Of a DNA stretch of 64,000 nucleotides, positions 1 through 64,000 are shown piece after piece (position 1 is the stretch's first letter; each line of letters starts with the position of its first letter). A program made the position numbers and the translations under genes. Location: contig NZ_AVSQ01000015.1 in the NCBI RefSeq assembly GCF_000685395.1, positions 62,001 to 126,000 of the forward strand, written 5' to 3'. Source of the stretch: Candidatus Nitrosotenuis chungbukensis. Its GTDB lineage: Archaea > Thermoproteota > Nitrososphaeria > Nitrososphaerales > Nitrosopumilaceae. The notes beneath the pieces were generated by a model, which did no database searches, had not been told where the DNA came from, and saw only the letters and a list, made by a program, of their open reading frames with translations.

Positions 1-1982
1 TTGGCTACTCGTTTACCTATGGGATAACTGGAAGCTCAGGGTGTCAGGGACCGCTTCCAAAATGCCCCGTCGTTTTTATTCAAATTGCCGGCGTCTCGTC
101 CTGCGGCAAATCATCTGCTTCGGGTAACGCCGAGATCACTCCTGACTGGAACGCATCTGATCATTTGATCAAACTCCAAGTCGATGCCAAACGATGGGAA
201 TGCCATCTGGTAAAAGTGAAAAAAGGCACCAAATGGGTATGCGGCTGGCGCACGATTTCTACCGTTGGACAGTTTGCCCCGAGTGTAATAAAACCAAAAA
301 TCGACGTAAACATCGCACAAGAATACCTAAATGACGCAGACGGCTACAAGTCTGGCAATTTGGACCGTACCTACTATGTGTGGGACGCAATCAACATAGT
401 TCACAACCCCGTCTATCCTTGGAAAAATGACAGGGTTGGGACACTGTCTGTCAAAGTGACCAAAACACATGATTTGACTTTGGAAAAAGAATACCAGTGT
501 GAATCAAAGTCCTGCGAGAACACTCTGTTCCATAAGGGCTTTGAGCCTTGGTTTCGAGTGTACGAATATGGCAGCGGATCAACAATTTACAATTCTACAC
601 AAGATGACATTAGGAGGCATCTGCTGACGTACCAAGTTGAGCTCTTCAATTTAGGCAGGCTAGTGCACAAAGACGAAAACAAAACTCAACTGCTCGTCGT
701 AACATATGATCCCGTTTATGAAAAATATCCGTACCTTGTACTGAAAGACGAATACTGGTGGAGCTGGGGAAACCGGCAGGGCGTTGCCCTGGAATACAAG
801 GGATCAAATGGAGGCGGGCAAGATGATCCTCCAGGCCTGTATGAGACTAGGCGAAGTAAGATTAACCGGTACGACGCGTCTGGCTTTGCACTAAATCCTA
901 TTGAAACAAGAAAACTGGACCGGGTCTTTTCTTGGGACTCTGCAAGTCCGATTCGCATTGAACAAGCAAAACAATGCCAAGACGTAACGATAGATCCAAG
1001 CTCATTTGAGGCCAAAAAGAACACTGCCATGTTTACCAAGTCCGGATATGGAAAAATTTCATTTGACTGGCCAATCACGGGAACGATGCTGCAAAAAAGA
1101 TACGTCAATGCAACAATTGATAATGTTTTGCAGTCTGCAAGTTTTGCAGGATTTGTAATCAAAAACCTTACAGAATATCGCTACGTTTACCCAGATGTGA
1201 AATTCAACAATCCTGTAAAAATCCTAACATATCATTCCGATGGCTCTGTGACTGACTATCCTGTTTCTGTCAAAATGGCTCCGGATATTTCGCGTGGAGC
1301 GGGATATCTGCAGGACTATGTGTGCGAGAAAATAGTTCACGATGGCTACAAAAAAGAGATAGCAAATATTGTCGTAGATGATATGTATGGTAGGAAAAAC
1401 GAAGGAAATGGAACCGGATTACTCAATTTGAGAACACTGCTCACGTCTGTCTGGTTCCCGCCGTTTTACAGGATGCTAGTTAACGACACGTTGGACCTGC
1501 ACCTTAACGAAATCTATGCGGCTCTGTCGCCATTTGAAATAACCATGTCTGTCGGGGAAAAAAACAGGACCATAAACAGGCTTGTGAACTTTTTGTTTCC
1601 ATTCGTACACACCGTAAACCTTGATTCAGATAATGTGTTAAACGTGACTGAATCGCTTGGATTTGTAAGAATTATCCCTGATCCTAAATTTGGAGACATT
1701 GTAAAAATTACAGTCAACGGGAATGAACTAAAGCAAGACTGTACTGGTGGCTGCACCACCGCTGTTTTTGCAAACCAAAATCTGCAAATCGAGGCTTGGA
1801 ATGTCTGGGGCGGTCGTGCCTCAAACCAACTGGAGAAATTCCAAGTAATCCAAAGTGAAGAGATTCACTGGCCAATAATCTACATTGGCATGTTTGTTGC
1901 GGCAACTGGCTTTGTGGCTTGGAAATTTAGTGAACAAATCCTAGGCTATGTGGGACTTGGGAACAAAAATCAAATTTCCTAA
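1..1982 (+). CDS. Secreted/cell-surface protein, C-terminally membrane-anchored (5' partial)
   Basis: The reading frame is open from the first base (first full codon at position 3), so the gene starts upstream of the window; the first start-like codon at 165 is internal. About 659 residues are visible. The protein has paired cysteines (CQGPLPKC, CESKSC, CTGGC), many N-x-S/T sequons, aromatic-rich beta-type segments and a hydrophobic stretch near the end (WPIIYIGMFVAATGFVAW) followed by a short tail, so it looks like an exported protein anchored by one C-terminal helix. I do not recognise a family. It converges on hemA with about 44 bases between the stops. Confidence 0.8.
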   Translation, partial: GYSFTYGITGSSGCQGPLPKCPVVFIQIAGVSSCGKSSASGNAEITPDWNASDHLIKLQVDAKRWECHLVKVKKGTKWVCGWRTISTVGQFAPSVIKPKIDVNIAQEYLNDADGYKSGNLDRTYYVWDAINIVHNPVYPWKNDRVGTLSVKVTKTHDLTLEKEYQCESKSCENTLFHKGFEPWFRVYEYGSGSTIYNSTQDDIRRHLLTYQVELFNLGRLVHKDENKTQLLVVTYDPVYEKYPYLVLKDEYWWSWGNRQGVALEYKGSNGGGQDDPPGLYETRRSKINRYDASGFALNPIETRKLDRVFSWDSASPIRIEQAKQCQDVTIDPSSFEAKKNTAMFTKSGYGKISFDWPITGTMLQKRYVNATIDNVLQSASFAGFVIKNLTEYRYVYPDVKFNNPVKILTYHSDGSVTDYPVSVKMAPDISRGAGYLQDYVCEKIVHDGYKKEIANIVVDDMYGRKNEGNGTGLLNLRTLLTSVWFPPFYRMLVNDTLDLHLNEIYAALSPFEITMSVGEKNRTINRLVNFLFPFVHTVNLDSDNVLNVTESLGFVRIIPDPKFGDIVKITVNGNELKQDCTGGCTTAVFANQNLQIEAWNVWGGRASNQLEKFQVIQSEEIHWPIIYIGMFVAATGFVAWKFSEQILGYVGLGNKNQIS

Positions 1983-2026
1983 TTGTGTCACTGATTTTCT
2001 TGCTTGGAATCTTGCCGTGTTTTACT

Positions 2027-3289
2027 CTATGCTTTCTCTGCTTTTTTTGAACTGCCTGCCGGTATGGAGATGATGTTTTCCACAACTGCCTTTGTCAGAT
2101 CATCAATGATTTTGATTTTCTTCTCATCTGTTTCGCCTAGCATTTGCAGTGCCTTTTCTAGCTCTTTTTTCCTTAGCGAGTCAACGCTGGCAAATATGTC
2201 TTTGACTAGGGGTTCTGGATCAAGTCGTCTCATTGTTGCCTCGATGATTGGGATTTCTTTGCTGATTAGTTTTTCCACTGCGATAATTTTGTCATCTCTT
2301 GCCTTGAGATTTCTTTCATCCATCTCTGTGATTTGATCCCTGAACATCAATTTGATCCCAGGAAGCGTAGATACCGTCTCGTCTACAGTTCTGGGGTCTG
2401 ATATGTCAAGTATCATGGTTCCCTTCTTTTTGTTTTCCATGACTATTCTTATTTTGTCGTGATTTATTACAAAGTAATCTGCAGTGGTTGCAACAAATAT
2501 GATGTCGAATTTATCAAATCCTTTTAGAACATCTTCGAATTTTACTGGCTTACCGCCAAGTATTTTTGAAAAACCATTGGCACGCTCAATTATCATGCTG
2601 GAAATGTCAAACGCGTAGCCTTTTTTATTGAGAGATTTTGCAACCATGGCTGCTGTTTCACCAGTGCCTATGAGTAGGACGTGCTGCTTTCCGTCCAAAC
2701 CCGCGTTTTCCTGCGCAATTTTGACGGCAATATCACCAATCGATGTCACCCCTTTGCTGATTTCAGTAGCATTTCTAATGCGAGTTGCAATTCGTATAAT
2801 ACTATCAAATAATTGGTTCAAAATTCTACCTGATGCTTTTGAGGATTTTGCGTTTGCAATTGCAGCTTTTATGTCGTCCATGACGCTTTCATTTCCTACA
2901 ACTATTGATTCCAGGCCTGACGCCAGTCGTAGCAAATGGAGATAGACATCCTTGCCGTCGTACACTTCGAGAATTTGATCAAAGTGGCCCCTGTCATATT
3001 CGTCTAGTTCTGTAAGTGATGCCCAAGTTTCTTTGATTTTGTTAATGGTGAGATTTTTTCCCTCGTCTCTTCTTGCATCTGGAGCTTCTTCTTTCTTTGC
3101 GTTGCTCACTGTGAATATCTCAACCCTGCTGGCAGTCTGAACTATTACGCACTCTGAAATGCCGGGGATCTTCTTAAAAGACTCGCTTGCAGCTGCAACA
3201 TCCTTGAATGAAAATCTTTCCAGCTTGTGAATTGGGATATTTCTGAAAGTGACCCTGATATTGACAATGTTAAAATTATTCTCGCTCAT
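2027..3289 (-). CDS. hemA: Glutamyl-tRNA reductase-like protein with altered active site
   Basis: HemA reduces glutamyl-tRNA to glutamate-1-semialdehyde, the first committed step of C5 tetrapyrrole (heme, cobamide) synthesis. The 420 residues match the family: an N-terminal catalytic domain, a Rossmann NADPH domain (HVLLIGTGETAAMVAKSL, about residues 204-221) and a C-terminal helical dimerisation domain. The oddity is the active-site motif, usually T-C-N-R: here residues 52-55 read T-A-S-R, so the catalytic Cys is Ala53 (codon GCC at 3131-3133); Cys47 is the nearest cysteine. The following gene upstream (Ala-rich protein) ends 13 bases before this start, so they are probably co-transcribed. 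No other haem genes are in the window. Confidence 0.9.
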   Translation of the reverse strand: MSENNFNIVNIRVTFRNIPIHKLERFSFKDVAAASESFKKIPGISECVIVQTASRVEIFTVSNAKKEEAPDARRDEGKNLTINKIKETWASLTELDEYDRGHFDQILEVYDGKDVYLHLLRLASGLESIVVGNESVMDDIKAAIANAKSSKASGRILNQLFDSIIRIATRIRNATEISKGVTSIGDIAVKIAQENAGLDGKQHVLLIGTGETAAMVAKSLNKKGYAFDISSMIIERANGFSKILGGKPVKFEDVLKGFDKFDIIFVATTADYFVINHDKIRIVMENKKKGTMILDISDPRTVDETVSTLPGIKLMFRDQITEMDERNLKARDDKIIAVEKLISKEIPIIEATMRRLDPEPLVKDIFASVDSLRKKELEKALQMLGETDEKKIKIIDDLTKAVVENIISIPAGSSKKAEKA

Positions 3290-3302
3290 CTGATGTCACC
3301 AT

Positions 3303-3974
3303 TTATTCTCGAAGTTTATCTCTTCCACCCTTTGCTGTGCGAAAAACATTCATGCCAAAGTAAAAGTTTTGATACAGTGAATCCAAATACTTGAGATCTT
3401 GCTCGGCCTGGACAACGTCCTCTGCATTTGCGTGGGGATCGTTTTTTAATCGGTCTAGTCTTTGTGTGGTCTCTGCTACTAGTTCTGTTATGCCTGACTC
3501 ATAATTGGACGTCCCGCCAAATTCCGGACTGAGTATGTGTTTTGGCCTGTATGGTGGTACCTGATCTGTTGGGATCTCTACCTTTCTTGAAATTTCTTCT
3601 TGCTCCTCCTCTGTTAGTACTGGCCTTGTTGGGACTAGGTCTTTTTTGGTGTGGAAAAACTCCGGCTCGCCCATCTCGCGTCTAAATATTCGCTCTTGTT
3701 TGCGGTTGTCTGTAAACGAAGCGCCTGCCTCTGCAGCTATTTTTGCCGCCGCCTTTGCCGCTTCTGCCTCGTACTCTTTTTCTGCCTCTGCCGCCGCCTT
3801 TGCCGCCGCCTCTGCAGCCTTTTCATACTCTTTTTCTGCCGCCTCTGCAGCTGCTTTTGATGCAGCTAATCTTGCCGCCGCAGTTCTTGCCGCCGCCTCT
3901 GCTAGTTCCGCCGCTTCTGATGCTGTCCATCCTTGTTTGGTTTTGGGCGGATCCTGAGGCTTTTCGTCAGACAA
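3303..3974 (-). CDS. Ala/Glu-rich coiled-coil protein upstream of hemA
   Basis: This 223-residue protein has no family I recognise. Residues about 18-85 are a long Ala/Glu/Lys helix with repeated EAAAKAAAEAEKEYE-like units, coded by GCC/GCA-rich DNA; the rest is charged and Pro-containing (about 105-160) with a second helical part at the C-terminus. No membrane segment. It starts at a TTG about 24 bases downstream of a TATA-like element (3995-4006), consistent with a leaderless transcript that continues into hemA. A scaffold role is only a guess from the coiled coil. Confidence 0.75.
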   Translation of the reverse strand: MSDEKPQDPPKTKQGWTASEAAELAEAAARTAAARLAASKAAAEAAEKEYEKAAEAAAKAAAEAEKEYEAEAAKAAAKIAAEAGASFTDNRKQERIFRREMGEPEFFHTKKDLVPTRPVLTEEEQEEISRKVEIPTDQVPPYRPKHILSPEFGGTSNYESGITELVAETTQRLDRLKNDPHANAEDVVQAEQDLKYLDSLYQNFYFGMNVFRTAKGGRDKLRE

Positions 3975-3994
3975 CGCAATTACATCATTTAGGG

Positions 3995-4006
3995 TTAAAT
4001 TTTAAG
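3995..4006 (-). promoter_or_regulatory. TATA-like promoter for the coiled-coil/hemA unit
   Basis: On the minus strand this reads CTTAAAATTTAA and lies about 21-32 bases upstream of the TTG start at 3974, the archaeal TATA-to-start distance expected for a leaderless mRNA. Confidence 0.5.
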
Positions 4007-4023
4007 TTTTTATGATGTGTTTT

Positions 4024-4042
4024 GGGATCTAAATCGGATCCC
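4024..4042. other. Small inverted repeat in the hemA-dnaG intergenic region
   Basis: GGGATC (4024-4029) and GATCCC (4037-4042) can pair around a 7-base loop. It is the first of two hairpins in the 287-base gap between the divergent coiled-coil/hemA and dnaG units. Function unknown. Confidence 0.4.
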
Positions 4043-4142
4043 GGGGTTTCACACCGTTCCAACCTCCCGTTTGTCGTTTGTGGTATCCTGACCAAAGTCA
4101 TCAGAATAAAAAATTTGCAGGCAATCTCAAGACCTTCTGCCG

Positions 4143-4180
4143 TTGGCGGCGCCCTTTGTTTTCACGATCGGGCGCGCCAA
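4143..4180. other. Strong GC-rich hairpin upstream of dnaG
   Basis: TTGGC-G-GCGCCC (4143-4154) pairs with GGGCGCGCCAA (4170-4180): 11 base pairs with one bulged G around a 15-base loop, in otherwise AT-rich DNA. It lies before the probable dnaG TATA box, so it is not obviously in the dnaG leader; it may belong to a small RNA or be a DNA-level element. Confidence 0.5.
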
Positions 4181-4205
4181 GTTAACAGTGCCAAAATTAA
4201 TAGCA

Positions 4206-4213
4206 CTTATATC
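4206..4213 (+). promoter_or_regulatory. Probable TATA box of dnaG-ribK
   Basis: CTTATATC lies about 50 bases before the dnaG start. It would place transcription start near 4235-4240, leaving a short leader that contains the AGGAGG ribosome binding site (4245-4250). Confidence 0.45.
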
Positions 4214-4244
4214 TATGATGTGAAAAAATAAAGCATTGATTATT

Positions 4245-4250
4245 AGGAGG
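4245..4250 (+). promoter_or_regulatory. Shine-Dalgarno site deciding the dnaG TTG start
   Basis: AGGAGG is a full Shine-Dalgarno match 11 bases before the TTG at 4262, which supports that non-ATG start. Confidence 0.7.
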
Positions 4251-4261
4251 TCTATTTTCGT

Positions 4262-5410
4262 TTGCCACCATCAGGAATTGTCAAGTATCACGTTAAGCTA
4301 TCCTTTGATGTTGATGGACTCGTTGAACGCGCAGACATAATCGGCGCAATTTTCGGGCAGACAGAAGGACTGCTTGGCCCGGAGATGAACCTGAATGAGC
4401 TGCAACGAGTATCCAAAGTAGGAAGAATAGAAGTTACTACCAATGCTACGACAAATACCACTTCTGGAGAGGCACTCATACCTATGAGTACTGACATCGA
4501 TACTGCCTCACTCATATCTGCAGCCATTGAAAGCATTGACAAGGTTGGCCCATTTGACTGTAAATTCAAACTTAATGCAATTGACGACGTACGTGCGACA
4601 AAAAAAGACGATATCATAAAGAGAGCCAAAGAAATCAAGCAAAAATGGGCTACTAAGACAATCAGCGAAGGGGAAACAATGCTAAAGGACATCCATGAGG
4701 GAACGTCTACTGCAAGCAAACTTACCACCTTTGGGAAGGGAAAGCTCCCTTGCGGCGTTGGAATATTTGACTCGCCTTGGATAATTCTAGTTGAGGGCCG
4801 TGCAGATGTGATTAACCTCCTGCGGGCAGGAATTGACAACGCATTATCCATTGACGGTGCAAGAATTGACGAATCAATCAAGGAGTTGTGCGATGCAAAA
4901 GACAAGGTGGTTGCATTCTTGGATGGCGACAGGGCAGGCGGATTCATACTAAAAGAACTCAAAAGCTTAGTTGACATCGACGTTGTTCATCGTGCACCAG
5001 AGGGAGTAGAAGTAGAAGAATGTACCCCACAACAAATTGCGGACATACTAAAAGACACCATAGAGGAAATGAACAATCCAAAACCAAAGCCTGTGCTTTC
5101 GGACCAAAATGACAAACCAATGGCCGAACTTGCAGAAAAAACATTTGCAAACATAAACGAGACACTTGAGGCAATAGGCCTTGATGCGAACAAAAACGAG
5201 GTCTTCAAAGTACCGATAAGCGAACTCGTATCAAAACTCTCAACCCAGTCTGGAATCAAATACCTGATACTTGATGGAATAGTGACGCAGAGACTAGTTG
5301 ACGGAGCAAAGCAGGCAGGAATTGAGTGTGTGATAGGACACCGAATAGCAAACCTGACAAAACGTGACGGTATTACGCTCAAAACATTTACTGATCTTGG
5401 CGTAGCATAA
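4262..5410 (+). CDS. dnaG: Archaeal DnaG primase-like protein
   Basis: This 382-residue protein is the archaeal DnaG: an N-terminal archaea-specific domain, a central Toprim domain and a C-terminal helical region. The Toprim signatures are visible: the catalytic glutamate in ILVEGRADV (Glu178) and the acidic motif in FLDGDRAGG (about 220). Known archaeal DnaG proteins have primase activity in vitro and are also stable components of the RNA exosome, so the cellular role may be mostly in RNA decay or polyadenylation. The TTG start is chosen because of the AGGAGG 11 bases upstream. ribK begins 8 bases after the stop, suggesting one transcript. Confidence 0.95.
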   Translation: MPPSGIVKYHVKLSFDVDGLVERADIIGAIFGQTEGLLGPEMNLNELQRVSKVGRIEVTTNATTNTTSGEALIPMSTDIDTASLISAAIESIDKVGPFDCKFKLNAIDDVRATKKDDIIKRAKEIKQKWATKTISEGETMLKDIHEGTSTASKLTTFGKGKLPCGVGIFDSPWIILVEGRADVINLLRAGIDNALSIDGARIDESIKELCDAKDKVVAFLDGDRAGGFILKELKSLVDIDVVHRAPEGVEVEECTPQQIADILKDTIEEMNNPKPKPVLSDQNDKPMAELAEKTFANINETLEAIGLDANKNEVFKVPISELVSKLSTQSGIKYLILDGIVTQRLVDGAKQAGIECVIGHRIANLTKRDGITLKTFTDLGVA

Positions 5411-5418
5411 ACTGCTCA

Positions 5419-6096
5419 ATGTCTGAGCTAAAAATTCAGCACCTCATAACACTAACTGAGCTTCTGTCAAAAGGAGCGAAAAATAATTTTATTTCAATCA
5501 CTACGTCGTCGCTTGGCAAAAACATCAAGCGCTCACAACAGGCAGCGTCAATGCATCTTTTGGAATTAGAACAGAGCGGATTCATTGAGCGAATAATGAG
5601 CGGAAGAAAGATCTCAATCAAGCTCACCCCAAAAGGTTATGATCAAATAGTGAACCTGTTTAACCTGCTAAAGACAAGTCTTGAATCCGTCCCGTCGTTT
5701 ATTGAATTGAGGGGCACGCTTGTTTCTGGGATGGGCGAGGGGGCATACTATATGTCGCTTAAAGGATACACAAAGCAATTCAAATCAAAGATTGGCTACG
5801 TTCCGTTTCCTGGAACAATGAATGTCAAATTGGAAAAAAAAGAGTATGTCGAAGCATTAAAGCAGATTGCCGCAAGTGATGGCGTAAAAATAGATGGGTT
5901 TTCAGACGGCAAGAGGACATATGGTTGGGTCAAGTGCTTCAAGTGCAATCTAAACGGCAAAATTCCATGCGAGCTAATACTGCTTGAAAGGACGCATCAT
6001 GACTATTCCATAATTGAACTGATATCTGAAACTGAAATGCGCAAAAAGGCAAATCTGGAAAACGGCTCTGAAGTCTCTATAAAAATTCCGCTTTAG
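5419..6096 (+). CDS. ribK: CTP-dependent riboflavin kinase with N-terminal HTH
   Basis: Archaeal RibK makes FMN from riboflavin using CTP. Residues about 1-85 form a winged-helix domain (RSQQAASMHLLELEQSGFI), and residues about 95-225 carry the RibK kinase domain with the conserved G-x-x-PFPGTMNVKL element. The fused DNA-binding domain is common in archaeal RibK and suggests it may also regulate flavin genes. It follows dnaG by 8 bases and converges with a coiled-coil gene 3 bases downstream. ribL, the next enzyme in the pathway, lies about 0.7 kb further on the opposite strand. Confidence 0.93.
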   Translation: MSELKIQHLITLTELLSKGAKNNFISITTSSLGKNIKRSQQAASMHLLELEQSGFIERIMSGRKISIKLTPKGYDQIVNLFNLLKTSLESVPSFIELRGTLVSGMGEGAYYMSLKGYTKQFKSKIGYVPFPGTMNVKLEKKEYVEALKQIAASDGVKIDGFSDGKRTYGWVKCFKCNLNGKIPCELILLERTHHDYSIIELISETEMRKKANLENGSEVSIKIPL

Positions 6097-6099
6097 GGA

Positions 6100-6744
6100 T
6101 CAAACCTGCTGCGCAAGGCTTGCTGCAAGCTGTTGCAGTGTCCGTGAAAATTCGGCATCATTTTGTTTTCCAGTTGATGACAAAATTTTTGCAATGAGTT
6201 GTTTGTCCGTATCTGTCAATTTTGGCTGCGGGGACTGCGTTTTTTTTATCTTGTTGTCGACCTCATCAATTAAGATCTGGTACTGATCAACTTGTTTTTT
6301 CGTTATCATGATGTGGTTACTCAGTCGTTCAAGGTTTGCCTCTTCGAATCTTTTCTTCTCAACTAGTTCGCCGCGAATTTTCTTCATCTCGTCGACGTGC
6401 GAATCTGCCTTGGGCGTCTGGTTTCCAAACTGCAATAATTCCAACTCTCTGTCAAACTCTTCCTTTTGCGCTTTGATTTTGTTGATTGTTGACATTTGCT
6501 TGCCCATGTGGGTCTTGACCTCCTCAATGTACTGGCCTGTATCTTGTACCGTGCTTGTTAGTTCTTTTGCCATTACCTGTGTGGCCTCAGTCGGGGTGCG
6601 CGGCCTTTGATACTTTGCAAATGTTATGCTGCGGCTTTGAACATCGGTTGCATCCTGTACGTCGATTTTTTCTCCAGCAGAACGTTTTGACTGATCAACG
6701 CTATCCTGCAGACGGTCGTTACGCTCAATGTACTTGCGAGCCAC
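6100..6744 (-). CDS. Coiled-coil protein of unknown function
   Basis: The 214-residue protein is soluble and almost entirely helical: residues about 50-165 are rich in Glu/Lys/Gln with heptad spacing, followed by a short Pro/Gln linker (TQSPQPKL) and a C-terminal helical segment (TDTDKQLIAKILSS ... LQQLAASLAQQ). No catalytic motif or signal peptide is visible. It converges on ribK with only 3 bases between stops. Family not recognised. Confidence 0.75.
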   Translation of the reverse strand: MARKYIERNDRLQDSVDQSKRSAGEKIDVQDATDVQSRSITFAKYQRPRTPTEATQVMAKELTSTVQDTGQYIEEVKTHMGKQMSTINKIKAQKEEFDRELELLQFGNQTPKADSHVDEMKKIRGELVEKKRFEEANLERLSNHIMITKKQVDQYQILIDEVDNKIKKTQSPQPKLTDTDKQLIAKILSSTGKQNDAEFSRTLQQLAASLAQQV

Positions 6745-6836
6745 AAGTTATCAAGAATCTGAGAATACATAGAGTTGTGTCTGTTTGTTTGAGACGTAAA
6801 AGATTCTGAGCGTATTGCATGATGGTCCTACAGGCA

Positions 6837-7460
6837 TTACAAGCCGTGAATCGCTTCCCCGTATTCTTTTTCTATTTTGGAGCTTGAGATCTCTGGAATT
6901 GGGGACTGTAGTCTTGCCACCTTGACATCTAGTTTTAGGCTTTTACACCCATCAACTATGAATTTTTCTTGGTGAACCTGGTCATATCCTAAGGCAATGA
7001 TATCTGGCCTTACTGTGTCTACCGTCTTGAAAATGTCTCCCTCGCTTCCGACAAGGCACAAGTCGACCATTACAAGTGAGCTTATCAACTCCTGTCGCTG
7101 ACCCTCTGGGTGCAGCGGTTTTCTTTTTTTCATTTTAACTGCAGTGTTATCTGTTGCCACTACGACCACAAGAACATCGCCGAGCGCCTTTCCCGCATTT
7201 AGTGTGTGGATGTGGCCTGGGTGAATGATGTCAAAGACTCCGCCTGCAAGAACAACCCGTATTGCAGTTCTGCCAAACTCTGTAAGCGATGTTTTGTCAT
7301 CAGATATGGTTCCGTTTTTTACCATCTTTGAAATCCTTTCATTGATGTATTCTTCTGACAATGCGGTTTTTTTGACGCACAGCTCAAGCGGTGGCTCTTT
7401 GGTGATCGATGAAACGTAAAACGCGCCTAGTATTTTTTTATCTATTATGTCCAACTCCAT
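6837..7460 (-). CDS. ribL: FAD synthase, cytidylyltransferase type, with N-terminal HTH
   Basis: RibL-type enzymes join FMN and a nucleotide (ATP or CTP) to make FAD in archaea. Residues about 72-207 are a nucleotidyltransferase fold: GGVFDIIHPGHIHTL contains the HxGH nucleotide-binding motif and the C-terminal ISSSKI element matches the ISSTxI signature. Residues 1-65 look like a winged-helix domain (ALSEEYINERISKMVKNGTI), an addition also seen in its partner RibK. Such nucleotidyltransferases can be glycerol-3-phosphate cytidylyltransferases, but the ribK neighbour favours FAD synthase. dphB lies 29 bases upstream. Confidence 0.82.
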   Translation of the reverse strand: MELDIIDKKILGAFYVSSITKEPPLELCVKKTALSEEYINERISKMVKNGTISDDKTSLTEFGRTAIRVVLAGGVFDIIHPGHIHTLNAGKALGDVLVVVVATDNTAVKMKKRKPLHPEGQRQELISSLVMVDLCLVGSEGDIFKTVDTVRPDIIALGYDQVHQEKFIVDGCKSLKLDVKVARLQSPIPEISSSKIEKEYGEAIHGL

Positions 7461-7489
7461 ACCTATGCACCTGCCGTTTTTAATTTGAT

Positions 7490-8530
7490 CTATGGGTTAG
7501 GCTCAGGCTCTAGCCCCTTTGCTATTCGCAAGGCATCCACCAGTCCGTCGGCATATCCTATGCTAAGTATTGCCAATTCGTCTTTGCCCTGCTCGAAAAA
7601 CAGCTCTGCGTCCCTGATGTACAGTTCTGCATTCTCAAGTACACTGTGAAACTCTTTTGCATCCTTGTAGTACGGTATGACCTGCTCCAGCGCACGTCGA
7701 ACCATCGGGATGTATTTTCTCATCATCTGCGATGCGATCCTTTCTATCTTTGACGAATTGTCGTCTGGCTTGTCAACGCACTCTGCCAGGGCACTTAGCG
7801 CGTCTGATTCTGTAAAGTGGAGCGTTCCTGGAATCACTATTGTGTGTGGGGGATTTCCAAAATCCATGTTTTTCAAGGAAGCAAAACTCCCAGATGTGAT
7901 CTTCTGGTCCTGCTGGCCAATTCTTGATGCAATTATTCCGTATGTAGAGTCAGAAATCACTTTCCGTACCTGTTCTTTTTCTGAGTCAAGCAGGCTTTGT
8001 ATTGCATCCTTTGGATTCAAAAAGAAATTCTCGTTTTGATTGTACTCCAAGAGAACGACAGTGTGGTTTCCCACCCTTAGGTTCTCATAAATTGTATAGT
8101 ATGCAGTGCTTGATGGAATTCCACTCATGATTGTAACCGTCCTTCCGACTTTGTAGTAGTGGAGGCCGCATTCGCCAACAAGTGATGTTATGGCAGACGA
8201 CGCATGAACCGTATCTGTCTGAATTTTTTCTTGAACTGCCCTGGTTCTTAGCTCGATATGGGTTGTAGCAATGTACGGATCGCCGTATGACACCATGACG
8301 ACGTTTTTTATCTTGGAATTGTCCAGTATCTCTTTTCCGTCTTCTACGAGCCAACGTGGGGCAAACTTGAACTCCCCTCTTGTAATTTCTTTGATTTTTT
8401 GAGATTCATCGTTTTTCATCGGGCTTGTAAACTGTTCAAAATACACGACGTCTGCGTCTGAAATTATTTTTTTTGTCTTGTCTGACAATGAGTCTGGTCC
8501 GCTTATGCCAAGACCTACAAACCAGAGCAT
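7490..8530 (-). CDS. dphB: Diphthine synthase fused to a DUF357 domain
   Basis: DphB methylates the modified histidine of elongation factor 2 using S-adenosylmethionine during diphthamide synthesis. Residues 1-~255 match the tetrapyrrole-methylase fold: MLWFVGLGISGPDSLS at the N-terminus, VVYFEQFTS, VSYGDPYIATTH and the HTIVIPGTLHFTE segment. Residues ~260-346 (ERIASQMMRKYIPMVRRAL ... ILSIGYADGLVDALRI) resemble the archaeal DUF357 helical domain, so this is a fusion longer than the usual ~260 residues. Its ATG overlaps the lysK stop by one base (TAATG), so it is likely translated from the lysine-cluster transcript. Confidence 0.88.
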   Translation of the reverse strand: MLWFVGLGISGPDSLSDKTKKIISDADVVYFEQFTSPMKNDESQKIKEITRGEFKFAPRWLVEDGKEILDNSKIKNVVMVSYGDPYIATTHIELRTRAVQEKIQTDTVHASSAITSLVGECGLHYYKVGRTVTIMSGIPSSTAYYTIYENLRVGNHTVVLLEYNQNENFFLNPKDAIQSLLDSEKEQVRKVISDSTYGIIASRIGQQDQKITSGSFASLKNMDFGNPPHTIVIPGTLHFTESDALSALAECVDKPDDNSSKIERIASQMMRKYIPMVRRALEQVIPYYKDAKEFHSVLENAELYIRDAELFFEQGKDELAILSIGYADGLVDALRIAKGLEPEPNP

Positions 8531-9660
8531 TATGGCGCTTTTTTGTTATCGTGAAGTCTTTTTAGGTGTTGAAGTGTATTTCTCAAGACCTCGATTCCGC
8601 GCAAATACTCGTTCATTGATACTCTCTCGTCTATGGTATGGGACGCATGAGGATCGCCTGGGCCATACGTCACAACAGGAATGTTCCACAACGTTCCAAT
8701 TATGTTCATGTCCCCCGTTCCAGTCTTTCTGATCAGTGCCGGTCTTTTGCGCTCTACGTCCATTACTCCTAGCGTAAATGCCCTGACAAGTGGTGAGTCC
8801 ATAGGGGCCTCAAACGGTTCTGTCTCATCTAATACCGAATAAAACGCGTCGACTCCGAGTCTCTTTGAAATTTCGCTTACCTTTGCTGAGATTTTTTCCC
8901 CAACCATTTTACAGTTCATTGTAACTGGAATTCGAATGTCCATTATTGTGTCGCATTCCTTTGGGGTTACGTTGTGCGAGTCTCCTCCCTTGATTTCAGT
9001 CATCGTTGCGGTGAGAATCATTCCCTTTGACTTTCCCTCCTGGTTTTCCTCTAGCGACTGTTTTAACTCGTACGTGAATTTCATGGACTCTTCAATTGCG
9101 TTTTTTGCAAGCCATGGCGCGCTTGCATGTGCGCTGTCTCCCACGTTTACCTTGAGGTTTATCGCGATTCTTCCCTTGTATGCTATTGTGACCTGTGTTA
9201 TTCCGCTCGGCTCTCCAAATATGGCGTAATCGATATCTAGTTTTTGCTTTGCCAAGTTCTTGATTCCAGTTGCATTTCCTTCTTCGTCTACTGCTCCGAC
9301 AAAAATTATTGTCCCGTTGTTTCTATGAACTGTTGACGCTGCAAGTAGCATTGCCATGAGTGGCGCCTTTGCATCCGACGCCCCTCTGCCGTACAGGTAG
9401 TCTCCCTCCTTTCTTACCTTGACTTTGCCTGGCACCGTATCCATATGTCCGCACAAGAGTACTCTTGGGGAGCCGGAGCCGATTGTAGCAATCAAATTCC
9501 CTACCTCGTCTATGCGCACGTTCTCAAATCCGAGATCGTCGCACTTGTCTGCAAGAAATTCTGCCATCGGCCTCTCCGAAAGCGATGGCGTGTAAAGCCT
9601 GAGTGCCTTCTCTAACAGCTTAATTGAAAATCGCGGCGTTATGGTAAAAGAAGAATCCAT
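8530..9660 (-). CDS. lysK: [LysW]-lysine/ornithine hydrolase
   Basis: LysK is an M20-type zinc amidohydrolase that releases lysine (or ornithine) from the LysW carrier, the last carrier step of the pathway. The 376 residues show the M20 metal ligands: LLCGHMDTVPG (His), YGRGASDAKAPL (Asp), FVGAVDEEGNATG (catalytic and metal Glu) and FGEPSG. The C-terminal HASHTIDERVS matches the final histidine ligand. The lysX start is just upstream (stop 9664, 3-base gap) and dphB starts on its stop codon. Confidence 0.92.
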   Translation of the reverse strand: MDSSFTITPRFSIKLLEKALRLYTPSLSERPMAEFLADKCDDLGFENVRIDEVGNLIATIGSGSPRVLLCGHMDTVPGKVKVRKEGDYLYGRGASDAKAPLMAMLLAASTVHRNNGTIIFVGAVDEEGNATGIKNLAKQKLDIDYAIFGEPSGITQVTIAYKGRIAINLKVNVGDSAHASAPWLAKNAIEESMKFTYELKQSLEENQEGKSKGMILTATMTEIKGGDSHNVTPKECDTIMDIRIPVTMNCKMVGEKISAKVSEISKRLGVDAFYSVLDETEPFEAPMDSPLVRAFTLGVMDVERKRPALIRKTGTGDMNIIGTLWNIPVVTYGPGDPHASHTIDERVSMNEYLRGIEVLRNTLQHLKRLHDNKKAP

Positions 9661-9663
9661 TTT

Positions 9664-10509
9664 TTACTTTCCTGCATTTACTGCGTATTCTAGAATCAGC
9701 CCTGCAATGTCCTTGCCTGTAACCCGCGCGACATTTCTGTATTCAGTGGTGTTGTTAATTTCGTGAACTACTAGCCCCTTTTCTTTGCTTTCCATTAGGT
9801 CGACTCCTACTATTTCGCCCATTACTGCCCTTGTCGCATCGACGCAAATGTCTTCCAGTTCTTTTGTAACCTCGCAAACTTCTGCCGTTCCGCCAAGGTG
9901 CGTGTTCGTCTTCCAGTTTCCCTCAGATGAGTTTCTGTATATGGCACCCACTACCTTGTCGCCGATTACTATTGCCCGTATGTCGCGTGGAGGCCTTTCC
10001 ACAAATTCTTCTAAATAATGAATCTGGTATATTGGATACATTTTCTCCCGTTCTTCTATTATTCCCTCTGCTGATTCTTTGTTGTTTAGCTTTGAGACCA
10101 TCCTGCCCCAGCTCCCTACTGTCGGTTTGATTACCTTGGGATACCCAAGTTTGTCTAGTGCCCCAAGTGCCGCATCTTTTGAAAATGCAACTGTTGCAAA
10201 CGGCGTTGGAATTCCATGCTCTTGCAAAATCATGTGTGTGAACAGCTTGTTTCCGGCGTATATTCCGGTGTGCAACGAGTTTATCACGTTTGCACCCATC
10301 CCCTCAAGTGCTGCCGTCGCATGCAAGTTCCTGTAATAGCTAACGCATCGTTGCAGAACTGTTTTAAATTGTGTTTTTTTGTCTAGTTCTAAAACAAGGT
10401 TTTTACAATCTACCATGTCTACTGTGATGCCTTTTTTCTTTGCAGCTTCTGAGAGGGCTTTTTCTTCAAGACGGATAGTATCGTAAAGGACCGTTATTCC
10501 GGGGCTCAC
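9664..10509 (-). CDS. lysX: LysW-dependent ATP-grasp ligase (LysX type), first copy
   Basis: LysX ligates the amino group of alpha-aminoadipate (or glutamate for ArgX) to the C-terminal glutamate of LysW. The 281 residues show an ATP-grasp fold: KVIKPTVGSWGRMV (ATP-binding), ERPPRDIRAIVIGD and the metal-binding HEINNTTEYRN near the C-terminus. I chose the GTG at 10509, which overlaps the lysW stop as GTGA; a TTG at 10518 would add three residues. Neighbours homocitrate synthase and lysK favour aminoadipate as substrate, but the adjacent LysW ends in Gln, so the partner could be the other LysW. Confidence 0.9.
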   Translation of the reverse strand: MSPGITVLYDTIRLEEKALSEAAKKKGITVDMVDCKNLVLELDKKTQFKTVLQRCVSYYRNLHATAALEGMGANVINSLHTGIYAGNKLFTHMILQEHGIPTPFATVAFSKDAALGALDKLGYPKVIKPTVGSWGRMVSKLNNKESAEGIIEEREKMYPIYQIHYLEEFVERPPRDIRAIVIGDKVVGAIYRNSSEGNWKTNTHLGGTAEVCEVTKELEDICVDATRAVMGEIVGVDLMESKEKGLVVHEINNTTEYRNVARVTGKDIAGLILEYAVNAGK

Positions 10510-10673
10510 TGCCCCCAATCCTCTCCAACGCTTTGGGCCGGCTTTAGCCCAAATCCACTTGAAGATTTGGTTATCTCATAACTTGCACCGCAATCTGGGC
10601 AAGTAACGAGCTCGCCTTCTAGGGCATCATTTGGAACTGTGATATTGGAATCGCATTCAGCGCATTTTGCCAT
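10506..10673 (-). CDS. lysW: LysW carrier protein paralogue ending in Gln
   Basis: This 55-residue zinc-ribbon protein has the two Cys pairs (CAEC at 4-7, CPDC at 25-28), the acidic patch and the C-terminal GEDWG motif of the LysW amino-group carrier. In described LysW proteins the last residue is Glu and its gamma-carboxyl holds aminoadipate or glutamate. Here the last codon is CAG (10509-10511), so the protein ends E-D-W-G-Q. GGAG lies about 8 bases before the ATG, the homocitrate synthase stop is 3 bases upstream, and lysX overlaps the stop (GTGA). The second LysW at 16310 keeps the normal Glu. Confidence 0.9.
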   Translation of the reverse strand: MAKCAECDSNITVPNDALEGELVTCPDCGASYEITKSSSGFGLKPAQSVGEDWGQ

Positions 10674-10676
10674 GTT

Positions 10677-11858
10677 CTACTCCTTGATACTTTTAGAGTC
10701 ATTAATTATCTTTCTTTCAAGCTTGCTATCTAGGGGTATTTCCAAGAGGTCTCCCATTCTGAGGTTTTTAAGGCCTGCAGCAACGGCCTTTGCCTGCTCG
10801 TCATTCATCTCCAGCCCTAATAATGACATTAGATAAGCAGAGCCTGTCTTTCCTGCCAGCTCGCCAAATACTATTCTCCTTCTGTTTCCAACCACTCTTG
10901 GAGGGATCGGCTCGTATGCCGCCGGATTCCTAAGTATTGCCGCCAAATGGGTTCCTGCCTTGTGCTTGTATGCCGAAGCACCCACGAGCGGCTTTGAATC
11001 ATACGGATGGATTCCGGTGTAATCTGCAATCAGTTTTGAAAGATCACTTAGCATGTCTAGCCTAAAGTCGTTTGGAGATCTGTACAGGTATGTCATGGCG
11101 ACTCCGACTTCGGCAAGTGACGGAATCCCCGTTCTCTCGCCAATTCCATCAATTGTTGTGTGAATCTGGTCTGCTCCTGCATCTATTCCAGCAAACGCGT
11201 TTGCCACTGCAAAACCCATATCATTATGACAGTGAACGTCAAGTGGAACTTTGATCTTTTCTTTTACCATTTTTACAAAATTGAACATGCCTTTTGGCCT
11301 CATCACGCCAACCGTGTCTGGCAGGCTAATCCTGTCCACTCCTGCCTCTTCAATTGCCTTGCAAATCTTTAACAAGAATTCCGGATCAGCTCTACTGCCA
11401 TCTTCTACTGTGAATCTCATCTTGAGTCCGTGCGCCTTTGCATATTCTACAGTTTCTACTGCCCGCCTCATTGCCTCCTCTCGCGTGATTCGAAGCTTAT
11501 CCTTCATGTGAATATCTGAAATTCCAAGATACGTTGCAGTCCATTTTGGGTCGCATTTTAGCGCAACATCTACGTCTGACTTGAGGGCTCTTACGTGCGC
11601 AACAATGTCTGCCTTTAGACCCTGCTTGATGATCGTCTTTGTTGCCACAAAGTGGTCTTCTGATACAACTGGTGAAATTTCAATTTGGTCAACTCCAAAA
11701 TAATCAAGCATCCATGCAATCTGAATTCTCTGTTTGTTGGTAAACGTCACCCCTGGGTGCTGCTCTCCCTCCCTTAGGGTGCTGTCAAGTACGTGAATCT
11801 TCCTAGGCTTTTTGTCGTACTCGTTGTACAGGTGTGCGTAGTAATTCGGATCATTCAT
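10677..11858 (-). CDS. lysS: Homocitrate synthase
   Basis: This 393-residue DRE-TIM metallolyase is the first enzyme of the aminoadipate lysine route, condensing 2-oxoglutarate and acetyl-CoA. Visible motifs: DSTLREGEQHPGV (general base Arg and metal Asp), DVHCHNDMGFAVAN (metal HxH) and the GIGERTGI segment. The family also includes isopropylmalate and citramalate synthases; the HPG in the first motif and the position among lysX, lysW and lysK favour homocitrate. It follows a TATA element and starts a unit running through lysW-lysX-lysK-dphB. Confidence 0.88.
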   Translation of the reverse strand: MNDPNYYAHLYNEYDKKPRKIHVLDSTLREGEQHPGVTFTNKQRIQIAWMLDYFGVDQIEISPVVSEDHFVATKTIIKQGLKADIVAHVRALKSDVDVALKCDPKWTATYLGISDIHMKDKLRITREEAMRRAVETVEYAKAHGLKMRFTVEDGSRADPEFLLKICKAIEEAGVDRISLPDTVGVMRPKGMFNFVKMVKEKIKVPLDVHCHNDMGFAVANAFAGIDAGADQIHTTIDGIGERTGIPSLAEVGVAMTYLYRSPNDFRLDMLSDLSKLIADYTGIHPYDSKPLVGASAYKHKAGTHLAAILRNPAAYEPIPPRVVGNRRRIVFGELAGKTGSAYLMSLLGLEMNDEQAKAVAAGLKNLRMGDLLEIPLDSKLERKIINDSKSIKE

Positions 11859-11884
11859 TGCAGAATCGGGTTAACCGTATGCCA

Positions 11885-11892
11885 GTTATAAA
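11885..11892 (-). promoter_or_regulatory. TATA box of the lysS-lysW-lysX-lysK unit
   Basis: On the minus strand TTTATAAC lies 27-34 bases before the lysS ATG (11858), as expected for a nearly leaderless archaeal mRNA. The 117-base gap to the Lrp-type regulator also holds the only sizeable non-coding space inside the cluster, a likely operator region. Confidence 0.55.
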
Positions 11893-11975
11893 CATAATCG
11901 TACTAAAAGCGGCTTAAATCGGAGAAAACTGGTGTGATTTTAGGCAAAAAGCAAATGCTTTGTCACGAAATTCGT

Positions 11976-12395
11976 CTACGTGACTTCGCGTAAAATGATC
12001 ACAGTGTTGGTATCTGACACTCCTGGAATTTTTCTTAGCGCGTCAATTGAACCGTTGATCTCCATTATGTTTGGGGCCGAAATTATCACCGCGATGTCGT
12101 ACTGCCCCGTGATTTCATAGACTGTCTTTACTCCTTCCAAGCTTGTGAGCTTTGCGGAGACCTTCGACGTGTCCATTGATGACTCTACTGATATCAGTAC
12201 TATTGCCTTTGTCGAGTTTTGCTCGCCCATTTCAACTGTGAATTTTTTAATCACTTTGTTGTCGATTAGATTCTTTACTCTGCGCCTTACTGCAGATTCT
12301 GACAGCTTTAGCTTTTTTCCGATGTCTACAAAAGATTCCCTAGAGTCCTCCTTTAAGATCTTTAATATCTCATCATCAGTCTTGTCCTTGTACAT
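11976..12395 (-). CDS. lysM: Lrp/AsnC-family regulator in the lysine/arginine cluster
   Basis: A 139-residue Lrp/AsnC protein: N-terminal helix-turn-helix (SFVDIGKKLKLSESAVRRRVKNL, within residues 20-45) and a C-terminal RAM ligand-binding domain (VYEITGQYDIAVIISAPNI). In Sulfolobus the regulator LysM of this family controls the lysine cluster in response to lysine, and the location between lysJ/argD and lysS suggests the same role here. AGGAG lies 5 bases before the ATG; its first 20 bases overlap the end of lysJ/argD. Confidence 0.85.
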   Translation of the reverse strand: MYKDKTDDEILKILKEDSRESFVDIGKKLKLSESAVRRRVKNLIDNKVIKKFTVEMGEQNSTKAIVLISVESSMDTSKVSAKLTSLEGVKTVYEITGQYDIAVIISAPNIMEINGSIDALRKIPGVSDTNTVIILREVT

Positions 12396-13566
12396 TTTTT
12401 CTCCTCTCTGTCTCTCTTACCATTAGTCTGTCTAGTACTTCTAATACTTTTATGATATCCTGCTCTGATAATACCAGTGGCGGAAGCAATCTGATGATGT
12501 TTCTGCCAGAATACAGCAGTAGGACTCCTTCTGAGATTCCGTCCATCAGTATGTCCTTTACTTCGAATTTCATCTCTATTCCAATCATCAGTCCCATCCC
12601 TCTTATTTCGCGAATTATGCTGTGTTTGTTTTTGAGCTTTTCAAGTCCGTCTCGGAATATTTTGCCTACCTTGGCCGCATTGTCCACCAGTCCGTCTTCT
12701 GTCAGTGCCTTTAGCGTTGCAATTCCTGCGGCACAAGAGAGAGGATTACCGCCAAACGTGGAAGAATGCTCTCCCTTACTCATCGCAGCCAAAATGTCTG
12801 GCCTGACCAGCGTTGCACTCATTGGGACCCCGCCTGCGATTCCCTTTGCCAGACACATTATGTCTGGTGCCGTATTCCAGTGGTCGCACGCCCACATTTT
12901 ACCAGTTCTTCCAAGGCCTGCTTGAATTTCGTCAAAAATTAGCAGAATTCCGTTCTCATCGCAAAGCTTTCGGACCTCTTGCAAAAATCCTTCTGGCGCT
13001 GGATGGATCCCGCCCTCCCCTTGGATTGGCTCCATGATTATGAATGAGGTGTCCTTGTCTATCTTGGCCCGAAGCGCCTCGATATCTCCAAATGGGGAAA
13101 ACGTTGCCTTTTCTACAAGTGGCATGAATGCCTTTCTGTACTTTGGATTAAATGTAATTGATAATGCTCCCATTGATTTGCCGTGGTATGATCCGTTCAT
13201 TGCAATCATCCCTGACTTGCCGGTGTACTTTCTTGCAAACTTTATTGCCGCCTCTACTGCCTCAGTGCCGCTGTTTCCAAGATGCACTTGGGACAGTTTC
13301 TTTGGAGCTAGTCTGATCAAGTTTTCTAAAAATTCTTCGCGAGTCTTGTTGTATAATGAGCTGTGAACCGTAATGATTTTGTCTATCTGAGCCTTGATTG
13401 CGTCTACTACTCGGGGGTTTCTGTGTCCGACTAGTGCAACCCCGTATCCTCCCATGCAGTCGATGTATTCCTTGCCGTTGATGTCCCAGACTCGCGTTCC
13501 TAGTCCTCTCTCCACTGTAACTGGGAATCTCTGATAAAGACTACCCAAAAAGTCGTCTTCAGTCAT
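12376..13566 (-). CDS. lysJ: Acetylornithine/[LysW]-aminotransferase
   Basis: A class III PLP-dependent aminotransferase of 396 residues that converts the LysW-bound semialdehyde to the amino form; in archaea with one such gene it serves both lysine and arginine. Motifs: GNSGTEAVEAAIKFAR (cofactor phosphate), FDEIQAGLGRTGK (PLP Asp) and CLAKGIAGG (Schiff-base Lys). The ATG overlaps the lysZ/argB stop (ATGA). Only one copy is present in the window, supporting dual function. Confidence 0.9.
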   Translation of the reverse strand: MTEDDFLGSLYQRFPVTVERGLGTRVWDINGKEYIDCMGGYGVALVGHRNPRVVDAIKAQIDKIITVHSSLYNKTREEFLENLIRLAPKKLSQVHLGNSGTEAVEAAIKFARKYTGKSGMIAMNGSYHGKSMGALSITFNPKYRKAFMPLVEKATFSPFGDIEALRAKIDKDTSFIIMEPIQGEGGIHPAPEGFLQEVRKLCDENGILLIFDEIQAGLGRTGKMWACDHWNTAPDIMCLAKGIAGGVPMSATLVRPDILAAMSKGEHSSTFGGNPLSCAAGIATLKALTEDGLVDNAAKVGKIFRDGLEKLKNKHSIIREIRGMGLMIGIEMKFEVKDILMDGISEGVLLLYSGRNIIRLLPPLVLSEQDIIKVLEVLDRLMVRETERRKNVQGQD

Positions 13567-14363
13567 TTACTAATCACCGTGCACCTTTGGTGTGAAATTG
13601 CCGATGATATAGGATTTTCTCGCTGGCCGTTTGCAATTAGTGCCTCTCTTACGCCCATGTCAAGCGCCTCTGTCGCAGCAAGTATTTTCTTTTCCATTCC
13701 AAATCCGACTTTTGGCCTTATTTCCTTGGCTTCTGCATTTGAGAGTTTTTCCACCAGTTTCTCGTTCATGAGCAATCCGTCCACATTGGTCAAAAACAAA
13801 ACCTTGTCGCTCTGTATGCTTCCTGCCACGTTTGCCGCCGCCCTGTCTCCGTCTATGTTCAAAAAGTCAAACTCCTTGGACATGGCAATTGGCGATATCA
13901 CAGGCACGTAGCCCTGGTCTAGCAATAATTTGAGCAATCCTGCATTTACATGAGTCACCTTTCCGGTATATCCTCCATCAATTACCTGCTTTCTTCCCTT
14001 CTCGTTGACTATTACCAGCTTGTCTTTTCTTTCCGCTTCGAATATTTTTCCGTCAATTCCGCTTAGTCCTACTGCGTTTACTCCGTTTTTTTGCAGCATC
14101 TGGACTATCGCCTTGTTTATTTTGCCTGACATTACCATTGTAAAAATCTCCGCAGTCTCCTTGTCAGTATACCTGCTCTTTATTCCGCTTGGGGATACTA
14201 CAAATTTTGGCTCCTTTCCTAACATTTCGCACGTCTTTGTGACTTCTTTTCCGCCACCATGAACCAGTATTACCCCTTCCTGCTCTGCTACTTTTTTGAT
14301 GTCTGGAATTGTTGACGGGTGAAGGTTTTCTACTACGCTTCCGCCAATTTTGATTGTAATCAT
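13563..14363 (-). CDS. lysZ: [LysW]-aminoadipate/glutamate kinase
   Basis: A 266-residue amino acid kinase related to N-acetylglutamate kinase (ArgB). It phosphorylates the side-chain carboxylate of aminoadipate or glutamate while attached to LysW. Visible: ITIKIGGSVVEN at the N-terminus, VHGGGKEV (substrate loop) and LNIDGDRAAANVA. It overlaps lysJ by four bases and begins 4 bases after lysY, so it is translated as part of the operon. The lysine/arginine choice cannot be read from the sequence. Confidence 0.9.
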   Translation of the reverse strand: MITIKIGGSVVENLHPSTIPDIKKVAEQEGVILVHGGGKEVTKTCEMLGKEPKFVVSPSGIKSRYTDKETAEIFTMVMSGKINKAIVQMLQKNGVNAVGLSGIDGKIFEAERKDKLVIVNEKGRKQVIDGGYTGKVTHVNAGLLKLLLDQGYVPVISPIAMSKEFDFLNIDGDRAAANVAGSIQSDKVLFLTNVDGLLMNEKLVEKLSNAEAKEIRPKVGFGMEKKILAATEALDMGVREALIANGQRENPISSAISHQRCTVISK

Positions 14364-14367
14364 TTTT

Positions 14368-15423
14368 TTAAACTGGAGTTAGAGGTGAATATTTCAGACC
14401 TTCCATTTCGTCAAAGCCCGACATGACGTTCATGTTTTGGATGGCAGAGCCTGCTGCGCCCTTCATTAGGTTATCAGAAGCTGATAGTGCAACTAGTCTG
14501 TGGTTGTCTTCATCAATGTCAAAACCAATGTCGCAGAAGTTGGAACCAACTACGAACTTTGGATCTGGGAACTTGTACAGCCCTTTTTTGTCGCGAATTA
14601 ATCTGATGAACCTCTCGTCTTTGTATTGCTCGCGGTACAGCTTCCACAGTTCCAATTCGTTCATGTCTTTTATCATAAATGTGTGATTTGTGCAAAGAAT
14701 TCCTCTGACTATGTCTACTGCATGGGGACTCATTGATATGCTGATATGCTTTCCTGCAATCTCGCTTAGCTCTTGTTCTATTTCGCCGGTGTGCCTGTGC
14801 TTTGCAGGCTTGTATGGCCTGATGACTCCTGATCTCATTGCGTGGTGCGTTCCGGCAACACTTCCTGCGCCTGCACCTGATGAGCCGATTTTGGAATCAA
14901 CTACAATGTGCTCTGTATCGATTACGTTGTTTTTGATCAGTGGAACTAGGGCAAGCATTGAGGTTACTGCCATGCATCCTGGGCATGATACCAGCTGCGC
15001 GTTTCTGATTTTATCCCTGTGCAGTTCTGGAACGCCAAACACTGATTTTGCCAAATACTCTGGGTGCGGGTGTTCCCATCCATACCATTTTCCATATGCC
15101 TCCGGCTTGTGTAGTCTGTAATCTGCAGAAAGGTCTACTACTTTGAGGCCTCTGTCGTAGAGCGCTTTTACTATTTCAGTTGCAGTTCCGTGTGGGACTG
15201 CGGTAAATACGAGATCGCACTTGTCTGACATTTTATCATAATCTAGCTCAGAAAACGTCATTTCTGTAAATCCTTTAAGCGATGGCTGAATCCTGTGTAG
15301 GTATTCTCCTACGTGCTGCCTTGACGTGACCATCGTGATCTCGACTTTGGGGTGAGATACCAAAAGGCGTAGCATTTCTCCGCCTACAAACCCTGACGCT
15401 CCAACTACTCCTACTCTTAACAT
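14368..15423 (-). CDS. lysY: [LysW]-aminoadipyl/glutamyl phosphate reductase
   Basis: ArgC-family NADPH-dependent reductase of 351 residues that reduces the LysW-bound acyl phosphate to the semialdehyde. It shows the Rossmann start VGVVGASGFVGGEMLRLL, the catalytic cysteine in VSCPGCMAVTSM (about residue 148) and a conserved histidine segment (SPHAVDIVRG). It lies between the second lysX/argX (29-base gap) and lysZ (4-base gap). Likely bifunctional for lysine and arginine. Confidence 0.91.
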   Translation of the reverse strand: MLRVGVVGASGFVGGEMLRLLVSHPKVEITMVTSRQHVGEYLHRIQPSLKGFTEMTFSELDYDKMSDKCDLVFTAVPHGTATEIVKALYDRGLKVVDLSADYRLHKPEAYGKWYGWEHPHPEYLAKSVFGVPELHRDKIRNAQLVSCPGCMAVTSMLALVPLIKNNVIDTEHIVVDSKIGSSGAGAGSVAGTHHAMRSGVIRPYKPAKHRHTGEIEQELSEIAGKHISISMSPHAVDIVRGILCTNHTFMIKDMNELELWKLYREQYKDERFIRLIRDKKGLYKFPDPKFVVGSNFCDIGFDIDEDNHRLVALSASDNLMKGAAGSAIQNMNVMSGFDEMEGLKYSPLTPV

Positions 15424-15451
15424 ATTGTTCTCCGTGACATGGTAGTATAAT

Positions 15452-16309
15452 TTATTTCCTAACGTGGTTTAGGGCAAAATTAATCATTTCTTGAGGGATG
15501 TTTTTTTTGGCAACCCTTGCAAGTCCCTTGAACTCGACGGTATTATTCACTTCGTGTATTACGAGCCCGCGTTTTTCGTCTTCCATTAGATCGATTCCTA
15601 AAATTCCTCCGCCGACTGCCCCTGACGCCTTGATGCAGATGTCTTCCATCTCCTTTGTGATCTCACATATTTCTGGATCGCCTCCAAGTGCGATATTTGT
15701 CTTAAAGTCGCCTTGCGACTTTCTGTACATTGCCGCAATTACTTGGTTCCCTACCGTTATTGCCCGGATGTCGCGGGGTGGGCGGTTTATCACTTCCTGT
15801 AAATAATAAATTCTGTCGTGCGAGCCGTCTGCAATGTCGCGCATTTCTATTATTGCCTCCGTCGTGTCTTTGTCTCGTAACGGCAAGATTCCCCTTCCCC
15901 AGCTTCCTATGACTGGCTTTATCACGATCGGGAAGCCGACTTTGTTGATTAGGTTGGCCGCCTCTTCTGACGAGAATGCAAAATAGGTCTTTGGTGTTGG
16001 GACTCCGTGTTTTTTTAATAATAGCGAGGTCACCAGCTTATTTCCGCACTTGTCTGCCACGTCGTATTTGTTGATTACTGGAACGTCTAGGAACTCTAGA
16101 CATGCAGTAAAGTGCAAGCCTCTAAAATAGCTCACACACCTTTCTAGGACGACGTCGCCAAAATCAATATCTCCTTTTTTGCTCTCTGTACTGATTTGGC
16201 TAGTCTTTGCATCCACTACTATTGTATCGTGACCCATCTTTGATGCCTGCTCTTGAAGCATCTTCTCCTCCAGTCTGAGTCTATCAAATACGATACAAAT
16301 CTTGGACAA
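15452..16309 (-). CDS. argX: LysW-dependent ATP-grasp ligase (LysX/ArgX type), second copy
   Basis: A 285-residue paralogue of the lysX at 9664. It has the ATP-grasp elements (VIKPVIGSWGRGIL, NRPPRDIRAITVGN, HEVNNTVEFKG). Its TTG start directly follows the lysW stop (TAG-TTG). Placement behind argG and next to a LysW with the normal C-terminal Glu suggests this is ArgX, adding glutamate to LysW for arginine synthesis, whereas the other copy would be LysX. The assignment is inference from context; substrate-deciding residues were not compared. Confidence 0.85.
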   Translation of the reverse strand: MSKICIVFDRLRLEEKMLQEQASKMGHDTIVVDAKTSQISTESKKGDIDFGDVVLERCVSYFRGLHFTACLEFLDVPVINKYDVADKCGNKLVTSLLLKKHGVPTPKTYFAFSSEEAANLINKVGFPIVIKPVIGSWGRGILPLRDKDTTEAIIEMRDIADGSHDRIYYLQEVINRPPRDIRAITVGNQVIAAMYRKSQGDFKTNIALGGDPEICEITKEMEDICIKASGAVGGGILGIDLMEDEKRGLVIHEVNNTVEFKGLARVAKKNIPQEMINFALNHVRK

Positions 16310-16477
16310 CTACTCTCCCCAGTCTTCTCCGACGCTTTCTGCTGGTTTTAGTTCCACGTTTGAGCCGTCTTTCTTTGCAATTTCAAAGTCGGCTCCGCAT
16401 TCTGGACATGAGACTAACTCCCCTACAGCTGCATCGTCTGGGATGTTTATTTTTGCGTCACATTCTGAACAATTCAT
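16310..16477 (-). CDS. lysW: LysW amino-group carrier protein with C-terminal Glu
   Basis: A 55-residue zinc-ribbon carrier: CSEC and CPEC pairs, acidic surface and the canonical C-terminal GEDWGE, whose last Glu carries aminoadipate or glutamate through its gamma-carboxyl. I chose the ATG at 16477, which has GGTGA about 11 bases upstream; a GTG at 16492 overlapping the argG stop (GTGA) would add MKKII. It sits between argG and argX. Confidence 0.9.
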   Translation of the reverse strand: MNCSECDAKINIPDDAAVGELVSCPECGADFEIAKKDGSNVELKPAESVGEDWGE

Positions 16478-16488
16478 TATGATTTTTT

Positions 16489-17676
16489 TCACCTCTTGTT
16501 TAGTAATTTATTAGCTTCTGTTGTCTGCAATCCCCAGAGTTCAACAAAGCCTGTCGCCTTTCTTTGATCAAATGCCGATCCTTTTCCGTAGGTGGCGATG
16601 TCGTGACTGTATAGCGAATGCTTTGACTTTCGTCCAACTACGCGAAACGCGCCCTTGTACAGTTTGAGTCGAACCGTACCAGTTACGGTTTTCTGCGACT
16701 CGTCGATGAACTTGTCCAAGTCTCGCTTTAGCGGATCTTGCCAAAGCCCAGAGTATGCCAAAAATGCCCACTCTGAGTCAACCATCTCCTTGAACTTGGT
16801 CTCATGCTTTGTATGCACCATTTTTTCAAGGTCTGCATGTGCCTCTATGATGCACAACGCCGCTGGGGTCTCGTACACTTCGCGGGATTTTATTCCCACC
16901 ACTCTGTCTTCTATGTGATCTATTATTCCAACTCCGTAATCTCCTGCAACTTTGTTTGTGTATTCGATTAGTTTGATCGGGTTCATTCTTTTTTTGTCAA
17001 CTGCCACCGGGACTCCATTTTCAAATTCTATTTCCAAATATCTGGGCTTGTCAGGAAGATTCTTTGTCTTTACCCAGATGAATGCGTCATCTGGTGGCTC
17101 ACTGTACGGGTCCTCAAGATGCCCTCCCTCGATTGCCCTGCCCCACAAGTTCTGATCAATGCTGAATTTCTTTGATACTGAGTCAATTGATATCCCATGC
17201 CTTTCTGCAAATGCAAGTTCTGTAGTTCTATCCAAATTTAGGTCGCGAATCGGCGCAATTATGGGCAAGTTGGAGCCTGAGCGCAGCGTTATGTCGAATC
17301 TGACTTGGTCGTTTCCTTTTCCAGTACACCCATGTGCTAATGCGTCGACTTTTTCCTTTTTTGCAATGTCTACTACTTTCTGCGCTATTAGCGGTCTTGC
17401 CAAGGCTGTTGCCAGGCAGTATTTTTTTTGATATAGCGCATTTGCTTTGATTGCCGGATGGATAAATTTTTGTACAAACTCTAATTTTGCATCTATGTTG
17501 TAATGTCGAAGAACGCCGAGCTTTTTTGCCTTTGCCGCAATTTTCTTTTGGTCGCTTCCCTCCCCAACGTCAACTGTGACTGTAATTACATCCATGTTGT
17601 GTTTTTCTTGTAAATATTTTATGACAACTGAAGTATCTAATCCGCCAGAAAAAGCAAGTACTGCTTTTTGTTTCAT
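16489..17676 (-). CDS. argG: Argininosuccinate synthase
   Basis: ArgG joins citrulline and aspartate with ATP, the penultimate step of arginine synthesis. The 395 residues match the family: AFSGGLDTSVVIKYL (PP-loop), HGCTGKGNDQVRFD and the EGGHLEDPYSEPPDD region. It is the first gene of the arginine half of the cluster. argH and argF are not in the window. It is divergent from the ABC transporter with about 158 bases between the starts. Confidence 0.96.
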   Translation of the reverse strand: MKQKAVLAFSGGLDTSVVIKYLQEKHNMDVITVTVDVGEGSDQKKIAAKAKKLGVLRHYNIDAKLEFVQKFIHPAIKANALYQKKYCLATALARPLIAQKVVDIAKKEKVDALAHGCTGKGNDQVRFDITLRSGSNLPIIAPIRDLNLDRTTELAFAERHGISIDSVSKKFSIDQNLWGRAIEGGHLEDPYSEPPDDAFIWVKTKNLPDKPRYLEIEFENGVPVAVDKKRMNPIKLIEYTNKVAGDYGVGIIDHIEDRVVGIKSREVYETPAALCIIEAHADLEKMVHTKHETKFKEMVDSEWAFLAYSGLWQDPLKRDLDKFIDESQKTVTGTVRLKLYKGAFRVVGRKSKHSLYSHDIATYGKGSAFDQRKATGFVELWGLQTTEANKLLNKR

Positions 17677-17804
17677 CGAGCTTTTTCGTGAAAATGCTTT
17701 GCATTTATCTTTTATGCTGATCCCGAAAAATTTTTCATTTTATGTTTTTGGAAAAAATCATCATGGCGAAAAATTGCAACTAGCTTCAGCTAAAATCCGA
17801 TCAC

Positions 17805-17811
17805 TATTTAA
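17805..17811 (+). promoter_or_regulatory. TATA box of the ABC importer operon
   Basis: TATTTAA lies 24-30 bases before the ATG at 17835, fitting a leaderless transcript. Confidence 0.5.
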
Positions 17812-17834
17812 CCAAAGTTTCATAACGCTGTTTT

Positions 17835-18851
17835 ATGAAAATTCTCATCTATTTTGGCGTGGCAGCCGCGATAATTGCAATTACTGCAGTATCAATGAGT
17901 CTGGGGCAGCATGAATCAGAAGAGGACCAGGTCAGACTGGTATTTCTGGCAAATGTGAATCACGCAGTGCCCGTTGTGGGGCTGGAAAATGGCGAATTTG
18001 CAGAGAAATTGGGCAGTACTGCAATCAAAACGAGAATTGTAGACAGTGGCCCTGAGGTAATTGAGGCGCTTTTCACAAAGTCTGCTGATCTGGCATATTT
18101 GGGGCCCGCTCCATTTGTAATTGGATACGTAAAATCAAAGACTGATGATATCAAAATTCTAGCCGGCGCCACCAGTGGCGGGGCAAGCTTTGTCATACAA
18201 AAAGACTCTGCAATATCTGCTGCCGCTGACTTGGATGGGAAAAAGATTGCAGCGCCATTTATTGGAAATACTCAGGATGTCTCTCTTCGATACTACCTTG
18301 CAGAAAACAATCTGAAACCCAAGGAGAAGGGCGGCACAGTTACCGTGTACAACATTGCAAATCCTGAAATCTATACTTTGTTTGCAAAGGGCGATATAGA
18401 TGCCGCATGGGCGCCTGAGCCAACTGCCACAATGCTAGTTGAGCAGCTTGGCGGAAAACGACTGTTCAAAGAAGAAGACACGTGGCCTGACAAGAAATTT
18501 GCCTCCGTGCTGCTAGTTGCAAGAACCGAGTTTTTGGAGAAGCATCCTGACTTGGTGGCAAAATGGATTGATGCTCACACAAATACCGTAAACTGGATTA
18601 ACGAAAATCCTGGTGAGACTGAGTCTATATTTATCGACTTTTACAAAAAGCACACTGGAAAAAAACTATCTAAAGATATTGTCCATGGCGCATTTTCAAA
18701 CATTGTGATTACATCGGATCCGATCCCGAACTCGATTAGCATATTTGCAGAACGGGCTAACGACCTTGGCTATCTTGGCCGTTCCGGATATGATCTGGAT
18801 CATATTTACTATACTGATAACAAAACAAGGGTGGCATCATGGCAAAACTAG
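17835..18851 (+). CDS. ABC importer substrate-binding protein, NitT/TauT type
   Basis: A 338-residue exported binding protein of the SsuA/TauA/NMT1 group: N-terminal hydrophobic signal (ILIYFGVAAAIIAITAVSMSL), then a periplasmic-binding type II fold (ADLAYLGPAPFVIGY, LDGKKIAAPFIGNTQDVSLRYYL, GDIDAAWAPEPTA). Members bind nitrate, sulfonates, taurine, thiamine precursors or similar; the ligand cannot be told from sequence. It overlaps the start of the ATPase gene by 13 bases, in a three-gene importer operon transcribed away from argG. Confidence 0.9.
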   Translation: MKILIYFGVAAAIIAITAVSMSLGQHESEEDQVRLVFLANVNHAVPVVGLENGEFAEKLGSTAIKTRIVDSGPEVIEALFTKSADLAYLGPAPFVIGYVKSKTDDIKILAGATSGGASFVIQKDSAISAAADLDGKKIAAPFIGNTQDVSLRYYLAENNLKPKEKGGTVTVYNIANPEIYTLFAKGDIDAAWAPEPTATMLVEQLGGKRLFKEEDTWPDKKFASVLLVARTEFLEKHPDLVAKWIDAHTNTVNWINENPGETESIFIDFYKKHTGKKLSKDIVHGAFSNIVITSDPIPNSISIFAERANDLGYLGRSGYDLDHIYYTDNKTRVASWQN

Positions 18852-19609
18852 AAGCAAAAAACATTGTCAAGTACTTTGATCATGACGGGCAGCCGCTAAA
18901 GGCACTTGGCGGCATAAATCTCACCGTGGATGAGGGAGATTTCATTTGTTTGGTTGGGCCGTCTGGATGTGGCAAGTCCACATTTCTTAGGATAGTGGCA
19001 GGACTACAAAAGCCAGAAGAAGGGCAAATCCTACTTGATGGTCGCCCGATTATCAATACTGGGCCTGATAGAATTCTGGTGTTCCAAGAAGGTGCGTTAT
19101 TTCCGTGGCTCAAGGTGCAAGACAACGTGGAATTCGGATTAAAAATTGCAGGCATTCCAGACTCTGAGCGGCATGAAATCTCCAAGCGCTACTTGGAGAT
19201 GATGGATTTGACAAAATTTGCAAATTCGTATACGTATCAACTGTCTACTGGGATGAGGCAAAGGGTGGCAATTGCCAGGGCGCTAGTCATGGATCCGGAA
19301 GTATTGTTAATGGATGAGCCGTTTGCAGCGCTGGACGCACAGACTCGTGATACCCTTCTAGTTGAAATGCAGATGATCTGGCAAAAAACAAAAAAGACGA
19401 TAATATTTGTGACTCATTCTGTCTCGGAAGCGACTGTTCTTGGAAACAAAATTGCAGTGTTTACTCACCGACCGTCAACGATTAAAAAAATTTTTAGCAT
19501 AGAAAACAAAAGACCGCGCCTTTCAGAAGATGAAACCCTGATGAAATACCAGCAGGAAATACTTGCCGAACTGCGACCCGAAGTAAAATCAAAAGGAGAC
19601 GGGGAATGA
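18839..19609 (+). CDS. ABC importer ATPase, NitT/TauT type
   Basis: A 256-residue ATPase of the SsuB/TauB/NrtD class. Walker A GPSGCGKSTFLR, Q-loop VFQEGALFPW, signature STGMRQRVAIAR (usual LSGG is LSTG here), Walker B VLLMDEPFAALD and switch VTHSVSEA are all present. Its start overlaps the binding-protein gene and its end overlaps the permease start (ATGA), so the three genes are translationally coupled. Confidence 0.93.
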   Translation: MAKLEAKNIVKYFDHDGQPLKALGGINLTVDEGDFICLVGPSGCGKSTFLRIVAGLQKPEEGQILLDGRPIINTGPDRILVFQEGALFPWLKVQDNVEFGLKIAGIPDSERHEISKRYLEMMDLTKFANSYTYQLSTGMRQRVAIARALVMDPEVLLMDEPFAALDAQTRDTLLVEMQMIWQKTKKTIIFVTHSVSEATVLGNKIAVFTHRPSTIKKIFSIENKRPRLSEDETLMKYQQEILAELRPEVKSKGDGE

Positions 19610-20364
19610 AGGCAAATATCCTGGCAAAGAAAATTGCGTTTTTTGTCGGAATTGTTCTTGTATGGCAGGCACTTGATTCTGCAAACGTGTGGTCAGACAA
19701 GGTCTTTCCATCACCACTTGAGGTTGGCGAGAGTCTGTGGTATGGCGCATCTGATGGGACTCTGTTCTTTGGAATAGGAACTAGCCTCTGGAGGTTGGCA
19801 ATTGGCCTTGTACTTGCAATAGTGGGCGGAATCACACTTGGCGTGTTTATGGCAAGAGTGGAAACTGTAAACCAAACAATCGGCTCTATAATTTTGGGGC
19901 TGCAGTCGATTCCGTCAGTTGCGTGGAGCCCCCTGGCAATAGTTTGGTTTGGACTGACAGATGCTGGGATAATTTTTGTTACGGTGGCAGGTGCAATATT
20001 TGCAGTCACCATAAACACGTACACTGGTGTGAAAAACATCAATCCTGACTATATCGCAGCGGCACAAAACATGGGTGCAAAGGGTGGCCAACTAATAACA
20101 AAGGTGCTGATTCCTGCTGCATTTCCGTACATGATTTCTGGATTCAAGCAGGGTTGGGCATTTGCATGGAGGGGCGTGATCGGCGCAGAACTGCTGTTCT
20201 CGTTTTTAGGACTCGGATTTTTGCTAAATGTTGGCCGACAGCTCAGTGATGTCTCGCAGGTAATAGCGATGATGCTAGTCATAATGATTATTGGCATTGT
20301 AATTGATGGGCTTATCTTCAAAAAACTAGAAGACAAAGTCATGTCACGATGGGGCTTGCGTTAG
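19606..20364 (+). CDS. ABC importer permease, NitT/TauT type
   Basis: A 252-residue membrane permease with about six transmembrane helices and the family EAA-like loop (YIAAAQNMGAKGGQLITKVLIPAAFPYM), related to SsuC/TauC. It forms the translocation channel with the ATPase encoded upstream. The last 21 bases overlap convergently with the DUF2958-like gene on the other strand. Confidence 0.92.
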   Translation: MKANILAKKIAFFVGIVLVWQALDSANVWSDKVFPSPLEVGESLWYGASDGTLFFGIGTSLWRLAIGLVLAIVGGITLGVFMARVETVNQTIGSIILGLQSIPSVAWSPLAIVWFGLTDAGIIFVTVAGAIFAVTINTYTGVKNINPDYIAAAQNMGAKGGQLITKVLIPAAFPYMISGFKQGWAFAWRGVIGAELLFSFLGLGFLLNVGRQLSDVSQVIAMMLVIMIIGIVIDGLIFKKLEDKVMSRWGLR

Positions 20365-20667
20365 TCGCTTCTGGGCCTCTTCAAAGGTGCAAGGCTTCCA
20401 ATCCCTGCATAAGGAAGCATTGTTTTCAATGAGCTCCTCGATGCTGATGTATCCCCACTCTGCAAACAGATCATCGTTTAGATTGGCATAGCCGTAGGCA
20501 ATGTTTTCACTCCTGTCTAGTTCTGCTATTAGCCAGTAGAATCCTATTTGTGGTATTTCCCACTTTTGATAGATTATTTTCTTTTCAGCTGGAATGTCTT
20601 CTGTTTCGTATATCTTGGGAATGTCTTCTTTCTTTTCACATTCTGTTTTTTTGTCAACTCTCTCCAT
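20344..20667 (-). CDS. DUF2958-like protein
   Basis: A 107-residue soluble protein from the ATG at 20667 (an upstream TTG/ATG region would add 20 basic residues that look unlike the family). The core IGFYWLIAELDRSENIAYG followed by WGYISIEELIENN resembles DUF2958, small proteins of unknown function found on chromosomes and plasmids. It overlaps the 3' end of the permease gene on the other strand by 21 bases. Confidence 0.65.
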   Translation of the reverse strand: MERVDKKTECEKKEDIPKIYETEDIPAEKKIIYQKWEIPQIGFYWLIAELDRSENIAYGYANLNDDLFAEWGYISIEELIENNASLCRDWKPCTFEEAQKRLTQAPS

Positions 20668-20736
20668 GTATCTACATTGAAAAGAAGCAATTCGTCTTAA
20701 GGGGCCAAAGACGTAGCGGCAAAGCATGTAGTAGAA

Positions 20737-21840
20737 TTAATTTTTAATCTTTAAAGAAATCAAAAACGCAACAATACAAATTCCGACTGCAAAATACATC
20801 ACAGAGACATTGTTATAGTAAAACGCGAGTGCGCCTGCAATGACTGGTCCGATCACATTTGCTATGGCTATTGTGGAATTGAAAATTCCAGTGGATGTGG
20901 ATTTTGGGTTGTTTTCCATTAGGTGAATGCTCCCACCAATGTACAAAAATGCCCATGTGACGCCTACTAATGCCATGGATGGAATTGCCATCCACCAGCT
21001 AGTCATTAATGCCATCCCTAAAAATACGAACACTGTAAGGCCTACTCCTATTTTGAATTTGGTTGTGTTTTTTGTTTTTATTTTTGAGGCCATCAAATTC
21101 ATTAAAACGAACGCTGTTGCAGTATTTGCTACGTACACCAATGATACCTCATATAGCTTGGCGTGAAAAGTTTCAGTCAAAACAAGCGGCAGGATGGTCC
21201 AAACTGATGTTGCACCGATGTGTCTGAGAAGTAAAGACAAAAACAGGTGCTTGTTTTTTGCAATGACTGCCATCGTCGTTCCTTTCCCCGTTTCTCTTGG
21301 CATGGTGTAGTTTGGAAGTCTTGATGACAGCGCAAGTCCTACCAAAAAGAAACCGGCACTTATGAGAAATATTGTCTTCTCATTGTTTGCAATTCCAGCA
21401 GCAACTATTCCTGCAAGCCACCCAAGTGCATGAAACGATATGATTGATGCAACCTTTGCCTTGTCTTTGCCTGACTCGTATGTGTATGCAAGCATTGCTG
21501 GAACGATCATTCCGCTTGCTATTCCTGCTCCCAGTCGCGCTAAAAGTAAGTAAAACGAATTGTCTGCAAAATAATGTAGCCCAAAGGCAATGGCCGAGCC
21601 GATAAATCCGATCTGGATGAAAATCAGTCTTTTTCCACGTTTGTCTGAAATTCTTCCAAAATACAAACTGGACATGATCTGTGCAAAGAAAAACGTGGCA
21701 ACTGTAATTCCTACCTCAAAGACGGAACTTGTGAGGTTCTTTGCTAGAATTGGCATGAAAACATAAACGATGGATATTCCGGCATGCTCGAAAAACGTGG
21801 CCCCTCGGACTAGGTTGCTGATTCCAATTTTTTGCATCAT
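20737..21840 (-). CDS. Major facilitator superfamily transporter
   Basis: A 367-residue membrane protein with about 11-12 predicted helices and the MFS cytoplasmic loop SLYFGRISDKRGKRLIF after the second helix. Substrate unknown; the fold and length resemble drug/sugar exporters. It lies between the DUF2958-like gene and the two winged-helix regulators and may be one of their targets, which is only suggested by position. Confidence 0.88.
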   Translation of the reverse strand: MMQKIGISNLVRGATFFEHAGISIVYVFMPILAKNLTSSVFEVGITVATFFFAQIMSSLYFGRISDKRGKRLIFIQIGFIGSAIAFGLHYFADNSFYLLLARLGAGIASGMIVPAMLAYTYESGKDKAKVASIISFHALGWLAGIVAAGIANNEKTIFLISAGFFLVGLALSSRLPNYTMPRETGKGTTMAVIAKNKHLFLSLLLRHIGATSVWTILPLVLTETFHAKLYEVSLVYVANTATAFVLMNLMASKIKTKNTTKFKIGVGLTVFVFLGMALMTSWWMAIPSMALVGVTWAFLYIGGSIHLMENNPKSTSTGIFNSTIAIANVIGPVIAGALAFYYNNVSVMYFAVGICIVAFLISLKIKN

Positions 21841-21897
21841 GAAAGTTGTCTCACACGTGCTAAAATGTGGAATAATTTATGTCAAGATTTTGTATGC

Positions 21898-22530
21898 TTA
21901 GGTAGTTATTGTCAAGTTGGGGGCAACTGTTGCCAAAACTCGACTTCCCCTGAGAGCTTCTTTGGAAAAGAAAATGGCAATCTCCAGTTTAGTGCCTGCC
22001 AGGCTCACTTTGATCTCCTTGATAGTCGACTTGAATCTTGCTTTTTCGCTTTTTTCTGAACTGTCGCTGATCTCTGTGATCAAACCCTCTTTTAGCAAGC
22101 TGTTGAAAACTCTGTACCCGCTGCTTGTTGGCAGGCTTGATTTTCTTAATATCTCCGGGAGAGTCAGCGCAGTCTCAGTAGCTACTGAGAGAATTGCTTT
22201 TTTATCATTATCTCCATATGTGCTTAGGATAAAGTTTGCAAGCGTTTCGTCTCTGACCTCAATAAAACTTGATTTTTGTTTTTTGTTTGATTTTTGTTTT
22301 TTAACAGTGCACACACTTTCAAATAGGTTTTTCAGAACTCCTTTCGAGGCGTTTCCAAAAAACTCGCTTAATACTTTTTCAAAGATGTCGAATTGTTGCA
22401 ATGATTGTTGCAATGAGAGCCCGTATCTTTCAAACAACCTGTCTTTAATTTTCCTACGTACCGCCGTTCCAAAATGATCGTCTAGGTGGTTTTCAAAATA
22501 TTGCGCTAAAAGTACATCAATTCCTAACAT
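21898..22530 (-). CDS. Winged-helix regulator with a helical N-terminal domain
   Basis: From the ATG at 22530 the protein has about 210 residues. The N-terminal part (GIDVLLAQYFENHLDDHFG ... LSEFFGNASKGVLKNLF) is a helical domain that resembles the thaumarchaeal NitrOD5-type output domain; the C-terminal half is an ArsR/TrmB-like winged helix (LTLPEILRKSSLPTSSGYRVFNSLLKEGLI). The start is chosen because its ATG overlaps the upstream regulator stop by seven bases (ATGTTAG), implying coupled translation. The family name is from memory and should be checked. Confidence 0.75.
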   Translation of the reverse strand: MLGIDVLLAQYFENHLDDHFGTAVRRKIKDRLFERYGLSLQQSLQQFDIFEKVLSEFFGNASKGVLKNLFESVCTVKKQKSNKKQKSSFIEVRDETLANFILSTYGDNDKKAILSVATETALTLPEILRKSSLPTSSGYRVFNSLLKEGLITEISDSSEKSEKARFKSTIKEIKVSLAGTKLEIAIFFSKEALRGSRVLATVAPNLTITT

Positions 22531-23018
22531 GTATTGGACACCAATAGGTATAATGGCTTGCATTTCTGCAATGCATGTTTTTCAATAGTGATCTCAGTTG
22601 TATGCGTATCCGATTTTAAATTAAAGCTAATTGAATGGATTGTTTTTTCATACACAGCGCCTTTGTGGTTTCCCTTTCCATTCTTTACGTCCCTGTCAAA
22701 ACCTGAAAACAAAATTAGCCCTTGTTCAACAAGTGCATCTACCTTCCTATATACTGACGACTGGGGAAGTTTTGATCTTTTTACAATTTCCGTTATTGTC
22801 ATGGGCGTTCTCAGGTTGTAAAGAATAACTCGGTTGTCTTTGTCTAGGTACGCGTCAATAATTTTATTTGTTAATTCAGCGTCATTAATCCTAATTGTAA
22901 TCGAGTTGTCCTCTTTTTTTATGACGGAAAGTACTTTTTCTGTGCGTGATTTCTCGCCTAGTTCTGCGAATAATAGAAAAGCCCGTTTTTGTATTTCGCG
23001 CATTCCTTGGGATTGCAC
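22524..23018 (-). CDS. Winged-helix transcription regulator
   Basis: A 164-residue protein with a winged helix in the middle (MTITEIVKRSKLPQSSVYRKVDALVEQGLI) and a beta-rich C-terminus (KTIHSISFNLKSDTHTTEITIE) that parallels the C-terminus of the next gene (STIKEIKVSLAGTKLEIAIF), so the two are related regulators in tandem. GTG at 23018 would fit a leaderless mRNA; ATG at 23003 is the alternative. A palindrome covers the start region, suggesting autoregulation. Confidence 0.75.
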   Translation of the reverse strand: MQSQGMREIQKRAFLLFAELGEKSRTEKVLSVIKKEDNSITIRINDAELTNKIIDAYLDKDNRVILYNLRTPMTITEIVKRSKLPQSSVYRKVDALVEQGLILFSGFDRDVKNGKGNHKGAVYEKTIHSISFNLKSDTHTTEITIEKHALQKCKPLYLLVSNTC

Positions 23019-23033
23019 AGTTTCTATTGTGCA
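23014..23033. promoter_or_regulatory. Palindromic putative operator over the regulator start
   Basis: TGCACA (23014-23019) and TGTGCA (23028-23033) form a dyad with an 8-base spacer at the start of the winged-helix gene and downstream of an AT-rich TATA-like stretch (about 23040-23053). Size and position fit a dimeric winged-helix operator. Confidence 0.45.
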
Positions 23034-23068
23034 TCGTAATTATTTAATAATTTCTCAAATTTAGGAAA

Positions 23069-23076
23069 TTTATAAG
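23069..23076 (+). promoter_or_regulatory. TATA box of the small gene at 23103
   Basis: TTTATAAG lies 27-34 bases before the TTG start, consistent with a leaderless small mRNA. Confidence 0.45.
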
Positions 23077-23102
23077 ATCAGAAAAGTCTTTTATGTGAGT
23101 GA

Positions 23103-23288
23103 TTGGCAAATGACAATGTTTGTCGCGATTTGCTATCTGAAGATAAATTTAATGATGATGACGAAGTTCATGTCATTTACAAGTTTAAGGGCACTCATAA
23201 GGCCCATAAGATCAGATGCACCTACCTTCAATACAAAAATCTAAAGAGCATTCCGTCTGTGGAGTGTTGCAGGATTCTTAAAAAATAA
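23103..23288 (+). CDS. Small protein of unknown function (61 aa)
   Basis: A 61-residue soluble protein with an acidic N-terminal third and a basic, Cys-containing C-terminal part (HKAHKIRCTYLQYKNLKSI, VECCRILKK). An in-frame stop directly precedes the TTG, and a good TATA box is correctly spaced, which supports a leaderless gene. Divergent from the regulator pair. Family not recognised. Confidence 0.5.
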   Translation: MANDNVCRDLLSEDKFNDDDEVHVIYKFKGTHKAHKIRCTYLQYKNLKSIPSVECCRILKK

Positions 23289-23360
23289 TCTCTACGTCAA
23301 ATAGGTGCTGAACTGGGTCAAACTTTCTGGCACTTGTGATCTGGTGACTGTTTTCTTATG

Positions 23361-24041
23361 TTATAGCACCAAGGCCGCCGTGATGGCGCAACCCAGCCCA
23401 GCAAGTATGTATGGCATCATGGGTGTAGTGGTACAAACATAGGTTTCTTTTGCGTCTGAGGAAAATTCCTGTGTGTCTGGATCATGCCTGAACTGAAACT
23501 TTCGTTTTCCATTGACTGTGATCTCTGCAGGAAATGTAAAGTTTTCATTTTCCATTTTTTTGTGTATTGTGAAATAAGCTAAAATTTTCTTGTACGCCGG
23601 TTCGTCAAACTCTGAAAAAAAATTCTTTGATTTTATGTTGATTTTCAGATTAAGAATAACTGTGATCATGACGCAAAGTACGGATGCAAACATGATGGTC
23701 AATATTGGAATTACAACGCCGTCAAATTTTGGCAAAATGACCGAAAGGGACAACAAGCCAAAAAAATCACCTGTGGCATATCCAATTCCGTTAAATTTCA
23801 TAATCCATCCTGCAAACGCAATTCCGATGCCTGACATCATGCCAATTATGTTTAGAGGACCGATTAATTCCTGAATGCTTGTTTCAAACACGAAAATGAA
23901 AACTGCCGATATTGCTATAAAAGAGCCAAGGCCAAAGACCCATACTCTGTCATCAACATACCTCGTTTTTACATCCCAGTATGTGGCAACCGACATCATT
24001 CCAATTGTAATTGCCACTCTAATGATTTCGAATTCATTCAT
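23361..24041 (-). CDS. Prepilin/preflagellin peptidase (A24 aspartic family)
   Basis: A membrane aspartic peptidase that trims class III signal peptides of type IV pilins or archaellins before assembly. From the ATG at 24041 it has 226 residues with several transmembrane helices; the two catalytic aspartates are in ATYWDVKTRYV (near the N-terminus) and GYATGDFFGL (GxGD-type). A cytoplasmic or external insert of about 70 residues (170-210) precedes a final helix. The start overlaps the upstream stop (ATGA), making it the last gene of a four-gene operon with a TFB-like and a ParB-like protein. No pilin gene is in the window. Confidence 0.85.
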   Translation of the reverse strand: MNEFEIIRVAITIGMMSVATYWDVKTRYVDDRVWVFGLGSFIAISAVFIFVFETSIQELIGPLNIIGMMSGIGIAFAGWIMKFNGIGYATGDFFGLLSLSVILPKFDGVVIPILTIMFASVLCVMITVILNLKINIKSKNFFSEFDEPAYKKILAYFTIHKKMENENFTFPAEITVNGKRKFQFRHDPDTQEFSSDAKETYVCTTTPMMPYILAGLGCAITAALVL

Positions 24042-24700
24042 TGCATTACCTTGCTTGTGTGAAGTCTGGCGTAGCACTCCAAATCTTTGATAAAGTTCTC
24101 TCTTGCGATTGAGTCACTGTCCTCGATGTCTGTTATTTTGGATTTTATCTCTACAACCCACTTGTTCAGCGATGTCAGTTCGGCATCGTAATTTTCCAAC
24201 ATTTTCATTTTTTCAGGAAAAATCCTAATTGTGTTCTTGTGATGACGATAGGTTAGCCCCATTTCGCGTAAATTACGGATTAATTTGGACGTAGAGTGCG
24301 AATATTTTACAATATCTGCAAAGTACGCCACCGCAAAATATCCTACAAATCCGTTATTCTCTAGATTTTTTTGAATGACATATGCTTGTGATAAAAGGCA
24401 TAACGATGATACTGATATGCCGATCTTTGCCGCAACATAATGCCAACGTCCAACATCTGTCAACTTCAAAAGGCCGTCAGTAAATTGGATTAAATTTTTA
24501 GCTTGCAGATCGCAGATTGTGACCCTTATGACATTGAGACTCTTGTTCATCTGTAAGATTTTTTCGACTAGTTGTTTTTGTTCGCATGGAGCAGAATAAA
24601 GCGCCTTACAAATCAAGTGGGCGGTACTATTTGTTTCCAAACAACGGTTTTTGAAAAAAAGAGAAGAGATTTCTTTTTTTGATTTTTCAGAAAGATCCAT
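24038..24700 (-). CDS. Unknown protein with N-terminal winged-helix-like domain
   Basis: A 220-residue soluble protein. Residues about 25-90 look like a winged helix (CEQKQLVEKILQMNKSLNVIRVTICDLQAKNLIQ, then a DGLLKLTDVGRWH wing); the middle may hold a second helical DNA-binding part (YSHSTSKLIRNLREMGLTYRHH) and the end is helical. One base separates it from the ParB-like gene, and it overlaps the peptidase start, so it belongs to the same operon. Family not recognised. Confidence 0.7.
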   Translation of the reverse strand: MDLSEKSKKEISSLFFKNRCLETNSTAHLICKALYSAPCEQKQLVEKILQMNKSLNVIRVTICDLQAKNLIQFTDGLLKLTDVGRWHYVAAKIGISVSSLCLLSQAYVIQKNLENNGFVGYFAVAYFADIVKYSHSTSKLIRNLREMGLTYRHHKNTIRIFPEKMKMLENYDAELTSLNKWVVEIKSKITDIEDSDSIARENFIKDLECYARLHTSKVMQ

Positions 24701-24701
24701 C

Positions 24702-25934
24702 TCAAATGCGGTTCGAACTAAGAACTAGTATTCTCAGGCTTTCTTTTACTTCTAATTCTTTGGCAAGTTTTGCAAGTTTTGTAATCTGTGCTGACTTTGT
24801 TATCATTTTGGCACGAATCTCTGCTCCGTTTTGCATATCGAGAAATTCCGTATGTTCGGGTAGCATAAAGCAGGATTTTTTCCCGGACTCTCCTTGGATT
24901 ACGATAACTCCGTTTTTTTCATCTATGGGTGAGACTGTATTTTTCTTCATGTCTAGCCTAAATCTTTTTCTTGCTGATTTCTTTTTTATTTCCTCAAGTT
25001 TTTCGTTGAAAATATTTCTCTGCTCTCTTGGTAGTTTTGCTACAATGTTTTTTAATGATTCTAATTCTTTTACTATTTCATCTCCTACTGCTATGTCAAG
25101 TATTGTTTGGTGAGGCACATTTCCAAGAATTTTTTTGATATTTTCTTTTTCATTAGTTGAATATTTTGTTACAACTGAATATGGCCTGTTTTCCTGTTTT
25201 TTCGATGATTTAGTTTCTTCTTCAATGTTGTCTATTTCTTCAATAAAACTCACCGGTTCCCTCTGAGGTTTGTCATATAGTGGCTCAAAGAGTCCTTCCA
25301 AATACTTGTGGGTTGGAAATGAGAATTTCTTACCTGATAACTGCTTGAGGGATACCTCTAGCATGTCGACTGCTTTCACATGCTTGCTTTTTGATTGGAT
25401 TTTACATATGGTTTCTAAGACATATGGAGGCATTGTGACCTCTGTCAGTGTTTTGGCCAGTTCGTTTTGAATGGATTGAAGCCTTTCATGTGCATCGTTT
25501 GCCAGGTTTCTGCAATTTTCTAACATTCTCACATACGATTCTGACAGCCAACACATTTTCGAAATCTCACTAATGCTCATGCCGTCAAAAAATCTTGCAA
25601 GTTCAATGATTTTGAGCGGATTCAGTGGGCTAGTCTGATTTAATCTGACATGAAGTGCAACCACTTCTTCAAGTGAATCTGCCTGATAGAAGTTTGCCTT
25701 GAATTCTTTCACGGCTGCATTCTTTAGGCCTAATACTCGTGCTCCTCCATCTGCTACGTATTTTTTATTGTTAAAAAGAGCCACACTAAGTGCAGGTATT
25801 GCCTCTGGATTGAATTTTGCAGTTTTAGTAATGGAGTCGATCTTTTTTGCAGTGTGAATAGTTATTTGAACTGGGCATGGGTGTAACTCTGATATCTGCA
25901 CAATTTGCTGAGGTATTGACAGATTTGACATCAA
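24702..25934 (-). CDS. ParB-like protein with HTH
   Basis: The 410 residues start with a ParB/sulfiredoxin-like domain: VQISELHPCPVQIT, then YVADGGARVLGLKNA in the place of the ParB GERR box, and HVRLNQTSPLNPLKIIELARFF. An HTH follows (MSISEISKMCWLSESYVRML, about residues 115-135). The C-terminal ~150 residues have a coiled coil and a beta-rich end unlike plasmid ParB. No ParA lies nearby, so partitioning is not implied; similar domains act as CTP-dependent DNA-binding regulators or nucleases. Flanked by 1-base gaps on both sides in the operon. Confidence 0.75.
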   Translation of the reverse strand: MMSNLSIPQQIVQISELHPCPVQITIHTAKKIDSITKTAKFNPEAIPALSVALFNNKKYVADGGARVLGLKNAAVKEFKANFYQADSLEEVVALHVRLNQTSPLNPLKIIELARFFDGMSISEISKMCWLSESYVRMLENCRNLANDAHERLQSIQNELAKTLTEVTMPPYVLETICKIQSKSKHVKAVDMLEVSLKQLSGKKFSFPTHKYLEGLFEPLYDKPQREPVSFIEEIDNIEEETKSSKKQENRPYSVVTKYSTNEKENIKKILGNVPHQTILDIAVGDEIVKELESLKNIVAKLPREQRNIFNEKLEEIKKKSARKRFRLDMKKNTVSPIDEKNGVIVIQGESGKKSCFMLPEHTEFLDMQNGAEIRAKMITKSAQITKLAKLAKELEVKESLRILVLSSNRI

Positions 25935-25935
25935 T

Positions 25936-26793
25936 TTATCCGCATCCCCCAGTCTCTTCTTTTTTTATTTTTTTGATGCCGATATTGTTTTCATTAGAAA
26001 GAACAAGTTTTCTGATTTTTACGAATTCTTTACTTTCACGAGACGCCATGTTGTAGACAAATCTTGAAACAGTGTGACAATTTTCTAACGGCGTCTTGTT
26101 TTTTAATGTGCTTAATCCCATGATCATATTTCTAACTTCCTCGCGTTTTTGTTGAGGGACTTTATTGGAGTATATGTTGAGATAATAATTCAGATAGTTG
26201 TCTCCGTCACATTTTATTTTCAATTTTTCTTTGGCAGTAATTTTTACTAATGAAAAAACCTTGAACATTGTTGGTGTTCGACTAAGAGAAAACGCAAATT
26301 TTATTGATTTTTGAATCTCTGTATCGCTTTTTGGAATTGAATGCCTCCTACACGCAACAAACAACGCAAAGGACGCCTTTTCTGCCGTGGAGAAATTTGT
26401 ATTTTTATCGAGTTTTGAATACATATTCCAAGCATCGAGGGAAACATGACGTGGCAGTTTGAGTTTACTGCATGCATTTGAGAAGCTGGACAAGGCTACT
26501 TTTTGCTCGTGAATTCTCATTGTGGCCTCAATTTTTACAGGCTTGCAACCCGGCTGAATCTCTTGAAATAGATTGGCGGTACTATCAACACTTGTCTCTG
26601 GAACGTCATCCATTCCTAAAACCACCCCACATGCCTTGCAAACAATTTCTTCTGACTCTGTAACTATCTGATCTTCGGATCTGTGCTTACATGTGATTCT
26701 TGGAATTTTTTTTGTTTCGTCTAATGCTGATTTGGGGATTTTTTGAAATGATGAGCATACATTTGATGTGGATTCATAGAATGCAAAACTCAT
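25936..26793 (-). CDS. Divergent TFB-like transcription initiation factor
   Basis: From the ATG at 26793 (AGAGGAAG just upstream) about 285 residues resemble a TFIIB/TFB: an N-terminal zinc-ribbon-like segment and two cyclin-like repeats (about 95-175 and 180-275). The ribbon is altered: its first knuckle is C-K-H rather than CxxC, while the second (CKACG) is intact; charged C-terminus ends in ETGGCG. The canonical TFB lies 3.3 kb away. It is the first gene of the operon with ParB-like, unknown and prepilin peptidase genes, suggesting a dedicated promoter-selecting factor. Confidence 0.7.
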   Translation of the reverse strand: MSFAFYESTSNVCSSFQKIPKSALDETKKIPRITCKHRSEDQIVTESEEIVCKACGVVLGMDDVPETSVDSTANLFQEIQPGCKPVKIEATMRIHEQKVALSSFSNACSKLKLPRHVSLDAWNMYSKLDKNTNFSTAEKASFALFVACRRHSIPKSDTEIQKSIKFAFSLSRTPTMFKVFSLVKITAKEKLKIKCDGDNYLNYYLNIYSNKVPQQKREEVRNMIMGLSTLKNKTPLENCHTVSRFVYNMASRESKEFVKIRKLVLSNENNIGIKKIKKEETGGCG

Positions 26794-26951
26794 GATCTTC
26801 CTCTGCACTTAAGACCGATTTTTTGACATCTATGATCACTTGAAAATTTAGTTGATGGTAATCTCTTTGTCATGTCTTTGCATATTTCAGCTTTAAACTA
26901 TATAATAATTGATAAATTTCTTCGTTTTGAGAAATTAATGATCTACTGAGA

Positions 26952-26972
26952 ACTTGAATTTGATTCAAGTTG
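26952..26972. promoter_or_regulatory. Perfect dyad between the surface-protein and TFB-like genes
   Basis: AACTTGAAT and ATTCAAGTT are perfect 9-base arms around TTG. The dyad lies in the 230-base gap, after the surface-protein gene and before the operon promoter, so it could be a terminator stem or an operator for the operon. Confidence 0.4.
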
Positions 26973-27022
26973 TTTTTGGAATTTCGATTAATTTAGTTGG
27001 CGTCTTTTTTTGGCCCATTAAT

Positions 27023-29947
27023 TTAATTTTTATCGAAATCAAATTCGTAATCGGAGGTTAAACTATTATTGGTTGTCTTTTTCATATGTGATCTTCTAAA
27101 AACTAGTCTGTCAAAATTATTAATTTTTAAAATACTGAAAAATCTCTGCATGTACCACCGCAAACTGATTCCTTTTTTCCAAATTAATTTAAAATACATC
27201 ATACTTGATACCCCAAATCCGAATACTGTCATCAAAAACAAATAGTCGTCATGTAGGATAGCTCTTGCCCTTACATCGTCATATGCAATAAAAGAAACAT
27301 TCTCAGTGTGGTATGGAATGCCTTCCCAATGATCAAAGACCTCTCTGACCAGAAATGAAAGTTTGTCCTTTGGGGGAACTGATAGGTTCACCACCTGCCC
27401 ATACGTGTAAAATCCGCCCCCGAGTGCATTTTCTACGTCAATTTTTATCATTCTATCATATTTTGCAATTATCTGGGCGTCCCTGTTGAGGTATATGTTG
27501 CTGATTCTGCCGTCTGGAAATTCTTGATCCTCAAAGACTACGTTATTCAGTTTGTATCCGTGATTGCCGATGACTACATTGGGTGGGAATTGGGATCTTA
27601 GAAACTGTGATTTGAATTCTCCTTGATATGGCGTAACAATGTTTTTTGAGACATTACCAATCTCGATATGCTTTTCAATGTTTAGCTCTTTTCCATCACT
27701 CCCAATTGCTTTAAATCCAATATTGACAATTTTTTCGGCGTGTACTGAAAAGATACTCTTTGATGGCGTGTAGCCTTTTTTAAACGCAGTAAATGTGATG
27801 CCCAAATGCCCTTCTTCGTCTGGAGTTATGGCATAAGTGAGTTCATCAATTTTTTTATATGGAAACGGGGATTCAATTTGAACATCAATGTCTTTCACAT
27901 CACTTGTAATACGAAGCTCAAACTCCTTACCAATCCTGTTGGTAACCCCAGAAGGAATGATTGAAAAATCAAGATTATTTGCAAAAGCTTCGATATTGAT
28001 ATTTGATGCTCCGATCTTTGAGATTGCAGCTATTTTTTCAGTTCCAGCATTATTGATTTCCAAATATTTGCCATTTATTGTAATACCTGGCGTTGCAGAA
28101 ATGTTGGTGAAGTTTATTTTTCTAAGGGGGACACCAAATGAGTCTATTTCGTGAACTGTGAAAGGAATTTTTTCAGTGATGTGTGCCTTGGTTGGTGCGT
28201 CAATTGATACGGATGCTGCAATTCCATTGGGAGTGATAACATGTTCTACTGGTGAAAGCGTTGCAGAAGAAAAAATAGTCGGTGATGCCTCAACGATGTT
28301 TCCAGAATAAATTGCCGAATTCTGAGACGTGATAGTTATTTTTTCATTGTGTGATCTACTGGATACTGAAATTTCAACTGGCCCTGCAAACGTTTTTTGA
28401 GCATCAATCAAGGCGCCGAAATTATCTATGATTGATACCATGGCCAACGCTTGAGTGCTCCCTGGCAATGTGGGGATGGGTGTTGTTTTTAGTTGGTAAA
28501 GATCATGATAGGATGACATGATGTTGATTCTTGATTGATATCTCTCTAAACCTGGGCCTGATGCAGAGACTGTGTACTCTCCCTGACTTTTTCCAACTAC
28601 ATCAAACAACAATGCGTGATTGTGACCAACTCCCCTCTGTAGCAAAACTTCTTTTGATTCTGATAGTTTCAACATATTTGGATGCTGCAGATCGCCCGAC
28701 GAAGTAAGAGATATGGTTCTTCCGTCCAAAGGAACTGGTACAATTCTATTCACAGTGCTTGAGATTGAAACACTCGTACTGTTTGTATCTGCATGGGTGC
28801 TGGTGTTTTTAGTGGAATTCATATTGTATAGCGCAATAACGCCATATCCGTCAGAATCAGTTATTGTGGGATAGAGCCAGATGAAAGCAACATTTGGCGT
28901 ACGTTTTTCAATCTCCTTTAATTTCTCCTCTTTGTCTGATTCTATTGGCTGAAAATTTTTGTCAATTGTGACAGGTCCGACAACTACGCTAGTTTGCGTG
29001 GATCCAAACGCATCAACGTTTGCAGTAATGACTGCGCTCCCACTATTCCCTGAAATCACATGACCGCTGCCGACTCCATCAGTCAAGGAAATTTGTAAAA
29101 TAGAGTCTGAATATTGTTTTACATCAGAACGTGCTGTAAATCTGATGGAATCCAAGTTGTTTGATGAAAGAAAGGCATGAACCACGTATGGGGGTTTGTA
29201 CGGTTTTCCATCCTTTTCAAGCCAGACAAAAAAGTAGGCTTTGGAATCTTCCAAAATTATGTTTGGAGCAACCGCGATTCTAACTGTGACAACATCTTGT
29301 GTTTTTACTATTTCATGTTCGCCAATTTTTAGGCCTTCTGCATTTGCAAATATTTTTCCAGAGCCTTTGATTTTTGCAGAAAATTTTGACAAATGGCTTC
29401 CAGATTTGATCAGTAGGCTGTCTTCATTTACTTGAATTAATGGGGTTGAGTTTAGGTTAACTTTGGTATCTTTGGAAACAGGCGCAGGCGAACCTTTACT
29501 GTCTGTTGCTATGACATAACCTAGCATGTTTTCGGCCTTTGTTGTGTTTACAGGAAGAATTATTCTTAGACCTTCAGGTACTCTACTAGATGAATAAACG
29601 TTAATGGATTTTTGAATGATCTGCCCGTTTGTAGCTGCAAAAATTGTGACTGCTCCCTCCTTTATTGCCTTGATTGGAAATATTCCATGATTAGAGTAAG
29701 GCAAAATGGTTATACTTTCAGGAATTTTTATTATGGTTGGGTCATTTGTTGAGAGCATCATCGTTTGACCGTATTTTGCACCTGCGTCAAGAATCACCAC
29801 GCCCTCATAATTTTCTCCCGCAACAATGTTTGATGGTGCCCAGAGATTCACACTATCCATTTCTGCAAAAGCATATCCAAAACAAGATGTAGCTAATCCT
29901 GTCAAACTCAGTCTGACTAGCAGTTGTATTGTTTGCGATTCTATCAC
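27023..29947 (-). CDS. Large secreted surface protein with Ig-like repeats, membrane-anchored
   Basis: A 974-residue protein with a signal-like N-terminus (LLVRLSLTGLATSCFGYAFAE), about 850 residues of beta-rich, invasin/big-domain-like repeats (for example SVSIDAPTKAHITEKIPFTVHEIDS) and a hydrophobic helix near the end (YLFLMTVFGFGVSSMMYF) followed by a basic cytoplasmic tail. It starts with GTG. Possibly an adhesin or S-layer-associated protein. Upstream lies a pair of palindromes and the canonical TFB gene; downstream the operon with the prepilin peptidase runs the same way. Confidence 0.8.
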   Translation of the reverse strand: MIESQTIQLLVRLSLTGLATSCFGYAFAEMDSVNLWAPSNIVAGENYEGVVILDAGAKYGQTMMLSTNDPTIIKIPESITILPYSNHGIFPIKAIKEGAVTIFAATNGQIIQKSINVYSSSRVPEGLRIILPVNTTKAENMLGYVIATDSKGSPAPVSKDTKVNLNSTPLIQVNEDSLLIKSGSHLSKFSAKIKGSGKIFANAEGLKIGEHEIVKTQDVVTVRIAVAPNIILEDSKAYFFVWLEKDGKPYKPPYVVHAFLSSNNLDSIRFTARSDVKQYSDSILQISLTDGVGSGHVISGNSGSAVITANVDAFGSTQTSVVVGPVTIDKNFQPIESDKEEKLKEIEKRTPNVAFIWLYPTITDSDGYGVIALYNMNSTKNTSTHADTNSTSVSISSTVNRIVPVPLDGRTISLTSSGDLQHPNMLKLSESKEVLLQRGVGHNHALLFDVVGKSQGEYTVSASGPGLERYQSRINIMSSYHDLYQLKTTPIPTLPGSTQALAMVSIIDNFGALIDAQKTFAGPVEISVSSRSHNEKITITSQNSAIYSGNIVEASPTIFSSATLSPVEHVITPNGIAASVSIDAPTKAHITEKIPFTVHEIDSFGVPLRKINFTNISATPGITINGKYLEINNAGTEKIAAISKIGASNINIEAFANNLDFSIIPSGVTNRIGKEFELRITSDVKDIDVQIESPFPYKKIDELTYAITPDEEGHLGITFTAFKKGYTPSKSIFSVHAEKIVNIGFKAIGSDGKELNIEKHIEIGNVSKNIVTPYQGEFKSQFLRSQFPPNVVIGNHGYKLNNVVFEDQEFPDGRISNIYLNRDAQIIAKYDRMIKIDVENALGGGFYTYGQVVNLSVPPKDKLSFLVREVFDHWEGIPYHTENVSFIAYDDVRARAILHDDYLFLMTVFGFGVSSMMYFKLIWKKGISLRWYMQRFFSILKINNFDRLVFRRSHMKKTTNNSLTSDYEFDFDKN

Positions 29948-30035
29948 AAATTGAAAAACTAGTTAAAATTTAAGGAGCGAGTTTTTTTATCTAATCGCTA
30001 ATTGATGTGTAATTATCTGATGTTTATCAATCGAA

Positions 30036-30064
30036 GGCGCTAGCGCCGATAAATATCATATTTA
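30036..30064. promoter_or_regulatory. Two adjacent palindromes between tfb and the surface-protein gene
   Basis: A perfect 12-base palindrome GGCGCTAGCGCC (30036-30047) is followed directly by GATAAATA-TCA-TATTTATC (30047-30064), which abuts the tfb stop. They could be a tfb terminator, a regulator site for the large surface protein, or both. Confidence 0.5.
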
Positions 30065-30979
30065 TCAAATAGTCAGATCCAGCGATTCTCTTAATCCTTT
30101 GTATCTGTTTCGTATTGTTACTTCAGTTACGCCGGAAGCTATTGAAATTTCTCTTTGTGACACTTTGACATCGTATTTCAAACATGCTATGTATAGCGCA
30201 GCAGCTGCAAGTCCCATTGGATCCTTTCCAGCTGTTATTTCCATATTGTTTGCATTCGTTAAAATTTCAAGAGCACGCCGTCGTGTTTTTTCGTCCAATC
30301 CAACTTTGCTTGCTATTTTAGACACACAGTTTATCGAGTCCACTACTGGCATCTTCAAATCCAATTCGTTGACAAGCATGCGGTATCCTTTCGAAATGTC
30401 TTTTCTTTTTATATTAAGTGCGTCTGATACATCGTTTAACGTCCTTGGAGTTCCCGTGTCTCTACATGCTGCATATGCTGCAGCTCCAAGAACTCCTTGA
30501 ATGGATCTGCCCCTGACTAATCCTTTTCCAACTGCCTTTCGATAAATATGGGCCGTTTTCTCAATTACTGTATCTGATAATGTGAGTTTGTCCTTTAATT
30601 TGTCTAGTTCAAGAAATGCCAATCTGAGATTTCTATCTATGTGCTCACGCGTCTGACTTCTACTGTCCCAAATTCGAAGTCTTCTTATGTTGTTTTTCAT
30701 GGATACTGAAAGCGATTTACCCGATGCGTCTTTGCCCATCTTGCCAATTATTGTGGCCAGCCCTCTGTCGTGTATTGCAAGTGAATTCGGTGCACCTGTT
30801 CTGTTTCTGTCATCTTGACTGTCTACAAACAAACTACGCGCGGATCTAGATTCCTCAATGCGTTCAACAATGACGTTACCGCAGCTTTGGCAACATCTCT
30901 CGCCTGTGGCAACATCTGTTAACACTAGTCCTTTACACCGTTTACAACTATCATCAATGTTCAAAGCTTGCATAATCAT
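30065..30979 (-). CDS. tfb: Transcription initiation factor B
   Basis: A canonical 304-residue archaeal TFB that recruits RNA polymerase to TBP-TATA complexes. It has a zinc ribbon (CKRC ... CQSC), a B-reader/linker region (RTGAPNSLAIHDRGLATIIG) and two cyclin folds, with the C-terminal HTH contacting the BRE (QREISIASGVTEVTIRNRY). Thaumarchaea carry several TFB paralogues; this one may act at particular promoters. Start at ATG 30979 or the third residue Met. Confidence 0.94.
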   Translation of the reverse strand: MIMQALNIDDSCKRCKGLVLTDVATGERCCQSCGNVIVERIEESRSARSLFVDSQDDRNRTGAPNSLAIHDRGLATIIGKMGKDASGKSLSVSMKNNIRRLRIWDSRSQTREHIDRNLRLAFLELDKLKDKLTLSDTVIEKTAHIYRKAVGKGLVRGRSIQGVLGAAAYAACRDTGTPRTLNDVSDALNIKRKDISKGYRMLVNELDLKMPVVDSINCVSKIASKVGLDEKTRRRALEILTNANNMEITAGKDPMGLAAAALYIACLKYDVKVSQREISIASGVTEVTIRNRYKGLRESLDLTI

Positions 30980-31010
30980 AATTTTGAATATCTAATTTTA
31001 TTTATTTGAA

Positions 31011-31247
31011 TTATTTTTCCTTCTCAGTTCCCATCAAAGTCAGAGTAGAGCGAATTCTGTCAATTACCCTAATTTTTGATGTTATGATGTCTTTTATCAT
31101 ATCTGTAGTTGGTGCCTCAATTTTTGTTATTATGTCGTATGCGCCGAATACTCCCCGAGTCTCTATTCTGTTAATGGCTTTTAGCTGTGAAAACACTTTA
31201 TCTTGTGAACCCAGATCGCAATTTATCAAAACATATGCTGTTGTCAT
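31011..31247 (-). CDS. Stand-alone RAM (Lrp/AsnC ligand-binding) domain protein
   Basis: The 78 residues correspond to the Lrp/AsnC C-terminal ligand-binding/oligomerisation domain alone (AYVLINCDLGSQDKVFSQL, GVFGAYDIITKIEA) without a DNA-binding part. Such stand-alone RAM proteins can sense amino acids or modulate full-length Lrp proteins. It lies 32 bases upstream of tfb and could be co-transcribed. Confidence 0.85.
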   Translation of the reverse strand: MTTAYVLINCDLGSQDKVFSQLKAINRIETRGVFGAYDIITKIEAPTTDMIKDIITSKIRVIDRIRSTLTLMGTEKEK

Positions 31248-31607
31248 TACTTGACCAACTGTAAGTATTTGATAGTTAGTTTTTCCCCAATCTTTTCTTT
31301 ACAAACACAATATTTCATGCTCTCATATGCTTGTTTACATATATATAGTGATGCTTTAAAAAAATGCTAATTTATTAGATTTTTCAATAAATAAGCTCAC
31401 ATTTGTATAATTGAATGCGTTTTTAGCTAAAATATACAAAACACCCGTTCTTCAATTTGCTAAACTATGAAATCTTGACGATATCTCACATTTCTGGAAT
31501 TGTATTGAATTCTATTGCGAATTAGTAACTTGTGCTTACTGCAAAATTAAACATTATCTGACCTTTGGGTTGGACAATAAAAGAAAGATGAATTTTCAAA
31601 ATTAAGT
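31248..31607. other. AT-rich intergenic region, no gene recognised
   Basis: About 360 bases of AT-rich sequence between the RAM gene and the small zinc-finger gene. I see no convincing open reading frame, tRNA or stable hairpin; TATA-like runs (for example near 31338-31346) are present but not assigned. Confidence 0.5.
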
Positions 31608-31718
31608 TCAGTTGTCTTTTCTCTCTTTTATGTGGCTTTTTTCATGATTGCTTAGTTCGCTGTATGTTTGCATGTCTCCTTCCCAATGAAAATCACATTT
31701 TGGGCAATTCCACTTCAT
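31608..31718 (-). CDS. Micro-protein with C2H2 zinc finger (36 aa)
   Basis: A 36-residue protein with a single zinc-finger pattern: C-P-K-C near the N-terminus and H-E-K-S-H 17-21 residues later, with aromatic and Leu residues between, followed by a short basic tail. Its ATG overlaps the stop of the preceding micro-gene (ATGA), which argues that both are translated. Probably a nucleic-acid-binding protein; single C2H2 fingers occur in archaea as transcription regulators. Confidence 0.65.
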   Translation of the reverse strand: MKWNCPKCDFHWEGDMQTYSELSNHEKSHIKERKDN

Positions 31719-31828
31719 TTAGTGTCTGCCTGTTTGAATTCTTCCTTTACTGATTCTTTGAATGAGTCTACGTTGGCAGACACCTTTTTCTGTTCACGTT
31801 TCAGTTTTGCTAGTATTTTTCTTAACAT
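31715..31828 (-). CDS. Helical micro-protein coupled to the zinc-finger gene (37 aa)
   Basis: A 37-residue, highly charged protein (starts MLRKILAKLKREQKKV, ends FKQADTK) predicted to be one amphipathic helix. A TATA box (31851-31858) is correctly spaced and the stop overlaps the next ATG, so the two form a small operon. Function unknown; a partner of the zinc-finger protein is a reasonable guess. Confidence 0.55.
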   Translation of the reverse strand: MLRKILAKLKREQKKVSANVDSFKESVKEEFKQADTK

Positions 31829-31850
31829 GCATAGTTAGACTGTAGCTGAC

Positions 31851-31858
31851 ATATAAAG
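31851..31858 (-). promoter_or_regulatory. TATA box of the micro-protein operon
   Basis: CTTTATAT on the minus strand lies 23-30 bases upstream of the ATG at 31828, fitting leaderless transcription. Confidence 0.55.
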
Positions 31859-31936
31859 GGAAGAATTCTCAAGATTACACAAAATCTCAGTCAAAATCAA
31901 GATATCTTGTTGACATACAAAATTTACATCGCATGT

Positions 31937-32215
31937 CTACCTGCTGTCTTGTAATGCGTTATCACATGGCAATGACAAATTACGCATGTTCTCATAGTGC
32001 ACCCTCAAAAAATCCATGATCTTTCTGTCTTCGCTCTTGTCAATTGGCGCTCCGTTTGCAATGATGCTGAGATACTTTAGATCAGATTCGATTCTGGAAA
32101 GACATTTTTTCACTAAATCATACTGACCTTGGCGCATACACTCAATAATTTTACTCTCATCATTGATTATCTCGACTTGAAGTGTTTTGATATCTTGACG
32201 TACATCTCGCCTCAT
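31937..32215 (-). CDS. Small helical protein of unknown function
   Basis: 92 residues, soluble, mostly helical and charged (DIKTLQVEIINDESKIIECMRQG ... DRKIMDFLRVHYENMRNL). No motif is recognised. It stands alone with non-coding sequence on both sides. The reading frame is long relative to chance in this AT-rich stretch and composition is protein-like. Confidence 0.6.
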   Translation of the reverse strand: MRRDVRQDIKTLQVEIINDESKIIECMRQGQYDLVKKCLSRIESDLKYLSIIANGAPIDKSEDRKIMDFLRVHYENMRNLSLPCDNALQDSR

Positions 32216-32468
32216 CTAGTGATATTTGGGCAAATTACAACATAACCTTGATCTAATTGTTGTTGTATGATTGTCTAAAAACTATGGTAAAAAACAAACA
32301 TTTGTTCGATCTCGTTCTGCTAATCTCTACCAATCACTCCTATCAATTCTTAAGAAAATCACCCTTGGAAGTAGTGCATTTTGGTCCTATTGTAACCTGA
32401 AATTGAATTTAGCTCTAAATTTCGTATAAACATAGAATAATTATAGCGCGTAAAAAACTACAAAAATT

Positions 32469-32759
32469 ATGGGAGATGGAATAGGAGGTCCAGTAATTGG
32501 GTGCCTTTCTGGAGATACTTTTGAAATGTCCGTGACTCATTATAGAAAAGACAACAAGGCACAATATGGAAAAACTGAACGCATTACGATTGCAAAAGTG
32601 GACAATCCTGATAATCCGGAGTATGAAGAAAGATCAATTGATGATTTGAATCGTACACTGAAAGGTAAATTTGTAACATGCAATGTGCAGTATAGGGACC
32701 AAAAAACAGACCGGTTAGTATGTAATGTATTTGTCCAAAAACCCCCTGAAGGGTTCTAG
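32469..32759 (+). CDS. Small SNase-like (OB-fold) protein
   Basis: 96 residues that resemble a stripped-down staphylococcal nuclease-like domain: CLSGDTFEMSV (SNase DGDTF strand), ERITIAKVDNPDNPEYEE (RLxGIDxPE region) and DLNRTLKGKFVTCNV with a final KTDRLVCNVFV strand. One catalytic arginine position (E-R or D-R) may be present, but the acidic catalytic loop is not clear, so it may bind rather than cut nucleic acid. Assignment is by pattern only. Confidence 0.55.
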   Translation: MGDGIGGPVIGCLSGDTFEMSVTHYRKDNKAQYGKTERITIAKVDNPDNPEYEERSIDDLNRTLKGKFVTCNVQYRDQKTDRLVCNVFVQKPPEGF

Positions 32760-32800
32760 TGGAATTAAATCTCTACGCGTAAATTTGCAGATTTGTGAAA

Positions 32801-33109
32801 CTAGTAGTCGATTTTCTTAATTCTTACATTGCTTCCATGCGATTCAAGAAAGTGTCCAAGAAAATTCTTTAACTGTTCTTCTATTCTGTATCCGATTGCG
32901 CCTTCCATCATGCCTGATTTTTCGATCACATCTAGCATTTCGGGGCTTATCTGAATATTGAAAAAAGTCCAACCTGCAGATCTGGATGGTGCGCCTATCT
33001 CGTATCCGTTTCTTACATTACATTTGCTTTCCAAATCGATCATGGCTTTCTTAATTAATTCAATTTCCTCATCATATCTTCTAGTGCTTAGCTGAAATAA
33101 CGGCCTCAT
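32801..33109 (-). CDS. Small protein of unknown function (102 aa)
   Basis: A soluble protein with a basic N-terminus (RPLFQLSTRRYDEEIELIKKAMIDLE), a central GAPSRSAGWTFFNIQISPEMLDVIEKSG segment and a helical C-terminus (RIEEQLKNFLGHFLESHG). The latter part, ISPEMLDVIEKSG ... IGYRIEEQLKNFL, could be a ribbon-helix-helix-like fold, which is uncertain. It lies convergent to the SNase-like gene. Confidence 0.6.
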   Translation of the reverse strand: MRPLFQLSTRRYDEEIELIKKAMIDLESKCNVRNGYEIGAPSRSAGWTFFNIQISPEMLDVIEKSGMMEGAIGYRIEEQLKNFLGHFLESHGSNVRIKKIDY

Positions 33110-33225
33110 CTTTATTGTGTGGCAATAACTTACATTATAATCAGAGGATCAAATTCTGCGCCTGACAGGATGAAACAATCTTAAGGTTTTTGTATGTAGT
33201 TGTTGCTGGAGGATTGAACAAGCAT

Positions 33226-34239
33226 TTGTCCTTTGTAAATAACGTTGTAAAAAAAGATAAAACAATCATAATGTTTATCTTCTCTGTATTTCTGACTGGT
33301 TTTTTCGTACCTATGTCTAGTTTTGCGTCCGAACTAGAAACAAACTCGTATGGACTGTTTAATGACACTGATACTACGACGCCTAGCGATTCTGACAGCG
33401 ACGGGATTGCTGATGTATCTGATAGTTGCCCTACACAGCCTGAGACAATGAATGGGTTTGAGGACACTGATGGCTGCCCCGACACTGTCCCACCAGTGGA
33501 TTCTGACAGCGACGGGATTGTTAATAGCGCCGACAACTGCCCCACACAGCCTGAAACCATGAATGGGTTTGAGGACACTGATGGCTGCCCCGACGTCCCA
33601 CCAATCAAAGATACTGACAACGACGGAATCGTGGACTTTATGGACAACTGCCCTACGCAGCCTGAAACCATGAATGGGTTTGAGGACACTGATGGCTGCC
33701 CCGACGTCCCACCAATCAAAGATACTGACAACGACGGAATCGTGGACTTTATGGACAACTGCCCCACACAACGTGAAACCATGAATGGGTTTGAGGACAC
33801 TGATGGCTGCCCCGATGTACCTACTGTAAAAGATACTGACGAGGATGGAATACTAAATAGTGATGACTTGTGCCCGCGGGAATCTGAGACTATCAATAAT
33901 TATCAGGATTTAGACGGCTGCCCGGATACTGTAGCTACTGCTGATTATGATGATGACGGTATTATCAATACTATGGACAAATGTCAATTTGAAGCAGAAA
34001 CCCTAAATGGATATAAAGACACTGATGGCTGCCCCGACATTCCTCAAACAAATTCCAACGATGATGAGATTCCAGCGCCTGATAAATGCCCTGTAGGTCA
34101 AACAAACATTGATGGTAAATGCGTAATTGCCTCTTCAGAAGACCCTGTATCTAATGTTGTCCCGTGGACGGCAGTGATTGCTGCTGCGATTACCGCTGCC
34201 GGAGGTATTGCCGCTGCAAAATTTAGAAAGCACACCTAG
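33226..34239 (+). CDS. Exported thrombospondin type 3 repeat protein, C-terminally anchored
   Basis: About 337 residues from the TTG at 33226 (33190 TTG and 33271 ATG are alternatives; KKDK before the hydrophobic MFIFSVFLTGFFVPM favours an upstream start). Signal peptide, then about seven calcium-binding TSP3 repeats of the type DSDGIADVSDSCP, each followed by ETMNGFEDTDGCPD, then a C-terminal helix (VIAAAITAAGGIAAAKF) and basic tail. Two repeat units are nearly identical at DNA level with a 117-base period, indicating recent duplication. Probably a Ca-stiffened stalk on the cell surface. Confidence 0.85.
   Translation: MSFVNNVVKKDKTIIMFIFSVFLTGFFVPMSSFASELETNSYGLFNDTDTTTPSDSDSDGIADVSDSCPTQPETMNGFEDTDGCPDTVPPVDSDSDGIVNSADNCPTQPETMNGFEDTDGCPDVPPIKDTDNDGIVDFMDNCPTQPETMNGFEDTDGCPDVPPIKDTDNDGIVDFMDNCPTQRETMNGFEDTDGCPDVPTVKDTDEDGILNSDDLCPRESETINNYQDLDGCPDTVATADYDDDGIINTMDKCQFEAETLNGYKDTDGCPDIPQTNSNDDEIPAPDKCPVGQTNIDGKCVIASSEDPVSNVVPWTAVIAAAITAAGGIAAAKFRKHT
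33564..33836 (+). repeat. 117-base tandem repeats inside the TSP3 gene
   Basis: The segment coding ACTGATGGCTGCCCCGACGT and the following calcium loop recurs with a 117-base (39-codon) spacing and few differences, so copy number may vary between strains. The antisense frame also stays open across it, a by-product of the repeat. Confidence 0.75.
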
Positions 34240-34290
34240 TGACAAACCATACCAATTGTTTAAAAACACAATATCGGTAAACAATCTAAG

Positions 34291-34542
34291 ATGAGTAATT
34301 CTGAACATGATTCTAAAATAGAGCAAGTTGCCAAATTGATCGTTCAAGATAACTTTCCTCTAGATGAACAAGACCCACAAAAACTTCAAAAATATCATGA
34401 TTTTGTAAAGACAAAGTTTCACATGGAAGGCGACTCTGCAATAGAACTGGTTAATGAAGCATTCTTGTATCTAAAATTAATAAATGCAAAAGATGTGGAT
34501 CCGCTACAAGACGGTGATAAATTTGGGGCCGGTTTCAGCTAA
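34291..34542 (+). CDS. Small acidic protein of unknown function (83 aa)
   Basis: A soluble, acidic, mainly helical protein (EQVAKLIVQDNFPLDEQDPQKLQKYHDFV ... AIELVNEAFLYLKLIN). No motif is recognised. It precedes the J-domain-like gene by about 77 bases on the same strand, separated by an AT-rich promoter-like stretch. Confidence 0.65.
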   Translation: MSNSEHDSKIEQVAKLIVQDNFPLDEQDPQKLQKYHDFVKTKFHMEGDSAIELVNEAFLYLKLINAKDVDPLQDGDKFGAGFS

Positions 34543-34619
34543 GTGCTGATTTCCCAAGTTTCACTAATACAAAAAATACATAATATAAGAAAAGAAAATT
34601 AAAAAGGGCAAAATGGTTT

Positions 34620-35708
34620 ATGGTTGAAAATAATTATGATATTTTAGGCGTAAAATACGGTGCGTCTGAGGGGGAAATCAGGGCGGCATTTAGAAAACTG
34701 GTCCTGGATCATCACTCTGACAGGGGAGGCGATGAAGAAAAAGTCAAAAAAATAATTCAGGCCTATGAGGACCTCAAAATGGGAAAAACACACCCTGATA
34801 CACAAGATGAGCGACTAAAGAAATCACGCGTTTATTCTGGCGATTCTGATGAGGAAAGAAGAAAACGAAACTTGGTTCTTTCAGGAGATGTTGCACGTGA
34901 AATGAAAATTGCAGAGCAATGGGCAGCGTTACTGAACCGCTCCGACCAAACGGGCTCTAAGCTCTTTGGCTCAAAAGAATTAGGGGAAATCGAATTTGAA
35001 CGAAAAAAGACAGGCGAGCTTTTCATAAAAGGCAGATTCTGGGCAGGACACTTTACTTATGATGGGTCAATTGTGATGGCCGGCAGTATAACCAATCCTT
35101 ATTTTTCTCAAGATGCTGACAACAAGACACACATTACAGTAAAAAATGGAAATTTCACGTTACTTGATCCGTTGCAAAACAATTTCCAAATCGAACATGG
35201 GGCAAAAATTGTGGCGGAAAATGGCGACATTATTGTTGGAAACATAATTGGGATAAAAGAAACACTTCAGGATCCTGAAGGTAGGGTTGGTCTCTATGTT
35301 ACAAAAGAGCATTTCACAGAACTTAGCGCACCAAAAGGCAAAATCATTGCAGGTACTGCAAGGGAGACCGTGTTCTTAGACGGGGACACTGTAGTAGTAC
35401 ATAATCTTATAAACAATGTAAAGGTGAGGGGAAGAATCATCTCTATTTTTGGCAGTACGGTGAACTATAATGTGGAAATCGAAGTTAGAGATGGCGGCGC
35501 AATAACCTTTCATGACGAGGGATCAGGTTTTGCATTAAGTGATGACGCAATAATTAAACTCGAAAATGGAAAACGCTTCAAGCTGCATGACCTAAAAACA
35601 TCAAACATGGTGGGTCATGGACGGGAAATAACATATGATTATCTTGACGGCATCGGAAAAAAACCCGAAAAGAGAAGCAGATACAATTTTGGCTTTTTCA
35701 AAAAATAG
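34620..35708 (+). CDS. J-domain-like protein with a beta-repeat C-terminal domain
   Basis: Residues 1-60 match a DnaJ J-domain (NNYDILGVKYGASEGEIRAAF ... QAYEDLKMG), but the HPD tripeptide needed to stimulate DnaK is HSD (DHHSDRGGD, about residues 32-34). Residues about 110-335 are beta-rich repeats (GSIVMAGSITNPYFS, AKIVAENGDIIVGNIIG, APKGKIIAGTARETV) resembling polymer-forming bactofilin-like/DUF342-type folds. No signal or membrane segment. The fusion suggests a cytoplasmic scaffold rather than a standard co-chaperone. AGGG precedes the ATG. Confidence 0.75.
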   Translation: MVENNYDILGVKYGASEGEIRAAFRKLVLDHHSDRGGDEEKVKKIIQAYEDLKMGKTHPDTQDERLKKSRVYSGDSDEERRKRNLVLSGDVAREMKIAEQWAALLNRSDQTGSKLFGSKELGEIEFERKKTGELFIKGRFWAGHFTYDGSIVMAGSITNPYFSQDADNKTHITVKNGNFTLLDPLQNNFQIEHGAKIVAENGDIIVGNIIGIKETLQDPEGRVGLYVTKEHFTELSAPKGKIIAGTARETVFLDGDTVVVHNLINNVKVRGRIISIFGSTVNYNVEIEVRDGGAITFHDEGSGFALSDDAIIKLENGKRFKLHDLKTSNMVGHGREITYDYLDGIGKKPEKRSRYNFGFFKK

Positions 35709-35716
35709 AGAACCAC

Positions 35717-36502
35717 TTGAAAATTAACATTGGCTGTACTGGTTGGGGTTATGGTGGCTGGATTGGCTCTTTTTATCCAAAAAACATGCCTGCATCTTGC
35801 TTTCTTAGGCATTATTCGTCAATTTTTGATATTACTGAGATAAATTCCACATTTTATAGAATTCCTGACAAATCCATAACAAGAAAATGGTATTCTGAAA
35901 CACCGCCGCACTTTAGATTTACAGCCAAGTTGCCAAAAATCATAACACATGAAAATAAACTTCAAAATGCATCCGTGCATCTGGAGCAGTTTTTAGAATC
36001 GATGAAACCGCTAGGCTCTAAGATGTCCTTTGCTGTAATGCAACTGCCACCATCATTGTCATTTGATGACGCAAAACCAAGACTTGAAGTATTAAAGTCG
36101 TTTCCCTCAAATTACATAATTGAAGGAAGACATGAAAGCTGGTTCTCAGACGCTGCTACGAAATATCTTTCTGATAATAAAACCTGTCTTGTGTGGAATG
36201 ACGTGCCTGGAGTAAAAAATCCGTTTCCAATAACATCTGACTTTGTATATGTGAGAATAATTGGCGATAGATCAATTCCTGAAAAAGATTTTGGCAAAAT
36301 AATGCGAGATAGGACAAATGATCTAAGAGTTTGGGCAGACCGATTGAATAATGTCATAAACCAAATTTCGTTTGGAATGGTAATGGCAAACAATCACTAT
36401 GAGGGATTTGGACCATCTACTGCAAACAAACTACGGGTATTGCTTGGGTTGGAAGAACTTGTGTGGTCTGATAAGAAGCAAAAGACCATTGCTGATTTTT
36501 AG
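35717..36502 (+). CDS. DUF72 family protein
   Basis: A 261-residue protein of the DUF72 (YecE-like) TIM-barrel family, beginning INIGCTGWGYGGWIGSFYP and containing FDITEINSTFYRIP, RFTAKLPKIITHE and the C-terminal VMANNHYEGFGPSTANKL. The biochemical role is not established. It starts at TTG 8 bases after the J-like gene. Confidence 0.92.
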   Translation: MKINIGCTGWGYGGWIGSFYPKNMPASCFLRHYSSIFDITEINSTFYRIPDKSITRKWYSETPPHFRFTAKLPKIITHENKLQNASVHLEQFLESMKPLGSKMSFAVMQLPPSLSFDDAKPRLEVLKSFPSNYIIEGRHESWFSDAATKYLSDNKTCLVWNDVPGVKNPFPITSDFVYVRIIGDRSIPEKDFGKIMRDRTNDLRVWADRLNNVINQISFGMVMANNHYEGFGPSTANKLRVLLGLEELVWSDKKQKTIADF

Positions 36503-36581
36503 TTGTGTTACGAACAAAAATTAACGAATGTATGATTTTAATTTTAAATTCTAACAAACGTTCATGTTGCACGTGATCACC

Positions 36582-36587
36582 TTTATT
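36582..36587 (+). promoter_or_regulatory. TATA-like element of the candidate structured RNA
   Basis: TTTATT lies about 25-30 bases before the outer helix of the structured RNA, the usual archaeal TATA spacing. Confidence 0.4.
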
Positions 36588-36611
36588 CACTAGATTGACT
36601 TTCTACGTTCT

Positions 36612-36705
36612 AGGGTAGTATCAAGTAAGAAAGCACTGATGCGCTCTAACCGGATCGGTGAGCAACGAACAACAGTTCGACAGCGTTTACTTGCAATACT
36701 ATCCT
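36612..36705 (+). ncRNA. Candidate structured RNA: long stem enclosing two hairpins
   Basis: The outer helix pairs 36612-36621 with 36696-36705 (10 pairs, one G-U) and 36622-36628 with 36687-36693 (7 pairs) with a 2-base bulge. Inside, GCTC-TA-ACCG (36643-36652) pairs with CGGT-GAGC (36656-36663), and CGAAC (36666-36670) pairs with GTTCG (36675-36679) around AACA. This three-way junction sits in a 410-base gap without a reading frame. It does not fit a tRNA, 5S, SRP or RNase P RNA by the motifs I know. The strand is inferred from the TATA-like element. Confidence 0.6.
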
Positions 36706-36912
36706 TGTTAATTGTTGTTGATCCTCAATTTTACAACTGTATGGTGCTGTCTGTTACTTTGAATGATTTCTATACGTTTGTTTATTTATTTAGATTTTAA
36801 CTAAACAGTTTTAAGTATTAAAAACAAAATACATTATATTTATTTGCTACGTACTGTAATGGTTGAAAAGTGCAATCATTTCTGCAGAATTAGATCCTTT
36901 CGGTGATGCAAA

Positions 36913-37524
36913 ATGATTACTAAATACGAAGTCTATCGCATGGCAAAAATTGGTTGTGTTGCTGGACTGGTAGGTGGATTTGCACTTTTCAGCTCGTTTT
37001 TCTGGATAGATAGCGAAGTTGGTGTCCCGTTTGGCACCTTCTACAAGATGGTTGGAATGGCAGTGGGACTGCATGGCTTGTACGCCATTGCATTTGGGTT
37101 CATTGCGCACATGCTTGTTGCATCTCTGATAGGTGCGACATTTTGCATTTGTTCTATCATGCATAAAATGTTGCACATATCTAGCGTGCCAAAGGGAATA
37201 GTTGCCGGCGCAGTAACTGGAATCGAAGTATATGCGATATTCTTCATGCCAATTACCATCTATGTCATGATGCCGATGATCGCAGATCATGCGTCAGGAC
37301 TTTATGCGGTAACAGAAGGTGATATGCAAATCGCAAGGACTCTTGTTCAGGCCTCTGACAAAATACTTTGGGGTTCGCTGGTATTGCATGTGTTGTTTGG
37401 TGCCGTAATGGGTCTGTTCAGCTCAATGATGCTATATGAGGATTACAACATGAAACAAAAAGAAAAAAAAGAGAAAAAGCCAAACTGGCAAAAGTTTGAG
37501 AGTGAGAACTGGCCATCCACATGA
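36913..37524 (+). CDS. Multi-spanning membrane protein, first of a paralogous pair
   Basis: 203 residues with about five transmembrane helices (GCVAGLVGGFALFSSFFWI, LYAIAFGFIAHMLVASLIGA, ILWGSLVLHVLFGAVMGLF) and a Lys-rich cytoplasmic tail. It shares order and motifs with the next gene (AGLVGGFA, FYK-VVG/MVG, GLH). Histidines lie within membrane segments (for example IAHMLVA, VLHVLFG), which might bind metal or haem, but this is a guess. The stop overlaps the next ATG (ATGA). Confidence 0.75.
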   Translation: MITKYEVYRMAKIGCVAGLVGGFALFSSFFWIDSEVGVPFGTFYKMVGMAVGLHGLYAIAFGFIAHMLVASLIGATFCICSIMHKMLHISSVPKGIVAGAVTGIEVYAIFFMPITIYVMMPMIADHASGLYAVTEGDMQIARTLVQASDKILWGSLVLHVLFGAVMGLFSSMMLYEDYNMKQKEKKEKKPNWQKFESENWPST

Positions 37525-38075
37525 CCAAATTCTACTCCGACCTTCCTTTTTCAATGGTGGTCAAAATTGGTACTGTTTCAGGACTGGTAGGTGGATTTGC
37601 AATTTTCCTTAGCATCTTTATGATAGATCTTGGCCTTAATGCTGGTCAAGGTGCCTTCTACAAGGTGGTTGGTCTACCTTTAGGGATAACTGGGATATCT
37701 GCAACCCTGGTAGGAATGATTTCTCATATGCTGACTGCCGCACTAGTGGGGGCAGTTTTTGGCATGTGCTCTGGGCTGCATCAAAAACTACGCATAATCT
37801 CACTTGGGCGTGGCATGATTGCAGGAATAACGACTGGGGTTGTAGTATTTTTCGCATTTTTTATACCTATTAGCAGCATTCTAATGATTCCGACAATTCA
37901 ATCAAGTAATGCCATGCTTATCGGTGACGTGGGTAATCTATTGTCAAATACTAATTTCATAATGCTTGGTGCACTTGAACTTCACGTGGTGTATGGAATT
38001 GCCATGGGTGGATTTTTTGCAATTGCGATACAGTACGAATCCAAAAAACAAAAAATACTAAAGGCAAGTGTGTGA
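37521..38075 (+). CDS. Multi-spanning membrane protein, second of a paralogous pair
   Basis: 184 residues, about five helices, paralogue of the preceding protein (SGLVGGFAIFLSIFMI, TLVGMISHMLTAALVGA, ELHVVYGIAMGGFFAIA). The in-membrane histidines SHML and LHVV are conserved between the two. It is translationally coupled to the first copy and followed after 1 base by the DM13 gene, so the three are probably one operon for a membrane complex. Confidence 0.75.
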   Translation: MTKFYSDLPFSMVVKIGTVSGLVGGFAIFLSIFMIDLGLNAGQGAFYKVVGLPLGITGISATLVGMISHMLTAALVGAVFGMCSGLHQKLRIISLGRGMIAGITTGVVVFFAFFIPISSILMIPTIQSSNAMLIGDVGNLLSNTNFIMLGALELHVVYGIAMGGFFAIAIQYESKKQKILKASV

Positions 38076-38076
38076 T

Positions 38077-38697
38077 GTGCTAAAAACCATTACTATTTCA
38101 ATAATGATTGGGACTTTTCTTATTGGCACCTATTATGTTCTTGCAGCGTCATATTTGCCTCCAGTTAAGGAAGATAAGCTAGTATCTGCATTAGACAAAA
38201 TGAAAACCGATCTTACGTATGAGAAATTCGTTTCAATGAGCAAAGATGAAAGAACCTCTCTGGTTGATCAGATGCCGTCTGGCACAGTTCGAATGTTACT
38301 GACAGAAGCACAGAATCATCCAAGTTATGTCTCTGAGAATACTGACGAGATAAAACTGAAATCCGGCTCAAATGATATTAGATTTACAAAACTAACACAG
38401 CTGACTGGTGTCAAGGGGTATGATGCAGGTGGAACTGCATCTATTGTTTATGCTGGAGATATGGTGTTTTTAAGGCTTGAAGATTTTTCTGTCACAAGTG
38501 GAATTGACCAACACCTGTATCTGACAAAAGATGGAACAATTGCAAGTGGGATTGATTTGGGGCCAATCAAGGCATCGATAGGAAATCAAAACTACGACGT
38601 AACTGGAATAGATGTCGATGCATACAATGTACTGATAATTTACAGCGATACGTTTGATACCTATTATGCTTACACAAAGTTTTTGAAAGCAGAGTGA
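38077..38697 (+). CDS. Membrane-anchored DM13-domain protein lacking the conserved Cys
   Basis: About 206 residues from the GTG at 38077 (AAGG 12 bases upstream; GTG 38068 is the alternative). An N-terminal signal anchor (TITISIMIGTFLIGTYYVLA) is followed by a helical part and a DM13 domain (TAS-IVYAGDMVFLRLEDFSVTSGIDQHLYL ... IGNQNYDV). DM13 domains are proposed to mediate electron transfer through a conserved Cys; here that position reads LIIYSDTFDTYYAY and has no Cys. Confidence 0.75.
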   Translation: MLKTITISIMIGTFLIGTYYVLAASYLPPVKEDKLVSALDKMKTDLTYEKFVSMSKDERTSLVDQMPSGTVRMLLTEAQNHPSYVSENTDEIKLKSGSNDIRFTKLTQLTGVKGYDAGGTASIVYAGDMVFLRLEDFSVTSGIDQHLYLTKDGTIASGIDLGPIKASIGNQNYDVTGIDVDAYNVLIIYSDTFDTYYAYTKFLKAE

Positions 38698-38891
38698 TCG
38701 CTCGTCAGATGTGATTCAGTGATGATTCTCACGCTTAATTTTCTGATTATTTTTTAGTTATTCCATAAAACCGTCTGATTCTTATCACGCTGTGAGGAAA
38801 AAAAGACTGTCAGGCGATGAAGAAGAGTTAGAGACATGACAAAATATGATTGTAATTCAGTGACTCTGAGTCCTGACGTTTGTTTAGGGTC

Positions 38892-38905
38892 AATTGGAAC
38901 CAATT
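38892..38905. promoter_or_regulatory. Dyad upstream of the second DM13 gene
   Basis: AATTGG-AA-CCAATT is a perfect dyad about 50 bases before the ATG at 38956 and upstream of the TATA-like TTTTAATTAA, a common place for an activator or repressor site. The rest of the 258-base gap shows no gene. Confidence 0.35.
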
Positions 38906-38955
38906 TGGACATGATTTGGTAAAATGGTTTTAATTAATTGATCTAAATTCAGTTC

Positions 38956-39432
38956 ATGAACAAAAAATTAGTCATTGGGGCTGTCTTGGCATTTTTGATT
39001 CCGGCAATTGTTTATGCCTCGTCGCCGCTTTTTTTCGACACAACCATTGATGAGGAAATACCGTCGGCCAAAATCAACGCGTTACAAACACAAGATGCAG
39101 AAACAGTACAACCAGTCGAACTGGCATTGGGAATCTTCGTAGGCGTAGGTGATGGGATCCACAATGCTGAGGGAACTGCCAAAGTACTGTCAATAGACGA
39201 CGCTCAATTCCTGAGACTGGAGGATTTCAAGGCAACAAATGGACCTGACCTACACGTGTATCTGGCAACCGATGACAAAGCAACTAACTATGTAGACCTG
39301 GGCTCACTAAAGGCAAACGTTGGAAACCAAAACTACCGCATTCCTGAGGGAACCGATCTGTCAAAATATGATACTGCCTTGGTGTGGTGCAAGCAGTTTT
39401 CCGTGTTGTTTGGCCATGCGAATCTTTCTTAA
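38956..39432 (+). CDS. Exported DM13-domain protein with conserved Cys
   Basis: 158 residues: signal peptide (LVIGAVLAFLIPAIVYASS) then a DM13 domain (GIHNAEGTAKVLSIDDAQFLRLEDF, PDLHVYLA, VGNQNYRIPEGTDLSKY) ending with LVWCKQFSVLFGHA, which carries the conserved Cys in the usual place. It is transcribed separately from the operon before it. Paralogue of the protein at 38077. Confidence 0.85.
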   Translation: MNKKLVIGAVLAFLIPAIVYASSPLFFDTTIDEEIPSAKINALQTQDAETVQPVELALGIFVGVGDGIHNAEGTAKVLSIDDAQFLRLEDFKATNGPDLHVYLATDDKATNYVDLGSLKANVGNQNYRIPEGTDLSKYDTALVWCKQFSVLFGHANLS

Positions 39433-39504
39433 TTTTTTCATGTATGATCAAAGAATCATAAGAGAATCGTCTACACGTAGATCTGCTTGTTAGATTGGCT
39501 TTCA

Positions 39505-40713
39505 ATGGATGGAAAACTACTCTTATCTGCTAGGGTGGTTAGGGCGTTTTCATATGGATTTCTTAGTATCGTTTTAGCAATTTATCTAAAGTCAATTGGT
39601 TTTAACGAAATACTAATTGGCGCAATTCTCTCTGCAACTCTTGTAAACAGCGTCATCTTTACAATGTTTGCAAGCTTTTACGCAGACAGATTTGGCAGAA
39701 GGAAAATTCTGACTCTTTATGCGCTACTGATGGCGTTTTCGGGAGTCATATTTCTCCTAACTGATAACTACATTGCACTGATAATCGCGGCATTCATTGG
39801 AACCGTAAATGTGACTGGTGCAGAAACTAGCGCATTTTTGTCAATTGAACAGGCAACACTGCCAAAGACCGTAAAAGACATCAAAAAGAGAAACACCGTA
39901 TTTGGATTTTATAACATGGTTGGCATGCTTGCAATGTCTGCAGGCGTTTTATTATCTGGGTTTCCGCAAATACTGCAAACCCATCTTGGGCTTTCTCAAA
40001 TAGACTCATTCAAACCCCTCTTTGCCATATATGGGATTGCAGGAATCGTATCTGCCGTAATCTATTATTTCCTGTCAAAGGAAATTGAATTGCAATCAAA
40101 GCCAAACCCGTTGGCCCGTAATAGATTGTCTCCGAAATCAAAGAGGATAATCTGGCGGCTTTCGGCACTTTTCTCCGTGGACTCTTTTGCAGGAGGGTTT
40201 GTCATACAAAGCATAGTGTCGTTCTGGTTTTTTACAAAATTCGGCGTGGCGTTAACTGATCTTGCGTTTATTTTCTCAATAGCGGGGATGCTTACTGCAT
40301 TTTCATATGTTCTGGCTACGCGGCTTGCAGATAAAATAGGACTCATAAATACAATGGTCTTTACTCATATCCCTGCAAATGTTCTGACCGTTTTGATTGC
40401 CTTTGCGCCGACACTTCCTTTGGCAATGGGATTTTACCTTGGACGGATGGCTCTCTCGCAGATGGATGTCCCGACTCGCCAGTCGTATATTGCATCAGTT
40501 GTAAATGAGGAAGAACGAATTGCGGCAGCTGGAATAACAAACACTTCACGAAATGTAACCCAGGCTGTCAGCCCCTCCATAGCTGGCGCAATAATGCAAT
40601 CCCTTTGGATTTCTGCACCGTTTGTGGTAGGCGGACTCCTAAAGATAGCATACGATATCGGACTGTATGTGAATTTTCGAAAAATTAAACCTGATCAAGA
40701 ACAAGAAAAATGA
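39505..40713 (+). CDS. Major facilitator superfamily transporter
   Basis: About 402 residues with 11-12 membrane helices. The MFS loop FYADRFGRRKILTLY follows helix 2, and a related loop (LATRLADKIGL) is in the second half. I chose the ATG at 39505 over the upstream TTG at 39487 because MDGKLLLSARVVRAF is a typical MFS start. Substrate unknown. Confidence 0.88.
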   Translation: MDGKLLLSARVVRAFSYGFLSIVLAIYLKSIGFNEILIGAILSATLVNSVIFTMFASFYADRFGRRKILTLYALLMAFSGVIFLLTDNYIALIIAAFIGTVNVTGAETSAFLSIEQATLPKTVKDIKKRNTVFGFYNMVGMLAMSAGVLLSGFPQILQTHLGLSQIDSFKPLFAIYGIAGIVSAVIYYFLSKEIELQSKPNPLARNRLSPKSKRIIWRLSALFSVDSFAGGFVIQSIVSFWFFTKFGVALTDLAFIFSIAGMLTAFSYVLATRLADKIGLINTMVFTHIPANVLTVLIAFAPTLPLAMGFYLGRMALSQMDVPTRQSYIASVVNEEERIAAAGITNTSRNVTQAVSPSIAGAIMQSLWISAPFVVGGLLKIAYDIGLYVNFRKIKPDQEQEK

Positions 40714-40785
40714 TTTAGTTCGTCTGGTGATACTCAAGATTAACACTCCGTGATAATATTTTAGAATTCCTTTCTGGTATTCAAA

Positions 40786-40959
40786 CTAGCCAAATACTAT
40801 GCAGTGTTCGCATTCGCAGCTAGGTATTTCTTTTGACTTTGCAAGGCATTTTGCATGTTGACCTGCTTGACATTGTACACAAATCTGCTCTAGGTTGTCT
40901 ACACTGGTATATTTTTTCGATTGATCAAAACCAAATCCTCCATCTCTTGGACCTACCAT
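40786..40959 (-). CDS. Small Cys-rich zinc-binding-like protein (57 aa)
   Basis: 57 residues with six cysteines and two histidines in the C-terminal half, arranged C-x2-C, H-x3-C, then C-x-C-x2-C with an interposed His, so it could bind one or two metal ions. The N-terminus is Gly/Asp rich. An in-frame ATG and intact frame through a 250-base gap support it. Family not recognised. Confidence 0.55.
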   Translation of the reverse strand: MVGPRDGGFGFDQSKKYTSVDNLEQICVQCQAGQHAKCLAKSKEIPSCECEHCIVFG

Positions 40960-40995
40960 GATAACTATTATTTTTGGTTGTATTTTTAGATGATG

Positions 40996-41139
40996 TTATT
41001 GCTTTTTATCGTCATCTGTTTTTTTCTGTCTGTCCCATAGGTGCATCGTTCCTCGAATCATAAATGATCCGACAACTATGGCCACAATCCCGACTACCAC
41101 AAAAACAACGAATCTGGCAGCAGATCTTATTGATGACAC
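40996..41139 (-). CDS. Small single-span membrane protein (47 aa)
   Basis: From the GTG at 41139: a hydrophobic helix (VVFVVVGIVAIVVGSFMI) and a charged, Lys/Asp-rich tail. AGGAG lies about 14 bases upstream, somewhat far. The clear membrane-helix pattern supports a real gene; function unknown. Confidence 0.45.
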   Translation of the reverse strand: MSSIRSAARFVVFVVVGIVAIVVGSFMIRGTMHLWDRQKKTDDDKKQ

Positions 41140-41369
41140 GCCTATCTTGTGGCTCCTCTAGAAATCGTATTTTCATAGGCGATGCCGTCATTGGCACAGA
41201 ATGCATGTGGCAAAATTAGGATGGGAAAAAGCAATTTGACAAAAACAAGACTCAATACATCAGATTATTTTATTTGCAGAATAAAAACACCTTTCGCCTC
41301 AAAATCGTCTAAAATTACTCAAATTTCGCAGAAGATGAGCTACTCCTTTTTAATAATTGGCGGCTAGTC

Positions 41370-41921
41370 ATGCTGAAATTGAGCCTATCGACAAAGACTA
41401 AAGCCAATTCATGTTTGTTCTGTGGCGACATTCTAAGATCTCCCTCAAAATGTCAGTATTGCGGCTTCAAATTCTGCGAAGATCACATGTCGACTGACAA
41501 TCATCAGTGTGGCAAGACAAGATATGCTGAATATGTCAGAAAAACAAGTGTTGGCGACGTCCCAAATCTCGCATCTGGCATGTTTGCAGTGGTTTGTGAT
41601 ACATGCGGCTACAGGTCTGCAAAAGGCTTGCTGATTGAATTTGCAGGCGAGGAACTAATCCAGCACATGCAAATTATTGGATGTGCAACTAATGTCTTCT
41701 TAGAAGAAGTGGGCGGTTCTCCACAATTCAATTCCCAGACAATTGAAACAAAATCAAACGAGCAAAAAATTGCTCAGTCGATAGCACCGCTTGGCGATTC
41801 TGAGGAAAACGGGAGCATCATTGATCAATTAACTAAGCTCGCCTCTCTAAAAGAAAAAGGTGTCTTATCAAATGAGGAATTTTTGTTTATCAAAAAGGAA
41901 ATTATCAAAAAACTGCAATAG
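41370..41921 (+). CDS. AN1-type zinc finger protein with C-terminal SHOCT-like segment
   Basis: 183 residues. The N-terminal AN1-like finger has the ligands CLFC, CQYC, FCEDHM and H-x-C (residues about 15-47). A central region contains VVCDTCGYRS and a conserved GEELIQHMQI..GC segment. The last 30 residues (IDQLTKLASLKEKGVLSNEEF) match the SHOCT motif, a short oligomerisation helix pair. AN1 fingers occur in ubiquitin/stress proteins in eukaryotes; the archaeal role is unknown. Confidence 0.82.
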   Translation: MLKLSLSTKTKANSCLFCGDILRSPSKCQYCGFKFCEDHMSTDNHQCGKTRYAEYVRKTSVGDVPNLASGMFAVVCDTCGYRSAKGLLIEFAGEELIQHMQIIGCATNVFLEEVGGSPQFNSQTIETKSNEQKIAQSIAPLGDSEENGSIIDQLTKLASLKEKGVLSNEEFLFIKKEIIKKLQ

Positions 41922-41922
41922 G

Positions 41923-42789
41923 TTATTCAGCATGATCTTTTTTTTGTGATTCTAAGGCTGCAAGAATTTTTTTTGTTTCTTGGTGTTCTGCGCGCTCCCT
42001 TTGAAGTGCAACCTTGAGCACTTCTAACTCCTTTTGCGTTGCAAGAATTTTGGCATTAAGTGATGATACGACAGAGCTTGCTGCTGCAACGATGTTCTTT
42101 GGCGCGGTCCTGTCTCCTACATTTACCATTTGGCTTTCAATGAACTTGAGTTCCTTTTTTGCAAATTCAATTTCCTTTTTCTTTGTAGCGTGCTCTTTTC
42201 TTATGTCTGAAATTTCCTTTCTTGCAGATTCCAGCTCGGAGTTCGCCTTGATCAATTCTTGGCTTATGCTGTCGTAATCCTTCTTGCCCTCTTCCTGCGA
42301 TTTCTGAATTATCTTATTTTGCAACCTCAATTCCTCTGACTCTGTCTTGTACTTGACATACTCTGCACGCGCTGCATCCAAGTCTGACTTTGCTTTTTTC
42401 AGTTCGTCAAGAACTGCTCTTTTTTCATCGTGCTCCTTTTTGATTGATTCTAGTTCTGATTTTGAGGAATTGATTTTTTGCAAAATCTGGTCGTGCTGAG
42501 ATCTGGCCGACTCGAACTCTGCTCTTTTTTCATTCATTTCTTTTTTTGAGGACATTAGCAAGCCAATTGTCTGCTCATACTCTCCCTTCACCGTAGCGAG
42601 TTTTTGAGAAATTGAGTCGAGGTGGTCTGCCTTTGATTTGATCTCTGCCTCAAGATACGAGACTTCGTTTGCCAGCTGCTCTTTTTGAATTTCTTCGGGA
42701 CTCTTTATGCGTATTTGCTCTGCTGGTGCCTCAGATGTCTCTGCGACCTGCTCTGTTTCCTCTTTTTTTGTACGTCTGAAGAGTCCCAT
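41923..42789 (-). CDS. Long coiled-coil protein
   Basis: 288 residues, almost entirely heptad-type helix from about 35 to 285 (repeats rich in K/E/L/S such as ELESIKKEHDEKRAVLDELKKAKSDL). The basic N-terminus MGLFRRTKKEE precedes an acidic, Ala-rich linker. It is soluble and could be a structural or SMC-like accessory protein, but family is not recognised. It converges on the AN1 gene with 1 base between stops. Confidence 0.78.
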   Translation of the reverse strand: MGLFRRTKKEETEQVAETSEAPAEQIRIKSPEEIQKEQLANEVSYLEAEIKSKADHLDSISQKLATVKGEYEQTIGLLMSSKKEMNEKRAEFESARSQHDQILQKINSSKSELESIKKEHDEKRAVLDELKKAKSDLDAARAEYVKYKTESEELRLQNKIIQKSQEEGKKDYDSISQELIKANSELESARKEISDIRKEHATKKKEIEFAKKELKFIESQMVNVGDRTAPKNIVAAASSVVSSLNAKILATQKELEVLKVALQRERAEHQETKKILAALESQKKDHAE

Positions 42790-42832
42790 GGTATAATCAC
42801 TCTATCTTAGATGTGGAGATGAATATTTCTAT

Positions 42833-43018
42833 TCACTTTCGTATGAATCGGAGGTAAAATCCTAGTCCGCCAATTGCAAAGCCAAGGGCTATCATGGAAA
42901 AACCAATCTCTGGTCTGTCTGCAAACCATGTTGGGGAAACTATGAAAAGAACTGCGCCCAAAATGATGAGTAAAAACGCTCCGCTCTTTTTTGGCTTGTT
43001 GTGTTCGGAGTGTGCCAT
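42833..43018 (-). CDS. Small two-helix membrane protein (61 aa)
   Basis: A short basic N-terminus (HSEHNKPKKSG) followed by two membrane helices (AFLLIILGAVLFIVSP and GFSMIALGFAIGGLGFYL). It begins 1 base after the lysyl-tRNA synthetase stop, so it is probably co-transcribed. Function unknown. Confidence 0.7.
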   Translation of the reverse strand: MAHSEHNKPKKSGAFLLIILGAVLFIVSPTWFADRPEIGFSMIALGFAIGGLGFYLRFIRK

Positions 43019-43019
43019 T

Positions 43020-44612
43020 TTAGGTGTACTTCCCTATTGTTTGCGCCACTTTGTTTCTGCCAATGTCCATGATGAATGGTCCTATTTTCGGCCCGCGGCT
43101 TGCTCCAAGAATTATCTGGTACAGTGTCATGAAAAAGTCCTTTGGCAAGACATTGTTCTCTTTGGCAATGTTGTAAATTGCATTTTGTAGATCTTCGGGA
43201 TCTTTTTCTGCCACAAGAACATCCACAAGTTTTCTTAACGCGTTTTTTGTTGCATCGTTTATCTGAATCTGCATGATCTCTTGCTCTTCAAAGTCATCAG
43301 CATAGTTTCCGGCAAGTTGGATTATCTGGTCTATGTATGGATCTGGGTTTTTTATGACACCGTAATCGATGAGTTTTTTCGTAATTCTGTTCACCCTGTC
43401 TTCTTTGAATATGCGCCCAAGCTCGATTAGCAATCTGTAGTTTACGTGAATTGATGGCGTTTTTGGGACGTTTAGCAAATTTGTGTACTCGTACAACCCT
43501 TTTGTTCTTGCAGTCTTTGCCTCGTTGTCAAGCTTGACTTTTCCAAAGTATACGTCCTCGATTTCATTATACTCGTCCATCAAAGTTGGAATGTCCTCAA
43601 AGCCTAGCTCTCTTGCACCTGTGATTCTCTTGTATAACAAAAGAAGCATTGATTTTGGAGTTCCGTATTTTAGCCATTTTTGCGAGGTCACTACATTTCC
43701 AAGCGATTTTGAAATCTTTTTTCCACCCTTGTCCAAAAACATCTCGTATTTTACGTGGTGTGGGTGTGGGTGATTCAGTATTTCGTCTGATACCCAATCG
43801 TTTACTCTGACAGAATCCATGATGTCTTTCCCGTATGCCTCAAATCTGATGTCAAATGCGTGCCATCTCGCAGCAAATTCTACCTTCCATGCAAGTTTTC
43901 CCAAGTCCTTTGTGATGTCTGCCTCCCCCTCATGACCACATCCTTTGAGCATTTTGGAGCCAATCTCTGCCTCATGGCATCTGTATTTTATCTTCATCTC
44001 ATCTGGAATGTATTCGTAGGATTCTGCAGTGTACAGTCTATTGCAATTTGCGCAGACTGGGTAGTATGGCAAATATTTTTGGTATTTCTCTTGGCCTACA
44101 AGCTCTGCAATTTTGGTTCCGATCTTTTCGCTGTTTGTTAGAATTGTGTGGATTTGGTCCTTGAGCAATCCATTTTTGTAAGTATCTCGCGCGCGCCTAA
44201 AATCATATTTTATTCCGAGATTGTCTAATCCGTCAAGCAAAAGGCTGCTCATGTGCATGCCGTACGAGTCGTGACATCCAAACGGGTCTGGAATTAGTGA
44301 CACGGGTTTTGCGATGTGTTCGCCAAGCCAGTCTGGCAGCCCTTCTGGTATTTTTCTTAGTCCGTCTAAATCGTCTGAATAAGCAACAAGTTCTGACTTG
44401 TATCCAAAGTTTTCAAGTGCAAGCTTTACGCCATATGCCCGTACTGCATCTCCGAGGCTGCCGATGTGCGGAATTCCAGATGCGCCAAGGCCGCTTTCGA
44501 CTCTCAACATGCTGGTGCTCCGTCCAAGCTGCTGCTCTCGCTCTATCATTTCGTGGGCAAGCTTGTCAATCCAGGTGCCCCTGCCGATAATTTTCTGGTC
44601 GTCTTCTGACAT
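43020..44612 (-). CDS. lysS: Lysyl-tRNA synthetase, class I
   Basis: About 530 residues from the ATG at 44612. This is the archaeal class I LysRS: HIGH-like GIPHIGSLGD near the N-terminus, KISKSLGN as the KMSKS loop, four cysteines of a zinc-binding insert (CANC ... CHEAEIGSKMLKGC) and a C-terminal helical anticodon-binding region. The start is chosen because the upstream TTG at 44648 lies inside the elp3 gene. The same short symbol is used for the homocitrate synthase at 10677; they are unrelated. Confidence 0.94.
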   Translation of the reverse strand: MSEDDQKIIGRGTWIDKLAHEMIEREQQLGRSTSMLRVESGLGASGIPHIGSLGDAVRAYGVKLALENFGYKSELVAYSDDLDGLRKIPEGLPDWLGEHIAKPVSLIPDPFGCHDSYGMHMSSLLLDGLDNLGIKYDFRRARDTYKNGLLKDQIHTILTNSEKIGTKIAELVGQEKYQKYLPYYPVCANCNRLYTAESYEYIPDEMKIKYRCHEAEIGSKMLKGCGHEGEADITKDLGKLAWKVEFAARWHAFDIRFEAYGKDIMDSVRVNDWVSDEILNHPHPHHVKYEMFLDKGGKKISKSLGNVVTSQKWLKYGTPKSMLLLLYKRITGARELGFEDIPTLMDEYNEIEDVYFGKVKLDNEAKTARTKGLYEYTNLLNVPKTPSIHVNYRLLIELGRIFKEDRVNRITKKLIDYGVIKNPDPYIDQIIQLAGNYADDFEEQEIMQIQINDATKNALRKLVDVLVAEKDPEDLQNAIYNIAKENNVLPKDFFMTLYQIILGASRGPKIGPFIMDIGRNKVAQTIGKYT

Positions 44613-44616
44613 TCTA

Positions 44617-46197
44617 TCACACCAATGATTTTGCCATATATGGACCATCCATAAAATAGCCCAGTTTTCTGTAGTACTCCCGTGTACCTACTGCACTGAT
44701 CACCAAAAGCTTTTTCGCGTCAAATTCTTCACTTGATATTCTTTCTGCCTCACTCATCAGTTTTTTGCCAAAGCCGGAATGCTGGATTTCGCCTTCCTCG
44801 CGTTCGCCAATCTTTAATGACTTTCCATATACGTGAAGCTCGCGAACAATACACGTATTGCCTGCTATCTCTTTTCTGTGTGCTTTCTCGCTTGGTTTTC
44901 TTAGCCTCAAAAATCCATAAATCTTGTCATCAGCGTCATCATACGACAAGAAAACCTCGCTTCCTCCAGACGACGCATAGTTTTCCCTGTGTAATGAAAT
45001 CTCGCTTGAATCGTGGTTGTCTCGCAGTCCCACCTCCCTGCATCTGATGCACCTACAAGAAATGTTTTGCCTTTTTAGATTCTCGTGTACTATTTGTCTA
45101 AAGTTTCCTGATTTTGGGCCCGCGATAATTTCTCCAGGTGATATTTCTCTTTGGACCCTCATTATTCTGACCCATCTTGGGATGTTTCTCTTGACTTCGG
45201 TCAAAACCCTGATCATGTCGTCATCAGAATACGGCATGTATTTTCCATCAAGATATTCTTTGTACAGTGGAGTTTTCTGAAGCACTAGCGACGGATAGAT
45301 CTTTAACATGTCTGGTCTTAGCTCTTCGTCTTCGAAGAGTTTTCTAAAATCTGCAATGTCTCCCTCCGGACTCATGGTAGGGAGGCCTGGCATCATATGT
45401 GCAACAAGTTTGTATCCTGCATCTTTTGACATCTGAAACGATTCCACGACATCCGCATACGTGTGGCCCCTGTTTACTATCTTGTATACTCGTTCTTGAA
45501 GACTTTGAACGCCAATCTCTACTCTTGTCACCCCGTACTCTAGCATCATGTCGATGTGTTCTTTTTTGCAATAGTCTGGTTTCGTCTCAATTGTAAATCC
45601 GACGCTCCTGATCTCCGCGTTTTCGTTGTTTGTCTTTGCTTGCTCAAGATCATGCGAGTCAAATCCGTTTAGTGCATCATAACACGATTTTATGAAATCT
45701 CGTTGGTAGTCTTTTGGCATGAACAAGAACGTGCCACCTACTATGACTAGCTCCATCTTTGTCGGATCGTGCCCGTATGCAACCAGCTTTTCAATTTTTG
45801 ATATGATTTGTTTTTTTGGATCGTACTGGCTCTCAATTGCATTAATCGTTGATGGCTCGTTACCAGTGTAGCTGTTTGGCGAGTTGGATTCTATTCCTCC
45901 GGGGCAGTATGTGCATCTTCCATGCGGGCACGCATACGGCTTTGGCATTAATGCAATCACCGCTACGCCTGATGCCGTCTTGACTGGTTTTTTCAATAAC
46001 ACTCTTGACAGTTTGGCATAATCGTTCCCGGACACTGTTGCCAAAATTTCGTGATTTCTTGGAATGCGCTCAAGTGAGTATTTTGTGCATATTTTTTTGA
46101 TTTGTGATTTTACCTCGTTTTTGTTAGGCGAGCTTATCAAAAGCAGATTTTGTGAAATTTCAGAGCATGCCTTGGAAAACACCATACTTTGTTGCAA
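44617..46197 (-). CDS. elp3: Elp3 tRNA uridine acetyltransferase
   Basis: 526 residues. Elp3 modifies wobble uridine (cm5U) in tRNA using acetyl-CoA and radical chemistry. It has a radical SAM cluster motif C-x4-C-x2-C (Cys90, Cys95, Cys98 in CPHGRCTYCPGG), the ELVIVGGTFLFMPKDYQRDF segment, and a C-terminal GNAT domain (HSGFGKKLMSEAERIS). Archaea have Elp3 without other Elongator subunits. It precedes lysS by 4 bases. Confidence 0.95.
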   Translation of the reverse strand: MQQSMVFSKACSEISQNLLLISSPNKNEVKSQIKKICTKYSLERIPRNHEILATVSGNDYAKLSRVLLKKPVKTASGVAVIALMPKPYACPHGRCTYCPGGIESNSPNSYTGNEPSTINAIESQYDPKKQIISKIEKLVAYGHDPTKMELVIVGGTFLFMPKDYQRDFIKSCYDALNGFDSHDLEQAKTNNENAEIRSVGFTIETKPDYCKKEHIDMMLEYGVTRVEIGVQSLQERVYKIVNRGHTYADVVESFQMSKDAGYKLVAHMMPGLPTMSPEGDIADFRKLFEDEELRPDMLKIYPSLVLQKTPLYKEYLDGKYMPYSDDDMIRVLTEVKRNIPRWVRIMRVQREISPGEIIAGPKSGNFRQIVHENLKRQNISCRCIRCREVGLRDNHDSSEISLHRENYASSGGSEVFLSYDDADDKIYGFLRLRKPSEKAHRKEIAGNTCIVRELHVYGKSLKIGEREEGEIQHSGFGKKLMSEAERISSEEFDAKKLLVISAVGTREYYRKLGYFMDGPYMAKSLV

Positions 46198-46241
46198 TGA
46201 TTTTTGGTATACTCATGGCCTTAAATTTGTTAAATGAGGCA

Positions 46242-46634
46242 CTAGCGTCTCTTTGATACTGTTCGTCTCTTTGTTTTGACTTTCTTTGCTTTTTTTGGCC
46301 TTGATTTTTTTACCTTTTTCTTTGTCGGTTTTTTTACCTTGCCTTTTTTCTTTGCGGCATTCCTTTTTCCTTTTATGGGATTTGATTTTTTTGCAGTGCC
46401 TGGGAGTGGTTCCTCAAGATCCTTTTTCATTTTGAGGTTCTTTAGCTGTACGAGTTCAATTCTGGTCCTTGCGCTAAGGTGAGCAAGCTCCGGATCGATC
46501 ATTGATACTGTGTTTCCATGTTCAGTAAAGCATTGGGCGTGAAAGACTTTGCCCTTTTGATAATCCATGTCTTCTCTTGAAACACCTTGCTTGCAGATTA
46601 CACACATGTCTACAAAGTCTTTACCGGCAGCCAT
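46242..46634 (-). CDS. Zinc-finger protein with a long basic tail
   Basis: 130 residues. Residues about 8-40 carry a LIM/treble-clef-like finger: C-V-I-C, then H-x2-C and a following His (FHAQCFTEH). The last ~50 residues are Lys-rich with Pro/Ala spacing (KKKGKVKKPTKKKVKKSRP), like the tail of histone H1 or basic chromatin proteins. Likely binds nucleic acid. Family not recognised. Confidence 0.75.
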   Translation of the reverse strand: MAAGKDFVDMCVICKQGVSREDMDYQKGKVFHAQCFTEHGNTVSMIDPELAHLSARTRIELVQLKNLKMKKDLEEPLPGTAKKSNPIKGKRNAAKKKGKVKKPTKKKVKKSRPKKAKKVKTKRRTVSKRR

Positions 46635-46689
46635 TGTTACTCGAATTTTTTGGTCTAATTTTAATATTTTTTAAATCAACTTTTAAAAA

Positions 46690-47892
46690 TCAAGATGTCT
46701 TTGCACCGATTTCTTTTCTATATTCTAATTTTAACCAAATTGGAGTTATCAGTGTGGTGACTGCCACCATTATAATGATTGTAGAGTACACGTCTGAAGT
46801 CAGAACGCCGCTGGTAAGGCCGACTCCTGCAACTATGAGGCCAACTTCCCCTCTTGATATCATGCCGATCCCAACCCGCTTTGCCTGCTGTTTGTTTCTG
46901 AGAAATATCCATGCTGGTAATCCACATCCTGCCAATTTTGTAATAATTGCAACTGCTATTACTATTGCAGCAAGAATCAGTATCTCCGGGCTCAGTCCCC
47001 TAAAGTCTACTTGTGCGCCTATTATTGCAAAAAACAAAGGTGCAAAGATCAGGCCTAGTTTGCTAATGTAGTGCTCGACTCTCTCAAAGACTTTTGATGA
47101 CGCAAGCGCCATTCCTACAACAAACGAACCTAGTATCGGGGATAGGCCGATTGACGCTGCCAATCCTGCGGTTCCAAAAAACACGGCAGTTACCACCCCC
47201 TCAACGCTTCCTCCTGCCTTCCACATGCCTGAAGATGCAATTTTTGGGACAACAAAAATGGCGACAATTGCCATTGCTGCAAAGAATCCAAGTACCTTCA
47301 AAATGGTAAATGAAATTTCAGCTACATCAACAGTGTCCGTTCCGCCTCCGATCGATGTTACAATTGAGAGGACTGCAATTGCTAAAATGTCGTCAACTAC
47401 TGCCGCTCCGATTATCAGCCTCGCTTCTGCGCTTTTCAGTTTACCGAACTCACTTAGCACTTGAACTGAAATTGCAATGCTGGTAGCTGTTAGTGCCGTG
47501 GCCACAAGCATTGCCTGATACGCATGAAATCCAAATAATTGAAACACGAAAAATCCCACAAAAAATGGCACGATTACTCCCAAGGTGCCTACTGTAAATG
47601 ATGCCTTGCCGCCCCTGAGGAACTCGCGCGGAGTCATTTCAAGTCCTGCCATGAACAAAATCACGATGGCCCCTATCTCGCCTAGAATCTTTATTTCTCC
47701 GCTTAGTTGCAGTATCGTCTCTCCGCCTATTGTGAAGAACGAGCCAAATGCAAAGGGGCCTACAATCATTCCAGCTATGAGCTCGCCTAAAACGATTGGA
47801 AGCTTGAGCCTTACAAATAATTCTGCCATCAGCTTTGCGGCAAACAGCAATATGCAAACGCCGATGACTACCTGAATGAACTGATCTTCCAT
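46690..47892 (-). CDS. Kef-type cation/proton antiporter (CPA2)
   Basis: 400 residues with about 12-13 membrane helices and the CPA2 signatures LPIVLGELIAGMIVGPFAFG and ARLIIGAAVVDDILAIAVL (the paired acidic residues for ion exchange). There is no C-terminal RCK/TrkA-N domain. It probably exchanges Na+ or K+ for H+ in the membrane. Confidence 0.92.
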   Translation of the reverse strand: MEDQFIQVVIGVCILLFAAKLMAELFVRLKLPIVLGELIAGMIVGPFAFGSFFTIGGETILQLSGEIKILGEIGAIVILFMAGLEMTPREFLRGGKASFTVGTLGVIVPFFVGFFVFQLFGFHAYQAMLVATALTATSIAISVQVLSEFGKLKSAEARLIIGAAVVDDILAIAVLSIVTSIGGGTDTVDVAEISFTILKVLGFFAAMAIVAIFVVPKIASSGMWKAGGSVEGVVTAVFFGTAGLAASIGLSPILGSFVVGMALASSKVFERVEHYISKLGLIFAPLFFAIIGAQVDFRGLSPEILILAAIVIAVAIITKLAGCGLPAWIFLRNKQQAKRVGIGMISRGEVGLIVAGVGLTSGVLTSDVYSTIIIMVAVTTLITPIWLKLEYRKEIGAKTS

Positions 47893-47963
47893 GACGAATC
47901 ACAGGATTCTGTCTTTGGTAATATAAGAAATCATTGATTAAAAATGATGAAATTTTAGTCTAA

Positions 47964-48989
47964 TTATGCGAGTTTTTTTGAGTTCACAAAGACGCCTTTT
48001 TTGTTTGTGATGTGGCCAACCTCTTGGCTTTTGAGATTGTGCTTTTTACAAATAGCAATCACTTGATCTGAATATCTTTTTGGCACGATGACACAAAATC
48101 CCACCCCCATGTTGAAAGTCTTGTACATCTCGTCCTGCTTTACCCCCATGTTCTCGATTAGCTGCATTATTTTTGGGGGTTCTGGCATGGAATCAAGCCA
48201 AAATCCTGCCGTCTTTAGTCTGAGCAGTTTGGTAAATGCTCCGCCTGTTATGTTTGCAAGTCCGTGAACTTGGCACTTTGAAATGATTTCGAGAACCGGC
48301 CTTACGTAAATCTCAGTTGGGGTTAGGAGGGCGTCGCCAATTCTGCCTATGCCTTTTACCGTATCTTTTATGGAGTATTTTTTGAGCAGGGCCTTTCTTG
48401 CCAGTGAATACCCGTTGGAATGGATTCCTGTGCTCTGAATGCCGACTATCCTATCGCCGTCTGTTATCTTGTTTCCAAGTATGGTCTTGTTTTTTTCAAC
48501 AAGTCCTGCCACCATTCCTGCAAGATCAAACGCAAATTTCTTTTCTAAAAACAGGTCCGGCATTATCGCCGTTTCCCCGCCCACTATTGGCACGTCTGCC
48601 TTTTTTGCACCAGCTGCCAGGCCCTTTGCAATTTCGACAAAAATGGGCTCGTTGTTCTGATTTGCCGCAATATAGTCGACAAACGAAACCGGCTTTGCGC
48701 CAATACATATTATGTCATTTACGTTCATCGCAACGCAGTCTATTCCTATGGTGTCGTATTTTTTTAGCAAATTTGCAATTATGACCTTGGTGCCGACCCC
48801 ATCTGTATGTGTCGCCAAAAGCTTTCCGCCGTGAATCTCAACTAGTCCTGCATAGTGACCAAAGCCTGACTTGACCTTTTGTCCCATGTGCGTTGACGCG
48901 ATTATTTTGCCAATTGATGACTGGCTTTTCTTTATCTTTTCTACGTCGACTCCTGCGTCCTTGTAGGTGAGGCCCATGTTATTTTGCAT
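47964..48989 (-). CDS. purM: Phosphoribosylformylglycinamidine cyclo-ligase
   Basis: PurM closes the imidazole ring (AIR synthase) in purine synthesis. About 341 residues: MGLTYKDAGVDVEK, the ATP/substrate motifs TDGVGTKVIIA and PIVGGETAIMPDL, and the C-terminal VGFCVIVPK. The ATG at 48989 is taken as start (48977 is the alternative). No other purine gene is adjacent. Confidence 0.95.
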   Translation of the reverse strand: MQNNMGLTYKDAGVDVEKIKKSQSSIGKIIASTHMGQKVKSGFGHYAGLVEIHGGKLLATHTDGVGTKVIIANLLKKYDTIGIDCVAMNVNDIICIGAKPVSFVDYIAANQNNEPIFVEIAKGLAAGAKKADVPIVGGETAIMPDLFLEKKFAFDLAGMVAGLVEKNKTILGNKITDGDRIVGIQSTGIHSNGYSLARKALLKKYSIKDTVKGIGRIGDALLTPTEIYVRPVLEIISKCQVHGLANITGGAFTKLLRLKTAGFWLDSMPEPPKIMQLIENMGVKQDEMYKTFNMGVGFCVIVPKRYSDQVIAICKKHNLKSQEVGHITNKKGVFVNSKKLA

Positions 48990-49037
48990 TCTCAATGTGG
49001 ATAAAAGTACTTTGTCACATGTAGATTACGCATAATC

Positions 49038-49763
49038 TCACATGTACATTCCAGAATCTGCCTGTCGGTGTTCTTTGTATTTTTCTGAGAGCTCCTTGAA
49101 TTCTATTCCTATCTTTTCACTTTCGCTTCTCAAATCGGACGCATCGATTCCAGTGCCGTAGACTTTGTTTACTGCGTCAATGAGCGTGGCAGCTGCAAGC
49201 GGATCTGGACTGATGTGGCTTGCCTTCACAAGCAGAGTTATTGCGCGAATCTTTCGCATTATGCACTCGTTTAGAATGCTTCCGGGGATCCCAGTGATGA
49301 ATCCCTGCGAGATCATGCTTATTCCTTTTTCTGACATTATTCTGCACAGGTCTTCTTCTGCTGCACAAAAAATCTTCTCATCGTGCTCGTCACTTGCCAC
49401 CCCGTCTAGGATTACGACTTCTTTTGTTCCCTTGCTTTGGGCCCAGTCTAGGATGGTGGACGCAATGTTGTAGAGTCCCTCCATTCTGAGGGGGACCTCG
49501 CAAATTATTGCGCAGACCGTTCCATTTTTGTTAGAGTAGAACCGAAATGGGTGCCTTAGCCTGCCCTGAATGAACACTGTTGATGGCGGGAGAAACTTTG
49601 AGCGCAAATATCCGACCTCGTTCATCTTTAACTTCTCAATCATGTATCCGACAGAGAGCGGTCCTGCTAGGCCTGGGCCGACAAACCCTGCAAAAATTAT
49701 CGGGCTTTTGTAGTTGATTTTTTTTATCTCAAGTACGTGATCCTCTGGGACGTTTTGCCGCAT
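49038..49763 (-). CDS. PAC2-family proteasome assembly chaperone with C-terminal HbYX
   Basis: 241 residues of the PAC2 family (SPIIFAGFVGPGLAGPLSVGYMI, VVILDGVASDEHDEK, GFITGIPGSILNE). Archaeal PAC2 proteins related to PbaA/PbaB help assemble or gate the 20S proteasome. The C-terminus ends S-G-M-Y-M, which matches the HbYX (hydrophobic-Tyr-any) motif used to dock into the proteasome alpha ring. A second PAC2 protein at 58992 lacks this ending. Confidence 0.85.
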   Translation of the reverse strand: MRQNVPEDHVLEIKKINYKSPIIFAGFVGPGLAGPLSVGYMIEKLKMNEVGYLRSKFLPPSTVFIQGRLRHPFRFYSNKNGTVCAIICEVPLRMEGLYNIASTILDWAQSKGTKEVVILDGVASDEHDEKIFCAAEEDLCRIMSEKGISMISQGFITGIPGSILNECIMRKIRAITLLVKASHISPDPLAAATLIDAVNKVYGTGIDASDLRSESEKIGIEFKELSEKYKEHRQADSGMYM

Positions 49764-49787
49764 TATGCCTTTCGGGTTTTTCTCTGT

Positions 49788-50132
49788 CTAATTACTTTTT
49801 TGCATAAAGAGATCAAGCATCCTTCTGCCCCTGTCTGTAAGTGAATACACTACATTTGGGCCGATGATCTCCTTGCTTACAAAATTATATTCTACGCAGA
49901 GGTGGAGATAGTTCAGAAATGATCGTTTCATGCGAATTTTTGAATTTGTGTAAAGATTAGAAAATGTCATTGGATTGCATCTTAGCTGATACAAAAGCTT
50001 CAGAAGCGAAAGCGTACTGAAATCACGAGTGCGGGCCTTTACTGCATCTAGGATCTGCTCCTCACGCGTTATGATGAAATCTTCAAAATGATCTGCAATC
50101 TCGACTGGGATGTATGTCATTCTTGCCTTCAT
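49788..50132 (-). CDS. Winged-helix protein (114 aa)
   Basis: A small winged-helix protein: FSTLSLLKLLYQLRCNPMTFSNLYTNSKI, YLHLCVEYNFVSKEIIGPN and a VVYSLTDRGRRMLDLF end, typical of archaeal regulators of the ArnR/PadR-like kind. It lies 24 bases upstream of the PAC2 gene on the same strand. Targets unknown. Confidence 0.8.
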   Translation of the reverse strand: MKARMTYIPVEIADHFEDFIITREEQILDAVKARTRDFSTLSLLKLLYQLRCNPMTFSNLYTNSKIRMKRSFLNYLHLCVEYNFVSKEIIGPNVVYSLTDRGRRMLDLFMQKSN

Positions 50133-50239
50133 GTTACCGTATGGTACGGTATATTACCATATTAAGGTTAGCTTAAAATTTTATTGATCTTGTGATAGTT
50201 TTTTTAAACAAACGTCTACGCTGGGAAAAACTTGAAAGT

Positions 50240-50335
50240 TTACGCTGCTATATCAAGCGGCTTTGCCTGTCTTCGCATTTTTGCTATTACTGCTGCAAGC
50301 TGTGCTGCGTGAATCTCGTCTAGCGTCTCACACAT
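50240..50335 (-). CDS. Possible micro-protein (31 aa)
   Basis: A 31-residue helical frame (starts MCETLDEIHAAQLAAVIAKM, ends PLDIAA) in a 317-base gap. Composition is protein-like, but no Shine-Dalgarno or well-spaced TATA box decides the start. A small inverted repeat TGCGG-CAAAAT-CCGCA (50364-50379 region) lies upstream. Low confidence. Confidence 0.3.
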   Translation of the reverse strand: MCETLDEIHAAQLAAVIAKMRRQAKPLDIAA

Positions 50336-50399
50336 GAATCCGCTGTGGCTCTGCGGTACTTAATCTTATGCGGCAAAATCCGCATCACTTTAAAATCTG

Positions 50400-50432
50400 A
50401 ATAAGAAAAAGAAAAAAAAAGAAAAATCTTAA
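50400..50432 (-). terminator. T-rich terminator of the TRAM gene
   Basis: On the minus strand the DNA directly after the TRAM gene is a run of T interrupted by single C residues (A-rich on the plus strand), typical of archaeal intrinsic termination. Confidence 0.55.
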
Positions 50433-50449
50433 TGATTTAGTTTTTATGT

Positions 50450-50746
50450 TTATACCATTTCTGCAATTGCGAAACGTCTGCCAACTTGTGTGATCTTGAT
50501 TTTTGCATCTTGACCAGGTTGTCCACCTTTCACAAATATGACGAATCCGTCTACCTTTGCTATTCCGTCGCCCTGTCTGCTGGTTTCGGTGATGGATACA
50601 TCGTATTCTTTACCAGTTTCTACTGGTTTTGGAGTGTCGTCAAATTGTCTATCGTTGTTAAAACGTCTGCCGCCACCGCCACCTCCTCTGTATCCTCCGC
50701 CAAACCTTCGATTATTTTGTCGATCGGAATTATCGTTAAAGCTCAT
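50450..50746 (-). CDS. TRAM-domain RNA-binding protein with Gly/Arg-rich N-terminus
   Basis: 98 residues. The N-terminal 35 are disordered with an RGG-like stretch (RRFGGGYRGGGGGGRRF); residues about 45-98 are a TRAM domain (YDVSITETSRQGDGIAKVDGFVIFVKGGQPGQ). Small archaeal TRAM proteins act as RNA chaperones, possibly replacing cold-shock proteins. The N-terminal Gly/Arg tract would strengthen RNA binding. GGAGG precedes the ATG and a T-rich terminator follows. Confidence 0.88.
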   Translation of the reverse strand: MSFNDNSDRQNNRRFGGGYRGGGGGGRRFNNDRQFDDTPKPVETGKEYDVSITETSRQGDGIAKVDGFVIFVKGGQPGQDAKIKITQVGRRFAIAEMV

Positions 50747-50807
50747 TCTTGCACCTCCTTCACTTCTCTAGCTGATTAACTAACGTCTCTGTCATAATTA
50801 TACCTTC

Positions 50808-52160
50808 TCAGATGGGGCTAATCGTGACTCCTTCGCACCTGATGGTCGGAGCCGTGACTGGTATTGACGCCCACGGCAAAACCGCCCGCCCGTTGTCTGC
50901 AACAGCCGATACCTGCTGCAAAAGCCTTGGCAAATTGTGTATTATTCGGACTGATTTTGCAGGCTCCTTGATCTGACCGTCTGAAATGATCCAAATCCCG
51001 CTTCTTGCGGTGCAAGAAAAGTCCCCCCTGATTGGGTTTACGGGATACGTGTACCATAATCTGCTTACCAAGACTCCGTTTTTTGTGTCTTTGATGATGT
51101 CGTCTCGCTTTGTACTGCCTCTGACTGTCAGGTTATGTGGCGCAGGCATTGGGACTGGATCTGAACTGCGGCCAAGCGGTGAGCCGAGCCTTGATGCGTT
51201 TCCTGTGGACGTGGCGCCTTCTTTGTATGCGTTATGCAAGTCGGAGTATGTTTTTTCAAAAATCCCGTTTCTTATGTAGTGCGTTTTCTTTGTAGGCACT
51301 CCCTCATCATCAAACGGTTTGCTTCCAAGACCGTTTGGCATGTGTGGATCGTCGATGAGCTCAAAATTTTCCACCGCAATGCTTTTTCCAATTTTTTCTG
51401 AAAAACAACTTCTGTTCTCAGAATATGTTTTCAGAGAAAAGTTTGACGCAAAAACAAACGCAAGTAATTCGCCCACTGCAAGAGGGTCAAAGACTATGCT
51501 TGTTGTTCCAGAATCAGCAGTATGTGGGTTTATTGAATTGGCACACATTTCAGACGCGTCTGTGCCAATCTTTTCCGGGTAAAAATCTGACAGCATTCTT
51601 GAGCTTGCCTGCCCTATGCCGCTTACAGGAAAACTACCAATGTCAGAGTCTGCATTTATTATTCCGGAGACATATGTTGCGACGTCTGCTCTCTGCAGCC
51701 CGCTCGTGTTTGCAATCTCGAATTCCTCGCAAACGACATTTAACGAGCCTGAAATGTTTGTTATTTTTCGATTTTGCGCAGAATTGATCATCTCTTGCGC
51801 AATGTCTGATATGTCAACCGTAGTCGCCTTCCAAATCTTTGGATCATTTACCTTTTCAAGAGCAACACATGCAGAATCGCCTGGCAGTGTTTTCCAAAAC
51901 TTTCTCTCTGTGGTGTTCTTGGCAGACTTGAGGGCACTGTCTACAATTTTGCCTGGTTCAAGCGTTGTTGTCTGGGCACAAGATATCCTTTTTTTGTGTA
52001 TCATGCGTATGCCAAGTGATTTTTCATGGCTTTCCTTTGTCTCGGCAATTTCAGAATCTGTTATTCTAATCGTGATGATTCTTTTTGAACAAAGAATGGA
52101 CTCGCATTCATCGGCATCTGCTTTTTTTGCATAGGATATGACCTCGCTGCAAACTGACAA
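50808..52160 (-). CDS. TldE/PmbA-like protein
   Basis: 450 residues of the TldD/PmbA family. The TldD metalloprotease motif HExxxH is absent, so this is the TldE (PmbA) partner. Known TldD/E complexes cut unfolded peptides and mature some peptide antibiotics and microcins. Motifs: DSGTTSIVFDPLAVGELLAF, PFDDEGVPTKKT, GNASRLGSPLGRSSDPVPMP. It starts with TTG 2 bases after cofH. No TldD is in the window. Confidence 0.85.
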   Translation of the reverse strand: MSVCSEVISYAKKADADECESILCSKRIITIRITDSEIAETKESHEKSLGIRMIHKKRISCAQTTTLEPGKIVDSALKSAKNTTERKFWKTLPGDSACVALEKVNDPKIWKATTVDISDIAQEMINSAQNRKITNISGSLNVVCEEFEIANTSGLQRADVATYVSGIINADSDIGSFPVSGIGQASSRMLSDFYPEKIGTDASEMCANSINPHTADSGTTSIVFDPLAVGELLAFVFASNFSLKTYSENRSCFSEKIGKSIAVENFELIDDPHMPNGLGSKPFDDEGVPTKKTHYIRNGIFEKTYSDLHNAYKEGATSTGNASRLGSPLGRSSDPVPMPAPHNLTVRGSTKRDDIIKDTKNGVLVSRLWYTYPVNPIRGDFSCTARSGIWIISDGQIKEPAKSVRIIHNLPRLLQQVSAVADNGRAVLPWASIPVTAPTIRCEGVTISPI

Positions 52161-52162
52161 GA

Positions 52163-53419
52163 TTAGCTTGACCTTGGGTTCTTGTATCTGAATTTGTCGA
52201 TTTTCACAAGTTCAAAATATGAGCCAAACCTCGCAGTGTCCTCCACTTTGTCCAGCTCGTCTTCAGAGGATTCAGAGTCGTATTTTTTGATGATATCATA
52301 CGTGGTGGTTCTCTGCGCTGGGATCCTGCCTATCTCTCTGACGAGGCGACGGATTTCTTTTGGCCTTAGAATCTGGCCGTACTGCGCGCCAGCTGACGTT
52401 GAGATGCTTTCGTTGATCAGCGTGCCGCCAAAGTCGTTTGCGCCCCACATTAGCAAAAGCTGCGACATTTTCTGGCCTTCCTTTACCCACGACATCTGGA
52501 TGTTGTCGATATGGTTGTTGAGCATTATTCTTGCAATGGCGTGTGTCAGCATCACGTCATTTGCGCTAGCGCCGCTTTTGATTCCGTCATGTAGCCCGTG
52601 TGTGTACATTGGTGCCTCAGTGTGGATAAAGTTCAGGGGGACAAACTCTGTAAATCCCCCTGTTTCCTTTTGGATGTCTCTTATCTTTGCAATGTGTCTT
52701 ACCCTGTCTTCTGTGGATTCCACATGGCCAAACATTATGGTGGATGTGGAATTGATTCCCATCCTGTGCGCAGTCTTGATTATCTCAGTCCAGTCAGAAA
52801 CGCTGATTCTTCCAGGCGATATCTTGTCGCGGATTTTCTGATCTAGTATTTCTGCGGCGGTGCCTGGGATGGTATTGATTCCTGCGTCCTTTAGCCTTGA
52901 GAGGTATTCTTTTATCGAAACGTTTGATCTAGTTGCGCCATACAGGACCTCCTCTGGGGAAAATCCATGTATGTGAATGTCTGGAATGTCTGCTTTTATG
53001 GCAGCGCATATTTTCTCGTAGAACCCGCCATCCATGTCTGGAGGAAGGCCTGCCTGAATGCAGACTTCGGTCGCCCCAAGACTGTGTGCCTCTTTTGCAC
53101 GCCTTACTATCTCCTCTATTGGCAAAAAGTATCCTTCCTCCTCTCTAAAGTCCCTGCTGAATGCGCAAAAGCCGCACTGTTTTATGCACACGTTTGTAAA
53201 GTTGATGTTTCGATTTACTACAAATGTGACAATGTCTCCGACTCGCCTCTTTCTGAGCTCGTCTGCAACCATGCCGACTAGGTGAAAGTCAATGCCCCTT
53301 GCATCATAAAGACGAGTTGCCTCTTTTACAGAAATTTCTTTTTCAGATAGTGCGCTATTTAGCGAATCTGCAACTAGCGGGTCTGCGTTTTTTAGCAGCG
53401 AATCAATATTCAAAGTCAT
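52163..53419 (-). CDS. cofH: FO synthase subunit 2 (5-amino-6-(D-ribitylamino)uracil-tyrosine transferase)
   Basis: CofH, a radical SAM enzyme, joins tyrosine-derived fragment with the ribityl pyrimidine to build FO, the precursor of coenzyme F420. From the ATG at 53419, 418 residues: C-x3-C-x2-C cluster in VCIKQCGFCAF, GATEVCIQAGLPPDMDG, IHGFSPEEVLYGA and PGTAAEILD. Its ATG overlaps the cofG stop (ATGA), so the two are translated together. Confidence 0.94.
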   Translation of the reverse strand: MTLNIDSLLKNADPLVADSLNSALSEKEISVKEATRLYDARGIDFHLVGMVADELRKRRVGDIVTFVVNRNINFTNVCIKQCGFCAFSRDFREEEGYFLPIEEIVRRAKEAHSLGATEVCIQAGLPPDMDGGFYEKICAAIKADIPDIHIHGFSPEEVLYGATRSNVSIKEYLSRLKDAGINTIPGTAAEILDQKIRDKISPGRISVSDWTEIIKTAHRMGINSTSTIMFGHVESTEDRVRHIAKIRDIQKETGGFTEFVPLNFIHTEAPMYTHGLHDGIKSGASANDVMLTHAIARIMLNNHIDNIQMSWVKEGQKMSQLLLMWGANDFGGTLINESISTSAGAQYGQILRPKEIRRLVREIGRIPAQRTTTYDIIKKYDSESSEDELDKVEDTARFGSYFELVKIDKFRYKNPRSS

Positions 53420-54585
53420 TTCCAGTATGCCTCTCTCACCCATCCGTCCTCGTCCATGATTTCTGACATCTTGTCGTGAAGATCAGAATTTACCATGTGC
53501 ATGAATTCTGGATACACTGGAAATCGTGCCTTTAATTCGTAGCCCGCATTTTCCGTGTTTTCTGCAACGTATTCTATTTTGGGCCAGCTAAATTCGGGGT
53601 TGACATAGTCTGGCGTAAGCGGCGATATTCCGCCCCAGTCGTTTATCCCGACCTGAAGAAAGCTTTGATATGAATCCGGTGAGAGGTTTGGCGGAATCTG
53701 GATGTTCATTTGCGGCATTATCACTCTTGTTAGCGCCACGATTATTTTGAAATAGTTTTCCTCGGCAGACGCAAAGTCTCCCATCTTGGTGTCGTGCTTT
53801 GGTTGGAAGTTTTGCAAAATGACTTCTTGTATGTGCCCGTACCTCTGGTGCAGTTTTTTTATCTCAAATATGGAGTCGATTACCTCGTTTGGGGTCTCTC
53901 CTATTCCGACAAGCAGTCCTGTAGTCATTGGCATATTGAGGTCGCCTGCATTTTCCAAGACCTGAAGTCGTGCCCTCGGATTCTTGCTTGGAGCAAGATG
54001 GTGCGGCATGTTTTCTTTAGTGAGACGGTCGCTCGAATTCTCAAGCATCAGACCCATACTCACGTTGGTTCTTTTGAGATCGTTTATCTCTGATTTTGTA
54101 AGGTTGCCTGCATTTGTATGTGGGAAAAGTCCTTCTGACAGTGCAATTTCTGATGCATGGGTAAGATATTCGGCAGTACTTGAGAATCCATTCTCTTTGA
54201 GCCATTCTCTTGCCTCTTGGTATTTCTGCTCTGGCCTTTCACCTGTGACAAAAAGCGCTTCGGTACATCTGTATTTTTTTGCAAGCCTTGCCAAATCTCT
54301 GACGTTCTCTTTGCTCATCATTGATGTCTTCTGCTGGTTTGGCTCTGATTTGTACGTGCAGTAATCGCATGTGTCCCTGCAAAGGTTTACGAGATTAAAG
54401 AATGATTTTTTTGAAAATGTGGCCGTTCTTTGTTTGTGCGTATTGCGAAGCCTTGTCGCGGTGCTAAATAATTCGGCAGGTTCGTTTTTTGCAATTTCAA
54501 AAATCTCACATGCATCTGCTTTTGTGACCTCCTTTCCATCTATTGCATGATTTAGTAATTCACAATCAAACACAAGGTTATTCAA
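53416..54585 (-). CDS. cofG: FO synthase subunit 1 (7,8-didemethyl-8-hydroxy-5-deazariboflavin synthase)
   Basis: CofG, a radical SAM enzyme, closes the deazaflavin ring of FO. 389 residues: cluster C-x3-C-x2-C in LCRDTCDYCTY, ALFVTGERPEQKY, NAGNLTKSEI, GLLVGIGETPNE and PNLSPDSYQSFLQVGINDWGG. Start of the cofG-cofH pair. F420 is used by some thaumarchaeal reductases; other F420 genes are not in the window. Confidence 0.95.
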   Translation of the reverse strand: MNNLVFDCELLNHAIDGKEVTKADACEIFEIAKNEPAELFSTATRLRNTHKQRTATFSKKSFFNLVNLCRDTCDYCTYKSEPNQQKTSMMSKENVRDLARLAKKYRCTEALFVTGERPEQKYQEAREWLKENGFSSTAEYLTHASEIALSEGLFPHTNAGNLTKSEINDLKRTNVSMGLMLENSSDRLTKENMPHHLAPSKNPRARLQVLENAGDLNMPMTTGLLVGIGETPNEVIDSIFEIKKLHQRYGHIQEVILQNFQPKHDTKMGDFASAEENYFKIIVALTRVIMPQMNIQIPPNLSPDSYQSFLQVGINDWGGISPLTPDYVNPEFSWPKIEYVAENTENAGYELKARFPVYPEFMHMVNSDLHDKMSEIMDEDGWVREAYWK

Positions 54586-54613
54586 CGTAAAAGATAATCT
54601 TGAATTCTAGTAT

Positions 54614-55780
54614 TTATTTTTGTGTCGAATTGGTTGTTGTATTGTTTACCAGCACGCTTGCGTTTGGTCTTTCCTCAAGGGTCAGTACTAAGCTGGTGAC
54701 TCTTCCGTCGCGAAGAATCTGAAGTGCCATTTCGTCCCCGACTGTCTTGTCGCGCTGGAGGTGAATCAAAATATCGTCGATCTTTCTAACTGTAATCCCG
54801 TCAACTGCCAGCACTATGTCTCCCCCTACCTGATATGTGACTCCGTCTATCGTGGTTGAATTGGTGGTTCCTCGTAGCCCCGCCTTTTCTGCAGGACTGT
54901 CCTTTAGTACATTGATTATCAAAAAGCCGCGGGTATCTTCGATTTTGAGTATCTCTGCAAGGTCAGGATCGATGTCCCTTCCAGAGATTCCGACCCAAGG
55001 ATGGTGGTATGTGTTTTTCTCAATAAGCGTTGGGATGATCTTTTGCACTGTTCTTGAAGGGATGGCAAACCCTACTCCTGCAAAGTCTCCCGTCTCTGAC
55101 TGGATTGCCGTGTTTATGCCGACCACTTCGCCTCTCATGTTCAAAAGGGGCCCGCCTGAGTTTCCGGGGTTTATTGCAGCGTCTGTCTGAACTATGTCTG
55201 GAATTTGAAACCCTCTGTCCTGCGATGGAAGCAGTCTGCCAATCTGACTTACAATTCCCGAAGTCATGGAGCCTGACAATCCAAATGGATTTCCAATTGC
55301 CGCAATCTGTTCTCCGACCTTTAGTTTAGACGAGTTTCCAAGTGTGAGTGGATACAGTGCGTCCTCACTTGCATTTACTTTGAGCACTGCAAGATCTGTG
55401 TAAAGATCTTTTCCAACTAGATTTGCTTTAAATGATCTTCCGTCCAAAAATGTAACTGTTATTTTTTCAGCGTTTTCAATGACATGGTCGTTTGTTATTA
55501 TGTGGCCTTCCCTGTCGTACACAAAGCCTGAGCCCAGCCCGTTTCCTCTCTGATCATTTGGCCTTTTGACGTTTATCTTGACTACTCCCGATTCCGTCTT
55601 TTCAAAAATTTCAGTCAGCGTCAAATCCTGCGATGTTTGATCACCTACGACTGTCTTTGTTGCCTTACCGATATCCTCAACTGTTGGCGTTTTCTGTGGG
55701 GGATTTAGAATTATGCTGTATGCAACAAGTATTATTACTACGCCTAGCAGGCCGGAAATAATCGCATTTGATCTGTTCAC
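54614..55780 (-). CDS. Membrane-anchored HtrA/DegP-type serine protease
   Basis: 388 residues: N-terminal signal anchor (IISGLLGVVIILVAYSIIL), trypsin-like domain with the triad in ITNDHVIENA (His), LYTDLAVLKV (Asp) and INPGNSGGPLL (Ser), and one PDZ domain (about 270-365). It would act on the cell surface in protein quality control. Short Asn/Thr-rich tail. Confidence 0.93.
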   Translation of the reverse strand: MNRSNAIISGLLGVVIILVAYSIILNPPQKTPTVEDIGKATKTVVGDQTSQDLTLTEIFEKTESGVVKINVKRPNDQRGNGLGSGFVYDREGHIITNDHVIENAEKITVTFLDGRSFKANLVGKDLYTDLAVLKVNASEDALYPLTLGNSSKLKVGEQIAAIGNPFGLSGSMTSGIVSQIGRLLPSQDRGFQIPDIVQTDAAINPGNSGGPLLNMRGEVVGINTAIQSETGDFAGVGFAIPSRTVQKIIPTLIEKNTYHHPWVGISGRDIDPDLAEILKIEDTRGFLIINVLKDSPAEKAGLRGTTNSTTIDGVTYQVGGDIVLAVDGITVRKIDDILIHLQRDKTVGDEMALQILRDGRVTSLVLTLEERPNASVLVNNTTTNSTQK

Positions 55781-55817
55781 TGATTGGCAGCTGTCTGGGT
55801 TGCTCTATAATCTTTAC

Positions 55818-57020
55818 TTAGACGCTGATTGAATTTTGCATATGATCTTTCATGGAATATGCTCTGCCTCTCCACGATACTGACCCGCTTCTCTTAGCTT
55901 GTAAAATTCCACTTAGGAATCCGCTCACGATTATCAAACTGCCAAGTGGACTGCACAGTGCGTGCCAAAATCTGATGTGCAACTCTCGTGCGTCAAGCAT
56001 GCCTGCTGCATAAATCAGGCCTGATGAAACAATCGACACTATGAAAAGGGCAGGAAACGACTCTGAATGCCCTAAGAATACCGACGAATATGCAAGCAGT
56101 GGAAAAGGCATGAAAAGCAGGAACAGCACTGCAAAAAATATCCCGACTGCGATTCTGGCGTTTTGTAAGTAAAGCGGTATCATGAGTCGCTTTAACGCGT
56201 TCCAGAGTGTGGACCTGTCTCTTGCCCAAACTGCGTTGATCAGGTGATCTCCTCTTACCATCTTCATTTTGAATCCTGATTCCTTTACCTTCTTCCCAAG
56301 TGCGCCGTCTTCGATTATCTCCTGTCGCACTCCTTGATGCATCCCTACTTTCTCGTATGTGTTTTTTTTAATTATGAAGAAGCTCCCGAAAAAATACCCT
56401 GTCTTTTTTGAAGGATCGTTTACTCTGAGTGCGGAAAACCGCGTGTGCAAAAACGTTGATAGCATTGGCAGTGTGATCCTAGTCCAGTTGTCAAGGCAGA
56501 CCATTTTTGGAATTGCTGTTAACGCGTCAAGATCATACGACAAAAGATGGGCAACGGCAAGCGAAATTACATTTCTTGAATGTGTTGTGTCAGAATCTGT
56601 AAATAACAAAATCTCACCAGTTGCCGCCGCATATCCTTCCATGCATGCCCAGTTCTTTCCCATCCATCCGTCGGGCTTTGGCCTTGCACTAACGTGAATC
56701 ACTCTGGAATCTTTTGTTGCATAGTTTCTGATTATGCTACCAGTTGAATCTGTAGACGAATCATCAATTGCAATTATCTCGTAGTTTGCATAGTCTTGGT
56801 CTAACAGTGAATCAAGACATTTTTCAATAAACCCTTCTTCATTTCTTGCCGGTAGGATGACTGATACTTTGGGTGTTTTGTGATCTTTTTGAGGAAATTT
56901 GTCCAAGTACGGCGTGTTTCTAAATGACGATAACATTGATTTTATCAGAAACACCCATGCGCCAGATACGCCAATTAATATTGCGATAAACGCGTAATTT
57001 ACGATGTCCAGAAAATCCAT
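55818..57020 (-). CDS. Glycosyltransferase family 2, membrane-bound
   Basis: 400 residues with an N-terminal membrane helix, a GT-A domain (SVILPARNEEGFIEKCLDSLL, IDDSSTDSTG, LLFTDSDTTHS, the D-x-D-type motif) and two or three C-terminal helices. The pattern is close to glycosyltransferases with HpnB-like or carotenoid-type architecture; substrate is unknown. It starts 1 base after the SRPBCC gene. Confidence 0.88.
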   Translation of the reverse strand: MDFLDIVNYAFIAILIGVSGAWVFLIKSMLSSFRNTPYLDKFPQKDHKTPKVSVILPARNEEGFIEKCLDSLLDQDYANYEIIAIDDSSTDSTGSIIRNYATKDSRVIHVSARPKPDGWMGKNWACMEGYAAATGEILLFTDSDTTHSRNVISLAVAHLLSYDLDALTAIPKMVCLDNWTRITLPMLSTFLHTRFSALRVNDPSKKTGYFFGSFFIIKKNTYEKVGMHQGVRQEIIEDGALGKKVKESGFKMKMVRGDHLINAVWARDRSTLWNALKRLMIPLYLQNARIAVGIFFAVLFLLFMPFPLLAYSSVFLGHSESFPALFIVSIVSSGLIYAAGMLDARELHIRFWHALCSPLGSLIIVSGFLSGILQAKRSGSVSWRGRAYSMKDHMQNSISV

Positions 57021-57021
57021 C

Positions 57022-57438
57022 TTACTTCTCGATTTCTTGCTTTATTGATTCAAGCGCCTGCTCGGTGCCGCTTTTTACGTGCTTTTTGATCATGCCTGTG
57101 AACATTCCCATCATGCCTGAAAGCTTGATGTCCCATGTGGCATCAATCCTGGTGCCTCCCTCGTGAGGCACAAGTCGTATTGTCTTTGTCCCAATTAGAA
57201 TTCCTTCTGTAAATTCTGCAATGATTTTTTCTTTTGGATAAAATGTCACAGTTTGCATGCACTTTGAATCCTTGAATGCGATTGTGACCTCTCTTGTTAC
57301 CTTGTTGCCTTCCTTTGAAATATTGCGTACTTGTTTTGTCCCCTTCCAATATTTTGGCTCACTGTCTATGTCTGAAACAAAATCCCAGACTTTGTCAACT
57401 GGGGCATTTATCGTAGTGGATGCCTCGATTGTTGCCAT
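57022..57438 (-). CDS. SRPBCC (START-like/CoxG-like) protein
   Basis: 138 residues of the SRPBCC lipid/ligand-binding fold: ASTTINAPVDKVWDFVSDIDSEPKYWKG at the N-terminus, and a final long helix (LSGMMGMFTGMIKKHVKSGTEQALESIKQ). Family members bind hydrophobic ligands or aid maturation of enzymes; ligand unknown. It shares a likely transcript with the glycosyltransferase, so a lipid substrate is possible. Confidence 0.88.
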   Translation of the reverse strand: MATIEASTTINAPVDKVWDFVSDIDSEPKYWKGTKQVRNISKEGNKVTREVTIAFKDSKCMQTVTFYPKEKIIAEFTEGILIGTKTIRLVPHEGGTRIDATWDIKLSGMMGMFTGMIKKHVKSGTEQALESIKQEIEK

Positions 57439-57509
57439 ACTGCCAAATCATTTAAGCCAAAATATTAGTCTTAATGACTCGACTGACTGTTGGTTTGAGA
57501 GCGTCTCGT

Positions 57510-58205
57510 CTAAGGCGCTTCGTTTGGGTTAAAATCAAAAACCGTTTTCTCAGTTTTCCCGTCTGCAGATGACACTACTGTGTATTTTCCAGCTTTTTCC
57601 CATCCGTTTCCGCCTGCAATGACCAAAGTTGAAAACTTGCCGTCTGCCTTTACTTTGACTATCTCAGTCCATACTTTTTGCCCGTCTGGATCATTTATCA
57701 TAAGTTCTGTGATTGTGGATTCTGCATTTCCTGAAATTGATATGATGTCTCCTTTTGCGTACGATGTCTGATCTGTCTCTATCGCTTTGGCGCTTGGCCC
57801 AATTATTGCAATGTTGTCCTGATTCATAGCCACTACGCTGATTATCAAAACGGCAAAAACAACCGAGGCGACGCTGATTACGATGTTTTTTGTCTTTTTC
57901 CCGCCCGCTATCCTCTCAATTGGTTTTTCAACTATTACCTTTTGATATTTTGCCTCAGGCACATTGACTGGCGGGGGCGGTGGGGGAACAATGCGTTTTT
58001 CAGGAATTTTTACAATTCTCTCTGGTTTTTCATCTTGTGTGGCCGGTTGCAAATATCTGGCAATTAGCCCCTCTACGTATCTCCTGTCGTCTATTGTAAC
58101 GAGTTTTTTTGTCTCAAAGTCCGCCTTGATCCGTGATAGGCGTCCATAATCACCATGGCCTGATTTTAACAAGGCATCAATATCGTCTGTAAAAAACTGC
58201 CCCAT
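57510..58205 (-). CDS. Single-span membrane protein with extracellular Ig-like domain
   Basis: 231 residues: a helical cytoplasmic part (LSRIKADFETKKLVTIDDRRYVEGLIARYL), a proline run (VPPPPPPVNVP), a membrane helix (IVISVASVVFAVLIISVVAM) and a C-terminal beta domain (YAKGDIISISGNAESTITELMINDPDG), similar to domains in other thaumarchaeal surface proteins. Function unknown. Confidence 0.75.
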   Translation of the reverse strand: MGQFFTDDIDALLKSGHGDYGRLSRIKADFETKKLVTIDDRRYVEGLIARYLQPATQDEKPERIVKIPEKRIVPPPPPPVNVPEAKYQKVIVEKPIERIAGGKKTKNIVISVASVVFAVLIISVVAMNQDNIAIIGPSAKAIETDQTSYAKGDIISISGNAESTITELMINDPDGQKVWTEIVKVKADGKFSTLVIAGGNGWEKAGKYTVVSSADGKTEKTVFDFNPNEAP

Positions 58206-58289
58206 ACGGCTTTTTCATAGTGTTTTTACATAAATTAATTGTGTTGTTTTGCTATCGTAATATACAAATAATATTTCACAACAGGGTAA

Positions 58290-58640
58290 GTGATGGTGCA
58301 AGATTCTGACTATTTCCTCTTTAGCGTGACTGCAGTCCACAGCCCCGAATCCTGTCCTCTAAACAACAACGATAGCAAGCAGATCTTTTTACATCTGGAC
58401 TCGAAAATAAAAAAAAATCTGAAAACATTTGACATTAAAAGATTAGTTGAGTTTTACGTCTCAGTCTTGGAGCACCAATGGACACTAATCTTTGAGGCAA
58501 AGAATGCTCACGACATAGAAAAACTGTGCATCGAGATAGGCATGTCAAAATATAACACGATCAAAATCGTGCCGCTCAGCAGATTTGACCTTGTGATCAA
58601 GAAAATCAGAGCCGAACAAAAACGAGCACTTGCAAGTTAA
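58290..58640 (+). CDS. Small protein of unknown function (116 aa)
   Basis: A soluble alpha/beta protein with FLFSVTAVHSPESCPLNNNDSKQIF and a later EFYVSVLEHQWTLIFEAKNAHDIEKLCIE; the pattern (metabolite-type ferredoxin-like fold, HS-x-E-SCP) reminds me of DUF3303. Start GTG 58290 or ATG 58293. Function unknown. Confidence 0.7.
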   Translation: MMVQDSDYFLFSVTAVHSPESCPLNNNDSKQIFLHLDSKIKKNLKTFDIKRLVEFYVSVLEHQWTLIFEAKNAHDIEKLCIEIGMSKYNTIKIVPLSRFDLVIKKIRAEQKRALAS

Positions 58641-58667
58641 TTCTGGTTCTATGAAAAGGGATTTGAC

Positions 58668-58991
58668 ATGACAATAACATATGATGATTTTGCAAAGCTG
58701 GAGATACAAGTTGCCAAAATTATCTCAACTGAGAGAATTCCTGGCAAGACAAAGATAATCAAAGGAACCATTGACCTTGGAGGGGAAACACGCAGTTTGA
58801 TAATAGGGGGCGCGCAGTTTTTTACGCCAGAAGAACTAGTTGGCAAAACGGTGATCGCGATAACGAATCTTGAATCGAAGACTGTTGGCGGTGTTGAGTC
58901 AAACGCAATGCTTCTTGCAGCAGACAGCAATGAAAAACCGTTCTGGCTTACCGTTGACGAATCCGTTCCGCTTGGCACAAAAATAAAGTAG
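58668..58991 (+). CDS. tRNA-binding domain protein (Trbp111/MetG C-terminal like)
   Basis: 107 residues of the OB-fold tRNA-binding family that appears as a free protein or as the C-terminal domain of methionyl-tRNA synthetase: FAKLEIQVAKIISTERIPG, LIIGGAQFFTPEELVGKTVIAITNL and SNAMLLAADSNEK. It would bind tRNA in a dimer and may assist MetRS, which is not in the window. Confidence 0.92.
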   Translation: MTITYDDFAKLEIQVAKIISTERIPGKTKIIKGTIDLGGETRSLIIGGAQFFTPEELVGKTVIAITNLESKTVGGVESNAMLLAADSNEKPFWLTVDESVPLGTKIK

Positions 58992-59693
58992 CTATCCTAT
59001 TCCCGGGGCTTCCTTTTTTATCTCAATTGGCTGCTCGGTAATTTTCTGTTCTAGTTCGTCCGTGTTTATCTCAAGTCTCAAAAGTTTTCCAATTGTATTT
59101 ACAATGTTTTTTGCCGCCTTGTGCTGTGGCAGTTCGGCATCATATATCTCGCCAAAAAGACCAATTCCGTTGATGCCCTTGTTTTTTGCAATTCCAAGAA
59201 CAAGTCCATTAAACCACGTGATGCTCTTTACATCGTCTCCGAGTAATTTGACATTGTGCGTCTTTAACAATTCTAATGATTCCTGATTGTTGGCAACTCC
59301 AAACACATCATTCCCATATCCTTTTTGCAGTGGTATGTATCCGCCAGATGAAATTACGGTCTTGATATTTCCCCATTTTTGTACCATTTCGATTACAAAG
59401 TTTACCAATTCAAATACCGTGGCTGGTTCTTGGGGCTGGTTTTCTCCTGTGAAAATAACAAGCGAGTTCTTCTCATCTACTAACAGCTTGTACTCGTCAT
59501 GCGGCAGTTCGACCAAACCGTCTTTGTGATTTACCCACGGCTTGTCTGCCAAAATTATCTTTGCGGCAACCCTTGCGCCTATCTTTTCTGCAATGTGGTG
59601 TGTTACCAAACCTCCCACCTTGCCCATGTCTGGCAGCGACGAAATCAAAGTGATGTTTTTTAGCTTAAAATTTTCGATAGTTTCGACTTGCAT
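58992..59693 (-). CDS. PAC2-family proteasome assembly chaperone-like protein
   Basis: About 233 residues from the ATG at 59693: ITLISSLPDMGKVGGLVTHHIAEKI, LVIFTGENQPQEPATVFEL, VISSGGYIPLQKGYGNDVFGVANN. It resembles PbaA-type PAC2 proteins. The C-terminus (KEAPGIG) has no HbYX motif, unlike the PAC2 protein at 49038, so the two may be partners with different jobs. It converges on the tRNA-binding gene with no spacer. Confidence 0.85.
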   Translation of the reverse strand: MQVETIENFKLKNITLISSLPDMGKVGGLVTHHIAEKIGARVAAKIILADKPWVNHKDGLVELPHDEYKLLVDEKNSLVIFTGENQPQEPATVFELVNFVIEMVQKWGNIKTVISSGGYIPLQKGYGNDVFGVANNQESLELLKTHNVKLLGDDVKSITWFNGLVLGIAKNKGINGIGLFGEIYDAELPQHKAAKNIVNTIGKLLRLEINTDELEQKITEQPIEIKKEAPGIG

Positions 59694-59747
59694 TAGATAA
59701 ATATGGTGTGATAGTATATGCACTTTACTTCTAAATTGTGACCCTGT

Positions 59748-60308
59748 CTAATCGTAAATCATTAGATCTTTTTCTTCTAGTAGCGAATGTAGGTTGTTTA
59801 CGGATCTGTACACGTCAGGCTCTTTTTTTGCTCCTGTGCAGACTAGCTTTCCTGATGAGAAAAGCAAGATCACTGTCTTTGGGTCAAGCATTCTGTGAAT
59901 TAATCCTGGAAACTGTTCTGGCTCGTACATGCTTCTTGGGAGGGTTCTTGCTGCCTGCTCTAGGTGAATCTTGCCTCCCAGGTTAATCGACGCAACTATG
60001 TTTTGGATGTCGACTACTGCGTCCTTTTTCACTTTGATTCCTCCCTTTCTTAGCTTTTGGACAACTGATTTTACTGCACTTCTTGCCATTTCTTCTGATT
60101 TGGCACCAGTGCATACCATCTTGCCTGATGTGAAAATCAAAGTAGCTGTCTTTGGACTTTTTAGACGAAATACTAATCCTGGAAACTGATCCGGATGATA
60201 TTCTACATCCGGAAAATTACGGGTAATCTCATTTAGATCCATTTTCTGATCCACCGATGCAGAAGCAACCACATTTTCAATACTTACAATCGGCTTTGTT
60301 TGTGGCAT
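59748..60308 (-). CDS. tbp: TATA-box-binding protein
   Basis: 186 residues with the two TBP direct repeats (IENVVASASVDQKMDLNEI ... LIFTSGKMVCTGAKSEEMA, and IQNIVASINLGGKIHLEQA ... LLFSSGKLVCTGAKKEPDV). It binds TATA boxes and recruits TFB. The final helix is EEKDLMIYD-like. It is divergent from the DUF1512 gene. Confidence 0.97.
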   Translation of the reverse strand: MPQTKPIVSIENVVASASVDQKMDLNEITRNFPDVEYHPDQFPGLVFRLKSPKTATLIFTSGKMVCTGAKSEEMARSAVKSVVQKLRKGGIKVKKDAVVDIQNIVASINLGGKIHLEQAARTLPRSMYEPEQFPGLIHRMLDPKTVILLFSSGKLVCTGAKKEPDVYRSVNNLHSLLEEKDLMIYD

Positions 60309-60430
60309 ACGTTACCACTTGAATTAGCTTGGCTATATAAAGAGCACTTTCTAATTATTTACCCGCCAGACAATTTCTTTGAAATTTTGCTGATTATTAC
60401 TTTATCATACAAATCATTTAATTTGGTAAA

Positions 60431-61570
60431 TTGGATCGTTTGATTGAATTGAATTTTACTGACATTGATCCTGACAAGCTGTTTAGCTCAACAGACAACT
60501 CCAATCCAATAATGTGGCTTGTGTGGATAGTCCCGATTGTAGTTTTCATGTTTTATGGGCAGCGAATTCAACTTCAAATCACATCTGGGGAAATTAGCAA
60601 AAACATCGCAAAACTTGTAAAATACAAAGAAGAGTCGAAAAAAGAACTACTTGACTACCTTCAAACAAATCTAAAAGCTACACCTGATGCTGCAAAAAAG
60701 ATAGACGGGTTCTTGGAATACTTTACCATAATGCCAGTTGATTTTGATCCAAACGGAATAATTCCAAAAATAAAACATCTCCTCAGATCAAGGGAGGACT
60801 ATACAAGGCAACAAGTAAAATCGCTTTCCCCGAACATGGATGCTCTTGAGGTAAGCAAAGTACAAAACCTGCTTGAGGTGACCACATCACTTCATCTCCT
60901 GCATAAGCTAGTCAGACATCTCTTCCTCACTGCAAAAAAGCAGAATAATTTTCCGCTGATCTTGCCGCTCCAAATGATGATCCCGTTTATCATGGAACAG
61001 GCAAGCGCCCTGAGGGATGCAGTGTCTGCATTAAAGCAAGGACAGCCAATTGGCGACGGAATAGGCCCCATGGTTGTTGGAAAAATGATGCTCGGGACGG
61101 AGAAAAAAACGATTACCTTTGAAACAGTATGCGCAGAAAAAGAATTCGAGCAGCGAAAGCTGTACCTGTTGAAGGCAGAGGGCCCAACTGCGACCGTTGG
61201 AAGGCCAGGGGACGCAGTGGAGCTTCTGGTTTTGAAAAACAAGCCTGACATAATTGTGATGATTGACGCTGCGTTGAAGCTTGAGGGCGAGGACTCGGGT
61301 TCTGTGGCGCAAGGATTTGGGGCTGCAATTGGAGGAATTGGAACCGATAGATTCCAAATCGAAGAAATTGCAACAAAAAATAACATTCCGATTTATGCAG
61401 TTGTAATAAAACAATCCGTCAAAGAGGCAATCACGCTAATGACAAAGCAAATATCTGACAAGGCAGAGTCTGTAGAATCTCAGGTATTTCAGATTATACT
61501 TGAAAACACAAAGCCGAATCAAAGCGCTCTAATTGTGGGTGTTGGAAACACCCTGGGAGTGCCACAATGA
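60431..61570 (+). CDS. DUF1512 family membrane-anchored protein
   Basis: 379 residues: an N-terminal membrane helix (IMWLVWIVPIVVFMFYG), then a large cytoplasmic domain of the archaeal DUF1512 family (QIMPVDFDPNGIIPKIKHLL, IGDGIGPMVVGKMML, GFGAAIGGIGTDRFQIEEIA). Role unknown. It starts with TTG at 60431 and overlaps the next zinc-ribbon gene (ATGA). Confidence 0.86.
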   Translation: MDRLIELNFTDIDPDKLFSSTDNSNPIMWLVWIVPIVVFMFYGQRIQLQITSGEISKNIAKLVKYKEESKKELLDYLQTNLKATPDAAKKIDGFLEYFTIMPVDFDPNGIIPKIKHLLRSREDYTRQQVKSLSPNMDALEVSKVQNLLEVTTSLHLLHKLVRHLFLTAKKQNNFPLILPLQMMIPFIMEQASALRDAVSALKQGQPIGDGIGPMVVGKMMLGTEKKTITFETVCAEKEFEQRKLYLLKAEGPTATVGRPGDAVELLVLKNKPDIIVMIDAALKLEGEDSGSVAQGFGAAIGGIGTDRFQIEEIATKNNIPIYAVVIKQSVKEAITLMTKQISDKAESVESQVFQIILENTKPNQSALIVGVGNTLGVPQ

Positions 61571-61749
61571 TATTCTCAAAAAAAGAAAAGAAAATAGTTG
61601 CATACACTGTGGAAAAGTGTCCGTCGTGCAAAAAAGAATCAAAAAGAAAATTTAAGCAGGGTGACTGCCTTTTTGTTGAATCGTCAAAGTGTCCGTCGTG
61701 CAACGTTCCAATGAACATTGCAAAAATTTTTGGCGAACCTACAGCGTAG
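61567..61749 (+). CDS. Small zinc-ribbon protein
   Basis: 60 residues with two C-P-S-C knuckles (residues about 18-21 and 42-45), so one zinc site, in a basic context. It overlaps the DUF1512 stop by four bases and ends in convergent overlap with map. Probably a partner of the DUF1512 protein. Confidence 0.78.
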   Translation: MIFSKKEKKIVAYTVEKCPSCKKESKRKFKQGDCLFVESSKCPSCNVPMNIAKIFGEPTA

Positions 61750-62629
61750 TTACGATTGCGCCTGTCGGTGTTGGGATGAATGTGTGTTCTGCCTGCGCAA
61801 CGCGTTGCTCGTTTGCCTCAATTAGCACTGGGTATGCGCGAACAACTTTGTTTTTGATAAGATCCTCAAGCAGTAATCTTGCTTCCTTTTCATCCATCTC
61901 CTTTGTAATCCATCTGAGTGCAAATGGGAGCATGTTGAAATTTTCCCAGATGTAATCCAGTAATTTGTTTGCCTTTTCGTTTTTAGTTTTTTTCTTTGAC
62001 ACTAGGCCGAAGATGTTTCTTGTCTTGCCCTCTCTGACAAAGCCTAGGCCCTTTGCCGTTGTAACGAACGGTTCGCAGGCATACGTTTCTTTTACAGATA
62101 GGGAAAATGAGCCAATTGACCAAATGTTTGGAATCGATTTTCCAGCATGAATGGTATACTGTTCAAGAGAGTGTCCGCTTAGGTTTGCAATTGGGATTAG
62201 TCCGTTTTGTTTTACTGTCTTTTCAATCATCCTTCCGATGTCACTTGACCTTACCCCTTCCTTTACCATCGACATTGCGTTCTTCAGGGATTCCTCTGCA
62301 GTTCTCACCAGCATGTCAAACTCTGAATCATAGGAGATGCTTACTGCAGTGTCTGCAATGTATCCGTTTATTTGCACACCCAGATCAATCTTGATGAGGT
62401 CTGTGTCTGTTAGGACTTTGGGATCATTTGGCTCTGCGGTGTAATGTGCCGCAAGTTCGTTTAGACTTGTGTTTACTGGAAAAGCGCACTTGCCTCCGCG
62501 GGATCTGATTTCGTTTTCTACTGACTCGCAGATTTCGTAGAGTGTCTTTCCTACCCAGTTTTTGGTCCTCGCAAACTCTCTTACCTCTGACGCTATTTTT
62601 CCTGCCTTGATATAATCATCAATTTGCAA
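61739..62629 (-). CDS. map: Methionine aminopeptidase, type II
   Basis: 296 residues. Map removes N-terminal methionine from proteins. Metal ligands are visible in KIDLGVQINGYIADTAVS (two Asp), SGHSLEQYTIHAG (His), YACEPFVTTAKG (Glu) and QAEHTFI (Glu). The type II insert (about 190-245) is present. Start TTG at 62629. It converges with the zinc-ribbon gene with an 11-base overlap. Confidence 0.95.
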   Translation of the reverse strand: MQIDDYIKAGKIASEVREFARTKNWVGKTLYEICESVENEIRSRGGKCAFPVNTSLNELAAHYTAEPNDPKVLTDTDLIKIDLGVQINGYIADTAVSISYDSEFDMLVRTAEESLKNAMSMVKEGVRSSDIGRMIEKTVKQNGLIPIANLSGHSLEQYTIHAGKSIPNIWSIGSFSLSVKETYACEPFVTTAKGLGFVREGKTRNIFGLVSKKKTKNEKANKLLDYIWENFNMLPFALRWITKEMDEKEARLLLEDLIKNKVVRAYPVLIEANEQRVAQAEHTFIPTPTGAIVTTL

Positions 62630-62670
62630 TGGCTGGACTGATTTTGCATATTATTTAAAATCATGTGAAG

Positions 62671-62678
62671 CTTAAATT
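62671..62678 (+). promoter_or_regulatory. TATA box of tRNA-Pro
   Basis: CTTAAATT lies 26-33 bases before the 5' end of the tRNA, as expected for an archaeal tRNA promoter. Confidence 0.55.
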
Positions 62679-62703
62679 GGGGAGAAAAAGCTGCACACAC
62701 AGC

Positions 62704-62777
62704 GGGATCGTGGTCTAGCTTGGTATGATTCGGGTTTTGGGTACCTGAGGTCGTCGGTTCAAATCCGGCCGATCCCA
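62704..62777 (+). tRNA. tRNA-Pro (anticodon UGG)
   Basis: 74 bases fold as a cloverleaf: acceptor GGGATCG/CGATCCC, anticodon stem CGGGT/ACCTG with the loop TTTGGGT (anticodon TGG), and T-arm GTCGG-TTCAAAT-CCGGC. The CCA end is not encoded. There is no intron. TGG reads proline codons. Confidence 0.95.
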
Positions 62778-62835
62778 TTTTATTATTCCAGCATTAACAC
62801 ATGATTTTTTAATCAACACGTCTCAGACAGCCTGA

Positions 62836-63093
62836 TTGGCTTACGATAAACGCGAACTGCTTCTGATTGTGGGTGTCATGTTCTTTATGATAGGACTGCT
62901 TGGGGCTGGACTGCCGCTAATTTACTCTGTAATAATAGCAGTCGCAATTTATGTTGGAATCAAGGTATATGTGGGAAAACGAAAGCAATCCATTGCAACG
63001 CAACTGGGGCAGGGAATGTGTGCCGACTGTGGCTCAAAAATCGAAGGCGGCAAGTGTCCTAACTGTGATACAAACTGGCGTAATGATAACTGA
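62836..63093 (+). CDS. Small membrane protein with C-terminal zinc ribbon
   Basis: 85 residues from a TTG: two hydrophobic helices (LLLIVGVMFFMIGLLGAG and PLIYSVIIAVAIYVGIKVYV) and a C-terminal zinc ribbon (CADC ... CPNC). It follows tRNA-Pro by about 58 bases. Function unknown. Confidence 0.75.
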   Translation: MAYDKRELLLIVGVMFFMIGLLGAGLPLIYSVIIAVAIYVGIKVYVGKRKQSIATQLGQGMCADCGSKIEGGKCPNCDTNWRNDN

Positions 63094-63226
63094 TACGCAC
63101 CATTTTTTAACCAAAATGACCATTCTAATACAGATGCATCTCACATTAACAACTAGCTCAACTTTTGCTCAAATAAGATCTAAAATGATAATAAAATGGA
63201 CAGAAAAAGTGTAGGTAAACAAAAAA

Positions 63227-64000
63227 ATGAAGACATTATCAATATTGGCAATATTTCTGATTTTCGCATTTTCAGGAATTGTATATGCGTACGCTCAAGA
63301 AACCTCAAACGTTGTAATCAACGAAGTTGATACAAACCCTCCAAACGATGATGCAAAAACCATCTCCGAATGGGTTGAACTGTACAACCCGACAGATCAA
63401 AATGTCGACATCGGGGGATGGAAAATCGCATCGACTACTGCAACAAAAAAGACACTAACAATCCCGGCCGGCTCTGTAATAAAACCTGGGCAGTTTCTAG
63501 TTTATTCTTATACGAACTTGTGGTTCGTTGATGTCTCAGAAAAAGTTCAGCTAAAGAACAAGTCTGGAGAAATAATTGATGAAACTCTGGTGATGACTGA
63601 TCAAAAAAATGACTTCTCATCATGGCAGAGAAAATATGACGGACTTGATACTAACACGTCAAACGATTGGATATTCAGAATGTCTTCTGTGGGATCCTCA
63701 AATGGATCTCCTGAAACAACATCTGCTGGTAATGGGGATGCGATAGTCTTTGTAAATGTCGACAAGCGCTCATATGTTTTTGACGAAACTGCAATCATAA
63801 CTGGGAATGTCTCAAAGCGCATATCCCAAGAAAAGCCGTTTTTTTCACAGCAACAGCTGATAATCACAATCGATGGACCGGGCAGCTTTCACAAAACTAT
63901 TACGATGTATCCTGATCTTAATCTTAAATTCAAAACCTCAATCAAACTGGACAAAGCTCTGGGAGTGACTGAAGGAACCTATGATGTTACAGTATCCTAT
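63227..64000 (+). CDS. Exported lamin-tail-domain protein (3' partial)
   Basis: The frame is open from the ATG at 63227 to the window end (258 codons visible). A signal peptide (LSILAIFLIFAFSGIVYAYA) is followed by a lamin-tail-like domain (NVVINEVDTNPP, WVELYNPTDQNVDIGGWKI, IPAGSVIKPGQFLVYS) and a start of a second beta domain (VDKRSYVFDETAIITGNVS). Exported LTD proteins are common on thaumarchaeal surfaces and often bind extracellular structures. Confidence 0.8.
   Translation, partial: MKTLSILAIFLIFAFSGIVYAYAQETSNVVINEVDTNPPNDDAKTISEWVELYNPTDQNVDIGGWKIASTTATKKTLTIPAGSVIKPGQFLVYSYTNLWFVDVSEKVQLKNKSGEIIDETLVMTDQKNDFSSWQRKYDGLDTNTSNDWIFRMSSVGSSNGSPETTSAGNGDAIVFVNVDKRSYVFDETAIITGNVSKRISQEKPFFSQQQLIITIDGPGSFHKTITMYPDLNLKFKTSIKLDKALGVTEGTYDVTVSY

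Follow-up and report, generated by a model that had tools for sequence, protein, structure and literature searches.

Attachment of the substrate to the γ-carboxyl group of a C-terminal Glu is the textbook rule for the carrier protein LysW. The locus described here, from Candidatus Nitrosotenuis chungbukensis, raises the question of how a carrier can function when this Glu is not encoded, since one of its two LysW genes, here called lysW-Q, specifies a protein ending in Gln. Ammonia oxidizers of marine and soil habitats, as well as Ignicoccus hospitalis, are among the many archaea, abundant and of experimental importance, whose only carrier, or that of the lysine side, lacks an encoded γ-carboxyl group. 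This would mean either that a maturation step has been overlooked in an essential synthesis of amino acids or that loading follows a different chemistry. No mention of a Gln-ending LysW or of an EDWGQ terminus was found in the open literature, to which the search was confined, subscription papers being outside its scope. A metabolic model of Nitrosopumilus maritimus assumes LysW-mediated routes, and no mention of the terminus was found there (PMC6038301).

The lysW-Q gene and its operon

At 10506–10511 of the window, i.e. the whole stretch of 64,000 nucleotides that was analysed, the plus strand reads TCACTG, which gives CAG (Gln, 10509–10511) followed by TGA (10506–10508) on the minus strand. 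Re-reading of the window sequence upheld the first-pass annotation, according to which the first LysW ends in Gln and the second in Glu. The first LysW is the 55-residue open reading frame at 10506–10673 (minus strand), with the translation MAKCAECDSNITVPNDALEGELVTCPDCGASYEITKSSSGFGLKPAQSVGEDWGQ. Read along the minus strand, the genes follow the order argG, lysW-E, argX, argC, argB, argD, LysM-type Lrp regulator, HCS-like gene, lysW-Q, lysX, lysK. Their coordinates, and that of the terminal codon, are as follows.

8530..9660, minus strand: lysK, M20 metallohydrolase freeing the product from LysW, proposed deamidase (PDB 5xoy, PF01546)
9664..10509, minus strand: lysX, ATP-grasp [LysW] ligase of the lysine side (TIGR02144, 317.5 bits, cut-off 275.6; PDB 3vpd, 5k2m)
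10506..10673, stop included, minus strand: lysW-Q, LysW-family carrier of 55 residues ending in EDWGQ (NF041070, 88.9 bits, cut-off 75; PF21344, 50.4 bits, cut-off 27)
10509..10511, minus strand: CAG codon of the C-terminal Gln, at the position of the substrate-bearing Glu in characterized LysW
10677..11858, minus strand: homocitrate synthase-like gene (HCS/LysS), for the entry step of the aminoadipate route (TIGR02146, 380 bits, below the cut-off of 413.6)
11976..12395, minus strand: LysM-type Lrp regulator, flanked by the argD and HCS genes (NF040947, 186 bits, cut-off 180)
12376..13566, minus strand: argD/lysJ aminotransferase, common to both branches (TIGR00707, above cut-off)
13563..14363, minus strand: argB/lysZ [LysW]-aminoadipate/glutamate kinase (NF010662, 301 bits, cut-off 194)
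14368..15423, minus strand: argC/lysY reductase (TIGR01850, 414.6 bits, cut-off 233.6)
15452..16309, minus strand: argX, [LysW]-glutamate ligase paralogue of the arginine side, upstream of argC (TIGR02144, 301.7 bits; specificity motif with Gly, EFKGL)
16310..16477, minus strand: lysW-E, second LysW, ending in VGEDWGE (NF041070, 92.4 bits)
16489..17676, minus strand: argG, upstream of lysW-E, named by position and sequence; it adjoins the arginine-side LysW in related genomes

The match of the first LysW to NF041070 ('carrier LysW/ArgW') is full-length and lies above the curated cut-off. Family score, zinc-ribbon, EDWG motif and a LysX bearing GSWGR are all found for lysW-Q; a C-terminal Glu codon is not, its place being taken by CAG. 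By homology, lysW-Q is a LysW; since the defining Glu is not encoded, we class it as a family variant instead of a standard carrier. The two LysW genes of the window are the only ones in the genome, the third search match having an E value of 3.48.

The GTG start codon of lysX shares bases with the lysW stop codon (GTGA). Window LysX has kept the GSWGR motif, which recognizes the LysW terminus and is invariant in an alignment of ten LysX sequences. We infer its lysine specificity from synteny with the HCS-like gene, located directly upstream of lysW-Q, and from Asn in the specificity motif, which is of the Asn-Thr type in SaLysX as against Gly-Phe in SaArgX (PMC10433800). For the HCS-like protein, specificity for homocitrate as opposed to isopropylmalate is likewise suggested by context. 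The best match of LysK in the PDB is 5xoy, '[LysW]-lysine hydrolase' (E value of 9e-54), with conserved metal and catalytic residues; it belongs to the M20 family (PF01546), and its score of 277.3 bits is below the NF003367 equivalog cut-off of 363. Elsewhere in the window, two minus-strand open reading frames of 214 (6100–6744) and 223 residues (3303–3974) have no Pfam match, the latter being rich in Ala, Glu and Lys.

Distribution of the Gln terminus

An exact-pattern scan of the class found EDWGQ followed by a stop codon in 263 of 400 genomes, corresponding to 168 of the 220 good-quality genomes and 35 of 82 genera; the reversed control pattern had no match in the same 400 genomes. The terminus is also present in single-contig genomes and in the isolate Nitrosotalea devanaterra (LN890280.1, L156). 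By the same exact pattern, families f1, f2 and f3 have it in nearly every genome, and f4 to f24 lack it altogether. Named loci (Nitrosotalea, Nitrososphaera, Nitrosocosmicus and Nitrosopolaris) identify f1, f2 and f3 as ammonia oxidizers. The first-pass annotation had pointed out that a local error would be indicated if the homologues beside lysX all ended in Glu. Such is not the case, the Gln beside lysX being conserved across ammonia-oxidizing archaea. Indeed, conservation in hundreds of genomes, together with a terminus confined to Glu and Gln, rules out sequencing error or local decay.

All genomes sampled belong to one phylum. The phylum scan revealed more EDWGQ cases outside the class, and LysW identity was confirmed by homology in f32, f37, f55 and f58; the match in f31 proved to be a different gene. 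Pattern matches are not all LysW, as the second site in G070 reads through TGG and a match in G427 is not the LysW gene; owing to such extra matches, key genomes were checked by homology.

The description of the Gln form as the paralogue beside lysX holds in the window but is too narrow, since elsewhere the LysW that ends in Gln may be that of the argX side, both copies or the only one. In f1, the window included, the lysX-side copy usually ends in Gln and the argX-side copy in Glu, and in f3 all combinations are found (Q/E, E/Q, Q/Q and E/E). Among distinct LysX/ArgX partners, Gln outnumbers Glu on the lysine side (93 versus 29) and Glu outnumbers Gln on the arginine side (65 versus 23), in a sample that is uneven because some loci were fetched via the Gln pattern. 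In a small number of f1 g6 genomes both copies of LysW end in Glu, through one reversion or several (L078, L083, L220, L284 and others; G078, G220, G260, G293, G307).

Constraint on the last residue

With a profile from which the terminal residue had been left out, 225 distinct LysW were found in the fetched loci. The last residue is Gln in 123 and Glu in 102, with no other residue, and EDWG precedes it in all 225; the zinc-ribbon pattern CxxC...[C/H]xxC is present in every one of the 123 Gln-type and 102 Glu-type proteins. Apparent EDWGD, EDWGY and EDWGV termini (G240, G261, G275) belong to sequences that, once fetched, turned out not to be LysW. Gln is encoded by both CAG and CAA, and Glu by both GAG and GAA. 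The occurrence of both Gln codons argues for selection at the level of the protein. Lys, His, Arg, Pro, Leu, Ala, Asp, Gly and Val are all one base away and all absent; since loss of function would admit Lys, His, Arg, Pro or Leu, the function appears to have been kept. The overlap by which CAGTGA supplies the GTG start of lysX was considered as the cause of the Gln and rejected, as GAGTGA overlaps equally; the termini CAGTAA, CAATAA and CAATAG contradict it as well.

That the terminal residue is needed follows from the E54A substitution in Natrinema ArgW, which abolishes function and leads to arginine auxotrophy (PMC10433800). This mutant also bears on the idea that the substrate might be attached, in the manner of RimK, to the α-carboxyl group of the terminal Gln, in which case no deamidation would be needed. 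The α-carboxyl group is indeed free in such a protein, and window LysX also falls in the RimK α-glutamate ligase family (TIGR00768, PF08443). However, the E54A protein retains its α-carboxyl group and is dead (PMC10433800), any residue would offer this group and yet only Glu and Gln occur, and LysK would have a different bond to cleave. We therefore regard attachment to the α-carboxyl group as very unlikely.

Mapping on the LysX/ArgX tree reveals at least 13 switches of the terminus between Gln and Glu and gives 10 supported pairs that are independent. No LysX column covaries with the switch, the best one agreeing in about 4 of 10 independent pairs, nor does any LysK column, with agreement in about 3 of 7 pairs at best. 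Compensation by a substitution in either the ligase or LysK was rejected on these grounds. As no column follows the switch, the existing machinery apparently copes with either residue.

Genomes with only Gln-ending LysW

Several lineages do not possess any LysW ending in Glu. Genomes of the Nitrosocosmicus type (g24: G070, G092, G099, each a single contig) have one LysW, ending in Gln, together with both ArgX and LysX, and L169, L189 and L196 are named loci of this arrangement; here two ligases seem to be served by one LysW. In g28 of Nitrososphaera (G108 and G131, which we take to be N. gargensis and N. viennensis), both LysW end in Gln, and in f1 g7 (G037, G141) every LysW site has Gln and none Glu. 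A single LysW, with Gln, is found in I. hospitalis (G517), in the single-contig genome G414 and in eight f32 genomes; in f32, f37 and f55 the sole LysW of the genome ends in Gln.

Some gene losses may be recorded beside these cases. In loci of the Nitrosocosmicus type (L241, L244, L245, L169, L189, L196), the gap between argG and argX contains no arginine-side LysW, and argX-argC-argB-argD is kept. In g41 (L183, L172, L246), argX and the arginine-side LysW are both missing; G201, of the same group, has one LysW (Gln) and one LysX, which suggests a bifunctional ligase or arginine auxotrophy.

Ignicoccus hospitalis is an autotroph that makes lysine from 2-oxoglutarate via the aminoadipate pathway (PMC2614490), N. 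franklandus, a chemolithoautotroph, was obtained using an inorganic medium (PMC4830249), and N. viennensis is cultivated in freshwater medium of defined composition that contains ammonium, bicarbonate and pyruvate (PMC9978112). LysA of the diaminopimelate (DAP) pathway had no match in G000, G037, G141, G517 and the f37 and f32 genomes tested, in a search whose control was positive in 13 of 14 genomes. A DAP route that would make LysW dispensable was thus rejected for the non-f3 genomes tested; in the absence of LysA, their lysine synthesis needs LysW. Genomes of f3 have a LysA relative scoring below the curated cut-off, so that the carrier argument there rests on arginine, for which ArgX-ArgC-ArgB-ArgD are kept. 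This LysA-like decarboxylase is present in Nitrososphaeraceae (G131:C1:1977712-1978971 and other f3 genomes) and absent from Nitrosopumilaceae.

The two forms of LysW appear to replace each other, as losses have been reciprocal: Nitrosocosmicus has lost the arginine-side copy and keeps LysW-Q with ArgX, and G132, from which the lysine-side LysW is gone, keeps one LysW-E with both LysX and ArgX. In the latter genome (L231, 4730–6984), HCS continues as a GC-rich tail of low complexity, immediately ahead of lysX; the loss of the lysine-side LysW may be an assembly artefact.

Since several lineages are devoid of any Glu-ending LysW, it is strongly supported by the sequences that LysW-Q is a working carrier. 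The first-pass annotation had proposed that the lysine operon depends on the other LysW, or that the Gln form has a non-carrier role; as general explanations, both founder on these same lineages. LysW-Q could be conceived as a scaffold, regulator or decoy, with carrying left to the other LysW, in so far as LysW-E is also present in the genome of the window and in most Nitrosopumilaceae. However, genomes without any LysW-E contradict this idea, as do a terminus limited to Glu and Gln, an EDWG motif and a zinc-ribbon Cys/His pattern that are both fully conserved, and the presence of Gln on the argX side too; a non-carrier role is highly improbable. It is hardly more to be expected that translation errors provide a small fraction of carrier ending in Glu, through tRNA-Gln charged with Glu before amidation, and that recycling makes this fraction sufficient. 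Indirect charging of tRNA-Gln is standard in archaea, and a low level of a catalytic carrier may be enough, but misacylated Glu-tRNA is normally barred from the ribosome, and Gln would be strongly deleterious, yet it is fixed across hundreds of genomes. Accordingly, because some genomes have no other LysW copy, the Gln must either undergo conversion or be used as it is, and an enzyme that the pathway already possesses is the probable agent.

Proposed maturation of LysW-Q

In its normal reaction, LysK cleaves the γ-amide bond between the terminal residue of LysW and the finished lysine or ornithine. The terminal position is thus already acted on by two pathway enzymes, LysX/ArgX forming the γ-amide and LysK hydrolysing it. 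For LysW-Q to be loaded, its Gln amide has to be made available as an acyl group. In the model that we propose, LysW-Q would be translated as a pro-form, and the side-chain amide of its terminal Gln would be hydrolysed post-translationally to give the γ-carboxylate of Glu, to which LysX (or ArgX) would then join aminoadipate (or glutamate) as usual. The likeliest deamidase would be LysK, with ammonia leaving in place of the amino acid. One deamidation per carrier molecule would suffice, the carrier cycling as Glu afterwards. Given that LysK accompanies every LysW pathway, Glu and Gln termini would be nearly interchangeable, which would explain the repeated switching. We infer the deamidation and the part of LysK in it from comparative sequence data, and give an even chance to the model as a whole, i.e. 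a working pro-carrier deamidated to Glu, most likely by LysK.

Homologues of LysK, with conserved catalytic residues, were found in 27 of 27 genomes tested. The unknown deamidase that the first-pass annotation had envisaged is not required, since LysK, encoded two genes downstream and already hydrolysing a γ-amide at this position, is the simplest candidate. As Gln arose repeatedly in distant lineages, an activity borne by the pathway is also more economical than a pre-existing separate enzyme. Nevertheless, M20 hydrolases normally bind the leaving amino acid, and a primary amide may be a poor substrate. The best LysK match of I. hospitalis is distant (31% identity, E value of 3e-32) and does not adjoin lysW, which also counts against LysK. 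Finally, the near-fixation in Nitrosopumilaceae of Gln on the lysX side and Glu on the argX side would not be expected if the two residues were fully equivalent.

A separate, dedicated deamidase could instead turn LysW-Q into LysW-E ahead of loading, just as Dop, as a separate enzyme, makes PupE from PupQ (PMC8599861). The family screen covered only four other proteins of the window, which leaves room for such an enzyme; in these four genes, downstream of lysK and beyond, no deamidase family was found. A Dop/PafA homologue was rejected for this role: the Pup_ligase family (PF03136) had no match at E ≤ 1 in any of 12 genomes, Gln-only ones included, with a search control over 14 known genomes that gave a match in three, one of them above the cut-off. 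Moreover, at least 13 switches in several families of one phylum would need the enzyme to have been present beforehand in all of them. A dedicated deamidase is, in our opinion, rather improbable; the lack of Dop/PafA homologues and of covariation in LysX or LysK fits a built-in activity.

The main rival to LysK is amide exchange mediated by LysX. LysX/ArgX might themselves handle Gln if, by reversal of ATP-grasp chemistry with ADP and phosphate, they activated the amide and expelled ammonia, water or the amino group of the substrate taking its place, in the manner of Dop and glutamine synthetase; a separate deamidase would then be superfluous. The same chemistry is performed by Dop in the Pup system (PMC8599861), every Gln genome inspected has LysX/ArgX beside or near LysW, and repeated independent gains would be explained without a new gene. 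On the other hand, ATP-grasp ligases are not homologous to Dop or glutamine synthetase, every LysX would have to possess the activity in latent form, as no column changes with Gln, and Nitrosocosmicus would need it in ArgX as well as in LysX. We consider this mechanism unlikely. Taken broadly, we think it rather probable that an undescribed, intrinsic Gln-to-Glu maturation is carried out by LysK or LysX, and that LysW-Gln, in Ignicoccus and further lineages as well as in ammonia-oxidizing archaea, is a convergent and recurrent metabolic counterpart of Pup-Gln. The PupQ/PupE logic would then have a second instance, unrelated to the first. The Gln-only genomes, some of them from cultured strains, render the question directly testable.

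Comparison with known systems

Like the LysW/ArgW proteins of Thermus, Sulfolobus, Thermococcus and Natrinema, LysW-Q has the zinc-ribbon and EDWG and is encoded in an operon with LysX/ArgX, LysZ/Y/J and LysK. It differs from them by its encoded C-terminal Gln, the known carriers having a Glu whose γ-carboxyl group bears the substrate. Window LysK is homologous to the hydrolase of PDB 5xoy and retains the metal and catalytic residues, whereas deamidation of a primary amide would be a new activity, proposed here for the window enzyme.

The parallel with Pup-Gln, already drawn in the first-pass annotation, is the best available. Pup, too, is a small carrier-like protein with an encoded C-terminal Gln, its orthologues ending in Glu or Gln; its linkage is via the γ-carboxyl group of the last residue, and an enzyme cleaves the γ-amide at the same residue (PMC8599861). 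The interchange of Gln and Glu in LysW resembles the behaviour of PupQ and PupE, as an analogy and not as membership of one family. In contrast to this likeness, LysW and Pup have no sequence relation, LysX is an ATP-grasp enzyme and LysK an M20 metallohydrolase, neither of them glutamine synthetase-like, and the cargo of LysW is a metabolite while that of Pup is a protein. In the Pup system, one enzyme, Dop, both takes the amide off PupQ and cleaves Pup conjugates (PMC8599861); by analogy, LysK would be its functional counterpart.
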